Below the pieces are notes generated by a model that was not told the origin of the DNA, did no database searches, and worked only from the letters and a program-made list of their open reading frames with translations. 64,000 bases of DNA from Mesostigma viride (lineage: Eukaryota > Streptophyta > Mesostigmatophyceae > Mesostigmatales > Mesostigmataceae), in contig RPFO01000079.1 of the NCBI GenBank assembly GCA_009746045.1, positions 4,114,271 to 4,178,270 of the forward strand, read 5' to 3'. Positions 1 through 64,000 of the stretch are shown here, piece by piece; position 1 is the first letter of the stretch; the number at the start of each line of letters is the position of its first letter. The translations under genes were made by a program, and so were the position numbers.

Positions 1-670
1 CCCTCCCTTCCTCGGCCGTTGGCGAACGAAAGTATCCGAACCTCTGCACGGCACGGTCACTGTCCTCCCCCGTCAGTTTTTTAATTTTGTCAGAAAACCC
101 TGGATTCTCTTCCAGCCAGGCATTGTAAGAATCGGGCTCCTGGTCTGCCAGCACCTGCCACGCAAACCGGAAGATCAGCACGGCACATTTTGCCTTCGTC
201 AGACTTGTGCCGGCCCCCACGAACCACGGCGCGAGCCCCTTACAATTCCGCACCGTCACCGTCCGATGCCTCATTAGTTCCGGGAGTTGGCACAAGTTGC
301 TACTAAGGACCCGTACTTGAGTCCCAATCGCGGACCCCCCCACGAGGTCGACATCGTCTGGCACTAGGCGTATCTTCTGCCGCAGATGAAACGCCGCCTG
401 TATGGTGTCGGTTAGATTCTTGTCGTGCACTTGAGAGGACGGCGCTGGCTCCCAGGAGTCCAAAATGCTGGGCTTCGCATTTCCAGCACGTGTCGTCAGC
501 AGCCCCTTCCTCTCAAAGGTCTTCACAATCCCCGACCATAAGTCGGTGCCCGGTGCTCGTTGGCGCCATTCCTCAAAAAATGTTGTGAGATGCCTTTCCG
601 CCACCCCATGTTCAATCTTGTAAGCCCACCTCCTCCGCTCTTCCTCCGTTCTCTGCCTTGACGGACGCCC
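1..670 (-). CDS. Internal or 3' exon of an unrecognised gene, running off the left edge
   Basis: Reading the minus strand from 670 down to 1 gives one frame with no stop for about 223 codons, far longer than chance. It begins right after a plausible 3' splice site: a T-rich tract, then CAG at 673-671. The first residues are charged (GRPSRQRTEEERRRW). A later part contains LVPDDVDLVGG and a Leu/Val-rich stretch, and the end is acidic. I recognise no domain. The frame is phase 0 at the acceptor and joins in phase with the exon at 5834-6214, so the two are probably one gene. There is no ATG near the exon start, as expected of an internal exon. The 3' end lies outside the window. Function unknown. 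Confidence 0.6.
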
Positions 671-720
671 CTGATCACATGCAAAAAACATACAGATAGC
701 CGGAAGGTCAGTACTATGTT

Positions 721-1330
721 CCAACGGCCGTCGCCGGAAAAATAACACCCTAATTTCCAGGTTCCAGCGGCCGTTGGCGCATGAAAGTCACACCCTAATT
801 TACAGGTTCCAACGGCCGTTGGCGCATGAAAATCACACCCTAATTTCCAGGTTCCAACGGCCGTTGCCGACAGAAAAATCACACCCTAATTTCCAGGTTC
901 CAACGGCCGTTGGCGCGAGAAAAATGACACCCTAATTTCCAGGTTCCAACGGCCGTTGGCGCGAGAAAAATCACACCCTATTTTCCAGGTTCCAACGGCT
1001 GTTGGCGCGAGAAAAATGACACCATTTCCAGTTTCCAACGGCCGTTGGCGACAGAAAAATCACACCCTAATTTCCAGGTTCCAACGGCCGTTGGCGCATG
1101 AAAATCACACCCTAATTTACAGGTTCCAACGGCCGTTGGCGCATGAAAATCACACCCTATTTTCCAGGTTCCAACGGCCGTTGGCGCAAGAAAAATGACA
1201 CCCTAATTTACAGGTTCCAACGGCCGTTGGCGCATGAAAATCACACCCTAATTTCAAGGTTCCGACGGCCGTTGGGCAAAAAAAAATAACACCCTAATTT
1301 CCAAATTGCAACGGCCGTTGGCGCAAGAAA
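721..1330 (+). repeat. 46-bp satellite built on CCAACGGCCGTTGG
   Basis: About thirteen head-to-tail units of roughly 46 bp. Each carries the perfect palindrome CCAACGGCCGTTGG followed by GCGCAAGAAAATCACACCC or a close variant and a spacer resembling CTAATTTCCAGGTT. Starts lie near 765, 811, 858, 900, 947, 991, 1036, 1080, 1126, 1171, 1217, 1260 and 1309. A few units carry single changes in the palindrome, for example at 991 and 1260. The short ORFs across it are repeat artefacts. Confidence 0.95.
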
Positions 1331-1344
1331 ATCAAGCAAGAAAA

Positions 1345-4300
1345 GGACAAGGACAAGGTGCTGGCACAAGGACAAGGACAAGGACAAGGACAAGGACAAG
1401 GACAAGGACAAGGACAAGGACAAGGACAAGGACAAGGACAAGGACAAGGACAAGGACAAGGACAAGGACAAGGACAAGGACAAGGACAAGGACAAGGACA
1501 AGGACAAGGACAAGGACAAGGACAAGGACAAGGACAAGGACAAGGACAAGGACAAGGACAAGGACAAGGACAAGGACAAGGACAAGGACAAGGACAAGGA
1601 CAAGGACAAGGACAAGGACAAGGACAAGGACAAGGACAACACAAGGAAAGGAGAAGGACAAGGACAAGGACAAGGACAAGGACAAGGACAAGGACAAGGA
1701 CAAGGACAAGGACAAGGACAAGGACAAGGACAAGGACAAGGACAAGGACAAGGACAAGGACAAGGACAAGGACAACCACAAGGAAAAGGACAAGGACAAG
1801 GACAAGGACAAGGACAAGGACAAGGACAAGGACAAGGACAAGGACAAGGACAAGGACAAGGACAAGGACAAGGACAAGGACAAGGACAAGGACGAGGACA
1901 AGGACAACGTGCTGGCACAAGGACAAGGACAAGGACAAGGACAAGGACAAGGACAAGGACAAGGACAAGGACAAGGACAAGGAGAAGGACAAGGACAAGG
2001 ACAAGGACAAGGACAAGGACAAGGACAAGGACAAGGACAAGGACAAGGACAAGGACAAGGACAAGGACAAGGACAAGGACAAGGACGAGGACAAGGACAA
2101 CGTGCTGGCACAAGGACAAGGACAAGGACAAGGACAAGGACAAGGACAAGGACAAGGACAAGGACAAGGACAAGGACAAGGACAAGGACAAGGACAAGGA
2201 CAAGGACAAGGACAAGGACAAGGACAAGGACAAGGACAAGGACAAGGACAAGGACAAGGACAAGGACAAGGACAAGGACAAGGACAAGGACAAGGACAAG
2301 GACAAGGACAAGGACAAGGACAAGGAAAAGGACAAGGACAAGGCTGGCACAAGGACAAGGACAAGGACAAGGACAAGGACAAGGACAAGGACAAGGACAA
2401 GGACAAGGACAAGGACAAGGACAAGGACAAGGACAAGGACAAGGACAAGGACAAGGACAAGGACAAGGACAAGGACAAGGACAAGGACAAGGACAAGGAC
2501 AAGGACAAGGACAAGGACAAGGACAAGGACAAGGACAAACAAGGACAAGGACAAGGACAAGGACAAGGACAAGGACAAGGACAAGGACAAGGACAAGGAC
2601 AAGGACAAGGACAAGGACAAGGACAAGGACAAGGACAAGGACAAGGACAAGGACAAGGACAAGGACAAGGACAAGGACAAGGACAAGGACAAGGACAAGG
2701 ACAAGGACAAGGACAAGGACAAGGACAAGGACAAGGACAAGGACAAGGACAAGGACAAGGACAAGGACAAGGACAAGGACAAGGACAAGGACAAGGACAA
2801 GGACAAGGACAAGGACAAGGACAAGGACAAGGAAAAGGACAAGGACAAGGCTGGCACAAGGACAAGGACAAGGACAAGGACAAGGACAAGGACAAGGACA
2901 AGGACAAGGACAAGGACAAGGACAAGGACAAGGACAAGGACAAGGACAAGGACAAGGACAAGGACAAGGACAAGGACAAGGACAAGGACAAGGACAAGGA
3001 CAAGGACAAGGACAAGGACAAGGACAAGGACAAGGACAAGGACAAGGACAAGGACAAGGACAAGGACAAGGACAAGGACAAGGACAAGGACAAGGACAAG
3101 GACAAGGACAAGGACAAGGACAAGGACAAGGACAAGGACAAGGACAAGGACAAGGACAAGGACAAGGACAAGGACAAGGACAAGGACAAGGACAAGGACA
3201 AGGACAAGGACAAGGACAAGGACAAGGACAAGGACAAGGACAAGGACAAGGACAAGGACAAGGACAAGGACAAGGACAAGGACAAGGACAAGGACAAGGA
3301 CAAGGACAAGGACAAGGACAAGGACAAGGACAAGGACAAGGACAAGGACAAGGACAAGGACAAGGACAAGGACAAGGACAAGGACAAGGACAAGGACAAG
3401 GACAAGGACAAGGACAAGGACAAGGACAAGGACAAGGACAAGGACAAGGACAAGGACAAGGACAAGGACAAGGACAAGGACAAGGACAAGGACAAGGACA
3501 AGGACAAGTGCTGGACAAGGACAAGGACAAGGACAAGGACAAGGACAAGGACAAGGACAAGGACAAGGACAAGGACAAGGACAAGGACAAGGACAAGGAC
3601 AAGGACAAGGACAAGGACAAGGACAAGGACAAGGACAAGGACAAGGACAAGGACAAGGACAAGGACAAGGACAAGGACAAGGACAAGGACAAGGACAAGG
3701 ACAAGGACAAGGACAAGGACAAGGACAAGGACAAGGACAAGGACAAGGACAAGGCAGGGACAAGGACAAGGACAAGGACAAGGACAAGGACAAGGACAAG
3801 GACAAGGACAAGGACAAGGACAAGGACAAGGACAAGGACAAGGACAAGGACAAGGACAAGGACAAGGACAAGGCACAAGGACAAGGACAAGGACAAGGAC
3901 AAGGACAAGGACAAGGACAAGGACAAGGACAAGGACAAGGACAAGGACAAGGACAAGGACAAGGACAAGGACAAGGACAAGGACAAGGACAAGGACAAGG
4001 ACAAGGACAAGGACAAGGACAAGGACAAGGACAAGGACAAGGACAAGGACAAGGACAAGGACAAGGACAAGGACAAGGACAAGGACAAGGACAAGGACAA
4101 GGACAAGGACAAGGACAAGGACAAGGACAAGGACAAGGACAAGGACAAGGACAAGGACAAGGACAAGGACAAGGACAAGGACAAGGACAAGGACAAGGAC
4201 AAGGACAAGGACAAGGACAAGGACAAGGACAAGGACAAGGCTGGACAAGGACAAGGACAAGGACAAGGACAAGGACAAGGACAAGGACAAGGACAAGGAC

Positions 4301-5795
4301 AAGGACAAGGACAAGGACAAGGACAAGGACAAGGACAAGGACAAGGACAAGGACAAGGACAAGGACAAGGACAAGGACAAGGACAAGGACAAGGACAAGG
4401 ACAAGGACAAGGACAAGGACAAGGACAAGGACAAGGACAAGGACAAGGACAAGGACAAGGACAAGGACAAGGACAAGGACAAGGACAAGGACAAGGACAA
4501 GGACAAGGACAAGGACAAGGACAAGGACAAGGACAAGGACAAGGACAAGGACAAGGACAAGGACAAGGACAAGGACAAGGACAAGGACAAGGACAAGGAC
4601 AAGGACAAGGACAAGGACAAGGACAAGGACAAGGACAAGGACAAGGACAAGGACAAGGACAAGGACAAGGACAAGGACAAGGACAAGGACAAGGACAAGG
4701 ACAAGGACAAGGACAAGGACAAGGACAAGGACAAGGACAAGGACAAGGACAAGGACAAGGACAAGGACAAGGACAAGGACAAGGACAAGGACAAGGACAA
4801 GGACAAGGACAAGGACAAGGGACAAGGACAAGGACAAGGACAAGGACAAGGCTGGACAAGGACAAGGACAAGGACAAGGACAAGGACAAGGACAAGGACA
4901 AGGACAAGGACAAGGACAAGGACAAGGACAAGGACAAGGACAAGGACAAGGACAAGGACAAGGACAAGGACAAGGACAACAAGGACAAGGACAAGGACAA
5001 GGACAAGGACAAGGACAAGGACAAGGACAAGGACAAGGACAAGGACAAGGACAAGGACAAGGACAAGGACAAGGACAAGGACAAGGACAAGGACAAGGAC
5101 AAGGCTGGACAAGGACAAGGACAAGGACAAGGACAAGGACAAGGACAAGGACAAGGACAAGGACAAGGACAAGGACAAGGACAAGGACAAGGACAAGGAC
5201 AAGGACAAGGACAAGGACAAGGACAAGGACAAGGACAAGGACAAGGACAAGGACAAGGACAAGGACAAGGACAAGGACAAGGACAAGGACAAGGACAAGG
5301 ACAAGGACAAGGACAAGGACAAGGACAAGGACAAGGCTGGACAAGGACAAGGACAAGGACAAGGACAAGGCTGGACAAGGACAAGGACAAGGACAAGGAC
5401 AAGGACAAGGACAAGGACAAGGACAAGGACAAGGACAAGGACAAGGACAAGGACAAGGACAAGGACAAGGACAAGGACAAGGACAAGGACAAGGACAAGG
5501 ACAAGGACAAGGACAAGGACAAGGACAAGGACAAGGACAAGGACAAGGACAAGGACAAGGACAAGGACAAGGACAAGGACAAGGACAAGGACAAGGACAA
5601 GGACAAGGACAAGGACAAGGACAAGGACAAGGACAAGGACAAGGACAAGGACAAGGACAAGGACAAGGACAAGGACAAGGACAAGGACAAGGACAAGGAC
5701 AAGGACAAGGACAAGGACAAGGACAAGGACAAGGACAAGGACAAGGACAAGGACAAGGACAAGGACAAGGACAAGGACAAGGACAAGGACAAGGA
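1345..5795 (+). repeat. (GGACAA)n hexanucleotide array, about 4.4 kb
   Basis: Roughly 740 hexamers, almost uninterrupted and with no T on the plus strand outside the punctuation. The array is punctuated by short variants such as GTGCTGGCACAA (1355, 1909, 2100), GGCTGGCACAA (2341, 2851) and GGCTGGACAA (4241, 4850, 5103, 5335, 5370). It is bounded on both sides by GGCGCAAGAAAATCA, the flank of the palindrome satellite, so it probably expanded inside a satellite unit. Because the hexamer has no stop in any frame, it creates very long spurious ORFs (Gly-Gln, Asp-Lys, Arg-Thr on one strand; Cys-Pro, Leu-Ser, Val-Leu on the other). Confidence 0.97.
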
Positions 5796-5833
5796 TGGCG
5801 CAAGAAAATCACATCCTTGTGCGTAACACCTAC

Positions 5834-6214
5834 CCGGACAGCTGGCAGTGTGGGGTGGGTTGCTTTTCCAGTTGCTGCCGTCGCGGCATCGGAACCCGAT
5901 GACCCAGAAGCCGCCGATTTCCTCCGCTCCTTCGCCGCCTTTGCTGCATGAACGCCGCGCGCCTCTTGCCCCGACGATGGTGCGGGGGGAGGGGGCATTT
6001 GCTGTGCTGCCGCTGCAGCTTCCGACGGCGCGGAAGGGCGGCGGCGGGAGGGGGCAACACCGGTGGCGGCGGAGAGCCCGGCGGCGGGGGCGCCGGCGGC
6101 GGGGGCGCCGGCGGAGGGGAACGCGGGTGGTTGTGCGTACAAGCACGCTGTGACACGCAGACGACAAAGAAGAAATCCGCCGAATATGTTAGCAAGCGGT
6201 GCGGTGCAGCACAC
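5834..6214 (-). CDS. 5' exon of the left-edge gene (Ala/Pro-rich)
   Basis: A minus-strand frame, open from an ATG at 6214, ends at a GTAGGT donor after a CGG codon at 5836-5834. It encodes an Ala/Pro/Gly-rich, probably disordered segment, then a Lys/Arg-rich stretch (KAAKERRKSAA) and SGSSGSDAATAATG. Such a basic, low-complexity N-terminus is common in nuclear proteins, but I recognise no domain. The start is uncertain, because further splicing upstream is possible and the local sequence is very GC-rich. The main support is the phase-0 match between this donor and the acceptor of the exon at 1-670. Other frames here are also open because of base composition, so confidence is moderate. Confidence 0.4.
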
Positions 6215-6880
6215 ACATCTGACAAAGCTAATAGGTCAACCCTTAAAACCGTGTCCAACTGCCCGCTATAAAAACCGGGCAATTGTCACTTTCCATGATA
6301 ATGTCCACAAACCAACCTAATAGTTAGTTATGGTCCATTATAGGACACAAGCACACACATATATTCACCACCTTGGGGGTCATGTCATTGGTCATATTGC
6401 AATGTCCTATGGGTGCCAAATATAGCACCCCCTGACATAAAGGAAGCTAGTAAAGGGCTCATGAATATAGCACCCCCTGACATAAAGGAAGCTAGTAAAG
6501 GGCTCATGAACACCAAGGTTGCATGTGGAGGAGCAGGGACCCAGCTGCAAGCTCTAACAATAAATGCCCACTACAAATAGCGGACAGTTTGGTTGGTGAC
6601 ACCTGCTAGCATTACAAAGCTCAATTCTCATCCCGTAGCAACAAAAATGTAATGTCCGCTGTAAATATCACTCAAAACGGCTAAAGGGTTAAAACGAAGT
6701 TGTAGTTGTTTTGCGGCATCAAGTTTCAAAGTACGTACTGGGATACCCTTCGCCAGCCTGCTTGGCATCGAGTAGGATAAGATCTTGGAACCAGTAAGGG
6801 GGCTTCGCTTGTTGCGGCAGATGGTGCAATCCATTGTGATCTGCGCGCAAAACATACACAAACGAACAACCCTCATAGGT
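6215..6880. other. Non-coding stretch, no gene seen
   Basis: No credible ORF or splice pattern. It holds a short inverted repeat (TGCCCG...CGGGCA, 6260-6281) around CTATAAAAAC, which could be a promoter TATA region but could equally be chance, and a 45-bp duplication annotated separately. Confidence 0.5.
6419..6508 (+). repeat. 45-bp direct duplication
   Basis: Two adjacent copies, 6419-6463 and 6464-6508, of a segment containing TAGCACCCCCTGACATAAAG. They look identical, which suggests a recent local duplication. Confidence 0.95.
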
Positions 6881-7190
6881 TGAGCAATCCAGAAAATCAT
6901 GCCATTACTGTAACAACATGGGCAAAGCATACACAAACGAACAACCATCATAGATTGAGCTAGCAATCCACAACATTATGCCATTACTGTAACAACATGG
7001 GCAAAGCATACACAAACGAACAACCATCATAGATTGAGCTAGCAATCCACAACATCATGCCATTACTGTAACAACATGGGCAAAGCATACACAAACGAAC
7101 AACCATCATAGATAGAGCAATCCACAACATCATGCCATTAATGTAATAACATGGGCAAAACATACACAAACAAATAGCCATGATAGGGCA
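6880..7190 (+). repeat. About 78-bp tandem repeat, four units
   Basis: Units begin near 6886, 6964, 7043 and 7118 and carry CATGCCATTACTGTAACAAC followed by ATGGGCAAAGCATACACAAA. They diverge by a few bases and abut the plastid-derived fragment. The ORFs on the minus strand here are repeat artefacts. Confidence 0.9.
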
Positions 7191-7343
7191 TTAAGAGAAT
7201 AGCCATGATTGGGGCAATAAGAGAATTTTTTTGTTCAATTCAATGATCACAATTTATGCACACAGTCGATGCATTCATAAATGAGGCAGGTTCTTCCGAA
7301 AATTGGCTCCGTCGTAGAGTGTCAACGGCCAACTTGCAAACAC

Positions 7344-7772
7344 GCACGTTACATGATATACATACCTAGTCATTATGGTCCTATACAAACGCCAGAAGGG
7401 CCTAATACCGGTTTAATTGGATCTTTAGCTACGCATAGTAAAGTAAATGAATATGTTTTCCTGTCCTTTTTATACATTACAAAAAAATCAAGTAATTAAA
7501 AGTGAAATACCTATTTTTATACCTCCAGATCAACAAGATCAATTTAAATTCGCCCCAGAATATTTATTACTTTCTTGTTACTCTAGTGTTGAAAATAATT
7601 ATGTTCCTGTGCGATATAAACCAGAATTTAGTAGTAAAGCAGAAGAAGTCGATTATTTGGGGATTTCTCTAACGCAAGCTTCAATAGCTACTTCATTTAT
7701 TCCCTTGGTGGAACATGATGATGCAAACCGAGCATTAATGGGTTGTAATATGCAAAGACAAGCAGTTCCATG
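7344..7772 (+). pseudogene. rpoB: Plastid rpoB fragment in nuclear DNA (NUPT), frameshifted
   Basis: Translation gives strong RNA polymerase beta-subunit signatures: [17 protein letters not shown] and [14 protein letters not shown], then in another frame [53 protein letters not shown] and [11 protein letters not shown]. The frame changes near 7455 where a few bases are missing, and the Arg-Ile-Cys expected between HYG and PIQTPEG is absent. The composition is AT-rich, unlike the neighbouring genes. Only about 140 codons of a protein of over 1000 residues are present, with no start or stop. This fits a decayed plastid insertion. It is not a working polymerase gene. Confidence 0.9.
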
Positions 7773-7960
7773 ACACCAAGGTTGAGACTTGCATGCATGG
7801 GACAAGAAAAACCTCGTTGCAAGGGTTGAAACAATAACGAAATTGTATGACGACAGACACATAAAATGGAAGGCTTGCTCAGTATTATTATTTACCCATC
7901 AATCAATTTTAAAGGCAAGGAAATGTTGAAATACGGACGACCGTCCCAAGTTCGCCAGCA

Positions 7961-8790
7961 TTAACAAAAGCATTTCTGTGACAAGAACAGTGGGCGACCA
8001 TTCCCATTATTATCTTTTCCTCTTTTGTTTCTTCCCCTTCCCGGACTCCATTCATAAGCGACGTCCGCCATCCCCAAACGATGCAAAATTTTGTTGGAGC
8101 TCTGCATCTTCTCCAACAGTTCTTGATCCGATTCCTCCTTTGCACGACGCGCTTCCTCTGCCTTCGCCTTTGCGGCCTCCACATCTGCATCTATATCCGC
8201 CTTCACCACCATCCTGATCAAACGGTCCCGCTCCTCAGGCCTCTTCGGCAGTCCCACCGGCTCTGCGGCAAGAAGAAGCTCCAAAATATCCTTGTGCAGT
8301 CTTTGTGCTTCCACAAATCCTAGCTGCGTCATCAAGGTGTACGCGCATTCCGCGCCACACCCTGCAAGGAATCCCCCATGGTAACGTTATGCCCATGAGC
8401 AAACCCGTACGCGCTGTCCCCCTCTGCCAAAATCTCGAGTCCCTGCCTGTCGAGGCGCACCAGCTCAACTTTCCGTTCCCCAGTGTGCGTTGCCGTGAAG
8501 TGGAGGACCGAGCGTGTCATTCCGGTCTTCCCCATCAACATCTGCAAACTTGCTACGTATGCGATCCCACGAGCGCACACGTCCTCCAACTTCTCGGCAA
8601 AAGGTAGATGTGTCTTGCAATACACATCCAATCCCTCCAGTGGTCTATCACATCTAAGAAATCCACACCCCCCGTATGGATCCTTGGCATGTTGGTACTC
8701 GAGGTCGTGCTCTTGTAGGAACTTATAATGTTCCGCGCACAGTCCCTCGACCCTTACGGGCTCCGTACAGATTTTGCATTTCGTTGCCAT
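7961..8790 (-). CDS. Cys/His double-motif protein, copy 1 (frameshifted at a C5 run)
   Basis: Starts at ATG 8790 (MATKCKICTEP). The N-terminus has two Cys/His clusters resembling small zinc-binding modules: C-x2-C-x9-C-x2-H, then GCGFLRC...YCKTH. The downstream part has a GGFLAGCGAECAYTLMTQLG stretch similar to GCGFLEGDWW in the paralogue at 10200-10982, then a charged helical tail (EAAKAKAEEARRAKEE). The frame breaks near 8373-8378 at five Cs (plus strand); changing frame there joins the 5' frame to the tail, which ends at 7961. Family and function are unknown. The same N-terminal pattern occurs at 9017-9589 and 10200-10982, and in shortened form at 9784-10128, all on one strand, so this is a local gene family. 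Confidence 0.6.
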
Positions 8791-9016
8791 CTGCGCAATT
8801 GCCATGAGTCCCATACAGCAGCCATTGTATAACAGGGGCAATGAGCACCGTCAGAACCCCCTCTGGCGTCTTTCTCACACAATTCTCAATCTAGTCTTTT
8901 TGTGCAATAATTGTTGGTTCAAAGAAGGTCCGTTCAAAGAAGTTTTATGAGACAAAATAAATTAGTTTCAATTACACGCATCAGATTAATCAAATCATAT
9001 TTTCTCCCTCTCTTTC

Positions 9017-9589
9017 TTACTGAGCAATTCTGTCCATCCTGCCCCTCTTTGCCGGCTTCTCATCAATCTCCTCATCAAAATCACACACACGTCTAATCTG
9101 CTGTCTAATCTGCTCTACCAACCCCCCCTTGCGCATCAGGTCTTTCACCTCCCCCTTCAAGAGCGCTGTCACGAGTCGCGCGCACTCATACGCGGACTCC
9201 GTGGCCAGGTCCCTTCCCATATCATGCCACACTTTGGCCGTTGGACAGTCGGGATGGTCTCCCATGTAAGCCCACACATGCCTTGGCGGCTTGTCCTCTC
9301 CGCCTATCCCCTCTCCAGGTCGCATCTGTCCCACCTCCTCTATCACCCACTCTGCATCACGCAGCATGAATCGAGGCTTCTTGTCAACATAGTACAAGAC
9401 CAAAACCATGTTGTTGGGCCAAGGCTTCCACTTTTTCGTCACGATGTGACGGTCAATCGTCATCAGCCCGCTCTCGATTTCGGCAAACAACGCCCCCCAT
9501 ACGTCAGAATGCTTGGGACAGAACCACTCGCTGTCCGTCGGCATTCCTTCCCATTGACAATCCGGATGTTCGCATCGAATGGGGTCCAT
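9017..9589 (-). CDS. Cys/His motif protein, copy 2
   Basis: Starts at ATG 9589 (MDPIRCEHPDC), 190 aa. I chose this start because paralogues begin with Met followed shortly by the first Cys. The N-terminal motif is C-x4-C-x12-C-x2-H. The middle contains LVLYYVDKKPRFML and a long acidic/aromatic region, and the C-terminus is basic (KPAKRGRMDR), possibly a nuclear localisation signal. An upstream in-frame extension to 9646 adds more cysteines but runs into the palindrome repeat, so it is less likely. Palindrome copies lie 54 and 89 bp upstream of the ATG. Function unknown; the motif only suggests metal binding. Confidence 0.55.
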   Translation of the reverse strand: MDPIRCEHPDCQWEGMPTDSEWFCPKHSDVWGALFAEIESGLMTIDRHIVTKKWKPWPNNMVLVLYYVDKKPRFMLRDAEWVIEEVGQMRPGEGIGGEDKPPRHVWAYMGDHPDCPTAKVWHDMGRDLATESAYECARLVTALLKGEVKDLMRKGGLVEQIRQQIRRVCDFDEEIDEKPAKRGRMDRIAQ

Positions 9590-9677
9590 CTGTGCACATC
9601 GATATTTTTTACACCACCCGCAAACGCACGCATTCAGCAGGGTCAACGGCCGTTGGCCCTGTTAAATTCCACACACC

Positions 9678-9691
9678 CCAACGGCCGTTGG
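9678..9691. promoter_or_regulatory. Palindrome CCAACGGCCGTTGG upstream of the 9017-9589 gene
   Basis: A perfect 14-bp palindrome. Each half, CCAACGG, matches the AACGG core of plant mitosis-specific activator (MSA) elements bound by three-repeat MYB proteins. A variant, TCAACGGCCGTTGG, sits at 9643. Copies 40-120 bp upstream of other ATGs are at 10173-10186, about 11022, about 12063, 13276-13289 and 20930-20943. A regulatory role is inference. Confidence 0.35.
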
Positions 9692-9783
9692 CCTTAGACG
9701 CACAAAACTTGACACCATCAGGCGATTTTTTCCAAATGATTCTTCTTTATTAAATAAATTTACATTCATCCTAAAATCACATT

Positions 9784-10128
9784 CTAGTCAACATCCTCCC
9801 CATCTTTAGTGGGTTGCATTCGACCCCAATTGTCGTTCATAAAACTGACCAAAACATGAGCCGGAGTCCCCACATCCTCCTCACGCCTCAATTTACGCAA
9901 TACACCTTTAGCAATTCCACCATACCCATCAACCTCCGACATCATCATGCCCACGCCATCAAGACGTTCAGCGTGCAATTGCCCGTCCTCTTCGAGAACC
10001 AGATCGGGCAGGTCTTCCAGTTCGGCCTCCACAATCTCTATCAGGTTTTCCTTTGTAGTCTCCCCCCCTTCCTTTCCTTCTTTTCCGCACTCCATCCTAC
10101 ACCCTGCCCCTGCACAACCGACGTCCAT
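9784..10128 (-). CDS. Short Cys-motif paralogue (copy 3, reduced)
   Basis: 114 aa starting at ATG 10128 (MDVGCAGAGC). The spacing of the first two Cys (C-x4-C) matches the N-terminus of the 10200-10982 protein (KCTVAWC), which suggests a shortened relative. The second Cys/His cluster is absent. The rest is acidic with Gly/Met-rich segments and ends in DGEDVD. A palindrome copy at 10173-10186 lies 45 bp upstream. Unknown function; it could be a truncated pseudogene that kept its frame. Confidence 0.45.
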   Translation of the reverse strand: MDVGCAGAGCRMECGKEGKEGGETTKENLIEIVEAELEDLPDLVLEEDGQLHAERLDGVGMMMSEVDGYGGIAKGVLRKLRREEDVGTPAHVLVSFMNDNWGRMQPTKDGEDVD

Positions 10129-10199
10129 GGCAAGTTAAGAAACGGACTCAGCTCACAGGACATTTTGCAAGTCCAACGGCCGTTGGCGACCAAAAACAC

Positions 10200-10982
10200 C
10201 TAGTCGCATGCATTCCTTGCTCTCTCCACCAAAGCAGAGGCCAGGACGACCCTTTCCACGACCTTTTCAATTTCCTCCCCCTCAGCATCAGCAACAACGG
10301 TCATGGCAAATCGGGCTTGGCGCTTAACCCCCGATGCCAGAACGGCAGCCATCTCCACACGAGTTTTTGAGACTTCAACAGGTACAGGCAATTCGCCGAC
10401 CGCAAAAGTAAGCCTTGCGAGGTGCGGGACCCACCAATCACCTTCCAAAAATCCGCAACCCCATCCAATCATGAAATACAACAACAGGTCTGCGCCCATG
10501 GCGCCTGCGATATCCAAGTCGTCATGCGAAACAATCGCATGCACGTCATCCTCCGAGCACAGCATCCATGTAAAAACGGCGTCCCCGAAACCTTGGCAGT
10601 AGGCATACGAGTCAAAGTCAGGGTGATTCAACATCCATTCCCGCGACCTGACCGCCATTCTTTCCAGACTTCCAGCACCGTCCACCTCAAAACTCAGGAC
10701 AAGAGGTCCTTCACCAGCACTGGACTCGCCATGCACAAACAACAAGCCTCCTTTGATCACCTCTTGCATCTCCCCTGACAACTTGGCGTGTCCATCACAA
10801 AAAGGCATGCAATCCGTCCCGAATGGAAGCTGGCAATCCCGGGCGATACACCCCCCCTTTTTTGCAAACAAATCCTTCACCCTCCCTGCCATTCCCGTTC
10901 GCACGCTGACATGACGCACGCACAAGTCATCCCCTCCTGCTCTCGCTTCCTGGCACCACGCAACCGTGCATTTGACCGCCAT
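10200..10982 (-). CDS. Cys/His double-motif protein, copy 4
   Basis: 260 aa from ATG 10982 (MAVKCTVAWC). Two N-terminal Cys/His clusters: C-x4-C...C-x2-H, then GCIARDCQLPFGTDCMPFCDGH. These are probably zinc-binding, although no named finger type fits exactly. The middle part contains MIGWGCGFLEGDWW, shared in outline with copy 1. The C-terminal third is helical and charged. The upstream 60 bp, including a TCAACGGCCGTTGG element, closely resembles the upstream region of the 11375-12022 gene. The frame is intact. I recognise no enzyme domain. Confidence 0.6.
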   Translation of the reverse strand: MAVKCTVAWCQEARAGGDDLCVRHVSVRTGMAGRVKDLFAKKGGCIARDCQLPFGTDCMPFCDGHAKLSGEMQEVIKGGLLFVHGESSAGEGPLVLSFEVDGAGSLERMAVRSREWMLNHPDFDSYAYCQGFGDAVFTWMLCSEDDVHAIVSHDDLDIAGAMGADLLLYFMIGWGCGFLEGDWWVPHLARLTFAVGELPVPVEVSKTRVEMAAVLASGVKRQARFAMTVVADAEGEEIEKVVERVVLASALVERARNACD

Positions 10983-11012
10983 CTGCGACCACCAACACCG
11001 TTTGATACACAT

Positions 11013-11374
11013 TTCTCACCGTCAACGGCCGTTGGCTTGAAACAACAAGAATGATTTATTACTCGCACGAAAATCACACCATTTTCCAGCCTCCAACGGC
11101 CGTTGGCGCACGAAAAATGCACGAAAAAAATTTTTACTATGCATTTATTGATTACATCCATAGTGCCACGTGGCGAATCACACCCAACTTTCCAGCTGCC
11201 AACGGCCGTTGGCGCAAAGAAAATCAAACCCTAATTTGCAGGTTCCAACGGCCGTTGGCGCAAAGGAAATCAAACCCTAATTTGCAGGTTCCAACGGCCG
11301 TTGGCGCAAAGAAAATCAAACCCTAATTTGCAGGTTCCAACGGCCGTTGGCGCAAGAAAATCACACCCAACACT
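11013..11374 (+). repeat. Palindrome-rich intergenic block, duplicated at 12023-12300
   Basis: Contains palindrome copies near 11022, 11093, 11199, 11247, 11297 and 11338 with the usual AAATCAAACCC or AAAATCACACCC tail, and a segment with CGCACGAAAAATG and GCATTTATTGATTACATCCA. The same arrangement recurs with minor changes at 12023-12300, so the spacer between genes was duplicated along with gene ends. Confidence 0.8.
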
Positions 11375-12022
11375 TCAGTAGCAGAATCGATTCGCCTCGG
11401 TCACGCACTCGAACTTGTACTCCTGCCCGAGCGCGAACATCACCTCACGAACCGCCTTCTCAAACTCGTCAACACCGGCACTTCCCCACTCATGCACGTA
11501 TTCGCTCAACCAGACCATGCAATCATCAGCAGAGTTGAACAGCCAGTCGTTCATTGTTTGAGTGTGATGCTTGAAGTACTTGCCGTCTTTCAAGATGACC
11601 CACTTGAACCGTCCCTCTCCCCCCAAACCCTCACACCCTTCTCCCGTATCATAACCCATTACCCGTTTTCGAATGACATTACCATCAGCATCAACGGTCT
11701 CATACCACATCCAGGGTTTCGAATAATCAATGGGCCTTATAGCACCAGACCTCACAAGCACCTCCTCAAATGGCTCTACGGTCGGCTTTGGGATCCCACG
11801 GCCCTCCATATTGAAAACAAGAACCGCGTCCGTCGCGTCTGGTCGCATACGTGTCAGAAGACCCTCTCCACCCTCCTCTGGCTTGAACGACAGCTTAATG
11901 TCCGGCAAAAGCCGGAGCGCGCTCTTAACCACACCCCGAAGCCTGTCTTCCAAGTCGTCACGCTTTTGTTGCCATTCGGTAATATCGATCCACTCGCCCC
12001 CCTTCGTCCTGTAGAACGTCAT
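11375..12022 (-). CDS. Unrecognised 215-aa protein
   Basis: An intact frame from ATG 12022 (MTFYRTKGGEW) to 11375. It lacks the N-terminal Cys clusters of its neighbours. Features: an amphipathic helix (EWQQKRDDLEDRLRGVV), a DYSKPWMWYETVDADGN segment, and an aromatic/acidic C-terminal half (EYVHEWGSAGVDEFEKAVREVM). No signal peptide or membrane segment is evident. Its upstream region is homologous to that of the 10200-10982 gene, and its last 90 bp recur in decayed form at 12300-12395, so it took part in a local duplication. Function unknown. Confidence 0.6.
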   Translation of the reverse strand: MTFYRTKGGEWIDITEWQQKRDDLEDRLRGVVKSALRLLPDIKLSFKPEEGGEGLLTRMRPDATDAVLVFNMEGRGIPKPTVEPFEEVLVRSGAIRPIDYSKPWMWYETVDADGNVIRKRVMGYDTGEGCEGLGGEGRFKWVILKDGKYFKHHTQTMNDWLFNSADDCMVWLSEYVHEWGSAGVDEFEKAVREVMFALGQEYKFECVTEANRFCY

Positions 12023-12299
12023 CTGCACACCACCGACACCGTTTGATATAAATTTGTCACCGTCAACGGCCGTTGGCTTGAAAAAACAACAAGAATTTTA
12101 AGATTTATTACGCGCACAAAGCACACACTAGTTTTCAGTCTCCAACGGCCGTTGGCGCACGAAAAATGTTTTATTATGCATTTATTAATTACATCCATGT
12201 TTCCACGTGGCAAACCACACCCTACTTCCGGTTGCAAAGAAAATCAAACCCTAATTTGCAAGTTCCAACGGCCGTTGGCGCAAGAAAATCACACCCAAA

Positions 12300-12395
12300 A
12301 TTTCTTCAGTCGCAGAATCCATTCCCCTCACGCAGTCGAACAGGGGTACTGTTCCCCCAGCGCGGACATCGCCTAACAAATCGCCCTGGGGTACG
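12300..12395 (-). pseudogene. Decayed copy of the 3' end of the 11375-12022 gene
   Basis: The sequence parallels 11372-11465 with several indels and substitutions (for example CTTCAGT.GCAGAATC and GCGCG.ACATC), and no frame is kept. It marks the distal end of the spacer duplication. Confidence 0.65.
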
Positions 12396-12406
12396 ATTTA
12401 GTCCCC

Positions 12407-13197
12407 TCAAAAAACCTTGAACATTTCACCTTTGAACTTGAAATGCACTTCACCCCCCATCCGAATTACAAGTCCGGCCAAATTGACACCAGACCAGCTG
12501 TCTGTAACGTCGCCGTGCATAGTGCTGAGAGACTTTCTCGCCTCACGATACTTGTTACACCACTTCTTGTGTTCCTCCCAGTCCGCACGCTGGCATTCGG
12601 CAGCACAATACCGGACGTCTCGACAACCCCCGCACTTGCGGTGGACACCCTCTTCCACAGAGCACGCCTGATTCGAGCAACACTTTGGAAGCGAGCCGAG
12701 CATCGGCCCTCCCACCCCCGGGAGAACGATCATCCGTGAAAACGTCAATTTCACGGACTCGGAATTCCCGAATGTAAAATGGAAACCTTCAAACCCCCCC
12801 CCTCTACTCTCGCCGATACGGTCAATCTCGGCTGCGCCTCACTCGCGTCTGGAAATTTCCCCCACTGGTCTTTCTCCCACTGGTCCCACCCAACCTTTCC
12901 GACATACGACACCAAAAGTCGAAACTCGATGTCTCGATTGAGTGGAACCCGATCCGCCGGCGTGGGCTTGTAGAATCCGCCAGCCAAGGCGAAGTACATG
13001 TCCAGCAACTGGAGATTAATCTGTCGTCCTACTGAGGCGAACGAGTCATACACGACCAAAACCGCAAACTGGCGACCCAGGCGCTTCTCGTGCTGCCGTA
13101 CCCATCCGTGGATCTCGCGAGCCCGGTTAAGTACGTTTGCTGCCACGCAGGCAATCGCAGCGCGGGTCGAAGATTCCAGCTCGCCCGTCTCCGCCAT
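12407..13197 (-). CDS. MYND-finger protein A (frameshifted at a C9 run)
   Basis: Starts at ATG 13197 (MAETGELESS). The N-terminal half has LGRQFAVLVVYDSF and IEFRLLVSYVGK, matching TGRHLTVLLAFDSF and REFRLLVSF in MYND protein B. The frame is lost at nine Cs (plus strand, about 12795-12803). The other frame then gives FEGFHFTFGN and a C-terminal MYND zinc finger: CCSNQAC...CGGCRDVRYCAAECQRADWEEHK, with the typical paired Cys and final His/Cys. MYND fingers usually bind proteins through proline-rich motifs. The frameshift is either a real lesion or a homopolymer error. The family's N-terminal domain is not one I can name. A palindrome variant (CCAGCGGCCGTTGG) lies about 80 bp upstream. Confidence 0.7.
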
Positions 13198-13431
13198 CCC
13201 TCCCCTGCGCCAATTGGCACGTGCGTAATACGTAAGTAATATTTTACTCAACCCCCCTTTTGACATTTCTCCATCCCAGCGGCCGTTGGCGCAAGAAAAT
13301 CACACCCAAAGTCAACGATTGATGACGGCCTCATATAGCAAAATTGAAGATTAAAATTATTGATACATCATCCACAAAACTCCTAATCGAAATAGGTATC
13401 CCTCCAATCGGACAAGAAAAGAGGCTTCTCG

Positions 13432-14256
13432 TCAATTCTGGGCAAAATCGGCCCAACTCCCCACCCTTGCCAAATCCCTGATATAGAAATCAAGTTCCAC
13501 CTCATTCTCATACCCGCAAAAGCGAAGGATTTCGGATCCATCTTCCCATTCGTCCCATTCCCCACTAGCTTTAGCTTTCTGTGTAAATTTTTGTATGACA
13601 ATTTCGGCCACGAGGTTCTCAACCCCTCTATTCCTGTCCTCCAGAAGCCTTAAAGCCTCAGACGTCACATCAGTAGACGTCTCCCCTCTGTCCAACAGCC
13701 ACAGCGCCAGTCCAAATTCGGCGGCATCCAGAGGAAGACTCTCCAAGTACGACGGCGTCAGCCAATAACGAAAACCGCGATTGGTACGTTCGTTCGAAAA
13801 GTAGAGCATGCTCTTCAATCCCCATATATACTCATTAGCAGCCAGCATCTCCATCTCCTTAGCCACCTTTTCCCTCTCCTCAACTTGCTGTTTTAAGTCC
13901 TCGTCTCTCTCGAGCTCGCGTTCGTCAAAATCCATTTCTCCCCACATACACCTCTCGTCTCGAAAGTCACGGGACCAATCCTCCCAGTAACCCCGAACTG
14001 CAGTCATTCTGTCAAACGTCTCCAGACAGACCCTTCGGAACGCCCCCCCCCTTTCCGCCAGCTGCTCCTTCCCTAGATACGCGTGAAATGGTCTAGTAGA
14101 CCACAAATACGGCGTAAATGGCACTCGTGGCACTCTTCTGTCCGCCACCGCAACACAAAATACCCGCCATCGACAGCCAAGCCCAGCAACCGCAGCTTGC
14201 GCCTTCCGACTCACGCACTCAAAACGTGCCTGATCAATCAAGCCTAGGAAACTGGC
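13432..14256 (-). CDS. F-box-like protein 1, 3' part (split by an LTR element)
   Basis: Joined to 17090-17232 after removing the 14257-17089 element and one copy of its target duplication, the frame is continuous. The junction reads VVTHVA|SFLGLIDQARFE, completing an F-box-like motif (MPLEVVTHVASFL...QARFECVSRKAQAAV). F-box proteins recruit substrates to SCF ubiquitin ligases through Skp1. The remainder is a helical, charged region with EYIWGLKSMLYFSN, which matches YELWGLRSIFWFCH in F-box-like protein 2, and a C-terminal DLARVGSWADFAQN. As it stands the gene is interrupted and probably inactive. An apparent start at 14274 lies inside the LTR and is an artefact. Confidence 0.7.
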   Translation of the reverse strand, partial: ASFLGLIDQARFECVSRKAQAAVAGLGCRWRVFCVAVADRRVPRVPFTPYLWSTRPFHAYLGKEQLAERGGAFRRVCLETFDRMTAVRGYWEDWSRDFRDERCMWGEMDFDERELERDEDLKQQVEEREKVAKEMEMLAANEYIWGLKSMLYFSNERTNRGFRYWLTPSYLESLPLDAAEFGLALWLLDRGETSTDVTSEALRLLEDRNRGVENLVAEIVIQKFTQKAKASGEWDEWEDGSEILRFCGYENEVELDFYIRDLARVGSWADFAQN

Positions 14257-14787
14257 TGTCAGGATATGCCCCAATATGCCTGACAGTCTTTTAATTGAGT
14301 GTGTTAGTTTCGGGTATACCGGAACTTATATGACTACTTTCTTCTACATTTTACTAAATATATTAGTTAGCTAAATATCTTAGTTAGGTGACATCCGTAC
14401 CCTAGTGGTACTGTAACCAGTGGTACTGTAACCAGTGGTACTGTAGCCGTCTGACAAAATTTGCCTGGCTCCGCGCTACGCGCCGACCCTATGTTCACTA
14501 AGTGCTGCCCTGGAGGCGCAATGTCCTTGTACTTGCATACTAGTGATCTGACGCATCATTTTAGTGTTGATGTAAGCCACCCACTTGTGTGTGGCGGCTG
14601 GATGCACTTTAACTTATACCGTAGATTATTTCCAGATCGACGGATACTGCGACAGTGTGTTTTTCCACTTAATGTTGCCCCTGCAATTGTCATGGCTACC
14701 CGTTTGTACGCCGACTCAAAGTCAATATATAAAATCAGTAAAGCATTATTCGATCTTTAAGCCTGCCACCTGTCTTACATTTTGACA
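14257..14787 (+). repeat. 5' LTR of the gag-only element
   Basis: 531 bp, same length and apparently same sequence as 16559-17089. It contains a threefold tandem (A)CCAGTGGTACTGTA near 14404-14448 and a TATATAAAA sequence near 14725 that may be its promoter. Confidence 0.93.
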
Positions 14788-15101
14788 TGGTATCGAGCGG
14801 GGTGGCCTACTAAATTGCTGAAACTGGTCCGATTTATCGGGCAAATTGACTCCCTGAATCCGACGTCGGCACTTTATGCCAGTCGTGCATATCCTAGACG
14901 GGCTTCCCTGTATCGAAATTCAAGAACTCCAGTATTTAGACGATCGTCTCTACCTCGTATTTGCTGTTCTCAACCATCGTCGCATATTAGTCTTAATCTT
15001 TACCATTACGGATTGAGCGTCTCCGGCTTTCTCGGCTGTCTCCAGTTTTTCACCTTGCCGAGACTCGGTTGTGACCAGATTTTAACCTTGCCGAGACAAT
15101 C

Positions 15102-15992
15102 ATGTCCGCAGCCGCGACAGCAGCAGCTACGAAAGCGACGAAAGATCTCAACATTCTACAGGCCTGCAAAAATATTACACAGTTCGACGGCCTCGACCCA
15201 GTAAAGTGGGATAACACGAAGATTCCTTTTCTGGCCGTAGTGACAGCATTCGGGATGCTGTCTGTCCTGCTTGGCACCGAGGTCAATGAGGAACGCGACC
15301 TGATTCTTTTTGCGGCCCTTTGTCAGTGCCTCGTTGGACCGGCACTCAAAGTGGCAAACAGTGTTACTCAGAAAACTGGCAGCGTGGCATATCATCGCAT
15401 CTGTGAAGAATATGAGCATCTCAAACTGCAGATGAGCAACCGGCGAGCACTACGCCGCAAGCTAAATCGAATGAAGCTGGAACCCGGCGTCACAATGCGG
15501 CAATATATAACCGACGGGGAATTAACTTATAACGACCTGATTGCCACCGGCGCCAAAATGGCACCGGAGGATCTAGCCGAGAATCTGCTCGCCGGCGTGA
15601 CCGAGGAGTTGCTTCCGTCCCTTGCCCAATTGAACCTTGGGGACGGTATCACCCTACAGGAAACTAAGGCGGCACTTCTTAAGGCCTGGGACCTTGTGCA
15701 CGGTAACAAAGATTCCGCGGAGGCCACCGGGGTGTATCATACCTCCCACTCTGGACGCGGTGGCCGTGGCACCGGGCGTGGCAGGGGGCGTGGCGGTCAC
15801 AATGGCGGGACCCAGCGGCCCAGCTGCACCCACTGCGGTCGCACCTCTCATCAGGAGCCCACCTGCTGGTGGAAGTATCCTCACCTACGAAACACTCGCG
15901 GCAACACCGGCGGGCCCGCCGCCCACCACACCACCGACACCCCGGCGCCCTCCCACGAGGCCCCTGACCTCCCCCCCGGTTTCTGCTTCTAA
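15102..15992 (+). CDS. Gag protein with CCHC zinc knuckle
   Basis: 296 aa from ATG 15102 (MSAAATAAATKATKDL). The central helical region (ILQACKNITQFDGLDP, YHRICEEYEHLKLQM, RRKLNRMKLEPGVTMRQYI) resembles Copia-type Gag capsid domains. The C-terminal part is Arg/Gly-rich (GRGGRGTGRGRGRGG) and carries a zinc knuckle C242-x2-C245-x4-H250-x4-C255. Gag would assemble particles and bind the element RNA. No frame continues into pol, and about 560 bp of non-coding, CAG-rich sequence follows up to the 3' LTR. The intact frame suggests Gag is still under selection or that the insertion is young. Confidence 0.85.
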   Translation: MSAAATAAATKATKDLNILQACKNITQFDGLDPVKWDNTKIPFLAVVTAFGMLSVLLGTEVNEERDLILFAALCQCLVGPALKVANSVTQKTGSVAYHRICEEYEHLKLQMSNRRALRRKLNRMKLEPGVTMRQYITDGELTYNDLIATGAKMAPEDLAENLLAGVTEELLPSLAQLNLGDGITLQETKAALLKAWDLVHGNKDSAEATGVYHTSHSGRGGRGTGRGRGRGGHNGGTQRPSCTHCGRTSHQEPTCWWKYPHLRNTRGNTGGPAAHHTTDTPAPSHEAPDLPPGFCF

Positions 15993-16390
15993 ACGCCTTA
16001 TCCAGCTCCCCCGGGACCGGGAACAAGGGGTAGCAGCCAGCTGGGCCCAGCTAGCACCAGACGTGGGCCCTGGAGCTTTTCAACCTGCACTGCAGCAGGC
16101 GACAGCAGCCAGCCCCCCAACCCGTCCTCTGGCCCTCCTGCATTGCTAGCGGCTAGTCGCCCACCCTGCCAGACGTGACAGGTGCAGGTCTTCATGCCAG
16201 CAGCCAGCAGTGACCAGTACTGCAGTACCAGCATCAACCAGTCAACCTGTGTTCTTTTCTCCTGTGGCGCACTCCCAGGGACACCTGGGGGCCACCGGAT
16301 GTCTTTCCAGGGTCCCAGCATTTTTCCCAGCAACAGCAGCCACAACCAAGGTTTTCTAGGGTCACCGGCATTCTCCAAGCGACCGCCACT

Positions 16391-16423
16391 GTGGCGCACT
16401 CCCAGGGACACCTGGGGGCTACA
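16391..16423 (+). ncRNA. Hairpin with GACA loop near the 3' LTR of the gag-only element
   Basis: GTGGCGCA, then an 8-bp stem CTCCCAGG/CCTGGGGG closed by the loop GACA, followed by CTACA. A near copy lies at 16264-16296. The same design with different stem bases occurs at 44350-44382 in the second LTR element, at nearly the same distance (about 170 nt) from its 3' LTR. Confidence 0.55.
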
Positions 16424-16558
16424 GTCATCAAGTCTCCTCTCAGCTCCAACCAGATAGCCGTGTAAGGGGGGTGCCATGGGAGTGTACCCGGCTATACCCT
16501 CACTAGCTATAGGTTTCTCTGAGCAAGGGGGGAACAGGCACATTGTATGCAAGGGGGG

Positions 16559-17089
16559 TGTCAGGATATGCCCCAATATGCCTGACAGTCTTTTAATTGA
16601 GTGTGTTAGTTTCGGGTATACCGGAACTTATATGACTACTTTCTTCTACATTTTACTAAATATATTAGTTAGCTAAATATCTTAGTTAGGTGACATCCGT
16701 ACCCTAGTGGTACTGTAACCAGTGGTACTGTAACCAGTGGTACTGTAGCCGTCTGACAAAATTTGCCTGGCTCCGCGCTACGCGCCGACCCTATGTTCAC
16801 TAAGTGCTGCCCTGGAGGCGCAATGTCCTTGTACTTGCATACTAGTGATCTGACGCATCATTTTAGTGTTGATGTAAGCCACCCACTTGTGTGTGGCGGC
16901 TGGATGCACTTTAACTTATACCGTAGATTATTTCCAGATCGACGGATACTGCGACAGTGTGTTTTTCCACTTAATGTTGCCCCTGCAATTGTCATGGCTA
17001 CCCGTTTGTACGCCGACTCAAAGTCAATATATAAAATCAGTAAAGCATTATTCGATCTTTAAGCCTGCCACCTGTCTTACATTTTGACA
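16559..17089 (+). repeat. 3' LTR of the gag-only element
   Basis: 531 bp, flanked on the right by the target duplication CTGGC (17090-17094). Confidence 0.93.
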
Positions 17090-17232
17090 CTGGCAACATG
17101 CGTTACCACCTCCAGCGGCATATCCATCAGGTGAAGCACAGCCACCATCTCCGTCCTCTTGTTAGCTCCAACCTCGCAGGAGGCGCCCTTGTCCTCCGTC
17201 TGCCTCTTCTGTTTGCTCTTCCCTACTCCCAT
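17090..17232 (-). CDS. F-box-like protein 1, 5' part
   Basis: ATG at 17232 (MGVGKSKQKRQTEDKG), followed by KRTEMVAVLHLMDMPLEVVTHVA, which ends exactly at the LTR insertion point. The lysine-rich start and the MPLEVV F-box entry are in frame with 13432-14256 once the element is removed. The 5-bp target repeat makes 17090-17094 redundant with 14252-14256. Confidence 0.7.
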
Positions 17233-17399
17233 TCGCCTGCATACACACCAGCCAAAACAGTATTTTGAGGCATCCTATTCACTACGAATTATTCGTGCCA
17301 CAGGATACACATTTTTGTAAACACATCTTCATCTTTTTCTGGCCCTTTATGGGCAGAAAAATGGTTATAACCACCACTACTGCTGCATGAAAGACACAT

Positions 17400-18935
17400 C
17401 CTGCCAAACTGCCACCAAATGAAATGCACATGATAATGTTTTTCCAATTCCAACGGCCGTTGGCTCACAACCCCCCTATGGGAAGGGTGGATGCCTTACG
17501 AACCAGTCAACCACATCTTTATGCTCAGCTTGATTTTTCAGAGGCCTTTCTTGGAAGAAAAATGGTAAATAGCCACCACTAAGCTGCATGAAAGACACAT
17601 CCTGCCTTATTGCCACCCAATGAAACGAATGAAATGCACATGATAATGTTTTTCAAGTCTAACGGCCGTTGGCTCACAACCCCCCTGTGGGAAGGGTGGA
17701 TGCCTTACGAACCAGTCAACCACATCTTTATGCTCAGCTAGATTATTGGAGGCCTTTCTAGGAGAAAAATGGTAATAACCATCACTAAGCTGCATGAAAG
17801 ACACATCCTGCCTAACTGCCACCAAATGAAAAGAATGAAATGCACATGATAATGTTTTTCCAATTCCAACTGCCGTTGGCTCACAACCCCCCTATGGGAA
17901 GGGTGGATGCCTTACGAACCAGTCAACCACATCTTTATGCTCAGCTAGATTTTTCATAGGCCTTTCTTGGAAGAAAAATGGTAAATAGCCACCACTAAGC
18001 TGCATAAAAGACACATCCTGCCTTACTGCCACCAAATGAAACGAATGAAATGCACATGATACTGTTTTTCAAGTCTAACGGCCGTTGGCTCACAACCCCC
18101 CTGTGGGAAGGGTGGATGCCTTACGAACCAGTCAACCACATCTTTATGCTCAGCTAGATTTTTGGAGGCCTTTCTAGGAGAAAAATGGTAATAGCCACAA
18201 CAAAGCTGCATGAATGACACATCCTGCCTTATTGCCACCCAATGAAACGAATGAAATGCACATGATAATGTTTTTCCAATTCCAACGGCCGTTGGCTCAC
18301 AACCCCCCTGTGGGAAGGGTGGATGCCTTACGAACCAGTCAAGCCCATCTTTAAGCTCAGCTAGTTTTTTTGGAGGCCTTTCTAGGAGAAAAATGGTAAA
18401 TAGCCACCACTAGGCTGCATAAAAGACACATCCTGCCTTATTGCCACCCAATGAAACGAATGAAATGCACATGGTAATGTTTTTCAAGTCTAACGGCCGT
18501 TGGCTCACAACCCCCCTGTGGGAAGGGTGGATGCCTTGAGAACCATTCAACCACATCTTTATGCTCAGCTAGATTTTTGGAGGCCTTTCTAGGAGAAAAA
18601 TGGTAATAACCATCACTAAGCTGCATGAAAGACACATCCTGCCTTACTGCCACCAAATGAAAAGAATGAAATGCACATGATAATGTTTTTCCAATTCCAA
18701 CGGCCGTTGGCTCACAACCCCCCTGTGGGAAGGGTGGATGCCTTACGAACCAGTGAAGCCCCATCTTTATGCTCAGCTAGATTTTTTGGAGGCCTTTCTT
18801 GGAAGAAAAATGGTAAATAGCCACCACTAGGCTGCATAAAAGACACATCCTGCCTTATTGCCACCCAATGAAACGAATGAAATGCACATGGTAATGTTTT
18901 TCAAGTCTAACGGCCGTTGGCTCACAACCCCCCTC
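17400..18935 (+). repeat. 208-bp satellite carrying the palindrome, eight units
   Basis: Units of about 208 bp with GGCTCACAACCCCCC near 17463, 17671, 17880, 18087, 18295, 18501, 18710 and 18917. Each carries AACGGCCGTTGG preceded by CC or CT. Two subtypes roughly alternate: TTCCAATTCCAACGGCC and TTCAAGTCTAACGGCC. ORFs of 70-108 aa across it are repeat artefacts. Confidence 0.93.
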
Positions 18936-19078
18936 GGGTAGAGGCCAGTCAGAAGTAGTGTCCACCAAGCTGTTCCCCCCACACCCACATTTGTCCTTGT
19001 CCGCATACCTTTCCAGTACAGTTGTCCTCAGCTTCTCAGCAACGGGCGACTCCTCTCCTTCTTGATGCCTTGACAGAT
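18936..19078 (-). CDS. Possible exon next to the 208-bp satellite
   Basis: One minus-strand frame is open here and encodes RHQEGEESPVAEKLRTTV, LERYADKDKCGCGG and NSLVDTTSDWPLPEG, which looks protein-like (balanced composition, CGCGG motif). It runs on into the satellite frame, so an intron donor would be needed, and a possible acceptor lies upstream (CTGTCAAG). No ATG. Very tentative. Confidence 0.25.
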
Positions 19079-19303
19079 ATCACATAAACAAGACACGATC
19101 ACGAGAGCATCAGGATTGTTAGAGGTTTCCTCCATCAAAAACCGTAAGAAACCACCTCAAAAAACAACTTTCTTGTCCTCCCAAATAACATATGTTTTTA
19201 AATGTAAAATAAATCACCTTCATATTCTGTCACTTGATTTAACCACACAATTTTTCAGGTCCAACGCCCGTTGGCATTACGCCCCTTCCCGGTAAAAGAG
19301 TAT

Positions 19304-19514
19304 TTATTGCTCCAACCCCACAAAAAACTCGTTCCGGACCTGTTCGAGGCGAAGAGCACTGCCAGGGATCGGAGTCGAGCCAGATTTGTGTGCGGAACAT
19401 GATGGCTGGCCTACCTCACTCCCCAACATCAATGTGGACCTGGGTTCGAACCCTGTCAGTGCTATTCGCTTCGAACAGTTCCGGAACGAGTTTTTTGTGG
19501 GTGTGGAGCAATAA
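19304..19514. mobile_element. 211-bp fold-back element with tRNA B-box-like core
   Basis: The ends are inverted repeats of about 68 bp (TTATTGCTCCA.CCCACAAA, then ACTCGTTCCGGA.CTGTTCGA and GCGAA.AGCACTG), differing at roughly ten positions. The inner end of the right arm contains GGGTTCGAACCC, itself a palindrome and a match to the Pol III B box. I see no clear target duplication. It fits a MITE/fold-back element or a duplicated tRNA-like unit in opposite orientations. Confidence 0.65.
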
Positions 19515-19904
19515 CGTCGACATTTTCAGTGACTGTTCAGCCTAAAAAAATCACAAGCAGATGCGACGGCCCCTCCATTAAACAAATTATCCACCACTGT
19601 TGCGCTACACTAGCAATGTTTGTCAGCCGTTGGCATCAAATAAATCACAACCATTGGTCACTCCATTTAACAAAATACCCACAACTTTTTAACCACACTA
19701 GAAATGTTTTTTGAGGTCCAACGGCCGTTGGAATCCAAAAAATGCCGAATTCATGTCAAATTTATATAAATGTGACAGTTGACAGAATTAGAGATAATTA
19801 AATTATCAAAGCCAGCTTTAGCCATCAGCCTTACCCATCAGCAAAAATTGGCGAATTTCATTCAATATTAGAATTCAAAATTTATTAATGAAATTTATGT
19901 TTCA
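19515..19904. other. Non-coding stretch with one palindrome copy
   Basis: AT-rich. It contains CCAACGGCCGTTGG at 19718-19731 and nothing else I can support. Confidence 0.5.
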
Positions 19905-20417
19905 TCATTCAACCTCTTCAGAATCCTCATCCAAACACAACATCATGTCCCCTTTCCACTTGTACATACTACTCTCGGCCAAATACAGCAAGCGTGCCTT
20001 CTTCCCCCCAAAAAACTTGAGATAATCCGGGGGGAAGATTGTTCCGCTGAGGACCTGCATAGCTAGCTCCACCAAAACGCTTGCCATATCCTCCTCCCTA
20101 CACCTCCTCTCTAATAAGGCCTTCATGTCTGCGTTCTCATCAAATCCCATAATCAGAACTGCACATGCCATTCCTCCCCCCTGCAGAGGCAGCCCCTCCA
20201 AAAGCTTCACCCATTCTGCCTCCTTACGCGCTCTCCTCCCCGGAGGAAAAAAAATTTCCTCATCCGGGTCATAAGGAGTATGGCAGAACCAGAAAATGCT
20301 CCTTAACCCCCATAGTTCATAATTATCGTACAAGTCATCCATTTCCTTTCCCAATTGGCGTAAGCGAGCTGTCCACCCCCTCCAATACCTCTCCAACACA
20401 CGTCTCCTCTCAGCACG
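19905..20417 (-). CDS. F-box-like protein 2, exon 2
   Basis: Continues in phase 0 from exon 1 across a 94-nt intron. Encodes RAERRRVLERYWRGW, KEMDDLYDNYELWGLRSIFW, a Gly-rich LEGLPLQGGGMACAVL, MASVLVELAMQVLSG and an acidic C-terminus (LDEDSEEVE). YELWGLRSIFWF aligns with EYIWGLKSMLYF in F-box-like protein 1, showing the pair are paralogues. Substrate recognition would lie in this region; its fold is unknown to me. Confidence 0.65.
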   Translation of the reverse strand, partial: RAERRRVLERYWRGWTARLRQLGKEMDDLYDNYELWGLRSIFWFCHTPYDPDEEIFFPPGRRARKEAEWVKLLEGLPLQGGGMACAVLIMGFDENADMKALLERRCREEDMASVLVELAMQVLSGTIFPPDYLKFFGGKKARLLYLAESSMYKWKGDMMLCLDEDSEEVE

Positions 20418-20511
20418 CTGGGACCTGAACAACCCTCCCATCGTCCTTGCTCGTGCATGTCCCTCTGGTGGTGGCTGGCGTCCTAACACCCCCAACTTCT
20501 TCACAATATAC
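20418..20511 (-). other. Predicted 94-nt intron of F-box-like gene 2
   Basis: Donor AAG|GTATAT at 20512/20511 and acceptor CCCAG|CGT at 20418/20417, phase 0. Reading through instead changes frame and loses similarity to the paralogue. An indel at the G5 run inside it is the alternative explanation. Confidence 0.55.
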
Positions 20512-20850
20512 CTTAAAATACATTCCCCTTGTGACGAGTGTGTAGGGGGTGATATCAGCGCTTGCACACGTGACTTGCTCGCCATACAATTCTCGGAAAA
20601 GAGACTCCGTTATCAATGCACGAGGGCCATTCCCGAATTCGTCCACTAACCCAGAAATCAACTTAAAGCTGAATTGGGGTTCATACCTCCCCGACACCGC
20701 TTCCCTAGCCCCTCTACAAACTGCTTCAAAGCGGGCTACGTCGGGCGCCTCCATAAAAGCTGCGACTTCGGTCCAAATTTCCCACGGCAGTGAGATATCC
20801 CCTTCCATTATCGGCCCCGACGTCAAACTTGTCCCCTCTGCACATAACAT
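20512..20850 (-). CDS. F-box-like protein 2, exon 1
   Basis: ATG at 20850 (MLCAEGTSLTSGPIMEGD) or, perhaps more likely, at 20808 (MEGDISLPWEIW). The segment SLPWEIWTEVAAFMEAPDVARFEAVCRGAREAV is F-box-like: Leu-Pro near the start, hydrophobic spacing, and Arg-Phe-Glu-x-Val-Cys as in F-box-like protein 1. It is followed by EPQFSFKLISGLVDEFGNG and SLFRELYGEQVTC. A variant palindrome, CTAACGGCCGTTGG, sits at 20930-20943. A role in an SCF ubiquitin ligase is inferred from the motif only. Confidence 0.65.
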
Positions 20851-20989
20851 ACATCGACGTCCATCCTTAAAAAAAAATGAGGTTTTGTCGGAAAGAAAAT
20901 ATGCAAACGTTAGGCGAGGTTTCCAATCCCTAACGGCCGTTGGGTCACTAATTGTTGTTTAACCCACTACAGTCGCATGAGAGAAAACG

Positions 20990-21179
20990 AAAGTCAATTT
21001 TATTCCAATTTCAAAGTGAAAGGAGAATCCACTATTACACCATTTTACAACACAAATCAGGTCAATTTTATTCCAATTTCAAAGTAAAAAGAGAATTCAC
21101 CATTACACCATTTTACAACCAAAATGCGTCCAGTTATCCAACCTCAAAAGCAAATTATTACTCTACATTTCCAGTTTTT
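20990..21179 (+). repeat. About 63-bp AT-rich repeat, two to three units
   Basis: Units share GTCAATTTTATTCCAATTTC, then AAAG, GAGAAT and ACACCATTTTACAAC. They lie between F-box-like gene 2 and the 3' end of MYND gene B. Confidence 0.85.
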
Positions 21180-21873
21180 CTATGAGGAAGAACCGTAGTA
21201 GAAGGTGAAGGAGAAGTCGACCTCAGAGAAGTCGACCTCGGTTCCATCCAGTATGGTCGTCCTGTTTACCCCCCTTATCACCCCTGCCAGCCCCTCCCTT
21301 GCTTGCCTCAGACGTTCGCATCTATCCTTATGCCTACTCCAGTCAGCACGCTGGCACTCCTCACTGCAATATCTGGCATCCCTACATCCTCTACACCACT
21401 TCTGAGGGCCTGTGTCGCACCCACACCCCTCCTTGGAGCAATTTCGCATACCACGCATGGGATCCCCATCCCTCACGATCGGGTCAGAGAGCAAGAAAAA
21501 GTTCATGTTGAGGGGTACTTCTGCCCCTACACACGCATCAGCCCTCACGCGCAGGGAAGACGTAACATTCGGGTAAAATGCGCGCCCGTAGGTGCACCCA
21601 AGCTGAGCCCCTTGCTCTTCCCCCAACTCTATCTTTGGCCCCTTTGTAATGAACGACACCAAAAGTCGGAACTCCCTCGTTGGGTCTATTGGCGCTCTTA
21701 GATCCATCTGTGGTACGAAAAAACCCTCTTGAATACAGAAGTTCATATCAGCTAGCTGGGCGTACATAACCCTCTCCATTTGGCTGAACGAATCAAACGC
21801 CAATAAAACGGTCAAGTGGCGGCCTGTCCTCTCCTGCGCGACACGAACTTCCTCGAATATGACACGCGACAGA
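21180..21873 (-). CDS. MYND-finger protein B, 3' part (split by SDR element 1)
   Basis: Joined to 23868-23937 with the intervening element removed, it reads in frame: YKQVRF|LSRVIFEEVRV, then TGRHLTVLLAFDSFSQMERV, REFRLLVSFITKG, and a MYND finger CSKEGCGC...CRGCRDARYCSEECQRADWSRHKDRC, ending DFSFTFYYGSSS. It is homologous to MYND protein A throughout, with the finger C-terminal of an unnamed domain. MYND fingers mediate protein-protein contacts. The gene is interrupted and probably inactive. The apparent longer N-terminus (MFRDCSTIGPLPLL) belongs to the inserted element. Confidence 0.72.
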
Positions 21874-23867
21874 ATCGGATTTCTTTGAAAAGAGTTTCTC
21901 GAAGTGAGGCGGGGAATAAGGCCGCTCACGGGAGCCGCCTGGATGGTCGGCTGAACCGGGCGGGTTTGGCAGATGTAACCGGATTTGGCTAATGGCTGGC
22001 GACCTGGAATTGTTAGTAGGGGCAGTGGCCCTATTGTGCTACAATCTCGAAACAATCTTATGCTTAAAGTTTGACAGGGCCGGGTTTGTTGAACCGGTTT
22101 GTTGAATGATAATTAGAACCTTTCGGAAAGGGTATTTGATTGGTTGTTGTTTTTGTGGTACGGTAGGTGTCGCTACATTCTCAGGTTGGCGTGTTAAGTT
22201 AAGCTCGGTTGCTGATGTCAGCCCCGTGCTAGGGCAGTTTGACTACTTTGGCGGCGTAGTGACATTGTTGTGGTCTTTTTTCTTGTAAACGTTGGCTGAG
22301 CGCCGACGGCTGAGGCTATGGCGGTACAAGAAGTGCCTCACCAGCCTTGCGCTCAGCATGGGTGCGGGGCTAAAATTTGTTAACCAAATTTCCGGCATCC
22401 ATGATCCCTGGCTGCTTAAGGCGGTTGGGATTCATGGCTGCCACTGGCCCGGAATTAGTGTCCGGGTGATCGGGGTTTAAATGCGAAGCGGGGGCTGATG
22501 CATTATTTAATGGCTGGTTTGTTTGAAAGAAACGGCCAGCTGGCCGGGTTGGGCAAGGGCTAGCTTGCTTGATGGTTCCGTACCTGGGGATGCTTGCGCC
22601 TCGGGTTGGGCTGTCGGCAGGCTGGCCTGCCTTTGAGTTGTCTCGTACCTGGAAATGCTTGCATTCCGGGTTGGGCTTGGCTTGAGGGCCGCCGCGGCTC
22701 GGGGGGGTAAAAAATTTAAGTCACCGTTGTGGGACACGGAGCCTCGGCGCAGGAGGCAAGGGCTGAAAGCCAACTTGATTTCGTAATCAGTGGTATTTCC
22801 ACTTTTTTGTACGGAAGGAGTGTTTATGTACTCGGCACTAGGTTGGTTGCTCTTCAAAAAAGTTGTAAACTGGGCGTCGGCTGGAATCAGCGGCGCCAGT
22901 CAGCAGCTTTTGCTTTGACTTTGTGTTCCGCGACAGCACCCCTTAGCGGACCAGAGAAGAGGTCGGCAACGAGGTCAGCGGGGGCCCCCGAGTGGGGTCA
23001 AAAATGCGAGCTGTGTCGATTGACAGTGCATGAATTTTTGTGCATTCACAGTCGCTGGGAATTAAATCTGTTTTCTGGCAACGGAGAGCGCCCATCGCGA
23101 CAGGACAGCTTTTGACGGGAAAGGAAATGGTGCTTCTTTAGCGGACCGGAGGGCCAGGAAGGGGAGGTTGGGTAATCGCGAGCCATGCCTAAGGAGTTCT
23201 TAATAGCGGTTCTGTAACCGCTACCTGTCTGTATGCATCTACTTATTGTTTTAACAAAGATGCTGGTGACTATGGTGAGCAAACGGGTGTATGAATCGGA
23301 TTTCTTTGAAAAGAGTTTCTCGAAGTGAGGCGGGGAATAAGGCCGCTCACGGGAGCCGCCTGGATGGTCGGCTGAACCGGGCGGGTTTGGCAGATGTAAC
23401 CGGATTTGGCTAATGGCTGGCGACCTGGAATTGTTAGTAGGGGCAGTGGCCCTATTGTGCTACAATCTCGAAACAATCTTATGCTTAAAGTTTGACAGGG
23501 CCGGGTTTGTTGAACCGGTTTGTTGAATGATAATTAGAACCTTTCGGAAAGGGTATTTGATTGGTTGTTGTTTTTGTGGTACGGTAGGTGTCGCTACATT
23601 CTCAGGTTGGCGTGTTAAGTTAAGCTCGGTTGCTGATGTCAGCCCCGTGCTAGGGCAGTTTGACTACTTTGGCGGCGTAGTGACATTGTTGTGGTCTTTT
23701 TTCTTGTTCCACCCACCCACCCTCTTTGGTGGCCTGGTCTGCGCGGGTAATCGCGAGCCATGCCTAAGGAGTTCTTAATAGCGGTTCTGTAACCGCTACC
23801 TGTCTGTATGCATCTACTTATTGTTTTAACAAAGATGCTGGTGACTATGGTGAGCAAACGGGTGTAT
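21874..23867 (+). mobile_element. SDR element 1: non-autonomous, split direct repeats A1-internal-B1-A2-linker-B2
   Basis: A1 21874-22286 and A2 23295-23707 are 413 bp each. B1 23170-23292 and B2 23745-23867 are 123 bp each. The 883-bp internal region (22287-23169) is GC-rich and has no ORF I can relate to any protein. A 37-bp linker with CCACCCACCCACCC separates A2 and B2. B1 joins A2 through ATGAATCGG. Flanks show only a shared GA or GAA at each end and no longer target duplication, and excision leaves the MYND gene in frame. This is the layout of PAT/Ngaro tyrosine-recombinase retrotransposons (DIRS group), but without their genes. A tandem dimer whose second copy is internally deleted would look the same. 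Orientation is arbitrary. Confidence 0.75.
23708..23744 (+). promoter_or_regulatory. C-rich linker of SDR element 1
   Basis: Starts TCCACCCACCCACCCTC and sits between A2 and B2. It matches the linker starts in SDR elements 2 (26618) and 3 (59009). The complementary strand has three GGG tracts plus a GG, so it may form a G-quadruplex. Confidence 0.5.
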
Positions 23868-23937
23868 GAAAGCGAACTTGTTTGTAAACGTTTTGAAGGA
23901 CGCTTCCGTAGACTTCATTCACGATCTCGGACTCCAT
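23868..23937 (-). CDS. MYND-finger protein B, 5' part
   Basis: ATG at 23937 (MESEIVNEVYGSVLQNVYKQ), running into the right edge of SDR element 1 after VRF. It is in frame with 21180-21873 once the element is removed with one GA retained. Confidence 0.65.
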
Positions 23938-24117
23938 CTTTTTCAGGGAAAAAACAACAAAAAGATTTACATCGCGGCCAAAAAAACGCGTTTTCCCATA
24001 TTAGTGTGTTTGCCTAATTTATTGTAATCATTCATTTTGAAAACAGTCAGGTCCTTCACAACCTCAGAAAATGATTTCATTAAATGGCATATACATTTAA
24101 AAACATCTTAGGTCGCA

Positions 24118-24372
24118 CTACTTTTTGCGTTTCAGTTTACGTTTGTTTCCCGGTTGAATAAAGTTGACACCATCCCCTTCATCGTCGGAAATTAAGGCCG
24201 GCATTTCGTCCACTTCAGCTTGTACATCATCTTTTTTCATCACAACCATGGCTGGAATTAAATCCCAAAATTTCTCAATCGCTCTAACAACTTCGGCTGG
24301 CAGTTTTTTGGCCCCCCGTTCAACTGCCTCTCTCTCCTGGTTCGACACCGAAACGTCCTTGTCTTTCTGCAT
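24118..24372 (-). CDS. 3' exon of an unrecognised basic-tailed protein
   Basis: Open on the minus strand after a likely acceptor (a T-rich tract then ATGCAG, just above 24372). Encodes KDKDVSVSNQEREAVERG, LPAEVVRAIEKFWDLIPAM, an acidic ISDDEGDG stretch and a C-terminal KRKLKRKK that looks like a nuclear localisation signal. An ORF start at 24411 would lie in the intron. The peptide DVSVSNQER resembles DVDVSNQEW in the 199-bp unit at 36135-36332, with different codons. Family unknown; the 5' exons were not found. Confidence 0.45.
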   Translation of the reverse strand: MQKDKDVSVSNQEREAVERGAKKLPAEVVRAIEKFWDLIPAMVVMKKDDVQAEVDEMPALISDDEGDGVNFIQPGNKRKLKRKK

Positions 24373-24818
24373 TGAAAAAAACTGCACGTGAAGCACAACT
24401 GGCACAACCAATGTAAGTAAACCTAGTACCTTCAGGGGCGGATTAATTCATCAGCCGGAGTAAAATTTTATTTTACAACGCCAACGGCCGTTGGCATTAC
24501 AGCAATGAAATTAGGAGAGATAAAAACGTCGTAATGCAACGGCTGATAAAACTGGCGTATAATAAATAACGCAAAAAAAAATTGGCAAGACACTTTTTTT
24601 TGGAGGTCCAACGGCCGTTGGCATCACGTAAATCACAACAGCAATGATGGAAACTGATTTTGCAAGTCCAACGGCCGTTGGCATCAAGAAAATCAGAAGA
24701 GGGAGCGACTGCCCAAAAAACGCATAATAATAAAACAAGTACCTTGCAGGTGGTTGACAGACGCGAATCTTGTGTGGCGACGTGGAATCTGCAAGGAATG
24801 CGCAAAAACGTTGCAATC
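24373..24818. other. Spacer with three palindrome copies
   Basis: CCAACGGCCGTTGG at 24481-24494, 24608-24621 and 24668-24681, each followed within about 10 bp by an A-rich or AAATCA-like tail. No credible gene. Confidence 0.7.
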
Positions 24819-26776
24819 GGGGTTCTTTGAACGGAGTTTCTTCTATACGTGAATGCGGGAACAAGAGGCCGCTGGATGAGCGGCTTATAGGTCGCAGTGT
24901 TTACTCGTAGCTGTTTGGCTAGAGCTTTTGTGATTAGTAGATGCAATATAGTGCATGGTTGAAAAATGAATTAAATAAAATGTGCGTTCCGCGCTTGGGT
25001 TGATTATACCCGGGCGGAACGGGGCGTGAGGTGCAGTGCCCCTGAAAAGAACAACCTACGCATTATTTAATACTAGCCGTGCAGATTCGGGATATTCTAC
25101 CCCCGGTCTGTACGGTTAGCGTCTTACTAGCATCCACTAAACATAAGGGTTTAATGACGTCAGTTAGCTAGGGATAAGGGAGGTTTTGCGACTAAAAGCC
25201 GCTCTGGCTGGTTTTGTCGGCCTCTTTCTTTGCTCGTTGTCGTTGCGGCGGCAGCCGCAGCTATGGGTGCTGCGGAGCAAAATCCCAAAAGCACTGGTTG
25301 CACTGGCCACTTGGCCAGTGGTGAGACTTCCAGTTGTTAACCGGCCAGGCGTAGTTCCTCGCCCGGTTAACTAAAAGAAAAGAAAAAGATTACCTCCGGT
25401 CCGCACCTTTTCCCCAGCTTGGGGTCTTTGGTGGGCCGGATGCCGTGACAGGTGCTCAACTGTCGCTTGGTCGGCCCAGTGCGCGAGCTGGTGCTCCGTA
25501 CCTGGGGATGCTTGCACCCCGGGTTGGAGCCGGATGGCTGGCACTGGCGACCCGTGTCTCGGTCCGCGGCCTGCGGCTTTTTCTTCGGAAATTGCTGCTG
25601 GCCAGCAAACTTTGCAATTGCCTTCCGCCGAGGGGGGGTGGTTGGGGCTGGGGACGGCGATGGGAAAAGCGTCTAAGCTAGAAATTTTTTCCCCACGCAT
25701 AGAAACCTCGGGGGGAATGCGGTCTTGGCTGAACGGACTCTCGTTCAGCCAGGTGCCTGGGGCTGTGGCCTCGGGCATCCGGGCTGGCGGGGCCTGGGCT
25801 AGGTCCACGTTTTTTCTCGAAGCACCCCGGGTCTATGGGGAGACGGCCATAGCGGTACCGACTCGGGGCCCCGAGAGGGGTCATGATAGGCTGGCCGTGC
25901 GCAATCGCAGTGCAAATGCGCTGGGCCTTTTTGGGCCTGGCCATGCATCCACAGCCGCCGGGCACACGCCTCCCGATGTGGGGGGGCTCCCGTTTTGCGG
26001 CAGGGCGGTCACTTGTGACAACAAGCAAGGTGGAGTGCGGCTTCAAGGGAAAGCCAGGGCGGGGGTGATTGGGCAACGTACTTCATGAAGGGCCTTGAAC
26101 GGCGTGCCTCCGGGCATGTCAATTAGTGTCACATGTATGCTTCCACTTATTGTTTTAATGAAGATGCTGGTTTTTGTGGGAGCTACGTGGGACATGAATC
26201 GGGGTTCTTTGAACGGAGTTTCTTCTATACGTGAATGCGGGAACAAGAGGCCGCTGGATGAGCGGCTTATAGGTCGCAGTGTTTACTCGTAGCTGTTTGG
26301 CTAGAGCTTTTGTGATTAGTAGATGCAATATAGTGCATAATTGAAAAATGAATTAAATAAAATGTGCGTTCCGCGCTTGGGTTGATTATACCCGGGCGGA
26401 ACGGGGCGTGAGGTGCAGTGCCCCTGAAAAGAACAACCTACGCATTATTTAATACTAGCCGTGCAGATTCGGGATATTCTACCCCCGGTCTGTACGGTTA
26501 GCGTCTTACTAGCATCCACTAAACATAAGGGTTTAATGACGTCAGTTAGCTAGGGATAAGGGAGGTTTTGCGACTAAAAGCCGCTCTGGCTGGTTTTGTC
26601 GGCCTCTTTCTTTGCTCCCCACCCACCCACCCTTGTCTTGGTTGCCTCTAGGGCAACGTACTTCATGAAGGGCCTTGAACGGCGTGCCTCCGGGCATGTC
26701 AATTAGTGTCACATGTATGCTTCCACTTATTGTTTTAATGAAGATGCTGGTTTTTGTGGGAGCTACGTGGGACATG
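24819..26776 (+). mobile_element. SDR element 2: same architecture as SDR element 1
   Basis: A1 24819-25235 and A2 26201-26617 (417 bp, differing at about two bases near 24957). B1 26071-26196 and B2 26651-26776 (126 bp). The internal region 25236-26070 (835 bp) is GC-rich without a recognisable gene. The linker 26618-26650 begins CCCACCCACCCACCCTTG. The tetranucleotide AATC is present once at the left edge, once at the B1-A2 joint and once at the right edge, as expected for recombination within a short shared core. Terminal arms resemble SDR element 1: the A start shares GAATCGG, TTCTTTGAA and GAGTTTCT; the B end shares ACTTATTGTTTTAA and AAGATGCTGG. Confidence 0.75.
26618..26650 (+). promoter_or_regulatory. 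C-rich linker of SDR element 2
   Basis: Starts with (CCCA)3CCCT and is followed by TGTCTTGGTTGCC. The complement has four GGG tracts with one-base loops, a canonical G-quadruplex motif. Confidence 0.5.
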
Positions 26777-26937
26777 AATCAGAATTACAAGGATTACATA
26801 TTTTCCACATTTAGTTTTTCAGGTCCAACGGCCGTTGGAATGAGATAAATAAGAATACCACTACATGCGTGTGAGAAAATTGTGCCGGGTGACAGAATTA
26901 AATCCAAGTTGCCCAGCAGGTGGGAGGGAGGGAAAAG

Positions 26938-27540
26938 GAGTGATCAATGAAATGCCCCCCCCTCGGAGGGAGGGAGGGAGGGAGGGAGGGAGGGAGGGAG
27001 GGAAGGAGGGAGGGAGGGAGGGAGGGAGGGAGGGAGGGAAGTAGGGAGGGAGGGAACGAGGGAAGGAGGGAAGTAGGGAGGGAGGGAGGGAGGGAGGGAG
27101 GGAGGGAGGGAGGGAGGGAGGGAGGGAGGGAGGGAGGGAAGGAGGGAAGGAGGGAAGGAGGGAAGGAGGGAAGGAGGGAAGGAGGGAAGGAGGGAAGGAG
27201 GGAAGGAGGGAAGGAGGGAAGGAGGGAAGGAGGGAAGGAGGGAAGGAGGGAAGGAGGGAGGTAGGGAAGGAGGGAAGGAGGGAAGTAGGGAGGGAGGGAG
27301 GGAGGGAGGGAGGGAGGGAGGGAGGAAGGGAGGGGGAAGGAGGAAGGAGGGAAGAAGGGAAGAAGGGAAGGAGGAAGGAGGGAAGGAGGGAAGGAGGGAA
27401 AGGAGTAGGGAAAGGAGTAGGGAAGGAGGGAAGGAGGGAAGGAGGGAAGGAGGGAAGGAGGGAAGGAGGGAAGGAGGGAAGGAGGGAAGGAGGGAAGGAG
27501 GGAAGGAGGGAAGGAGGGAAGGAGGGAAGGAGGGAAGGAT
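26938..27540 (+). repeat. GGGA / GGAAG purine microsatellite
   Basis: About 600 bp of GGGA and GGAAGGAGGGAA units, almost pure purine on the plus strand. A palindrome copy precedes it at 26825-26838. Ser/Pro-rich minus-strand ORFs here are artefacts. Confidence 0.95.
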
Positions 27541-30500
27541 AAATACCTAGGGGGGGGTGCTGGCAAGCATAAATACCGAGGGGGGGGGGGCTGGCATGCA
27601 TAAATACCTAGGGGGGGGCGCTGGCATGCATAAATACCTAGGGGGGGTGCTGGCATGCATAAATACCTAGGGGGGGTGCTGGCATGCATAAATACCTAGG
27701 GGGGTGCTGGCATGCATAAATACCTAGAAGGGGGTGCTGGCATGCATAAATACGTCGGGGCGGTCGCTGGCATGCATAAATACCTAGGGGGGGTCGCTGG
27801 CATGCATGAATACGTCGGGTGGGGTGCTGGCAAGCATAAATACCTAGGGGGGTGCTGGCATGCATAAATGCCTAGAAGGGGTGCTGGCATGCATAAATAC
27901 CTAGGGGGGGTGCTGGCATGCATAAATACCTAGGGGGGTGCTGGCATGCATAAATACCTAGGGGGGGTGCTGGCATGCATAAATACCTAGGGGGGGGCTG
28001 GCATGCATAAATACCTAGGGGGGGTGCTGGCATGCATAAATACCTAGGGGGGGTGCTGGCATGCATAAATGCCTAGGGGGGGGGCTGGCATGCATAAATA
28101 CCTAGGGGGGGTGCTGGCATGCATAAATACCTAGGGGGGGTGCTGGCAAGCATAAATACCGAGGGGGGGGCTGGCATGCATAAATACCTAGGGGGGCGCT
28201 GGCATGCATAAATACCTAGGGGGGTGCTGGCATGCATAAATACCTAGGGGGGTGCTGGCATGCATAAATACCTAGAAGGGGGTGCTGGCATGCATAAATA
28301 CGTCGGGGGGGTCTGGCATGCATAAATACCTAGGGGGGTGCTGGCATGCATGAATACGTCGGGTGGGGTGCTGGCAAGCATAAATACCTAGGGGGGGTGC
28401 TGGCATGCATAAATACCTAGAAGGGGGTGCTGGCATGCATAAATACCTAGGGGGGGTGCTGGCATGCATAAACACCTAGGGGGGTGCTGGCATGCATAAA
28501 TACCTAGGGGGGGTGCTGGCATGCATAAATACCTAGGGGGGGGCTGGCATGCATAAATACCTAGGGGGGTGCTGGCATGCATAAATACCTAGGGGGGGTG
28601 CTGGCATGCATAAATGCCTAGGGGGGGGCTGGCATGCATAAATACGTAGGGGGGGTGCTGGCATGCATAAATACCTAGGGGGGGTGCTGGCATGCATAAA
28701 TACCTAGGGGGGGGTGCTGGCAAGCATAAATACCGAGGGGGGGGGGCTGGCATGCATAAATACCTAGGGGGGGCGCTGGCATGCATAAATACCTAGGGGG
28801 GGTGCTGGCATGCATAAATACCTAGGGGGGGTGCGGGCATGCATAAATACCTAGAAGGGGGTGCTGGCATGCATAAATACGTCGGGTGGGTCGCTGGCAT
28901 GCATAAATACCTAGGGGGGGTCGCTGGCATGCATGAATACGTCGGGTGGGGTGCTGGCAAGCATAAATACCTAGGGGGGGTGCTGGCATGCATAAATACC
29001 TAGAAGGGGGTGCTGGCATGCATAAATACCTAGGGGGGGTGCTGGCATGCATAAATACCTAGGGGGGTGCTGGCATGCATAAATACCTAGGGGGGGTGCT
29101 GGCATGCATAAATACCTAGGGGGGGGGCTGGCATGCATAAATACCTAGGGGGGGTGCTGGCATGCATAAATACCTAGGGGGGGTGCTGGCATGCATAAAT
29201 GCCTAGGGGGGGGCTGGCATGCATAAATACCGAGGGGGGGTGCTGGCATGCATAAATACCTAGGGGGGTGCTGGCATGCATAAATACCTAGGGGGGGTGC
29301 TGGCATGCATAAATACCTAGGGGGGGGCTGGCATGCATAAATACCTAGGGGGGTGCTGGCATGCATAAATACCTAGGGGGGGTGCTGGCATGCATAAATA
29401 CCGAGGGGCAAGCATAAATACCGAGGGGGGGTGCTGGCATGCATAAATACCTAGGGGGGTGCTGGCATGCATAAATACCTAGGGGGGGTGCTGGCATGCA
29501 TAAATACCTAGGGGGGGGTGCTGGCATGCATAAATGCCTAGGGGGGGTGCTGGCATGCATAAATACCGAGGGGGGGTGCTGGCATGCATAAATACCTAGG
29601 GGGGTGCTGGCATGCATAAATACCTAGGGGGGGGTGCTGGCATGCATAAATACCTAGGGGGGGTGCTGGCATGCATAAATACCTAGGGGGGGTGCTGGCA
29701 TGCATAAATACCTAGGGGGGGTGCTGGCATGCATAAATACCTAGGGGGGGTGCTGGCATGCATAAATACCTAGGGGGGGTGCTGGCATGCATAAATACCT
29801 AGGGGGGGTGCTGGCATGCATAAATACCTAGGGGGGGTGCTGGCATGCATAAATACCTAGGGGGGTGCTGGCATGCATAAATACCGAGGGGGGTGATGGC
29901 ATGCATAAATACCTAGAGGGGTGCTGGCAAGCATAAATACATAGGGGGGGTGCTGGCATGCATAAATACCTAGAAGGGGGTGCTGGCATGCATAAATACC
30001 TAGGGGGGGTGCTGGCATGCATAAATACCTAGGGGGGGTGCTGGCATGCATAAATACCTAGGGGGGGTGCTGGCATGCATAAATACCGAGGGGGGGGTGC
30101 TGGCAAGCATAAATACCGAGGGGGGGGTGCTGGCATGCATAAATACCTAGGGGGGGTGCTGGCATGCATAAATACCTAGAGGGGGTGCTGGCATGCATAA
30201 ATACGTAGGGGGGGTGCTGGCAAGCATAAATACCTAGGGGGGGTGCTGGCATGCATAAATACCGAGGGGGCAAGCATAAATACCGAGGGGGGGTGCTGGC
30301 ATGCATAAATACCTAGGGGGGGTGCTGGCATGCATAAATACCTAGGGGGGGTGCTGGCATGCATAAATACCTAGGGCGGGTCGCTGGCATGCATAAATAC
30401 CTAGGAGGGGTGCTGGCATGCATAAATACCTAGGGGGGGTGCTGGCATGCATAAATACCTAGGGGGGGGGGGCTGGCAAGCATAAATACCTAGGGGGGTG

Positions 30501-33500
30501 CTGGCATGCATAAATACCTAGGGGGGGTGCTGGCATGCATAAATACCGAGGGGTTCAGCTGCCATTCGTACCTTTTTTTCTGTTTTTATTTTTTAATGGG
30601 GGCCGGCCTGGGGCAGCGGCGGCGGGTGGAAGAAAACTGATAGCGTTGTTGTGCATCCCGTGACCACCGGCCACCAAACGGAGGCACGACACCAAGGCAG
30701 ATCAAGCACCAAAGGAAGCAGCAAGGACGTTGACGTTAGTAACCAAGAATGGGGGTGCTGGCATGCATAAATACCTAGGGGGGGTGCTGGCATGCATAAA
30801 TACCTAGGGGGGTGCTGGCATGCATAAATACCGAGGGGGGGTGCTGGCATGCATAAATACCTAGAAGGGGGTGCTGGCATGCATAAATACTTAGGGGGGG
30901 TGCTGGCAAGCATAAATACCTAGGGGGGGTGCTGGCATGCATAAATACCGAGGGGGGTGCTGGCATGCATAAATACCGAGGGGGGGTGCTGGCATGCATA
31001 AATACCTAGAGGGGGTGCTGGCATGCATAAATACCTAGGGGGGTGCTGGCATGCATAAATACCGAGGGGGGGTGATGGCATGCATAAATACCTAGAGGGG
31101 GTGCTGGCAAGCATAAATACATAGGGGGGGTGCTGGCATGCATAAATACCTAGAAGGGGGTGCTGGCATGCATAAATACCGAGGGGGGGGTGCTGGCATG
31201 CATAAATACCTAGGGGGGTGCTGGCATGCATAAATACCGAGGGGGGGTGCTGGCATGCATAAATACCGAGGGGGGGTGCTGGCAAGCATAAATACCGAGG
31301 GGGGGGGTGCTGGCATGCATAAATACCTAGGGGGGGGTGCTGGCATGCATAAATACCTAGAGGGGGTGCTGGCATGCATAAATACGTAGGGGGGGGTGCT
31401 GGCAAGCATAAATACCTAGGGGGGGGTGCTGGCATGCATAAATACCGAGGGGGCAAGCATAAATACCGAGGGGGGGTGCTGGCATGCATAAATACCTAGG
31501 GGGGGTGCTGGCATGCATAAATACCTAGGGGGGTGCTGGCATGCATAAATACCTAGGGCGGGTCGCTGGCATGCATAAATACCTAGGAGGGGTGCTGGCA
31601 TGCATAAATACCTAGGGGGGTGCTGGCATGCATAAATACCTAGGGGGGGGGGCTGGCAAGCGTAAATACCTAGGGGGGTGCTGGCATGCATAAATACCTA
31701 GGGGGGTGCTGGCATGCATAAATACCGAGGGGTTCAGCTGCCATTCGTACCTTTTTTTCTGTTTTTATTTTTTAATGGGGCCGGCCTGGGCAGCGGCGGC
31801 GGGTGGAAGAAAACTGATAGCGTTGTTGTGCATCCCGTGACCACCGGCCACCAAACGGAGGCACGACACCAAGGCAGATCAAGCACCAAAGGAAGCAGCA
31901 AGGACGTTGACGTTAGTAACCAAGAATGGGGGTGCTGGCATGCATAAATACCTAGGGGGGGTGCTGGCATGCATAAATACATGTGGGGGTGCTGGCATGC
32001 ATAAATACCGAGGGGGGGTGCTGGCATGCATAAATACCTAGAAGGGGGTGCTGGCATGCGTAAATACCTAGGGGGGGTGCTGGCATGCATAAATACCTAG
32101 GGGGGTGCTGGCATGCATAAATACCTAGGGGGGGTGCTGGCATGCATAAATACCGAGGGGGGGTGCTGGCATGCATAAATACCTAGAGGGGGTGCTGGCA
32201 TGCATAAATACCTAGGGGGGTGCTGGCATGCATAAATACCTAGGGGGGTGCTGGCATGCATAAATACCTAGGGGGGTCGCTGGCATGCATAAATACCTAG
32301 GGGGGGGCTGGCATGCATAAATACCTAGGGGGGGTGCTGGCATGCATCAAAACCTAGGGGGGTGCTGGCATGCATAAATACCTAGGGGGGTGCTGGCATG
32401 CATAAATACCTAGGGGGGTGCTGGCATGCATAAATACCGAGGGGGGTGCTGGCATGCATAAATACCTAGGGGGGGTGCTGGCATGCATAAATACCGAGGG
32501 GGGGTGCTGGCAAGCATAAATACCGAGGGGGGGTGCTGGCATGCATAAATACCTAGGGGGGGTGCTGGCATGCATAAATACCTAGGGGGGTGCTGGCATG
32601 CATAAATACCTAGGGGGGTCGCTGGCATGCATAAATACCTAGGAGGGGTGCTGGCATGCATAAATACCGAGGGGGGGTGCTGGCATGCATAAATACCTAG
32701 AGGGGGTGCTGGCATGCATAAATACGTAGGGGGGGTGCTGGCAAGCATAAATACCTAGGGGGGGGTGCTGGCATGCATAAATACCGAGGGGGGGTGCTGG
32801 CATGCATAAATACCTAGAGGGGTGCTGGCATGCATAAATACGTAGGGGGGGTGCTGGCAAGCATAAATACCTAGGGGGGGTGCTGGCATGCATAAATACC
32901 TAGGGGGGGTGCTGGCATGCATAAATACCTAGGGGGGGTGCTGGCATGCATAAATACCTAGGGGGGTGCTGGCATGCATAAATACCTAGGGGGGTGCTGG
33001 CATGCATAAATACCGAGGGGTTCAGCTGCCATTCGTACCTTTTTTTCTGTTTTTATTTTTTAATGGGGGCCGGCCTGGGGCAGCGGCGGCGGGTGGAAGA
33101 AAACTGATAGCGTTGTTGTGCATCCCGTGACCACCGGCCACCAAACGGAGGCACGACCCCAAGGCAGATCAAGCACCAAAGGAAGCAGCAAGGACGTTGA
33201 CGTTAGTAACCAAGAATGGGGGTGCTGGCATGCATAAATACCTAGGGGGGGGTGCTGGCATGCATAAATACCTAGGGGGGTGCTGGCATGCATAAATACC
33301 GAGGGGGGTGCTGGCATGCATAAATACCTAGAAGGGGTGCTGGCATGCATAAATACTTAGGGGGGGTGCTGGCAAGCATAAATACCTAGGGGGGGTGCTG
33401 GCATGCATAAATACCGAGGGGCAAGCATAAATACCGAGGGGGGGTGCTGGCATGCATAAATACCTAGAGGGGGTGCTGGCATGCATAAATACCTAGGGGG

Positions 33501-36134
33501 GTGCTGGCATGCATAAATACCTAGGGGGGGTGCTGGCATGCATAAATACCTAGGGGGGTGCTGGCATGCATAAATACCTAGGGGGGGTGCTGGCATGCAT
33601 AAATACCGGGGGGGGTGCTGGCAAGCATAAATACCTAGGGGGGGTCGCTGGCATGCATAAATACCTAGGGGGGGTGCTGGCATGCATAAATACCGAGGGG
33701 GGTGCTGGCATGCATAAATACCTAGGGGGGTGCTGGCATGCATAAATACCGAGGGGGGGTGCTGGCAAGCATAAATACCGAGGGGGGTGCTGGCATGCAT
33801 AAATACCTAGGGGGGGTGCTGGCATGCATAAATACCTAGGGGGGTGCTGGCATGCATAAATACCTAGGGGGGTCGCTGGCATGCATAAATACCTAGGAGG
33901 GGTGCTGGCATGCATAAATACCTAGGGGGGTGCTGGCATGCATAAATACCTAGGGGGGGGGGCTGGCAAGCATAAATACCTAGGGGGGTGCTGGCATGCA
34001 TAAATACCTAGGGGGGGGCTGGCATGCATAAATACCTAGGGGGGGTGCTGGCATGCATCAAAACCTAGGGGGGTGCTGGCATGCATAAATACCTAGGGGT
34101 TCAGCTGCCATTCGTACCTTTTTTTCTGTTTTTATTTTTTAATGGGGGCCGGCCTGGGGCAGCGGCGGCGGGTGGAAGAAAACTGATAGCGTTGTTGTGC
34201 ATCCCGTGACCACCGGCCACCAAACGGAGGCACGACACCAAGGCAGATCAAGCACCAAAGGAAGCAGCAAGGACGTTGACGTTAGTAACCAAGAATGGGG
34301 TGCTGGCATGCATAAATACCTAGGGGGGGTGCTGGCATGCATAAATACCTAGGGGGGTGCTGGCATGCATAAATACCGAGGGGGGGTGCTGGCATGCATA
34401 AATACCGAGGGGGGGTGCTGGCATGCATAAATACCTAGGGGGGGTGCTGGCATGCATAAATACCTAGGGGGGGTGCTGGCATGCATAAATACCGAGGGGG
34501 GTGCTGGCATGCATAAATACCTAGGGGGGGTGCTGGCATGCATAAATACCGAGGGGGGGTGCTGGCATGCATAAATACCTAGGGGGGTGCTGGCATGCAT
34601 AAATACCGAGGGGGGGTGCTGCATGGCAAGCATAAATACCGAGGGGGGGCTGGCATGCATAAATACCGAGGGGGGGTGCTGGCATGCATAAATACCTAGG
34701 GGGGTCGCTGGCATGCATAAATACCTAGGAGGGGTGCTGGCATGCATAAATACCTAGGGGGGTGCTGGCATGCATAAATACCTAGGGGGGGGGCTGGCAA
34801 GCATAAATACCTAGGGGGGTGCTGGCATGCATAAATACCTAGGGGGGGGGCTGGCATGCATAAATACCTAGGGGGGTCGCTGGCATGCATAAATACCTAG
34901 GGGGGGGCTGGCAAGCATAAATACCTAGGGGGGTGCTGGCATGCATAAATACCTAGGGGGGGTGCTGGCATGCATAAATACCTAGGGGGGGTGCTGGCAT
35001 GCATCAAAACCTAGGGGGGTGCTGGCATGCATAAATACCTAGGGGTTCAGCTGCCATTCGTACCTTTTTTTCTGTTTTTATTTTTTAATGGGGGCCGGCC
35101 TGGGGCAGCGGCGGCGGGTGGAAGAAAACTGATAGCGTTGTTGTGCATCCCGTGACCACCGGCCACCAAACGGAGGCACGACACCAAGGCAGATCAAGCA
35201 CCAAAGGAAGCAGCAAGGACGTTGACGTTAGTAACCAAGAATGGGGGTGCTGGCATGCATAAATACCTAGGGGGGGTGCTGGCATGCATAAATACCTAGG
35301 GGGGGTGCTGGCATGCATAAATACCGAGGGGGGGTGCTGGCAAGCATAAATACCGAGGGGGGGTGCTGGCATGCATAAATACCTAGGGGGGGTGCTGGCA
35401 TGCATAAATACCTAGGGGGGGTGCTGGCATGCATAAATACCGAGGGGGGTGCTGGCATGCATAAATACCTAGGGGGGTGCTGGCATGCATAAATACCGAG
35501 GGGGGGTGCTGGCATGCATAAATACCTAGGGGGGGTGCTGGCATGCATAAATACCGAGGGGGGGTGCTGGCAAGCATAAATACCGAGGGGGGGGGCTGGC
35601 ATGCATAAATACCGAGGGGGGGTGCTGGCATGCATAAATACCTAGGGGGGTCGCTGGCATGCATAAATACCTAGGAGGGGTGCTGGCGTGCATAAATACC
35701 TAGGGGGGTGCTGGCATGCATAAATACCTAGGGGGGGGGCTGGCAAGCATAAATACCTAGGGGGGTGCTGGCATGCATAAATACCTAGGGGGGGGGCTGG
35801 CATGCATAAATACCTAGGGGGGGTGCTGGCATGCATCAAAACCTAGGGGGGTGCTGGCATGCATAAATACCTAGGGGTTCAGCTGCCATTCGTACCTTTT
35901 TTTCTGTTTTTATTTTTTAATGGGGGCCGGCCTGGGGCAGCGGCGGCGGGTGGAAGAAAACTGATAGCGTTGTTGTGCATCCCGTGACCACCGGCCACCA
36001 AACGGAGGCACGACACCAAGGCAGATCAAGCACCAAAGGAAGCAGCAAGGACGTTGACGTTAGTAACCAAGAATGGGGGTGCTGGCATGCATCAAAACCT
36101 AGGGGGGGTGCTGGCATGCATAAATACCTAGGGG
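27541..36134 (+). repeat. 29-bp minisatellite, about 8.6 kb
   Basis: Close to 290 units of TGCTGGCATGCATAAATACC followed by TAGG or GAGG and a G run of variable length. Variants include CAAGCATAAATACC, TAGAAGGGGG and GTCGGG. The palindromes GCATGC and CCTAGG sit in each unit. The array is interrupted six times by a 199-bp unit and ends at a seventh. The many 60-190 aa MHAST..PRYLCMPAPP ORFs are frame artefacts. Confidence 0.96.
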
Positions 36135-36332
36135 TTCAGCTGCCATTCGTACCTTTTTTTGTGTTTTTATTTTTTAATGGGGGCCGGCCTGGGGCAGCGG
36201 CGGCGGGTGGAAGAAAACTGATAGCGTTGTTGTGCATCCCGTGACCACCGGCCACCAAACGGAGGCACGACACCAAGGCAGATCAAGCACCAAAGGAAGC
36301 AGCAAGGACGTTGACGTTAGTAACCAAGAATG
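30554..36332 (+). repeat. Seven copies of a 199-bp unit inside the minisatellite
   Basis: Copies at 30554-30752, 31733-31929, 33021-33219, 34100-34298, 35045-35243, 35878-36075 and 36135-36332, nearly identical. Each starts TTCAGCTGCCATTCGTACC, includes a T-rich tract, GGGGCCGGCCTGGG and CGGCGGCGGGTGGAAG, and ends AGTAACCAAGAATGG. One plus frame encodes VVVHPVTTGHQTEARHQG, then SSTKGSSKDVDVSNQEW. Only the last copy continues into unique sequence (EPGERSYGAAQQPSN), so it is probably the parent, and the others are copies trapped in the array. The spacing, shrinking from about 1.2 kb to 0.26 kb, suggests repeated unequal exchange. Confidence 0.9.
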
Positions 36333-37300
36333 GGAGCCGGGGGAAAGATCATACGGTGCTGCCCAGCAACCCAGCAACGCAGCTATGGCGCAACCCAGAA
36401 ACGAAAACATTTGCGACAGCCTGCTTCAATAATGCTTGGATTCACACAAATCAACAAGTGGGGCTTACCAATCCAATCGATGGTCTCGGCTTGCTCGCAA
36501 TCCCTGCAACCAAACGAGAACCGACAAAAACACTCACACTCCCCCGTCAGCGACCGGCACCACGACACCAAAAAAGCGACGAAATTATCTGTCTCACACT
36601 CCCCCGTCATCGAGCTGCTTGTGGACAACTATCTGTCAAAAGCATCCATGTACATACACCGCCATTGCTCACCTCTTTTCACACTCTTCGGCTGCACACA
36701 ATGGCGTTGCTCAGTCGAATATGGCTGTCGGGTTGCTAATATCGTTGTCACTTTCGGCCGATGTCGCGAATACCCGCCGTTGATGCTCGGGTGCAAGGTG
36801 CATCCACGGTGTCGGTCTTCCAGGAGGGCTGGAAAGCGCCAACGCAGCACCTGCAATTCAAATTCCCTGGTGCTGGTATGCCGACGCGCAAATGGAATGG
36901 CGCGGCGCCTAAAAGACGCCGCGCGCGGTAAAAAAATTACGCGCCAAACGATATGGCGCGGCGCCGGGACGGCGCCGCGCTGAAAAATACTTGCAGTCGC
37001 AACTGTGACGTGGCGCTGCAGACCACACGGTAGGGAATTCGCAGCGCCATATATGGCGCCACGCCGACTCCTGACGCCGTGTGGCGCCACATGGACGCGG
37101 CGCTGCACACAGCTCGAGCCCATTTTTTCACATTCCTGCTACCTGATTGGACGCCTGGCGGAGGAAGCTTTTCACGGCGCGACGCCGAGGGGCTTCAAAA
37201 ACGTATATAAGCAGGCAAAATTTCTCCGAAATTTAATGAACGAGCGCGACGCGGAGACCATGCTAGTGTGCGGAACTGGTGAACCACACCGGTACGGGAC
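36333..37300. other. GC-rich region with two strong hairpins; no gene recognised
   Basis: Several overlapping ORFs, none convincing. Hairpin 1: GCGCGGCG (36900-36907) with CGCCGCGC (36917-36924). Hairpin 2: GCGCGGCGCC (36956-36965) with GGCGCCGCGC (36971-36980), loop GGGAC. Further ATGGCGC/GGCGCCA palindromes follow to 37100. GTATATAAGC near 37203 could be a TATA element for the downstream plus-strand gene. Confidence 0.5.
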
Positions 37301-37304
37301 AGAT

Positions 37305-37382
37305 TCTTGGCTGATCCTCGTAGTACCTCGTGAACACGTCTAGTAGGCCCGGGTTCAACTCCCGTCGTAACATTTTTTTTTG
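37305..37382 (+). ncRNA. Pol III-like sequence (tRNA-like A and B boxes, T-run)
   Basis: TGGCTGATCCTCG near 37308 is a weak A-box match. GGGTTCAACTCCCG near 37350 is a good B box that can form a T-arm. A T8+ run follows from about 37372. I cannot fold a full cloverleaf because no 5' acceptor strand matches, so a tRNA-derived SINE or relic is more likely than a tRNA. Confidence 0.3.
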
Positions 37383-37814
37383 GGTTGGTGTGGCAAGCCT
37401 ATAAAGCAATCCGCAAACCACTACACGGCTGGTAAGATTTAATATAATTAGCAACCTAATAGCTATATCAAAAATGTTTATGGGCATGGAAATTTTTAAT
37501 ATGTTGATATTAGACTGCAATGAAACGAATATGCAACCTGCCCCCCTATGTTTAATACAATAATTATTATTATTATTTGTGGCATGAATATAATAATTGT
37601 GTGAAATACAATGCTATGTGCAATATATTGCTGGTATGCCATGCAATTGTAACCAACAGGTGCAAGACCAAAAGGCGTCTTCAGGGCCCACCTGCTGCGA
37701 ACAAGAGCTATGGCGGCGGGAGGTGCGTGCAGGGTTACGGATTTACGGGGTTGTTGACCACCAAATTTGTTGTTACGTGTGTTATGGAAACATTTCAGTC
37801 GAATTTCTGGGTTC
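37383..37814 (+). other. AT-rich spacer with a possible short exon
   Basis: After ATTATTATTATT-rich DNA, an acceptor-like CCAACAG near 37658 opens a frame (VQDQKASSGPTCCEQELWRREV...) with a GTGCGT donor-like site near 37721. It might be an upstream exon of the transposase-like gene. Weak. Confidence 0.25.
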
Positions 37815-38420
37815 CAACGGTCGTTAAGGTTATAAAAAGTGCGTTGGGATTCGGAAATTCACATCCTGGCGTGTAAAAAATGCAGGAGTTTGCGAGTTTT
37901 CGGCCCGCTTTCAGGGGTCCAACGGCCGTTGGGTGTAGAAAATGCATGTGTTGGCGTGTTTCGGCCCGCTTTCAGGGGTCCAACGGCCGTTGGGTGTCGA
38001 AAATGCATGTGTTGGCGTGTTTTCGGCCCACTTTCAGGGGTCCAACGGCCGTTGGGTGTCGAAAATGCATGTGTTGGCGTGTTTCAGCCCACTTTCAGGG
38101 GTCCAACGGCCGTTGGGTGTAAAAATGCATGTGTTGGCGTGTTTTCGGCCCGCTTTCAGGGGTCCAACGGCCGTTGTGTCGAAAATGCATTGTTGGCGTG
38201 TTTCAGGCCCACTTTCAGGGGTCCAACGGCCGTTGGGTGTCGAAAATGCATGTGTTGGCGTGTTTCGGCCCACTTTCAGGGGTCCAACGGCCGTTGGGTG
38301 TCGAAAATGCATTGTTGGCGTGTTTCAGGCCCACTTTCAGGGGTCCAACGGCCGTTGGGTGTCGAAAATGCATGTGTTTGCGTGTTTCAGGCCCACTTTC
38401 AGGGGTCCAACGGCCGTTGG
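37815..38420 (+). repeat. 61-bp satellite carrying the palindrome, about ten units
   Basis: Units of about 61 bp: TTTCAGGGGTCCAACGGCCG then TTGGGTGT.GAAAATGCATG and TGTTGGCGTGTTTCGGCCC. Palindrome starts lie near 37920, 37980, 38041, 38102, 38164, 38222, 38283, 38346 and 38406, with a degenerate one near 37815. The sequence between palindromes is unrelated to the 46-bp and 208-bp satellites. It probably lies in an intron or just upstream of the following gene. Confidence 0.93.
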
Positions 38421-38504
38421 GACCTACAAATTGGGTAATTGTTGGAAAGCAATAATTTGATATAAAGTCAAAACTTCGTCTGGATTCTGTATGCGCACGG
38501 ATGC

Positions 38505-39654
38505 AGGTGAAGCGCACAACAAAGACCGAAGTCTCAAGTACGTCGAGATAAAGGGCAACCAACTTGCCCTCGACATGGCCAGCGCCATGGAATACTTGCT
38601 GAAGGACAACAATCACAAGACTGAAAACACGAAAACTGCAGTAGGCTTGAGGGCGCTTGAGCGGCTGCCAGGTGCGGTTGTGAAGGTTATGGGGAAACAG
38701 TACCGCCCTGCGCTGAAAAGAAAGGCGTCGGAGTCCTTCGCTCAGGAGGTTGTCGCTAATATCGTGCAAGGTTTCCGGGAATTGGGCAAGTCGGATGAGC
38801 ACAGGAACGCGAAGTGCGCTGTGCTGTCAATGTGCTTGGGAAAGGACGGCATGAACAATCAAGGGCATTGCACTCTCGCGCGGCTGCTTAACGTCACGCC
38901 CAAGGATATCCAGACCGCAAGGGGAATGAGGATGGGGGGCGACCTTCCCGCCCTGAAGGCGCCCCGTCGGCTGTACGGTCGGACAAGTTTCCGGAGGAGG
39001 TAAAGAAATCGTCGGGAGTTACTGGTTGTCAGACCTAAACACGAGGGCGTCTCCCAACCATAAGGACGTGGTCAATGAGTTCGAAAGGAAGGGAAACGCC
39101 AGGATCCTGATTTCCTCCCAGGGCGGAAGGTACTACTTGGACTCGCTTGAAACGATTTACAAGCGGTTCTGTTCTGACGCGTCGCCGTACAAGGGAGGTA
39201 TCGTGACGACTGCGGACGGGACAAGGTACAAGGTGGGGTACACGAAGTTCGTGGAGTTCATGCCCAAGTGCGTAAAGGGCGTGTGGAAGGACCGGGACTT
39301 GTGCGCATGCGAAAAGCACGTCGTCTTCGAGTCCCTGCTCTCTGCCTTCACCAAAGGCGTCAAGGAGTTGAAGAGCACGCTGGAGATCGAGGAGAGGGAG
39401 GGTATCCCTTCCGTGCCTGACAATGCCCATGACTTCGTTCGACGTTTCACCTGCCACAGGTCTGAGAGGGGGGAGGGGGGGCAAGGAGGGGGAGGACGGG
39501 CGGCCCGTTCGTTAACGTCCCAATGAACTGCTTGGAAGGGACCTGCAACGAGTGTGGGATTTCCGAGTTCATCGTGACGGACCAGATGAAGGGGTGGACA
39601 AAGAAGTACACGTGGTTCGACTTCGTAAAGGAGGGCACAGCGCCCCGTGGGACG
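38505..39654 (+). CDS. RNase H-fold transposase-like protein, N-terminal exon (two frame breaks)
   Basis: Opens after an acceptor-like GATGCAG at 38504 (GEAHNKDRSLKYVEIKGNQL). Helical and basic (ALKRKASESFAQEVV, LGKDGMNNQGHCTLARLLN). The frame changes near 38950-39010 and continues as WLSDLNTRASPNHKDVV, TIYKRFCSDASPYKGG and LCACEKHVVFESLLSAF. It breaks again in a G-rich stretch near 39460-39495, then reads MNCLEGTCNECGISEF, a Cys-rich motif (C-x4-C-x2-C), and WTKKYTWFDFVKEG to the donor ACG|GTAAGC at 39655. The layout resembles large uncharacterised transposase-like proteins seen in invertebrates and algae. The breaks may be real or homopolymer errors. Confidence 0.6.
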
Positions 39655-39792
39655 GTAAGCATGTATATTTGCATCGTTGAATATATATATGTAGACTTTC
39701 ATACTTCCAACGGCCGTTGGCGTTGGGAAATTCCCAGCTGCTGACTTCCATTCTTCGGTCAATCCATGGTGCGCGGGTGTGTTGTGTTGCAG
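39655..39792 (+). other. 138-bp intron with one palindrome copy
   Basis: GTAAGC donor and GTTGCAG acceptor. CCAACGGCCGTTGG at 39707-39720. Confidence 0.7.
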
Positions 39793-40548
39793 GAGGAGGA
39801 TGTGGCGCCGCAAATGAACCTGCAGCAAAAACTCATCAAGTCAACCCTCTCGGAGCTCCATGAACTCATTACGGCGCGCTTCCCGGAATTCGCCATTCAC
39901 GTCCATACATGGGCCTGGCAGCACCACGCTTACAAGGAGTGCATTGACGTGATGCCGCTGGGAACGGTGGTGGTCCTGATGGACTACTCGGAGAACTATT
40001 CGGACCACCTGCAGAAACAGTTGCAGGCGCAGTACTGGTACCCAAGTAGTTACGTCCTGATGCCGGTGATCGTGATGTACCGTGATCCCGTATCGCTGGA
40101 AATCAAAAGGGTGAAGCACGATTACATGGGGAAGGACGTACCGAGGAATGCCCAGACCCTGGAGTTCGTGATGAAGAATACCCTTAAGGTGCTGAGGGAG
40201 GAGGGGGTGGAGGTGAGGAACTGGATCAGTTGGTCCGACAACTGTAAGGAGCAGTTCCAATCCCGGTATGTGGTGGCGATGGCTGCGGACCTGCTCGAGG
40301 CCGACCCCGACTTGGACACATTGGAGTGGAACTACTCATGTGCAGGACATGGGAAGGGGGAGTCGGACGGGGAGGGGGGGACGGTGAAAAGCATCCTCAA
40401 AAGAGCGCAGATGCAGGAGGACAATCGGAACCTGAATACGGTGGAGGCACTGGTGGCCTACCTGAACCGGGATTGGAGAACCGGCAAAGACTCGAGTCGA
40501 CCATCGGCACAATCGGACGTGGTTCGACGGGCATTTCTTCTCGATAAC
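39793..40548 (+). CDS. Transposase-like protein, catalytic-core exon
   Basis: An uninterrupted frame from EEDVAPQMNLQQKL to AFLLDN, then donor AAC|GTAAGT. Three motifs look like a DDE/DDD RNase H-type active site: VVLMDYSENYSD, ISWSDNCKEQFQSRY, and CAGHGKGESDGEGGTVK. Their order and spacing, with a His/Tyr-rich stretch between (WYPSSYVLMPVIVMYRD), match an unnamed family of transposase-like proteins I know from animal and algal genomes. DNA cleavage or strand transfer would be its job if active. I cannot assign a named superfamily from sequence alone. Confidence 0.6.
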
Positions 40549-40849
40549 GTAAGTAAAGACAGTTGCTTTCTGGTGGTGCAAGTGCAGTTCTATAATTTGT
40601 CTCTGGTTACACTATACAGAGGACAGCTTCCTTGATGCAGTTTGAAGTTTCATAAGGCCAACGGCCGTTGGAGCTGGAAAATCATATAATTGTTGAGTGC
40701 CAACGGCCGTTGGAGTTGAGAAATGTACTTATAAAGTTTCCAAGGGCCAACGGCCGTTGGAGTTTGGAAATCTTATAATTGTTGAGTGCCAACGGCCGTT
40801 GGAGTTGGGAAATGTGCTGTGATGTTGTTTCATGGATTTACAATTGCAG
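40549..40849 (+). other. 301-bp intron with four palindrome copies
   Basis: GTAAGT donor and AATTGCAG acceptor. Palindromes at 40658-40671, 40700-40713, 40747-40760 and 40789-40802, in two similar pairs, each followed by GAG-TTGGGAAAT-type tails. Confidence 0.75.
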
Positions 40850-41517
40850 ATTCCCACGTCCGGTAAGGAGCGAGGCGCGATCCGAGATATCTCCACGGCA
40901 CACCAGTGGCGACTGGACAAAAAGGGCGAGCAGGTCGAGGTGGTTCAGCTCAGGCGCTTTTCATGCTTCGGTTGTGCGGAGTGCCGAGAGGGCAAGTGGA
41001 GGACATGCCCAAAGGATTGGAGCAGCTCGTCGTGGACTGTAAAACTCCAGGCGAGTAAGTCGCGGAACCCCACGCGATATCCGGGAACCCGCCTGAACCA
41101 CCTTCAAACGGCAAGAAACGAGTTGGGGCGTGGTTTGCAGGAGGGGGAGGCCGTCGCAGTCGCATCTGAGAGGGGGCACAAGGACCATGTGCCCGACCAC
41201 CCGTACTGGTTGGCGAAAGTTGTTCGAGTCGCCCACCAACTCGACAAGGATGAGTGTTTAAACAAACATACCGGGGGGGGGGCGAGGTTTTTAAGAAAGG
41301 CAACTGGGTAATGTACGTAAAATACTTCGAGAGGTGCTCCTCCTCCGGATCGGACGCCCGACGCTTCTTCTGGAACCCAGACGACCGAGAACCCTTAACT
41401 GCAATCGTGTGCTACCTGAGCGTCGCAAAGGTCACGAAGGGCAAGTGGGAAGGACATCCGGACAACACGCGACAGGGCTGGTTCACAATTGCGAAGAAGG
41501 TGGACGCCGAAATTACG
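40850..41517 (+). CDS. Transposase-like protein, C-terminal exon (frameshift at a G10 run)
   Basis: Reads IPTSGKERGAIRDISTAHQW, a Cys-containing FSCFGCAECREGKWRTC, then DHPYWLAKVVRVAHQLDKDE. The frame is lost at ten Gs (about 41273-41282) and continues as EVFKKGNWVMYVKYFERC, FFWNPDDREPLTAIVCYL and GWFTIAKKVDAEIT, up to donor ACG|GTACGT at 41518. The PYWLAKV...VMYVKYFE part looks like a small beta-barrel (BAH/Tudor-like) module that often ends this family. The next exon was not found. A further palindrome copy lies in the following intron at 41681-41694. Confidence 0.55.
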
Positions 41518-41828
41518 GTACGTCATTCCAAACATAACTGTGTAAAATTGGTGTTTGTATGTCCCGTGTGTTTTTTTGTCGACGGTCGTTCACCTTACTA
41601 CTACATTACATACGGGGCAATGGCAGCCTATACTTTAGCTTGGCTGAATGGCGCAGTTCGCATGTCTTAATTTCTCAAAGCCAACGGCCGTTGGACTTAC
41701 GAAACTGGACAAGTGCCAAGTGCGGATTGGGTACTATTATTGTTGAGGATGACCAGTTGTGTTTATATATTTTTGCATGGTGGCGGATGACTTGGCGTGT
41801 TGTTGCATTTTTACATACGGGTGTATGG

Positions 41829-41850
41829 TAGGCCTTAAACCCTAAACCCC
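41829..41850 (+). repeat. Telomere-like CCCTAAA repeats
   Basis: CTTAAACCCTAAACCCCTA is two to three imperfect units of the plant/green-algal telomere repeat, directly before the GT-rich array. Too short to call a true telomere. Confidence 0.45.
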
Positions 41851-41865
41851 TACACTCCTAAACCA

Positions 41866-42357
41866 TGTTTACCCTTATATGTTGGGTGTGTTGGGTGAAT
41901 GTTGGGTATGTGTGTTGCGGCGTGTGTGTTGTGTGTGTGTTGGGTGCATTCATAAAGGTGTGGGGGGTGTAGGGTGTGTGCAAAGTGTCTTGTGTGTTGA
42001 TGTTGGGTGTGGGGGGGGGGAGGTACATGTGTGTTGTGTGTGTGTCTTAGTAGGTGTGTTGTGTGTGTGACTTAGGTGTGTGTGTTGTTTGTGTTGGATA
42101 TGTGTTGTGTGTGTGTGTGTTGTGTGTGTAGGGTGTCTTGTGTGTTGGTGTCTTGTTTTTAGTAGGTGTTGGGTGTGTGTATGTCGGGTGCAAACATAGT
42201 GTGTGTGTGTGTGTGTTCGGTATGTGTGTTGGGTGTCTTTTGTGTGTGTTGTGTGTGTTGGGGCGTGTGTGTGTGCTCTGTGTATGTATGTTGTGTGTGT
42301 GTGTGTGTGTGTTGGGGCGTGTGCCTGTGTGTGTTGTGTGCATGTTAATTGTCATGT
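41866..42357 (+). repeat. GT-rich array, left part
   Basis: TGTGTGTTGGGTGTGT-type low-complexity DNA with recurring GGTGTCTTG, TAGTAGGTGTTGGG, GGGTGCAAACATAGTG and GTTAATTGTCATGT blocks, which also recur in the right part (45038-46490). ORFs here are artefacts. Confidence 0.9.
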
Positions 42358-45032
42358 TGTCAAGAATCCTGTCTTGAATATGCCCATTATGCTGACCGTG
42401 CAGAAATCTATAATACGGGCAACTGTATTCGAGCCCTAATTAACAAATAGATATGCTCGGATAGTAGTACCTAAGTGGGATTTGTCCTACGTGAACGGAC
42501 ACTATGACTATGTGCCAAGTTGTACAATGGCACTAGGACCATTGGTCACTATCTTCACCAGATTATAGTATTGTGTCATGTGCATGTCATACCATGCCGT
42601 ACCGAGTCATGCATGCGCATGCACCATGTTCCAACATACCAGCTGTCGTTATCGACCCATTGTCGGCCCATGCGCATACCAGGGCCGCCGCCACCACTCA
42701 CCTACCATAATTACCAATGTTCACGCTACCTTGAGGTAGCCATGGAAAGCCACACCATATGGACGTAATAAATAATTTTCCTGGCTCCTGACGCTTAAGT
42801 TGGCAATGATTCACCACCTACAAATTATTAATTTAAGTCCCCATAATAATAACCCCATGCCCTTTAACATGGCATCGGAGGTCCGGGGCAAGATCTTTCA
42901 ACGGAATTAACCAACCTCTAAGCGGCAGCTCACATTTTATTGAGCGCCTTGATCATAGTTTATATTTTCATATACGGAGCAGCTTGGTCGAATTCTTGTA
43001 CTTGATACGACCATGATTATGGCGCAGATGCTACCGTGAAATTCAAGGCTTTCAATCGACTTACTTCAATGTGTGGTAACACCAAATATTCGGGGTGACA
43101 CCTACCGTCGCTAAAATCCGTCAAGAATTTCCCAAGCTCCGGTGCGCAGGCCAGATCTACGCTTTTATACTTATATATGCCCGAAACTGATCAAACGCCA
43201 ACATTTCGGTGATGGGGACGTCGGCACTGAAGCCTGGCACTCAAAAGGTGCCGGCTCTGGTTCCAGGCAGCGCCAGTGATTTTTTACCTGGCAGCACATT
43301 TTTGGCCGAGTGCAGTGCGTTCAATCGGCGCGGGGTCACTGACGGGCTCCCACTGAGCCGCGCGAGCTGTGAGCATCGACGAGAAATCGGCGGAGCTGTT
43401 TACCTCAAGAATTTTTCATGAGAACCGGTCTTTCTTTTGTACCGGCACCATTTCGCGTGGCATCAACATTCTTTTGGGCGCATTCTTTTAAACCGGAATT
43501 CTTTTTAAACGGTCATCACTTCAAGAGCCCAGAGCCTGCCATGCTCCAAGTTTCCAAGAAAAAGGGAACATTCCCTGGGTCCTGCTCTCAAGGCCAGCCT
43601 GCTGACACAGCTGCACACCACACTAAGGAGGGTGCTCACTAACCCCCACGTTGTTTTCAGCACTAGTTGCAGTTTTATAATTCAGTCACATTTAACTAGT
43701 TGCAGGCACCACTAGCAGCAGTAACAGCTAGTTGCATTATCACGTGCCAGCACTAGACACCCACTAGCAACCAGTTGCCCCATACTGTAATGTAGGCAGC
43801 AGTAACAGCACAGTCCCATCAGCACCATCACACTGGCATCAACAAGCACAGCAGGCAACACCAGCAGGAACAGAGTACACTGCATAGTCCATGCAGGCAG
43901 CTACCCACACTTGCCTAGCCAGCAAGGAGAAGTAGTAGCACCCAGCAGCACATGCATGACTCTCCACCACAGGCGTAGAGTAGATAGTAGCTGCAGTCAG
44001 CTGCACGCACTTGTCTAGCTAGCAAGTAGCAGTCCAGCAACCAGCTCTACATCCTCACGTCACAGTTCACCTTGTAGTAGTTGCAGTAAGTTGCACCAAA
44101 CCCTGTTGGCAAACAAGTCAAAGTAGCACTACCAGCACCACACAAGACACTGTACCCACACACAGCATAGATCGTGTGTGCACACACAACAGCTGACGTC
44201 ACCGGTTTACCAGCAGCTACCAGTACCCAACGTTTCCAGCTGCAACCCTGGCATCAACCAGTACCGGCTACAGTCTGCATCCAGACTCAACACTGAGCAA
44301 CCAGTCCTTACAGTTTAAGAGCCTGTTTCCAGTTTGGCTCCACCCTCGTGTGGCGCACTCCATGTGACAATATGGGGCTACACAACCTTGCCCTCATTTT
44401 TCTTGCTGTTTTATATCAAGACCAGGGTGTCGTGTAAGGAGGGAATCCACTTAGGTACCCGACTACCCTCGCCCAGGATCTAGCATTTGTATTTATAGAC
44501 AGCATCATGTGCAAGGAGGGTGTCAAGAATCCTGTCTTGAATATGCCCATTATGCTGACCGTGCAGAAATCTATAATACGGGCAACTGTATTCGAGCCCT
44601 AATTAACAAATAGATATGCTCGGATAGTAGTACCTAAGTGGGATTTGTCCTACGTGAACGGACACTATGACTATGTGCCAAGTTGTACAATGGCACTAGG
44701 ACCATTGGTCACTATCTTCACCAGATTATAGTATTGTGTCATGTGCATGTCATACCATGCCGTACCGAGTCATGCATGCGCATGCACCATGTTCCAACAT
44801 ACCAGCTGTCGTTATCGACCCATTGTCGGCCCATGCGCATACCAGGGCCGCCGCCACCACTCACCTACCATAATTACCAATGTTCACGCTACCTTGAGGT
44901 AGCCATGGAAAGCCACACCATATGGACGTAATAAATAATTTTCCTGGCTCCTGACGCTTAAGTTGGCAATGATTCACCACCTACAAATTATTAATTTAAG
45001 TCCCCATAATAATAACCCCATGCCCTTTAACA
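42358..45032 (+). mobile_element. Coding-free LTR retrotransposon (non-autonomous)
   Basis: LTRs 42358-42869 and 44521-45032 (512 bp each, apparently identical, TGTCAAG...TTTAACA). Target duplication CATGT (42353-42357 and 45033-45037). Primer-binding-like TGGCATCGGAGGTCCGGG starts at 42870, and a purine tract GCAAGGAGGG precedes the 3' LTR. The 1651-bp interior has no gag or pol ORF, only small unrelated ORFs. Its last 170 nt share a GACA-loop hairpin and CGTGTAAGG, GTACCCG and CCCTC motifs with the gag-only element, so both may be mobilised by the same autonomous partner. Confidence 0.93.
44350..44382 (+). ncRNA. Hairpin with GACA loop near the 3' LTR of the coding-free element
   Basis: GTGGCGCA, stem CTCCATGT/ATATGGGG, loop GACA, then CTACA. 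The stem bases differ from the copy at 16391-16423 but pairing is kept. Confidence 0.55.
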
Positions 45033-45037
45033 CATGT

Positions 45038-46490
45038 ATTGGTGTTGAGTGTGTGGGGGGGGATGGACGTGTGTGTTGTGTGTGACTTAGGTGTGTTATG
45101 TGTGTGTTGTGTGTGACTTAAGTGTCTTTTGTGTGTGTTGTGTGTGTTGGATGTGTGGTGTGGGTGTGTGGGTGTGGGTGTGTGGGTGTGGGGGGGGGGG
45201 TGCCAAGTGTCTTGTGTGTTGGTATTGGGTGTGTGTGGGGGGGGTGTACGTGTGTGTTGTGTGTGACTTAGGTGTGTTTTGTGTGTGTTGTGTGTGATTG
45301 ACCTAGGTGTGTGTTGCGTGTGTGTGTATGTGTTGTGTGGTGTGTTGTTTGCATGTTAATTGTCATGTGTTGGTGTTGTGTGGGGGGGGGATGTACGTGT
45401 ACGTGTGTTGTGTGTTGGTGTCTTATTTTTAGGTGTTGGTGTGTGTGTCGTGGGTGCAAACATTGTGTGTGTGTGTGTTAAGTGTGTGTTGGGTGTCTTG
45501 TGTCTTGGTGTCTTATTTTTAGGTGTTGGTGTGTGTGTCGTGGGTGCAAACATTGTGTGTGTGTGTGTGTGTGTGTGTTGGGTGTGTGTTGGGTGTCTTG
45601 TGTGTTGGTGTCTTGTTTTTAGTAGGTGTTGTGTGTGCGTGTTTTCGGTATGTGTGTTGGGTGTCTTGTGTGTGTGTGGTGTGTGTTTGGGTGTTGTTGT
45701 GTGTGCAGTGTTGGGGAATGTGTGTGTGTGTTGGGGCATGTGTGTGTGTGTTGGGGCATGTGTGTCAGTGTGTGTGTTGTGGCATGTTAATTGTCATGTG
45801 TTGGTGTTGTGTGTGTGGGGGGGGATGTACGTGTGTGTTGTGTGTTACTTAGGTGTGTTCTGTGTGTGTTGCGTGTGTGTGATTGTGTGTCTTGGGTGTG
45901 TGTTGGGTGTCTTGTGTGTTGGTGTCTTGTTTTTAGTAGGTGTTGGGTGTGGGTGTACGTTGGGTGCAAACATAGTGTGTGTGTGTGTGTGTGTGTCGGG
46001 TATGTGTGTTGTGTGTCTTTTGTGTGTGTTGTGTGTGTTGGGGCGTGTGTGTGTGTGTGTGTTGTGTGCATGTCAACTTTCTTGTGTTGCATGGTGTTGT
46101 GTGTGTGTGGGGGGGGGGGGTACATGTGTGTTGTGTGTGACTTAGGTGTGTTCTGTGTGTGTGGTGTGTGTTTGGGTGTTGTTGTGTGTGCAGTGTTGGG
46201 GAATGTGTGTGTGTGTGTTGGGGCATGTGTGTGTGTGTTGGGGCATGTGTGTCAGTGTGTGTGTTGTGGCATGTTAATTGTCATGTGTTGGTGTTGTGTG
46301 TGTGTGGGGGGGGATGTACGTGTGTGTTGTGTGTTACTTAGGTGTGTTCTGTGTGTGTTGCATGGGTGTGTGTGTGTTGGGTGTGTGTTGGCTGTCTTGT
46401 GTGTTGGTGTCTTGTTTTTAGGTGTTGGTGTGTGTCTTGGGTGCAAACATAGCGTGTGTGTGTTGGGTGTGTTGTTCGTGTGTGTATGAA
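45038..46490 (+). repeat. GT-rich array, right part
   Basis: Continuation of the array at 41866 after the LTR element. Longer blocks of about 300-450 bp repeat, each with GGTGTCTTGTTTTTAG, GGGTGCAAACAT, GGGGCATGTGTGTCAG and ATGTTAATTGTCATGTG. ORFs of up to 261 aa here are Cys/Val artefacts. Confidence 0.9.
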
Positions 46491-46609
46491 AATGTAGAAA
46501 ATTGTTATGTTTGACGATAGTCATAGTGTACTACTAAAAACTTGTACATACATATGCTGGAATGATTTTCTTTTTACTGTTCCATTCACTATTGCTTATT
46601 TCTTCAAAC

Positions 46610-47822
46610 ATGTACATGCACGCAAGGGGCGGCTGCACACACACGTACACACACCGAGCACGCAAGGAGCGACTGCACTCACATGTACACACACCATGCA
46701 CGCAAGGGCCGGCTGCACACACACGTACATACACCATGCACGCAAGGGGCCGGCTGCACTCACGTGTACATACACCATGCACGCAAGGGGCGAGTGCGCA
46801 CACACGTACATCCACCGCGCACGCAAGGGGCGAGTGCACACACACGTACATACACCGCGTACGCAAGGGCCGGCTGCACTCACATGTACATACACCGCGC
46901 ACGCAAGGGGCGGCTGCACACACACGTACACACACCATGCACGCAAGGGGCGGCTGCACACACACGTACATCCACCGCGCACGCAAGGGCCGGCTGCACT
47001 CACTATACATACACCATGCACGCAAGGGGCAACTGCATACACATGTACATCCACCGCGCACGCAAGGGGCGGCTGCACACACACGTACACACACCATGCA
47101 CGCAAGGGCCGGCATGCACACACACGTACACACACCATGCGCGCAAGGAGCGGCTGCACTCACACGTACATCCACCGCGCACGCAAGGGGCGGCTGCACA
47201 CACACGTACACACACCGCGCACGCAAGGGGCGGCTGCACACACACGTACATCCACCGCGCACGCAAGGGACGGCTGCACTCACATGTACATGCACCATGC
47301 ACGCAAGGGGCGGCTGCACACACACGTACATCCACCGCGCACGCAAGGAGCGACTGCACACACACGTACATCCACCGCGCACGCAAGGAGCGGCTGCACT
47401 CACATGTACATACACCGCGCATGCAAGGGGCGGCTGCACACACACGTACATCCACCGCGCACGCAAGGGACGGCATGCACACACACGTACATCCACCGCG
47501 CACGCAAGGAGCGACTGCACGCACACTTACACACACACCGCGCACGCAAGGGGCGACTGCACACACACGTACATCCACCATGCACGCAAGGAGCGGCTGC
47601 ACTCACATGTACATACACCGCGCATGCAAGGGGCGGCTGCACACACACGTACACCCACCATGCACGCAAGGGCCGGCTGCACACACACGTACATCCACCG
47701 CGCATGCAAGGGGCGGCTGCACACACACGTACACACACCATGCACGTACGCAAGGGCCGGCTGCACTCACATGTACATACACCATGCACGCAAGGGGCCG
47801 GCTGAACTCACATGTACATACA
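46610..47822 (+). repeat. 40-bp minisatellite, left part
   Basis: About 30 units such as CATGCACGCAAGGGGCGGCT then GCACACACACGTACATACAC. Variants alternate GGCCGGC, GGGGCG and GGAGCG, and CGCGC versus CATGC. ORFs in all frames are artefacts. It is interrupted at 47823 by the Copia-type element and resumes at 56791. Confidence 0.95.
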
Positions 47823-48468
47823 TTTAGATGAACGCGGATCAGTGAGTTTCTGGTCTTCCCAAGATGTGATGAATGGAGCCATGGTTTCAACCAGCGGCTT
47901 TTAACCTTTACCACAGTTGCCTCACTACCCTGTGGTCACTAGCCTGAGGCGGCAGCACCCACGGACGGTGTTGGGAAAAGACGCTTGGCCACTGCTGTGT
48001 CCGAGCCTTTCTAGGTCTCACCATTGCTGCCAGGCCTTGCACGCCTTGGCAGGTCCGCCACTGTCAATTTCCTTGGTTGCATCAATCCAGGACGTCTGTC
48101 CTTCCATGAATGACAGTAACGCTCTGGATTTATCCGTCATGACAAGTACCCATCCATCCCAGGCCAGTGCAGGACTGCCAGTCCTGAAGTCCTGTGACAT
48201 TCTTGGTACCATCAACCAATATTGACCACAGTACCTCCTAGTGACAGTCGGTCCTGTGACACGTAACGTGTGATGGTTCACCCAACACTGCCACGTGCCC
48301 TGTCCCTCACGTGTCCTTAGTCCTGGTACTGCTGTAGCGTCCGGCGGCATTACTTCGGGACTTGATAACTCTCAAGTTCCTTGTCCAAATGAGGCGTTTA
48401 GCACGGCGTTGGAAAGGCCACTTCAAGTATGATATGCTTAGCATATTGCATCACCAATATGCTAACTC
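47823..48468 (-). repeat. 3' LTR of Copia-type element 1
   Basis: 646 bp, differing from 56147-56790 by a small indel near 48170 (CCAGTGCAGG versus CCTGCAGG). Near-identity suggests a fairly young insertion despite the coding damage. Confidence 0.92.
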
Positions 48469-49429
48469 CAACCCTTTCTTGTTTTGGAGCTGCAAGCTTC
48501 ACACTATGACCAACCCATTCCTTGCTGCCTTGTGAAATGGACATCTGGTTACCCTGGACTTATAATAAGCCTCATGAGCACCCCTTTTGCCACCTTAATG
48601 GTATCCTTCTTAGGGATCTATGGTTCAACCCTGCCATCTGATCATTAACTTGACCTGCAGGTCATCCCAACCCTTTCTTTTGCAACTGTACCTTGGCTTG
48701 GGCTTAAAGGAGGATATTGAATATTCCTTAGGCAACATATCCTGGATATCTGAATGAGAGGCCCTGACTACAGGAAACGTATTACAGTGAGTTCCTGGTC
48801 TTCCCAGTTATCACTGGCGCCCGTTTCATGGCGCCCGCCCCGAGCGTTCCAGGCATCATCCATCCAAATGTTCACCAATGGAAACCACTTCAACACCACT
48901 GTGCCACTGCTTGATGGGGAGCCCATGTCATCACTGGGTGTTAAAGCCCAGGAGTCATACATACCAGGCTGTGGCTCAACTAGGGAATCGAACCCTACCC
49001 CAGAACCCCAGGTTAAACTTAACCTGGTCACATGACAGACAACAAGAGAGATTGGCATACAACATGATTATGGTTTATTATAGAATATCCACCAAAACCA
49101 ATGTTGAGTGTTCCCAGTGGACCAGCCTGCACCAGCAAGGCCCAACTGTCAGGTTACAACACCATAATATCCAAGGTTGTCACTTATTCACAGCTAAAGA
49201 AAACTAAACAAGAGAGATATATACAAACAACCTGGAAGAACTCTCAACATGGCCTGCCCTGTCATGGCCTAACTGCCCGAGGCCAAAGGCATCCCACTGT
49301 GCTAATCCTTTACAGGAAGAGCTTGCTCCTGTTGAGCCTTCTACCTGCTTGGTGACAGGTAGGCTACCTGTTGCCCTCCCCCCTGGGGACAACAGCACTG
49401 GTCAGCCACCAACTGGCAAAGGCTGGACT
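48469..49429 (-). other. Non-coding 3' region of Copia-type element 1
   Basis: About 960 bp between the RNase H stop and the 3' LTR. No convincing ORF. A weak purine tract (ACAAGAAAGGG on the minus strand) abuts the LTR. Confidence 0.6.
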
Positions 49430-50539
49430 TCAAGTCCCACCAGAAAAGGGGTCCATGAGCCCTTTGAGCACAGGGTATTGTAGCTCAGCCTTGCTCTCCA
49501 GCTTGGTGAGGGCGTCTGCTGGGTTGTCAACACCAGGCACATGTTCAAGATGAGCAAGGTAAGACATCTCCTTCAGCAACAAATAATCCAGATCCCTGCT
49601 CCTGGCGAGCTGTCTGTGCACAAACTGCACCATGCCCATGCTGTCTGTCTTGACCAGTGTATGCAGCTGCAAGCTACAGGAAGCTACCTGACAGAGCTGG
49701 TAGAATAACTCCCTGAGGTAAAGAGCAGTGTGTAGCCCCTCACATATTGCCCTGCACTCAGCAATGTCGCTGCTGGGCGTCACCCTGTTCTGTAACCTAC
49801 TGTACCAGCTGACCAGAGAAGTGTGCTCCTGTTGTAGTGTAATGAGTGCTGCTGCCCTGCCCCTGACATCCGTCACCTTCCTGCTGTCCATGGAACTGTC
49901 CACAAAAAGCACCATGTTGAGTGGTTTGTACAAGTCCACAGCTGCCAGTATGAGTGGAGGTGAGCTCCTGACAGACTCAACCACCTGCTCTGCCCCTACC
50001 TCAACCAGCTGAGCATCTGTGAGCCTACTCAGCACCAACAAATCTGGGGCACAAATGCTAGCTAGCCAAGCCAACATTCCCCTGATTGTGGCACACCTGG
50101 CCTGGGTAATGGGCTGCTGGAGGGCATCAATGATCTGCTGAGGATAGTTGTTGCCACCCTCCATCTTGATAAACCAAGTACCTGCCCTCTTGATCAGCGT
50201 GGCCTGCATTCCACAAAACACCATGGGCTCATCCTGCTTCATGTGCTGGACCTTTCCTAACTCAAACCTCTTCTGGATCTTGGACAGTACTGAATCCACC
50301 CACTCAGGAGGCCCTAGAAGGTGCAGGTCATCTCCATGCAGAGATGCAAACACAGGCAACCCTTCATGAGTACTCTGGAACAAGCAAGGATCAACTGGAG
50401 ACACAGTAAAGCCACAGTGAGTTTTCAGAAACTTTTCCAGGCTCTTTCTCCAGATGATAGGGCTGGACCTGAGACCCTCCAAACCCTTGAGTATTCTGAG
50501 ATATTTTGACTTGATCTCTGCTCTCCACACCTTGGGCAC
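49430..50539 (-). CDS. Reverse transcriptase C-terminal part and RNase H
   Basis: 369 aa. RT part: RILKGLEGLRSSPIIWRKSL, DPCLFQSTHEGLPVFASLHGDDLHLLG, where HGDD replaces the usual YVDD, and MVFCGMQATL. RNase H follows: MVLFVDSSMD, SDIAECRAICEG, LVKTDSMGMVQFV and VDNPADALTKLES, giving the expected Asp, Glu, Asp, Asp. It would copy element RNA and remove the RNA strand. A second, truncated copy of the RT part sits at 50591-51354 because of the tandem duplication, which separates this part from the RT N-terminus. Confidence 0.85.
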   Translation of the reverse strand: MPKVWRAEIKSKYLRILKGLEGLRSSPIIWRKSLEKFLKTHCGFTVSPVDPCLFQSTHEGLPVFASLHGDDLHLLGPPEWVDSVLSKIQKRFELGKVQHMKQDEPMVFCGMQATLIKRAGTWFIKMEGGNNYPQQIIDALQQPITQARCATIRGMLAWLASICAPDLLVLSRLTDAQLVEVGAEQVVESVRSSPPLILAAVDLYKPLNMVLFVDSSMDSRKVTDVRGRAAALITLQQEHTSLVSWYSRLQNRVTPSSDIAECRAICEGLHTALYLRELFYQLCQVASCSLQLHTLVKTDSMGMVQFVHRQLARSRDLDYLLLKEMSYLAHLEHVPGVDNPADALTKLESKAELQYPVLKGLMDPFSGGT

Positions 50540-51354
50540 TGTTACAAAGAAGGGAGGGTATCACTGCCCTGCACTCAGGCACCTGCACACCCTGTTCTGT
50601 AACCTACTGTACCAGCTGACCAGAGAAGTGTGCTCCTGTGTAGTGTAATGAGTGCTGCTGCCCTTCCGTCACCTTCCTGCTGTCCATGGAACTGTCCACA
50701 AAAAGCACCATGTTGAGTGGTTTGTACAAGTCCACAGCTGCCAGTATGAGTGGAGGTGAGCTCCTGACAGACTCAACCACCTGCTCTGCCCCTACCTCAA
50801 CCAGCTGAGCATCTGTGAGCCTACTCAGCACCAACAAATCTGGGGCACAAATGCTAGCTAGCCAAGCCAACATTCCCCTGATTGTGGCACACCTGGCCTG
50901 GGTAATGGGCTGCTGGAGGGCATCAATGATCTGCTGAGGATAGTTGTTGCCACCCTCCATCTTGATAAACCAAGTACCTGCCCTCTTGATCAGCGTGGCC
51001 TGCATTCCACAAAACACCATGGGCTCATCCTGCTTCATGTGCTGGACCTTTCCTAACTCAAACCTCTTCTGGATCTTGGACAGTACTGAATCCACCCACT
51101 CAGGAGGCCCTAAAGGTGCAGGTCATCTCCATGCAGAGATGCAAACACAGGCAACCCTTCATGAGTACTCTGGAACAAGCAAGGATCAACTGGAGACACA
51201 GTAAAGCCACAGTGAGTTTTCAGAAACTTTTCCAGGCTCTTTCTCCAGATGATAGGGCTGGACCTGAGACCCTCCAAACCCTTGAGTATTCTGAGATATT
51301 TTGACTTGATCTCTGCTCTCCACACCTTGGGCACTGTTACAAAGAAGGGAGGGA
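49783..51354 (-). repeat. 0.8-kb tandem duplication inside RT
   Basis: 49783-50563 is repeated at 50591-51354 with small indels (for example CTAGAAGGTGCAGG versus CTAAAGGTGCAGG, and loss of a piece near 50664). Both copies include the HGDD motif. Confidence 0.9.
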
Positions 51355-52767
51355 TATCACGCCACGTCTCCTTGGCCTGCTCCACATCACCTTAAGAAAA
51401 GCCCTCTTGAAATCAATCAGCACAGAGCTGTACGCAATGCCCTTGACCAGGAAAGACAGATATATACACAGAACAATCCTCCAGGTATCATGCAGCATCC
51501 CAGGCGTATACAACTCCTCATCTGTCAGCTCCCCCGTGCCATGGTACTCAGTCACAACTGGCCTCACATGTGGCACCTGCACACCGTCTATCTCCTTCAG
51601 CTTGAGCACAAACAAGAGCCTTAGCAACTGATGCTCCCTGGGCAACTCATCCACAGGCTCAGCACAGTTAGACACTATCCAGTCATGCCCACTGGAGACA
51701 AACCCTAGAATCCATGCCTTAGCCATCTTGGGGCTTTGCATCAACTCTACCAACTGGTGCCAGGAAATAGGACTGTGACCAGCAATCTGGTACTTGTGCA
51801 CCCCCAAGTCCCGTGGATCTAGGGTGGTTGGGATGATCAACAAGTCCTCAGCAATGGGCTCCTTGCCTTCAGGCCCCACACTCTGCTGCCCCTTCACAGC
51901 CTTGACTGCCACAGCTAGACCCTTGGAGTAGTGATATCTCTGGAGGGGCAAACTGCCATGACCTTCTAGTGCAAGCTCATCTGCTGACAGAGTCACTCCT
52001 GGCATGCACAAGAAATTCTGGCCCAAAATGGCAGGCCCCTGGTACCCTTCCACCACACAGAACGCAGTGGGGACACCCAGGATAGGCACAGTCACTTCCC
52101 CTAGGATCTTCATTGTTACAGTGCCCGTAAAGTCACTCACTGCCCTGCAGCCAGCCTTATTCACCTTCAGGCCCTGAGCATCCTCCACCCTGATGATAGA
52201 CACCTCTGAGTTAGTATCCACTTCTAGGGTAGCAGCCCAGCAAGAACCCCATTCAGTCAACTTAGATACCTTGGGATCCTTGTGCTTGTTGAACATGAGC
52301 GACCGGACAATGTCTGCCATGAGTGGCCTCTTGGACCCTGGTGCAGGCCCAGCCCCCGTTGGCTCCACCACAGGTGATGCAGTTGCCTCCTGCACCTCAT
52401 CATCATCAGAGGGATAGCCACCTCCCACGTCAGTGACAGGCACATCAACTACCTGGTCCTTAACCTGGCCCTCCAGCCAACACTGGGGTCCAGGCCCGTC
52501 TGCAGGCCAGATTGCATGTGGCTTGCGTTCCTTGACGTTGGCCCAGCTCAACCTGTAAACATGCCTGGGATTACTCTCCAAGGCCACAAGGCAGGAACGA
52601 TTGGCATCTTCCACACAGGTCACCACCCCGTTCTGCCACTTGCCCCTCTTGCCCTGCATTGATGGCTCCTTCCACATTCTGACCTTCAGCCCCACCTGAG
52701 GCCTCAGCACATTCCAGCCCCTATCCTTGCGTCTCAACTGAGCAAACACCCTGTCTGCTTTCCTCAA
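51337..52767 (-). CDS. Integrase C-terminus, protease-like domain and RT N-terminus
   Basis: 476 residues; the frame starts at a TTG that overlaps the integrase stop, so it is probably a shifted continuation. Residues 1-95: VGLKVRMWKEPSMQGKRGKW and VYRLSWANVKERKP, an integrase C-terminal-like module. Residues 115-150: acidic and Pro-rich linker. Residues 175-255: a retropepsin-like segment, LEVDTNSEVSIIRVEDA (Asp-Thr-Asn where Asp-Thr-Gly is usual) and AILGQNFL (usual ILGxDFL). Residues 365-461: RT N-terminus, with RPVVTEYHGTG and LIDFKRAFL. After that the frame shifts (GDVEQAKETWRDIPPF continues in another frame near 51385). The protease therefore lies between integrase and RT, unlike standard Copia. 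Confidence 0.75.
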   Translation of the reverse strand: MRKADRVFAQLRRKDRGWNVLRPQVGLKVRMWKEPSMQGKRGKWQNGVVTCVEDANRSCLVALESNPRHVYRLSWANVKERKPHAIWPADGPGPQCWLEGQVKDQVVDVPVTDVGGGYPSDDDEVQEATASPVVEPTGAGPAPGSKRPLMADIVRSLMFNKHKDPKVSKLTEWGSCWAATLEVDTNSEVSIIRVEDAQGLKVNKAGCRAVSDFTGTVTMKILGEVTVPILGVPTAFCVVEGYQGPAILGQNFLCMPGVTLSADELALEGHGSLPLQRYHYSKGLAVAVKAVKGQQSVGPEGKEPIAEDLLIIPTTLDPRDLGVHKYQIAGHSPISWHQLVELMQSPKMAKAWILGFVSSGHDWIVSNCAEPVDELPREHQLLRLLFVLKLKEIDGVQVPHVRPVVTEYHGTGELTDEELYTPGMLHDTWRIVLCIYLSFLVKGIAYSSVLIDFKRAFLKVMWSRPRRRGVISLPSL

Positions 52768-53759
52768 GCAGCCTGGACCACTTCCTGGGCTAGCATCCCA
52801 AACTGCAGTGCTACAGGATTGACAGCCACCCCGTCATAATAGTAGTTTATTCTGAGGTTCAACTGTTCTTCCACCTGCCTGGTCCACACTGCCCTCTCCA
52901 AAGCAGATGCTACCAGTGGCACCTTAGGTTCTGCCAGCACTACGGTCTTGACCTCCCTGATGGATCTCTCCACAGCACCTTGCTGTCCATGGCTCTCCCT
53001 GGGCGTGACCAGCAGCTTGCATGGCAGTTGCTCCTGCTGTGACAGTAGGCACTCAAACTGAATATCAGCCTGTACTGTCTTGTACACCCCAAAGCCTGGT
53101 AAGAGAGTCTGCAAGCCCAGCAGCAGGGTATTCCCCTTCATATCTGGCAGAATCTGGAGCAGCCTGTACCTGCTAAATCTGTCCACTGCCACCAAAATGT
53201 ATAAGCCCCTGATATGCTGGACGTCTACCTGGATGTCCCCCTTCTCCCTGGCAGGCTCCCTAGCATGGGACCTTGGCTTCTTGGCAGCATTCTCCTTACA
53301 AGCACATTGCTCAGCTGCAGCCCTGCATGCTTCCCTCAGTGGCTCATCTCCAATCTTCCAACCAAACATCTCAGCCATGGCTGTGTGACCAAAGATATTG
53401 TGCAGCCTGCGTCCAGCATCCGTGTAGCTCAGTTGCCTAGCCAGATTACGCACCTGGGAAGACGCCTGGACGGGCCCTGCGTGTGAGGACGCAACATCCA
53501 CCTTCTGCATCTTGGATCCAGAGGACCCAGCAGACCCTCCCAGCAGAGCATCTAGGCTCCCAGAGCCAACCCTGTCTGGGGACCCTCCACCTGTTGACAG
53601 TTGAGGGGATTGTTGTGCTGCAGCATGCATGCAATCTTGTGGAATGAGAACATCAGTACACCCCTGGTGCTGATCAGAGGTGGCACCCTGCCCAGATTTA
53701 TTTACATGTGAAGCTGTGTCCCCACAGGGTGTCTCACTATGTACACGGGACTGCTTCAC
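52764..53759 (-). CDS. Integrase (pol), in frame with gag past one UGA
   Basis: 331 residues from 53759. Residues 1-100 are a low-complexity linker without a protease motif. Zinc-binding HHCC-like residues: LHNIFGH (H120, H125) and QCACK (C152, C154). Catalytic core: D179 in IQVDVQHI, D232 in VQADIQFE, E264 in GAVERSIREVK. There is no ATG at the start. The codons before it are CTA and, before that, TGA (53765-53763), which ends gag in the same frame. So integrase is probably made as a Gag-Pol fusion by stop-codon readthrough. Integrase would insert element DNA into the genome. Confidence 0.82.
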   Translation of the reverse strand: MKQSRVHSETPCGDTASHVNKSGQGATSDQHQGCTDVLIPQDCMHAAAQQSPQLSTGGGSPDRVGSGSLDALLGGSAGSSGSKMQKVDVASSHAGPVQASSQVRNLARQLSYTDAGRRLHNIFGHTAMAEMFGWKIGDEPLREACRAAAEQCACKENAAKKPRSHAREPAREKGDIQVDVQHIRGLYILVAVDRFSRYRLLQILPDMKGNTLLLGLQTLLPGFGVYKTVQADIQFECLLSQQEQLPCKLLVTPRESHGQQGAVERSIREVKTVVLAEPKVPLVASALERAVWTRQVEEQLNLRINYYYDGVAVNPVALQFGMLAQEVVQAA

Positions 53760-53762
53760 TAG

Positions 53763-54587
53763 TCACTTCTGATCAGACTGCCCCTTCTTCTTGTTTGGGC
53801 AATCCCTCTTCCAGTGACCTTCCTTGCCACAAGCAAAACACTTGCTCTTGCCAGACCCTCCCCCTGGGGCCTTGCTGTCCTGCTTGTTCTGGTTGCCTGA
53901 GGCCTGATTGTTATTCTGCCCCTGGCCACCACCCTTACCCTGCTGATGGCTGTTACGGTTGCCAGACTGGTTCCCCTGATTCTGGTTCCCCTGCTGACCT
54001 CCTCCACCACCCTGGTTCTGCTCCTTCTGGGCCTGCTTCCTTCTCCTGCTACCATACCGTGTCCCAGATGGGGTACGGTTCTTGCCCTGGCTAGCCTGAG
54101 ACGCTGACCCTCCCTGAGAACTGATACCCTTGCAGGTAGGGACCCGGGTCCTGAAGTTTAGTATCACACGCTTCAGAGCCCCCCAGGTGCCATCAGTGAG
54201 ATCACAGAGCTGCCTAGCAGTAGCCCTACCTTCCTCTGACAAGCCCATCTTATCAAAGAAGTGGTCTGCTGCTGCCCTGACTGTCACACTGAAGCCCTGC
54301 TTCTTGCCTGCCTCCACGATCAACTCAAACCTGGCCAGCTCAGCAGCCACCTCACCCTTGATCTCAAACTCATCAAATTCTCTCTTCTTTTCCATGGTGA
54401 GATTGTGAACCCTGTCAGAAAACTCCTCCTTGATGTCATCCAGGAACTGCAGCCAAGTGTGCCCCTCTTTCAGAGCATGCCTAGCCATGTCATTGACCCT
54501 TTCAGACGACCCCTTGTTTGCGGTGGAAGAGTGAAACACCCTGACAATATCCACACCTGCTGCGACAGAGCCCACAACTAGCTTCAT
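53763..54587 (-). CDS. Gag with CCHC zinc knuckle
   Basis: From Met at 54587 (MKLVVGSVAAGVDIV); the same frame is open further up to about 54655 (HEWAESAQPSLKQDNLDKWL). Helical capsid-like region: ARHALKEGHTWLQFLDDIKE, FSDRVHNLTMEKKREFDEF, FFDKMGLSEEGRATARQL. A Gln/Asn/Gly-rich linker follows, then CFACGKEGHWKRDC (C-x2-C-x4-H-x4-C) and KKKGQSDQK. The stop is TGA followed by CTAG, a strong readthrough context. The N-terminal part lies in another frame at 54620-55087, implying a frameshift. Confidence 0.85.
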   Translation of the reverse strand: MKLVVGSVAAGVDIVRVFHSSTANKGSSERVNDMARHALKEGHTWLQFLDDIKEEFSDRVHNLTMEKKREFDEFEIKGEVAAELARFELIVEAGKKQGFSVTVRAAADHFFDKMGLSEEGRATARQLCDLTDGTWGALKRVILNFRTRVPTCKGISSQGGSASQASQGKNRTPSGTRYGSRRRKQAQKEQNQGGGGGQQGNQNQGNQSGNRNSHQQGKGGGQGQNNNQASGNQNKQDSKAPGGGSGKSKCFACGKEGHWKRDCPNKKKGQSDQK

Positions 54588-54619
54588 GTCATCAAGCCAT
54601 TTATCCAGGTTGTCTTGCT

Positions 54620-55087
54620 TCAGGGAGGGTTGAGCGCTTTCTGCCCATTCATGACTGTCACAGCATCAGAAAATGGACGGGTGCCAGGCAACACACTCCC
54701 CACACGCACTGGTGGTGCCTGGGGAGGGTCAATCCTAGCCTCCAAACGCTCGGGCAACATACCAGACACCCTATCGTGAACAGCAGCTTGCTTTGCAGCA
54801 CGCACACCTGGGGTGACGATGGCGTCCTCCTCACCAGGCGTTGTGAGCACCACTGCATCCGTAGGTCGCCTGGCACGCTTGACTTTCTCCGCCTCAGCTT
54901 GCCCATCACGCCACCGCTTGTGTGTTCTCCCGGCTCTGGGGTCCATCTCTGGGATAGGTTGCCCAGCTGGCGCCTCCACGCCCCTCTCCTCCATCGCCTC
55001 CCCTTCCTCTCTGGCGATGTCCTCCTCTGCCGTTCGCTCCCGTTGCTCCTCGAATGTCGCCGCACCCCGGCTTGCCCTCCTAGGCAT
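54620..55087 (-). CDS. Upstream gag segment (basic/acidic), other frame
   Basis: 155 aa from ATG 55087 (MPRRASRGAATFEEQRERTA), with EEGEAMEERGVEAPAG, HKRWRDGQAEAEKVKRARRP and PPVRVGSVLPGTRPFSDAV. It resembles the charged region that precedes Gag in such elements. Its 3' end overlaps the start of the CCHC-gag frame, so the two were probably one protein before a one-base change, or are linked by frameshifting. Confidence 0.55.
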   Translation of the reverse strand: MPRRASRGAATFEEQRERTAEEDIAREEGEAMEERGVEAPAGQPIPEMDPRAGRTHKRWRDGQAEAEKVKRARRPTDAVVLTTPGEEDAIVTPGVRAAKQAAVHDRVSGMLPERLEARIDPPQAPPVRVGSVLPGTRPFSDAVTVMNGQKALNPP

Positions 55088-55155
55088 TATATACAATGGC
55101 TGCGACCAACTTTGCAACAAGAAAACAGCAAACTCTCCACCTATCCTCCACCCCC

Positions 55156-56121
55156 TCAAGCCTCGTTTTCAGACGAAGCTTCTCCTGCAACCGGTGCAGG
55201 TGCTGGCTCGTGGAACGGTCCCTCCACCGGATTCAATGGCTGCCCCTGGTCGTCGTGAGTAGGCACAGGCCTAATAACCACCGGAAGCCTCAAACCATAC
55301 GCGTAATCACGTATCCAGCGAGAACGCCCCCACCTCAGCAAATGGGCCTCACCTAAACCAACGTTGTCGTCAATGTGGTAGCGATTAAGCTCGTCCCGCT
55401 GCGCCTGCTCACGGCCCTCCTGAGAGCCGTCGCCCTCGTGACGCCTCTGGGCCGGCTGTACTACCGCCCCTGCTGGCTGATCTACGAAGTCGTAGAAGGC
55501 GTCGTCGGCTGAGACCTCTCGACCGCCAACCACGTCGACAGTCAAACTTAGCTGGTTTAACTCTCGGCGAGAATGTGGAGTATCCCGACTAGTGTAGATG
55601 GAGAAGGGATTAAGAGTAATGAAGACACGATCAGCAGCGCCTCTGGTCAACTCTAAGACAGAGTGCGCCAGATTCTGGCACTCTGCCACCAACGCCTGCG
55701 TACTGCCACGAACGATGGCCTCCCGCCTGTCCCGGGCGACCTGCACCACGTTTGGCACGCCGGTGTAGTCGTCCCCAAGGCGGAGATTGGCGACAAGGTC
55801 GTTTATCTCTCGGGCACCCCCGAGGCTTATGGCAATTATCTGCAAAAGCAGAGTGACCACCTGCTCAAACGCGAATGCGTTTGTGTGGCCAGCCCGCCAA
55901 GACGCTGGCAGCCTTCTGATGATTTCCGCGAGGTCCTCGCGAAATCTCAGCAGCTGCTCGGCTGCTCCTCGGACGTACTCGCCCGGTGCCGACACCGCAC
56001 GAATATTTCGGCGCACTTCCCCCGAGTCCTCGTGCCCTCCTGCGGGTACTGGACTGGACGCCGCTACCGTTGCTGCACGCGCAAAGGTGTTTGTCCTAGC
56101 TTCAGAGTCCGAATTCGACAT
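55156..56121 (-). CDS. N-terminal ORF of Copia-type element 1
   Basis: 321 aa from ATG 56121 (MSNSDSEARTNTFARAATVA). A long helical stretch: YVRGAAEQLLRFREDLAEII, FAFEQVVTLLLQIIAISL, GAREINDLVANLRLGDD. The C-terminal half is rich in Arg and acidic residues and ends AGEASSENEA. The helical stretch resembles FRGLADRSQQMHVAEAGSLV and CAIITHILGLPNLQAGTRR in Copia-type element 2, which suggests a conserved domain upstream of Gag in this group. I cannot name it. The ORF can be extended into the LTR at 56238, but that start is unlikely. Confidence 0.6.
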   Translation of the reverse strand: MSNSDSEARTNTFARAATVAASSPVPAGGHEDSGEVRRNIRAVSAPGEYVRGAAEQLLRFREDLAEIIRRLPASWRAGHTNAFAFEQVVTLLLQIIAISLGGAREINDLVANLRLGDDYTGVPNVVQVARDRREAIVRGSTQALVAECQNLAHSVLELTRGAADRVFITLNPFSIYTSRDTPHSRRELNQLSLTVDVVGGREVSADDAFYDFVDQPAGAVVQPAQRRHEGDGSQEGREQAQRDELNRYHIDDNVGLGEAHLLRWGRSRWIRDYAYGLRLPVVIRPVPTHDDQGQPLNPVEGPFHEPAPAPVAGEASSENEA

Positions 56122-56146
56122 ATCCGTCGACCAGACTGTAATACGA

Positions 56147-56790
56147 TTTAGATGAACGCGGATCAGTGAGTTTCTGGTCTTCCCAAGATGTGATGAATGG
56201 AGCCATGGTTTCAACCAGCGGCTTTTAACCTTTACCACAGTTGCCTCACTACCCTGTGGTCACTAGCCTGAGGCGGCAGCACCCACGGACGGTGTTGGGA
56301 AAAGACGCTTGGCCACTGCTGTGTCCGAGCCTTTCTAGGTCTCACCATTGCTGCCAGGCCTTGCACGCCTTGGCAGGTCCGCCACTGTCAATTTCCTTGG
56401 TTGCATCAATCCAGGACGTCTGTCCTTCCATGAATGACAGTAACGCTCTGGATTTATCCGTCATGACAAGTACCCATCCATCCCAGGCCTGCAGGACTGC
56501 CAGTCCTGAAGTCCTGTGACATTCTTGGTACCATCAACCAATATTGACCACAGTACCTCCTAGTGACAGTCGGTCCTGTGACACGTAACGTGTGATGGTT
56601 CACCCAACACTGCCACGTGCCCTGTCCCTCACGTGTCCTTAGTCCTGGTACTGCTGTAGCGTCCGGCGGCATTACTTCGGGACTTGATAACTCTCAAGTT
56701 CCTTGTCCAAATGAGGCGTTTAGCACGGCGTTGGAAAGGCCACTTCAAGTATGATATGCTTAGCATATTGCATCACCAATATGCTAACTC
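56147..56790 (-). repeat. 5' LTR of Copia-type element 1
   Basis: 644 bp, followed by target duplication ATACA at 56791-56795. Confidence 0.92.
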
Positions 56791-57232
56791 ATACACCATG
56801 CACACAAGGGGCGGCTGCACACACACGTACATCCACCGCGCACGCAAGGGGCAACTGCACACACACGTACACACACCGCGCACGCAAGGGACGGCTGCAC
56901 ACAAACGTACATACACCGCGCACGCAAGGGGCGGCTGCACACACATGTACATACACCATGCACGCAAGGGGCGAGTGCACTCACATGTACATACACCATG
57001 CACGCAAGGGCCGGCATGCACACACACGTACATCCACTGCGCACGCAAGGGGCAACTGCACACACACGTACACACACCATGCACGGAAGGGACGGCTGCA
57101 CACAAACGTACATCCACCGCGCACGCAAGGGCCGGCTGCACTCACATGTACATACACCATGCACGCAAGGGGCCGGCTGCACTCACATGTACATACACCA
57201 TGCACGCAAGGGGCGGCTGCACACACGTGTAC
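56791..57232 (+). repeat. 40-bp minisatellite, right part
   Basis: About eleven units continuing the array at 46610-47822 after the Copia-type insertion. It ends where SDR element 3 begins. Confidence 0.95.
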
Positions 57233-59063
57233 TTTGTGAGCTCACGCTCGTTCTATCTATGACCTGCGGAAGTCTCAAAGGGGGAGGGGAGGCCGCAGTA
57301 GACAGGTCTGACTTGGTAGCCAGTACTAGGGGGGGGGGTACGGTGTTGTGGGGGGGGGGGTACCGGGGACGGTACTGTGGACCGGGTCCAGTTTTGTGGA
57401 CCGGGGGCAGTCCTGTGGACCGGGGACGGCGCGGCGCCACTGGCCTGTTGGTCAGTGGGCTGGCGTCCGTCACCCCACCTACGACTAGGTAGACGGTGGA
57501 TACTTAGGGTTGTGGCGGGGCAACAACCACTCCTCTTTGCAGCTGTGTCGACGGCCCACTGACGGCGTGTGTGCACTGCTATGGCGGTGCCGAATGTAAA
57601 TCACAGCTACCGGCCTCCGAATTATTATTCGGGGGCCTGGTTTATTTAAGGTTATGACTGCTGCGCGACGGGGGTCGGCAGCACCCCAAGAACTTGCCGT
57701 TCGAAGTGCAGGCGGTAGCTGCCAGTGCCAGATTGTTTTATTTTTGCTCGCCCGTTGTACTCGCCACCCCGAGCTCGCGGGAGGGGTCTGGATAGACGCG
57801 GGAGTGACTCTTGATCGGACAACTAAAGCGGGGCAGTCGTGGTGCTAGGGTGGCAACAGCTACAGGCGGAGGGGGAATACGCCGCAGGCAAGTTCGTTGT
57901 GTATCGAATGCGCTGGGCCTGGTTAATGAATATCGTCAAGAATAGTGCATGAGCGCGCTATACGAGCATGGGAAGAAGGGGGAATCGAGCCCCCAGGCCA
58001 GCACAGGAGCGGGGTGGCTGCAGCCCCAGCGCCAGGGGGGGCAGCACCCTAAACAGCCTAGCATTTCCTCGTTTCAAGTGAGGCGACAGCGGCCGGCGGC
58101 CAGGTCGGAATGGCGCGGTCGGTGCCGCGTAATTTAAGCGGGGACGAGTTGTTGGGACTGACGGTGCACAGCGGGGAAGGGGAAGGATGTTAGGGCGGGG
58201 CGATAGCGGATCCCAGACGCAGCTGCGTCATTGGGGTGCCGGGGGTGCTATGCCTGTGAAGAAAGGTGTACAAAGAATTGCCGAACCTTCAGGGGTGCTG
58301 CCGAGGGCAGTGCCCATATGGGTGAGAACCCCCCGTAGTGGGGGGTCCCTACGGGGATACTTTTGGCTTCCCCCTTGTATTGCCGCCTGGTTTAATGGAA
58401 GCACTGGTAGCGGCAGGGGACAAGGGGGGCAACGAGAAGTCTGGGCCATACGACAGCTTGCGGCCAAGTGGCCAGGTAGTGGGTACGGGATGTTACAAAG
58501 CCCAGGTCCTCTTGACTGGCCCAGGTCCTTATGACTGGTATGATGTTTCGGCCCCTGTTGTGTGGCCTAGTTAGCTTAGAAACTGCAGATTCTTAGGTTA
58601 GCTAATGGCTTGGACGTGTGCCTAACACGTATTTGTAATAAACATGTTTCTCTGGCAGCCCCTCACTCCAATGGAACTAAAGCAGCAATTGGATTTTGTG
58701 AGCTCACGCTCGTTCTATCTATGACCTGCGGAAGTCTCAAAGGGGGAGGGGAGGCCGCAGTAGACAGGTCTGACTTGGTAGCCAGTACTAGGGGGGGGGG
58801 GTACGGTGTTGTGGGGGGGGGGGGTACCGGGGACGGTACTGTGGACCGGGTCCAGTTTTGTGGACCGGGGGCAGTCCTGTGGACCGGGGACGGCGCGGCG
58901 CCACTGGCCTGTTGGTCAGTGGGCTGGCGTCCGTCACCCCACCTACGACTAGGTAGACGGTGGATACTTAGGGTTGTGGCGGGGCAACAACCACTCCTCT
59001 TTGCAGCTCCCACCCACCCACCCTTGCTGCCATGAGGATGTTACAAAGCCCAGGTCCTCTTGA
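57233..59063 (+). mobile_element. SDR element 3: same architecture, B2 cut short
   Basis: A1 57233-57544 and A2 58695-59008 (312 and 314 bp, differing in G-run length). B1 58488-58694 (207 bp). The internal region 57545-58487 has no recognisable gene. The linker 59009-59035 begins CCCACCCACCCACCCTTG as in SDR element 2. B2 begins at 59036 and matches B1 for 28 bp only, to 59063, where other sequence starts. The most likely cause is insertion of Copia-type element 2 into B2. The A and B ends do not resemble those of SDR elements 1 and 2, so this is a separate family with the same plan. Confidence 0.65.
59009..59035 (+). promoter_or_regulatory. C-rich linker of SDR element 3
   Basis: (CCCA)3CCCTTGCTGCC, between A2 and the truncated B2. 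Confidence 0.5.
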
Positions 59064-59138
59064 AGTTAGATGAGATGCTTAGGCTGACACACGGATTTCC
59101 GGCCTGCGCGCCGCGTATTGCCTACCGCGGCTGAGCGG

Positions 59139-59182
59139 GACACCTCAGTACAGTACGGCAGGGTGTACGGTACTGAGGTGTC
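59139..59182 (+). other. Strong hairpin in the probable LTR of Copia-type element 2
   Basis: GACACCTCAGTAC-A-GTAC (59139-59156) pairs with 59165-59182 over 18 positions with one mismatch, loop of 8. Confidence 0.8.
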
Positions 59183-59565
59183 ATGTGGACCGATGTGCGG
59201 TTAGTGCCAGACTGTGCCTAGACTCTAGCTCGACCCGCCAGACCCGGGTTATCCGGTTCTGGACGGGCCGAGTGTAGTCGATGCTAGTGACGTGGTCGCA
59301 TGGCATTGCAGTGTACAGTTGTCCACTGGTCGTGTGCTGCAGGTAGCACCGCCATAGGCATATAGGCGTAGCACTGGGGAGTGCCACAGCACCCGAGTTT
59401 GCCCAGACGTTCCATTCTGAGCCCTCAGCTTCCATTGCTCTCTCATTGTATTATTGTAATACAATCATCATTCGCTCTCAGCTTTCGCAGTTGTTCGTCG
59501 TCCCTAGTCTCCATCCAACTTGGACTGAAAAGTTCGATATTTTTTTTACAAGCAAAAAAAAAGAT

Positions 59566-60157
59566 ATGGCTTCCAACAACGGCAACAACGGCAACAACAA
59601 CAAGGGGAAGGCGCCTGCCAGGCGCACCTCACCCCGCCTTTCGCCGGAGGGCACGCCCTCCACCACCGATGCGAGGGTGACGCCCAACGTCACCTTCCGC
59701 ACGGTGGTCGCTGACCAACCCAGGCGTCGGGGCCCGCAGGTGGGGCCCGGCGCCCGGGGGATGGCGAGCGGTCGGCCGTTTGCCACTGGCGGTTCGTCCG
59801 CCATGGCACCTGGGGGGCAGGTCCCCCGGGCACGACGTTCCCCCGTCGCAGGTGACGGGGGTCGTGAGCGGAGTGATTCCTCGAGGAGGATGGGAGGTGC
59901 AGCCTGCGAGGCCTCGGCCTTCGCTTGAGCTTTCGTCGCAGACACCTGCGACGTCTGGCAACCTTTCCGTGGGCCGACAGATGGCCACCATGGACATTGA
60001 CCGGTATGGGGAACATGTTCCGCCCCCGGTCGCGTTCGGGCGCCCACCCCATTTTCTCCCCCTTGGGGAGGACGACATCCCGGCGTTCATTGCGGTGAAC
60101 GGCCGGATCATGCACCAACGTTTTCAGTTGCTTCCAGATGAGCAGATCACGCGATAG
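59566..60157 (+). CDS. Basic N-terminal gag region of Copia-type element 2 (frame broken)
   Basis: ATG 59566 (MASNNGNNGNNNKGKAPARR), Asn/Gly/Arg/Pro-rich, in one frame to 59928. A second frame (59780-60157) continues with ARPRPSLELSSQTPATSGN, MATMDIDRYGEHVPPPVAF and LPLGEDDIPAFIAVNGRIMH. The switch implies a frameshift near 59800-59900, in a G-rich stretch. Disordered and basic; likely RNA-binding. Confidence 0.5.
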
Positions 60158-60280
60158 AGGTTCATCGGGTGCACACGCTGATCGAGGGGCGTCTTAGGAT
60201 GCAGTCCCACTGGTTCAGGTGGCGGTTTGGCTGTACTGTTTCGCCAATCGGCCGAGGCACAACCCCGGCACTGTTGATCA

Positions 60281-60840
60281 GTGGGCGTCCAGGCAGCGCC
60301 AGAGAGAGGCGCTGCGCGTGGTCCCAGACCAGAGATCGCGCTGACTCCGTTGGGGCCGTGGCCCCAAGTCACGCCAGTTGGCTGGGGCCCGGATAGGCGT
60401 GAGGCGGCTGCGATGCCGCCTGCGACGGGGCGCGGGGCGGCAGACGCCCCCAACACGCCCATGGGTGGTGAAGCCACCCAGGACCCTCTGGCAGGTCAGA
60501 GGGTCCAACCTCAGCCGCAGGCTCCCCCGCCCAGCGTGGGGGGCCAGGTGGCTGAGGAGGCCACCGGGGTCGCAGGGACCCCGGCGGCGACACAAGCGCC
60601 CGGGGTCGCAGGGACCCCGGCAGCGACGCCGGCGCCTCCGGCGCTGGCGGGGGATGCAGCCCCCATGGAGGGTGTCACGGGCACCTCCAGCGGCTCTGGG
60701 GGGCAGGCCCCCTCTAGCCGCAACAAGGACAAGTCCCTGGCAGGGCCGGAGGGGCCTCAGGGTCCCACCGCAGCTGGGCAGCAACCAGCACTGCTGGAGG
60801 GCGACCTGCAAGGTCGCGACTTCATCACCCTGGTGATGAG
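60281..60840 (+). CDS. Pro/Ala-rich linker of the gag region, Copia-type element 2
   Basis: An open frame rich in Gly, Pro and Ala, with an imperfect duplicated block GVAGTPAATQAP/GVAGTPAATPAP. It ends DLQGRDFITLV, and the next frame starts DEAVWRAIQTATASF a few bases later, so another small frameshift separates it from the main ORF. Confidence 0.4.
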
Positions 60841-60843
60841 GCC

Positions 60844-62238
60844 GTGTGGCGTGCCATACAGACAGCCACAGCCTCCTTCCGTGGGCTGGCCGACAGGAGC
60901 CAGCAGATGCACGTCGCGGAGGCGGGCAGCCTGGTGTGTGCAATCATCACGCACATCCTGGGCCTGCCCAACCTCCAAGCGGGCACACGCAGGGTGTGCG
61001 ACGACCTGCTGCCTGCCCTGCAGGCTCTCCTCTCAGGGAGGAGGGTGCAGGGCAGCAGGGTGCGTCTGGTGCGTTTGCTGGAGCTCCTGCACAACGCCAT
61101 CCTGAGAGGGGCGGGTAGGTGGCTAACTCTGCCTACCTGGTTGCATCATGATCTTACTAACCCTACTGACGATGAAGTGTCCCTCTCTCCCACCTTCCAT
61201 GATTGGGAGGAGGCCCGCAGCAGGAGGCGGGAAGTGACACACACTCACACCCCCACCCAGCCCACCCCTATGTTGTCTAACCCTCCTACACAGCCCATGT
61301 TTGCCCATCCTGCTCAGCTCACTCAAGTAGCACTTCCCTCTCAGCAGGTCTCTCCTGTGAATGCTGCAGCAGCAACACCATCTTCTCCCTCTCCCCCTGC
61401 ATCCCCCTCTAGGTTGCCCACTTACAATGAAAACCGTCCTGTGGATAGGATTAATGTCAGGGGGCTGCCTGAGGGGTATACTAGGGAGCAGGGGAATCAT
61501 GCACTTCTCTCTCTGCAGCTGGCTAGGGAGGAACTGAATGTCAAGAATTGGTTTGGATCTCTCATGCAGGGGGATTTCTACCATCAGTCCTCTTCTCAGA
61601 TTCAGAATCTCATTCTTGTCTTCCAGCGTAGGTATCCCAAGTGGCAGGACACGCAGGCTAGGGCAGTTTGGGAGGCTTTCATGAAGGAGCTAACTGACCT
61701 CCTCTCCACCCCCTCATCTGTGGACATATATGGGGCATTCAGGTGGGTAGAGGAATACAGGGTCACATCAGTGGACTATGTGGCTGAGACAAAGAAATAT
61801 GAGCTAGCCATCAAAGCACGTCCTGATGTCCAGCAGCTAGATCACAAGTTCTTGCTGCGTTCTTTCCTTGAGAAACTCAAACTTGACAAAAACACCTACG
61901 CTATGCTTGCCACAGGAATGGCAAAGTACTGGGAGGACATGAAGGAGGCATTGGATTATATCAAGCTGGCCTTGGCTCCCCTTAGCCAGGGGGCCATGGG
62001 CACCTCTGTAAAGAGGGTCAGGGGGGAAGAGAGGGAGGAGGAGGATAGGGAGAGGGAAGACAGGAGCAAGAGACCTGTCACTATGGCAGAAGTCAAGTCC
62101 CTGCTGGGACAAATGTTTAAGGGCAAGGGCAAGGGCAAGGGCAAGGGCAAGGGCAGGGGCTGGGGCAAGGGCAAGGGTAAGGGGCAGTCTCCCTCCAAGG
62201 GGGGCAGCTCCAGCAACAACAACAACAACAGCAACAGC

Positions 62239-62300
<62 letters not shown>

Positions 62301-63576
62301 GAAGCAGGACAAGGAGGACAAGTCTTCTCAGCGGTGCACCCGCTGTGGCATGAAGTACCACCTGCGGCCCACCTGCCGCAAGAACGTGGACGAGCTGGGG
62401 CATTTGGACGTCCTGTGCCACAAGTGCCACGGGCCGCCCCACGGTGACCCCAAGGACTGCAAGCGGCCTCCTTACGGCAAGAAGTGTGAGTCTCCCTCTC
62501 ATGCTGGCTTGAGTGTGCCTGCTTCACCTCTTTCATCTGCATGCCCCACTGTCAGAGCAGTGAGCAGTTCTGGAAAGGTGCTACAGCTGGTTTCAGAAGA
62601 TTATGTCTCTAAACCAACCTTCACATCTATGGTTCCCAAGGTGTGCAGAGTGTCCCCAGCAGAGGATGCTCAGATCAGTTTTCAGGAGCTTGCTTTGCAG
62701 TTGCATTTCCTTTATGGGCATGAAGTGAGTGCAGAGGTGGTGGCAGCAGCAATAGGGGGGGCAGCACTCAGACGTGCATGCCAGGTGGTCAGATCCCACT
62801 GCCAGCATTGTCAGTTCAATGCACCCAAACCCCCTAAGTGGCATGTAGCTACCCCACCTAAGAGCAAGGGCAGGGTGGTAGGAGATGTCTTTCATATCAA
62901 AGGACAATCTTACTTGGCACTTAAAGATGCATGGTCAAGGTACACAACCATTGAACCATTACCTGGAATGGACAAGACACAGTTGCTCAGGGCTCTCTTG
63001 ATTGCTCAGGCCAGGTACTACCCTGTGGAGGCATTGTTACTGGATCAGCAGTTCACGTGTCTTGCCAATGAACCAGGGTGTGAGGCTATTGATCTGGCTG
63101 GGCTAGAAGATCATGAGAGGCAAGGCATTATTGAAAGGGCCATCAGGTCCATTAAAACCCTTGTAGCCAAAGAAGATGGCAATCTGCTGGCTGACAGTGG
63201 GTCATATGCTGACAGAGCTCTGTGGTCCACCAGGTTGTGCCAAGTCCTCAACAGGAGGCCACTCATGAAAACCCCACAAGGGGTGGTCATTACACCAGAT
63301 GGATTGCATGCAGGCATTTATCCACCTGAGGTACTAGCCCTATACAACGCACAGCGAGCACAGACAGCTAGCAGGTTAGCTGTCAAGGATGCAAAGCATC
63401 CACGTCCCACCTTCAGAGAAGGGGATCAGGTCCTATTCTACAAGGAGTCGGGACTAGGCAAGGTGGGTACCTGGCATGGGCCAGCCACCATCCTAAAGTT
63501 TAACACCACTGGCAGGACAGTGTTAGTTAAACACAATGACACGGGAAAATTCACAGGTGTTCACCTCACAGGATGA
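60844..63576 (+). CDS. Gag-integrase polyprotein of Copia-type element 2
   Basis: 910 residues. Begins within a helical domain (WRAIQTATASFRGLADRSQQ, CAIITHILGLPNLQAGTRR) similar to the N-terminal ORF of element 1. Gag follows (NRPVDRINVRGLPEGYTREQ, FGSLMQGDFYHQSSSQIQN, YELAIKARPDVQQLDHKFLL). Then a Gly-Lys repeat, a poly-Asn tract encoded by (AAC)n at about 62212-62300, and zinc knuckle CTRCGMKYHLRPTC plus CHKCHGPPHGDPKDC. Integrase: LHFLYGH and CQHCQF, catalytic Asp in VVGDVFHI (about 62880), Asp in LLLDQQF (about 63040), Glu in GIIERAIRSIK (about 63130), and a C-terminal EGDQVLFYKESGLG...TWHGPA module. No protease lies between knuckle and integrase. No UGA separates gag and integrase here. 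Confidence 0.85.
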
Positions 63577-64000
63577 AATTGTATTTTCCAACTGTGTCAG
63601 ACGTGGCAGAGGAGGAAGAGCTGTTGGCCGACAGCCCTGTACAGTTGCCTGGCATCCCAGCGTTGCCCAGTGAGTGGTTGTTTGGAACACCCACTGGTGA
63701 GTGTGAGAGCCACACCCACTGTGACACCCAGGTCACCCTTGATGATTGCAGGCAGTCACTGCAGGCTTGGCCCCCTGCAGCAGAGGGTCACATTGGCAAA
63801 ACAGGTGATCAGCAACCTATCACCTCTTCAAGTGTGAACATAGCTCAGCCACTAGCTGCACCTTCCAAACGCAGCCTAGCAGACGCTGTTCGCATTTTAC
63901 AAGCAGCTCATAGAGCCAAAGCTCAAACTGCTGCAGGATCAGCTAAGGTGGGGAAGGTTGGGCAGAATGACAATAGCCCATTTATGGTTGCAGTGGACAC
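63573..64000 (+). CDS. Start of the protease(-RT) ORF of Copia-type element 2 (partial)
   Basis: ATG at 63573 overlaps the previous stop (ATGA), in the -1 frame. Acidic start (MKLYFPTVSDVAEEEELLAD), then RSLADAVRILQAAHRAKAQ, which parallels LMADIVRSLMFNKHKDPK just before the protease-like domain of element 1. The window ends at NSPFMVAVDT, which is where a retropepsin Asp-Thr-Gly/Ser would start. The rest is outside. Expression may rely on reinitiation or frameshifting at the overlap. Confidence 0.65.
   Translation, partial: MKLYFPTVSDVAEEEELLADSPVQLPGIPALPSEWLFGTPTGECESHTHCDTQVTLDDCRQSLQAWPPAAEGHIGKTGDQQPITSSSVNIAQPLAAPSKRSLADAVRILQAAHRAKAQTAAGSAKVGKVGQNDNSPFMVAVD

Follow-up and report, generated by a model that had tools for sequence, protein, structure and literature searches.

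The window analysed here, a stretch of 64,000 nucleotides from the streptophyte alga Mesostigma viride in which all positions below are counted, contains an element of 2.0 kb, E1, that is very probably a recently active non-autonomous tyrosine-recombinase retrotransposon with split direct repeats, and the same holds for its diverged neighbour E2. The anatomy, the genomic copies, the exactness of insertion at three sites, the preference for certain targets, the recombinase-bearing families of the same genome and a junction shared with one of them could all be read directly. E1 is structurally nearest to Ngaro elements, and it is a non-autonomous relative rather than a full member of the PAT/Ngaro/VIPER group because recombinase, reverse transcriptase (RT) and RNase H were not seen in E1 or E2.

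Anatomy and genomic copies of E1 and E2

E1 has a total length of 1996 bp, made up of A1 (412 bp), an internal part (883 bp), B1 (126 bp), A2 (412 bp), a C-rich linker (37 bp) and B2 (126 bp). The neighbouring E2 is built in the same way and begins 0.95 kb away from E1. The features of both elements are as follows.

21875..23870, + strand: E1, complete non-autonomous split-direct-repeat element, TCGG...GTGTATGAA (ends from 39 of 40 scored copies)
21875..22286, + strand: A1 of E1, 412 bp (exact repeat)
22287..23169, + strand: internal part of E1 without recognised gene (Pfam, two ORFs of 100 aa or more)
23170..23295, + strand: B1 of E1 with terminal GAA and the motif TGTATG..TTATTGTTTTAACAAAGATGCTGGT (exact repeat; aligned to E2 and F1)
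23287..23304, + strand: B1-A2 junction of E1, GTGTATGAA|TCGGAT|TTC (conserved in E1, E2, F1 and a third gene-free family)
23296..23707, + strand: A2 of E1 (exact repeat)
23708..23744, + strand: linker of E1 containing CCACCCACCCACCC (C-rich motif, same place in E1, E2, F1, F2 and F3)
23745..23870, + strand: B2 of E1 (exact repeat)
24817..26778, + strand: E2, gene-free, A1-internal-B1-A2-linker-B2 (repeat analysis; genome copies)
24817..25235, + strand: A1 of E2, 3' end approximate (repeat analysis)
26071..26198, + strand: B1 of E2 (repeat analysis)
26199..26617, + strand: A2 of E2, 99.5% like A1, 3' end approximate (repeat analysis)
26618..26650, + strand: linker of E2 containing CCCACCCACCCACCC, 5' end approximate (C-rich motif)
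26651..26778, + strand: B2 of E2 (repeat analysis)

Direct viewing and extension of the exact repeats bore out the order A1-internal-B1-A2-linker-B2 given for E1 in the initial annotation. Positions 21872-22286 are 100% identical to 23293-23707, as are 23170-23295 to 23745-23870, and repeat length alone excludes a chance origin. Both pairs contain a shared GAA, and the ends were placed at TCGG...GAA by comparing copy with copy. The limits proposed earlier (21874-23867) were thus right in essence but not to the base, and the description as a sub-kilobase element applies only to the internal part. In E2, B1 and B2 are identical, while A1 and A2 agree at 99.5%. E1 and E2 match around the B1-A2 junction with 78% identity over 91 bp, of which the 38 bp belonging to B reach 89%; further matches are found where A begins and as short islands within the internal part.

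The proposed lack of coding capacity is in agreement with a scan of ORFs of 100 aa or more, in which Pfam gave no match above its curated cut-off for the five ORFs of at least 100 aa lying wholly inside E1 or E2 and none for a further ORF of that size overlapping E2; neither tyrosine recombinase nor RT nor RNase H was seen among these ORFs. A search of a phage collection gave no match, and Rfam at its gathering threshold gave nothing over the window.

Other copies with the same A and B ends are abundant in the 440-Mb assembly (2243 contigs), with 276 first-look candidates for E1 and 855 for E2. The best 40 candidates for E1 were scored and all are about 100% identical and of full length, while 41 rows were scored for E2; as the best-scoring of their candidates, these copies are skewed towards the young end in age and uniformity. 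All 40 scored places carry the whole unit at full length and about 100% identity, which excludes the possibility, raised in the initial annotation, that the B1-A2 joint is an artefact of the local assembly. Parsing by motif succeeded for 39 of the 40 E1 copies; the fortieth (L021) has an altered search motif at the start of A1 and is otherwise of full length with a standard right end. The majority sequence is matched exactly by 10 of the first 20 E1 copies, and 38 copies of equal length deviate from their majority by 0-4 bases. Among these 38, L029, L039 and L040 each carry one private variant at the matching offset in A1 and A2, as is predicted if both repeats are copied from one template, and four variants of A are confined to one repeat (L025, L035, L038 and one in L039). 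When distinct sites were counted, variant density differed little between the repeats and the internal part of E1, and this comparison was dropped.

Insertion sites, target preference and joints

E1 interrupts a gene for a MYND-finger protein (Pfam E 6e-8) that is read from the opposite strand.

21183..21874, - strand: MYND gene, 3' part of the split frame (Pfam zf-MYND 6.4e-8; joined frame)
23871..23937, - strand: MYND gene, 5' part, first Met codon at 23937 (joined frame; gapless empty copies elsewhere)

When 21874 is joined to 23871, CGACAGAAAGCG results and the MYND frame is open over 264 codons, or 253 counted from the first Met, and a paralogue at 12524-13122 of the window matches in two pieces, so that the earlier statement that removal of the element restores the frame is confirmed. 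The MYND protein is 86% identical to a relative named Mesvir1. It is also 96% identical to a protein labelled Prorocentrum lima (P0001), pointing at either contamination or an unusual transfer. The gene (21183-23937) is itself repeated, its insertion region having 11 gapless relatives elsewhere in the genome.

Empty sites were sought with the joined flanks of eight E1 copies, and the best 40 of 573 candidate places were scored. Three of the eight insertions have gapless empty counterparts, in which place and query are equal in length, namely the MYND site (11 places, 98%), the L007 site (3 places, 100%) and the L016 site (26 places, 99%); the other five, L026 and L033 included, did not appear among these 40 places. 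The comparison with an empty allele suggested in the initial annotation thus shows E1 insertion to be exact and free of target duplication at three sites. By eye, the satellite target of L003 fits exact insertion as well when compared with the satellite copies of the window. It is hardly credible that E1 is a static repeat or satellite spread by segmental duplication or gene conversion: the genome is reported to be rich in such duplications in excerpts of its description (PMC6947507), but E1 copies combine identical ends with differing flanks and the gapless empty sites contradict such an origin.

At the level of 60 insertions (39 of E1 and 21 of E2), 54 have no direct repeat of at least 5 bases at the joint, compared with 1950 of 2000 mismatched flank pairs, two of which reached 8 bp. 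The absence of an ordinary target duplication noted at the outset holds for these insertions but not for E1 copies L026, L033 and L037 with repeats of 10, 12 and 8 bp, respectively; one further insertion has a repeat of 5 bp. The final AA is missing in L026 and L033, while the right end of L037 is standard. Together with the F1 copies described below, these cases make a second, rarer end-joining route possible. A general occurrence of 4-6 bp duplications or of satellite repeats, either of which would have spoken against the element as first described, was not found; two of the 60 insertions (L002 and L032) sit within simple tandem repeats.

Pre-insertion sites favour A-A/T, six bases and T-T, an arrangement resembling the inverted half-sites of the elements' own B-A junction. 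Across 58 sites, -2 is A in 50, -1 is A or T in 57, +7 is T in 36 and +8 is T in 42. The 37 E1 sites (without L026 and L033) show GAA ahead of the joint and T at +7 and +8, and the 21 E2 sites (20 copies fetched of the 41 rows plus the window copy) show A, A/T and T, T. G at -3 is preferred by E1 (21 of 37 sites) but not by E2 (6 of 21 sites). Targets of the 37 E1 insertions match the junction with a mean of 9.03 of 22 positions versus 5.50 in displaced windows, and the arms alone with 6.86 of 19 versus 4.73; neither value was reached in any of 20,000 resamples. Self-complementarity of the 58 sites peaks at a centre 3.5 bp to the right of the joint, where it reaches 0.331 as against 0.243-0.321 at other centres. 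The junctions themselves are laid out as GAA-TCGGAT-TTC in E1, GAA-TCGGGG-TTC in E2 and GAA-TCGTGG-TTC in F1. Judged from sequence, targets and junction have the layout that would be expected of a tyrosine recombinase acting on two inverted half-sites. Because the B1-A2 junction is conserved across families and the target preference resembles it, this junction is likely to be the circle junction and recombinase site of E1, with GAA and TTC as half-sites and a spacer of 6 bp.

The same evidence bears on a non-autonomous rolling-circle (Helitron-type) element, in which A-internal-B and A-linker-B would be two head-to-tail units. Helitrons end with CTRR near a hairpin. E1 starts with TCGG, often with A before and T or A after it, and left no duplication at the three sites with empty counterparts, all of which would suit such an element. 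On the other hand, it ends with GTGTATGAA, i.e., with GAA instead of CTRR, all 40 scored copies have the whole unit from A1 to B2, the target preference of E1 and E2 includes a spacer of 6 bp, and recombinase-bearing families have the identical repeat order. We consider the rolling-circle origin very unlikely.

The joint is one-sided in the 58 sites, with the element's TCGG spacer on the left and GAA on the right; in every standard insertion examined, the spacer of the target comes to lie on the right. In 15 of the 58 sites the target has a base other than A ahead of the joint; this base stays on the left and the right end is still GAA. The left spacer was required by the parsing motif, which was passed by 39 of 40 E1 copies and by 20 of 20 fetched E2 copies. 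Double-strand exchange across the spacer should yield both arrangements. A genome-wide search with one exact pattern for the opposite product of E1 gave one match and none that was genuine; this pattern does not detect targets that have C at +9, as 11 of the 58 known sites do, nor copies altered within it. The sole match (L091) was rejected because it proved to be an internal B1-A2 junction in which C had changed to T. The one-sided joint may reflect either one-strand exchange or biased repair. With one-strand exchange, E1-type integration could be likened to that of integron cassettes, and the circle would enter the chromosome single-stranded or one strand would always be discarded.

Recombinase-bearing relatives and a hairpin of gene-free families

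A search of the same genome with the Phage_integrase profile resulted in 824 candidates, and most of the best 150, which were scored, fall into three groups, F1 to F3, defined by profile range and ORF length. One member of each was fetched. Four stronger integrase matches on contigs C2011 and C1532 are bacterial in look, and contig C2011 is perhaps a bacterial contaminant. F2 (L042; A 207, B 198) and F3 (L043; A 510, B 149) have the complete split-repeat order. The first F1 copy fetched was rearranged; another, L045, consists of A1 (2701-3135), ORFs of 350 and 1099 aa, B1, A2, a linker and a shortened B2.

L045:4097-7393: ORF2 of F1
L042:2399-5383: ORF2 of F2
L043:3181-5448: ORF2 of F3

Pfam recognises the recombinase in all three (E 4e-7 to 7e-7) and neither RT nor RNase H. 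Besides the recombinase, ORF2 of F1-F3 contains an IDDL motif that we take to be that of RT and conserved acidic residues presumably of an RNase H-like kind. The predicted model of a relative, P0004 (72% like F3; mean pLDDT 60.9), matches RT-RNase H folds with probability 1.00, with E values of about 1e-8 for the retroviral and CaMV enzymes. From these motifs and the relative's predicted fold, RT-RNase H is probably encoded in the F1-F3 families. ORF2 of F3 is 99% identical to a Mesvir1 protein. In each of the five proteins aligned, an NPGP motif that we assume to be 2A-like (GDVESNPGP in F3) is located between the RNase H and recombinase parts, and this region of F1 matches an Omono River virus protein in the PDB (E 5e-4), which suggests that ribosome skipping may separate the two enzymes. 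The term "2A-like" does not occur in the papers among the literature matches listed. Because no methyltransferase was seen, either as a Pfam match besides Phage_integrase in ORF2 of F1-F3 or in the scanned upstream ORFs of F2 and F3, the three families fit Ngaro better than PAT by structure alone.

A pyrimidine-rich stretch and a CCCACCC-rich linker follow A2 in E1, E2, F1, F2 and F3. At the B1-A2 junction, E1 is 71% and E2 76% identical to F1 over 93-94 columns. F1 and E1 are alike in this junction and in terminal sequence but differ in the bodies of A and B; neither E1 nor E2 matches F2, and F3 gave a single match, 38 bp long and close to the E2 linker. The search for an autonomous relative suggested in the initial annotation yielded these three families with the same repeat order and a tyrosine recombinase; no autonomous element with E1's own A and B bodies was found. 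A search for E1's B after other internal sequence, with a preceding purine and hence half of the possible preceding bases, gave 0 places. As to further F1 copies, L087, L089 and L090 are F1-like with a junction identical to that of F1, and L088 matches F1 only as far as the end of B1. L045 has possible short duplicated flanks and an internal gap in B2, while the end of B2 is missing in L046. Inverted, partly palindromic flanks were noted at L046:2640-2760 and 8150-8200.

With the copies, the empty sites and recombinase-bearing relatives of the same order, the reading of E1 as a non-autonomous DIRS-like element is supported. In an alternative, E1 would be a Crypton-like DNA element moved by tyrosine recombinase alone, with no RNA step and repeats that are an accident of ancestry. 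A recombinase would suffice for the insertion features of E1; such an element, however, leaves unexplained the upkeep of A1/A2 and B1/B2, the private variants present in both A1 and A2, the linker and B motif that are shared, and the relatives with RT-RNase H, and we regard it as unlikely. The Helitron, satellite, segmental-duplication and plain Crypton readings of E1 were all rejected.

The gene-free elements have a hairpin, TACCTGG..ATGCTTGC....CGGGTTGG, which occurs twice in E1 and once in E2.

22575..22612, + strand: RNA hairpin copy a of E1 (alignment folding)
22640..22677, + strand: RNA hairpin copy b of E1, with compensatory changes relative to copy a (alignment folding)
25493..25530, + strand: RNA hairpin of E2 (alignment folding)

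The pattern was found at 990 genomic places (534 + 456) and its reversed control at 0. Nearly all hairpin places among the matches listed have the letters of E1 or E2; two with a third spelling (L092 and L093) both lie inside a third gene-free split-repeat family with two hairpins, E3, of which L092:221-2303 has four repeats and L093 lacks the second B. The 17-base hairpin core is absent from the F1, F2 and F3 loci L045, L042 and L043 with up to 3 mismatches allowed. A covariation fold of six of the seven hairpins from three families, leaving out the second one of L093, predicts 16 pairs, of which 6 are changed on both sides in at least one sequence and 1 is broken in two sequences; these sequences are related, so there are fewer independent covariation events than cells. 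If the gene-free lineage has a cis signal, the hairpin is the best candidate, and it might serve in recognition or packaging. It is conceivable, though we hold it for somewhat improbable, that the gene-free elements form an independent lineage with its own RNA signal that integrates by one-strand exchange.

Comparison with known split-repeat elements and a model of mobilization

TOC1 of Chlamydomonas, an algal element of 5.7 kb, has terminal repeats that are split and is not known to have a clear coding capacity; by this description it resembles E1, which is 2.0 kb long. According to excerpts of PMC4157794, PMC3266345 and PMC6681497, Ngaro and PAT types combine A1-B1-A2-B2 split direct repeats with a tyrosine recombinase. 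This order is common to them (including Toc3 and Kangaroo) and to E1, E2 and E3, which differ by having no recognised gene. Insertion without target duplication is described for DIRS1 (PMC3266345) and for VIPER and TATE (PMC12278014). The estimate of the initial annotation that a gene-free version is little described in algae needs correction, as the split-repeat elements Toc and Kangaroo from green algae (PMC3266345, PMC4157794) and PAT-like and Ngaro elements from other algae (PMC8226300, PMC12477816) already appear in extracts of these papers. SIRE of Trypanosoma cruzi, a short version of VIPER, is like E1 a short relative of a split-repeat recombinase retrotransposon; it is said to correspond to the region of A2 and B2 (PMC12278014), whereas E1 has all four repeats and its own internal part of 0.9 kb with hairpins. 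A term search in the fungal Ngaro paper PMC3783388 gave no passage on non-autonomous elements or split repeats, and the word DIRS is absent from the main text of the Mesostigma genome paper PMC6947507, the only one to mention Mesostigma viride among the papers listed when this name was searched for. As far as seen, the large number of copies in a streptophyte alga is new, and so are an autonomous family whose junction is shared, the target rule, the hairpin, the one-sided joint and the 2A-like motif.

Mobilization of E1 as a non-autonomous retrotransposon could proceed as follows. An RNA spanning A1 to B2 would be recognised by proteins of an autonomous relative acting in trans, most likely of the F1 family because the same junction is shared; going by this sequence likeness, F1 may be the helper that mobilises E1. 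B of E1 contains what we take to be a poly(A)-like motif. Reverse transcription via the internal B1-A2 block would join the ends to a circle with a B-GAA|TCGGAT|TTC-A junction, and a tyrosine recombinase would insert this circle precisely, as a rule without target duplication, at half-site-like sites (A-A/T, six bases, T-T). To our knowledge, circle making and insertion by split-repeat retrotransposons are known mostly from models. This genome combines young near-identical copies and empty sites with a target rule and with autonomous relatives whose junction is the same, so that the circle model can be put to a direct test. The hairpin, which has so far been met only in gene-free families, is a concrete candidate for the signal through which such parasites of a parasite may be recognised.

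Apart from these elements, the minus strand of the window contains a probable Copia-type element at 49430-56238, with a zinc knuckle above the cut-off and RVT_2 and integrase core below it. The palindrome CCAACGGCCGTTGG occurs at many places of the window, both inside and outside of satellites (e.g., 733-1347, 11062-11376 and 24471-24701).
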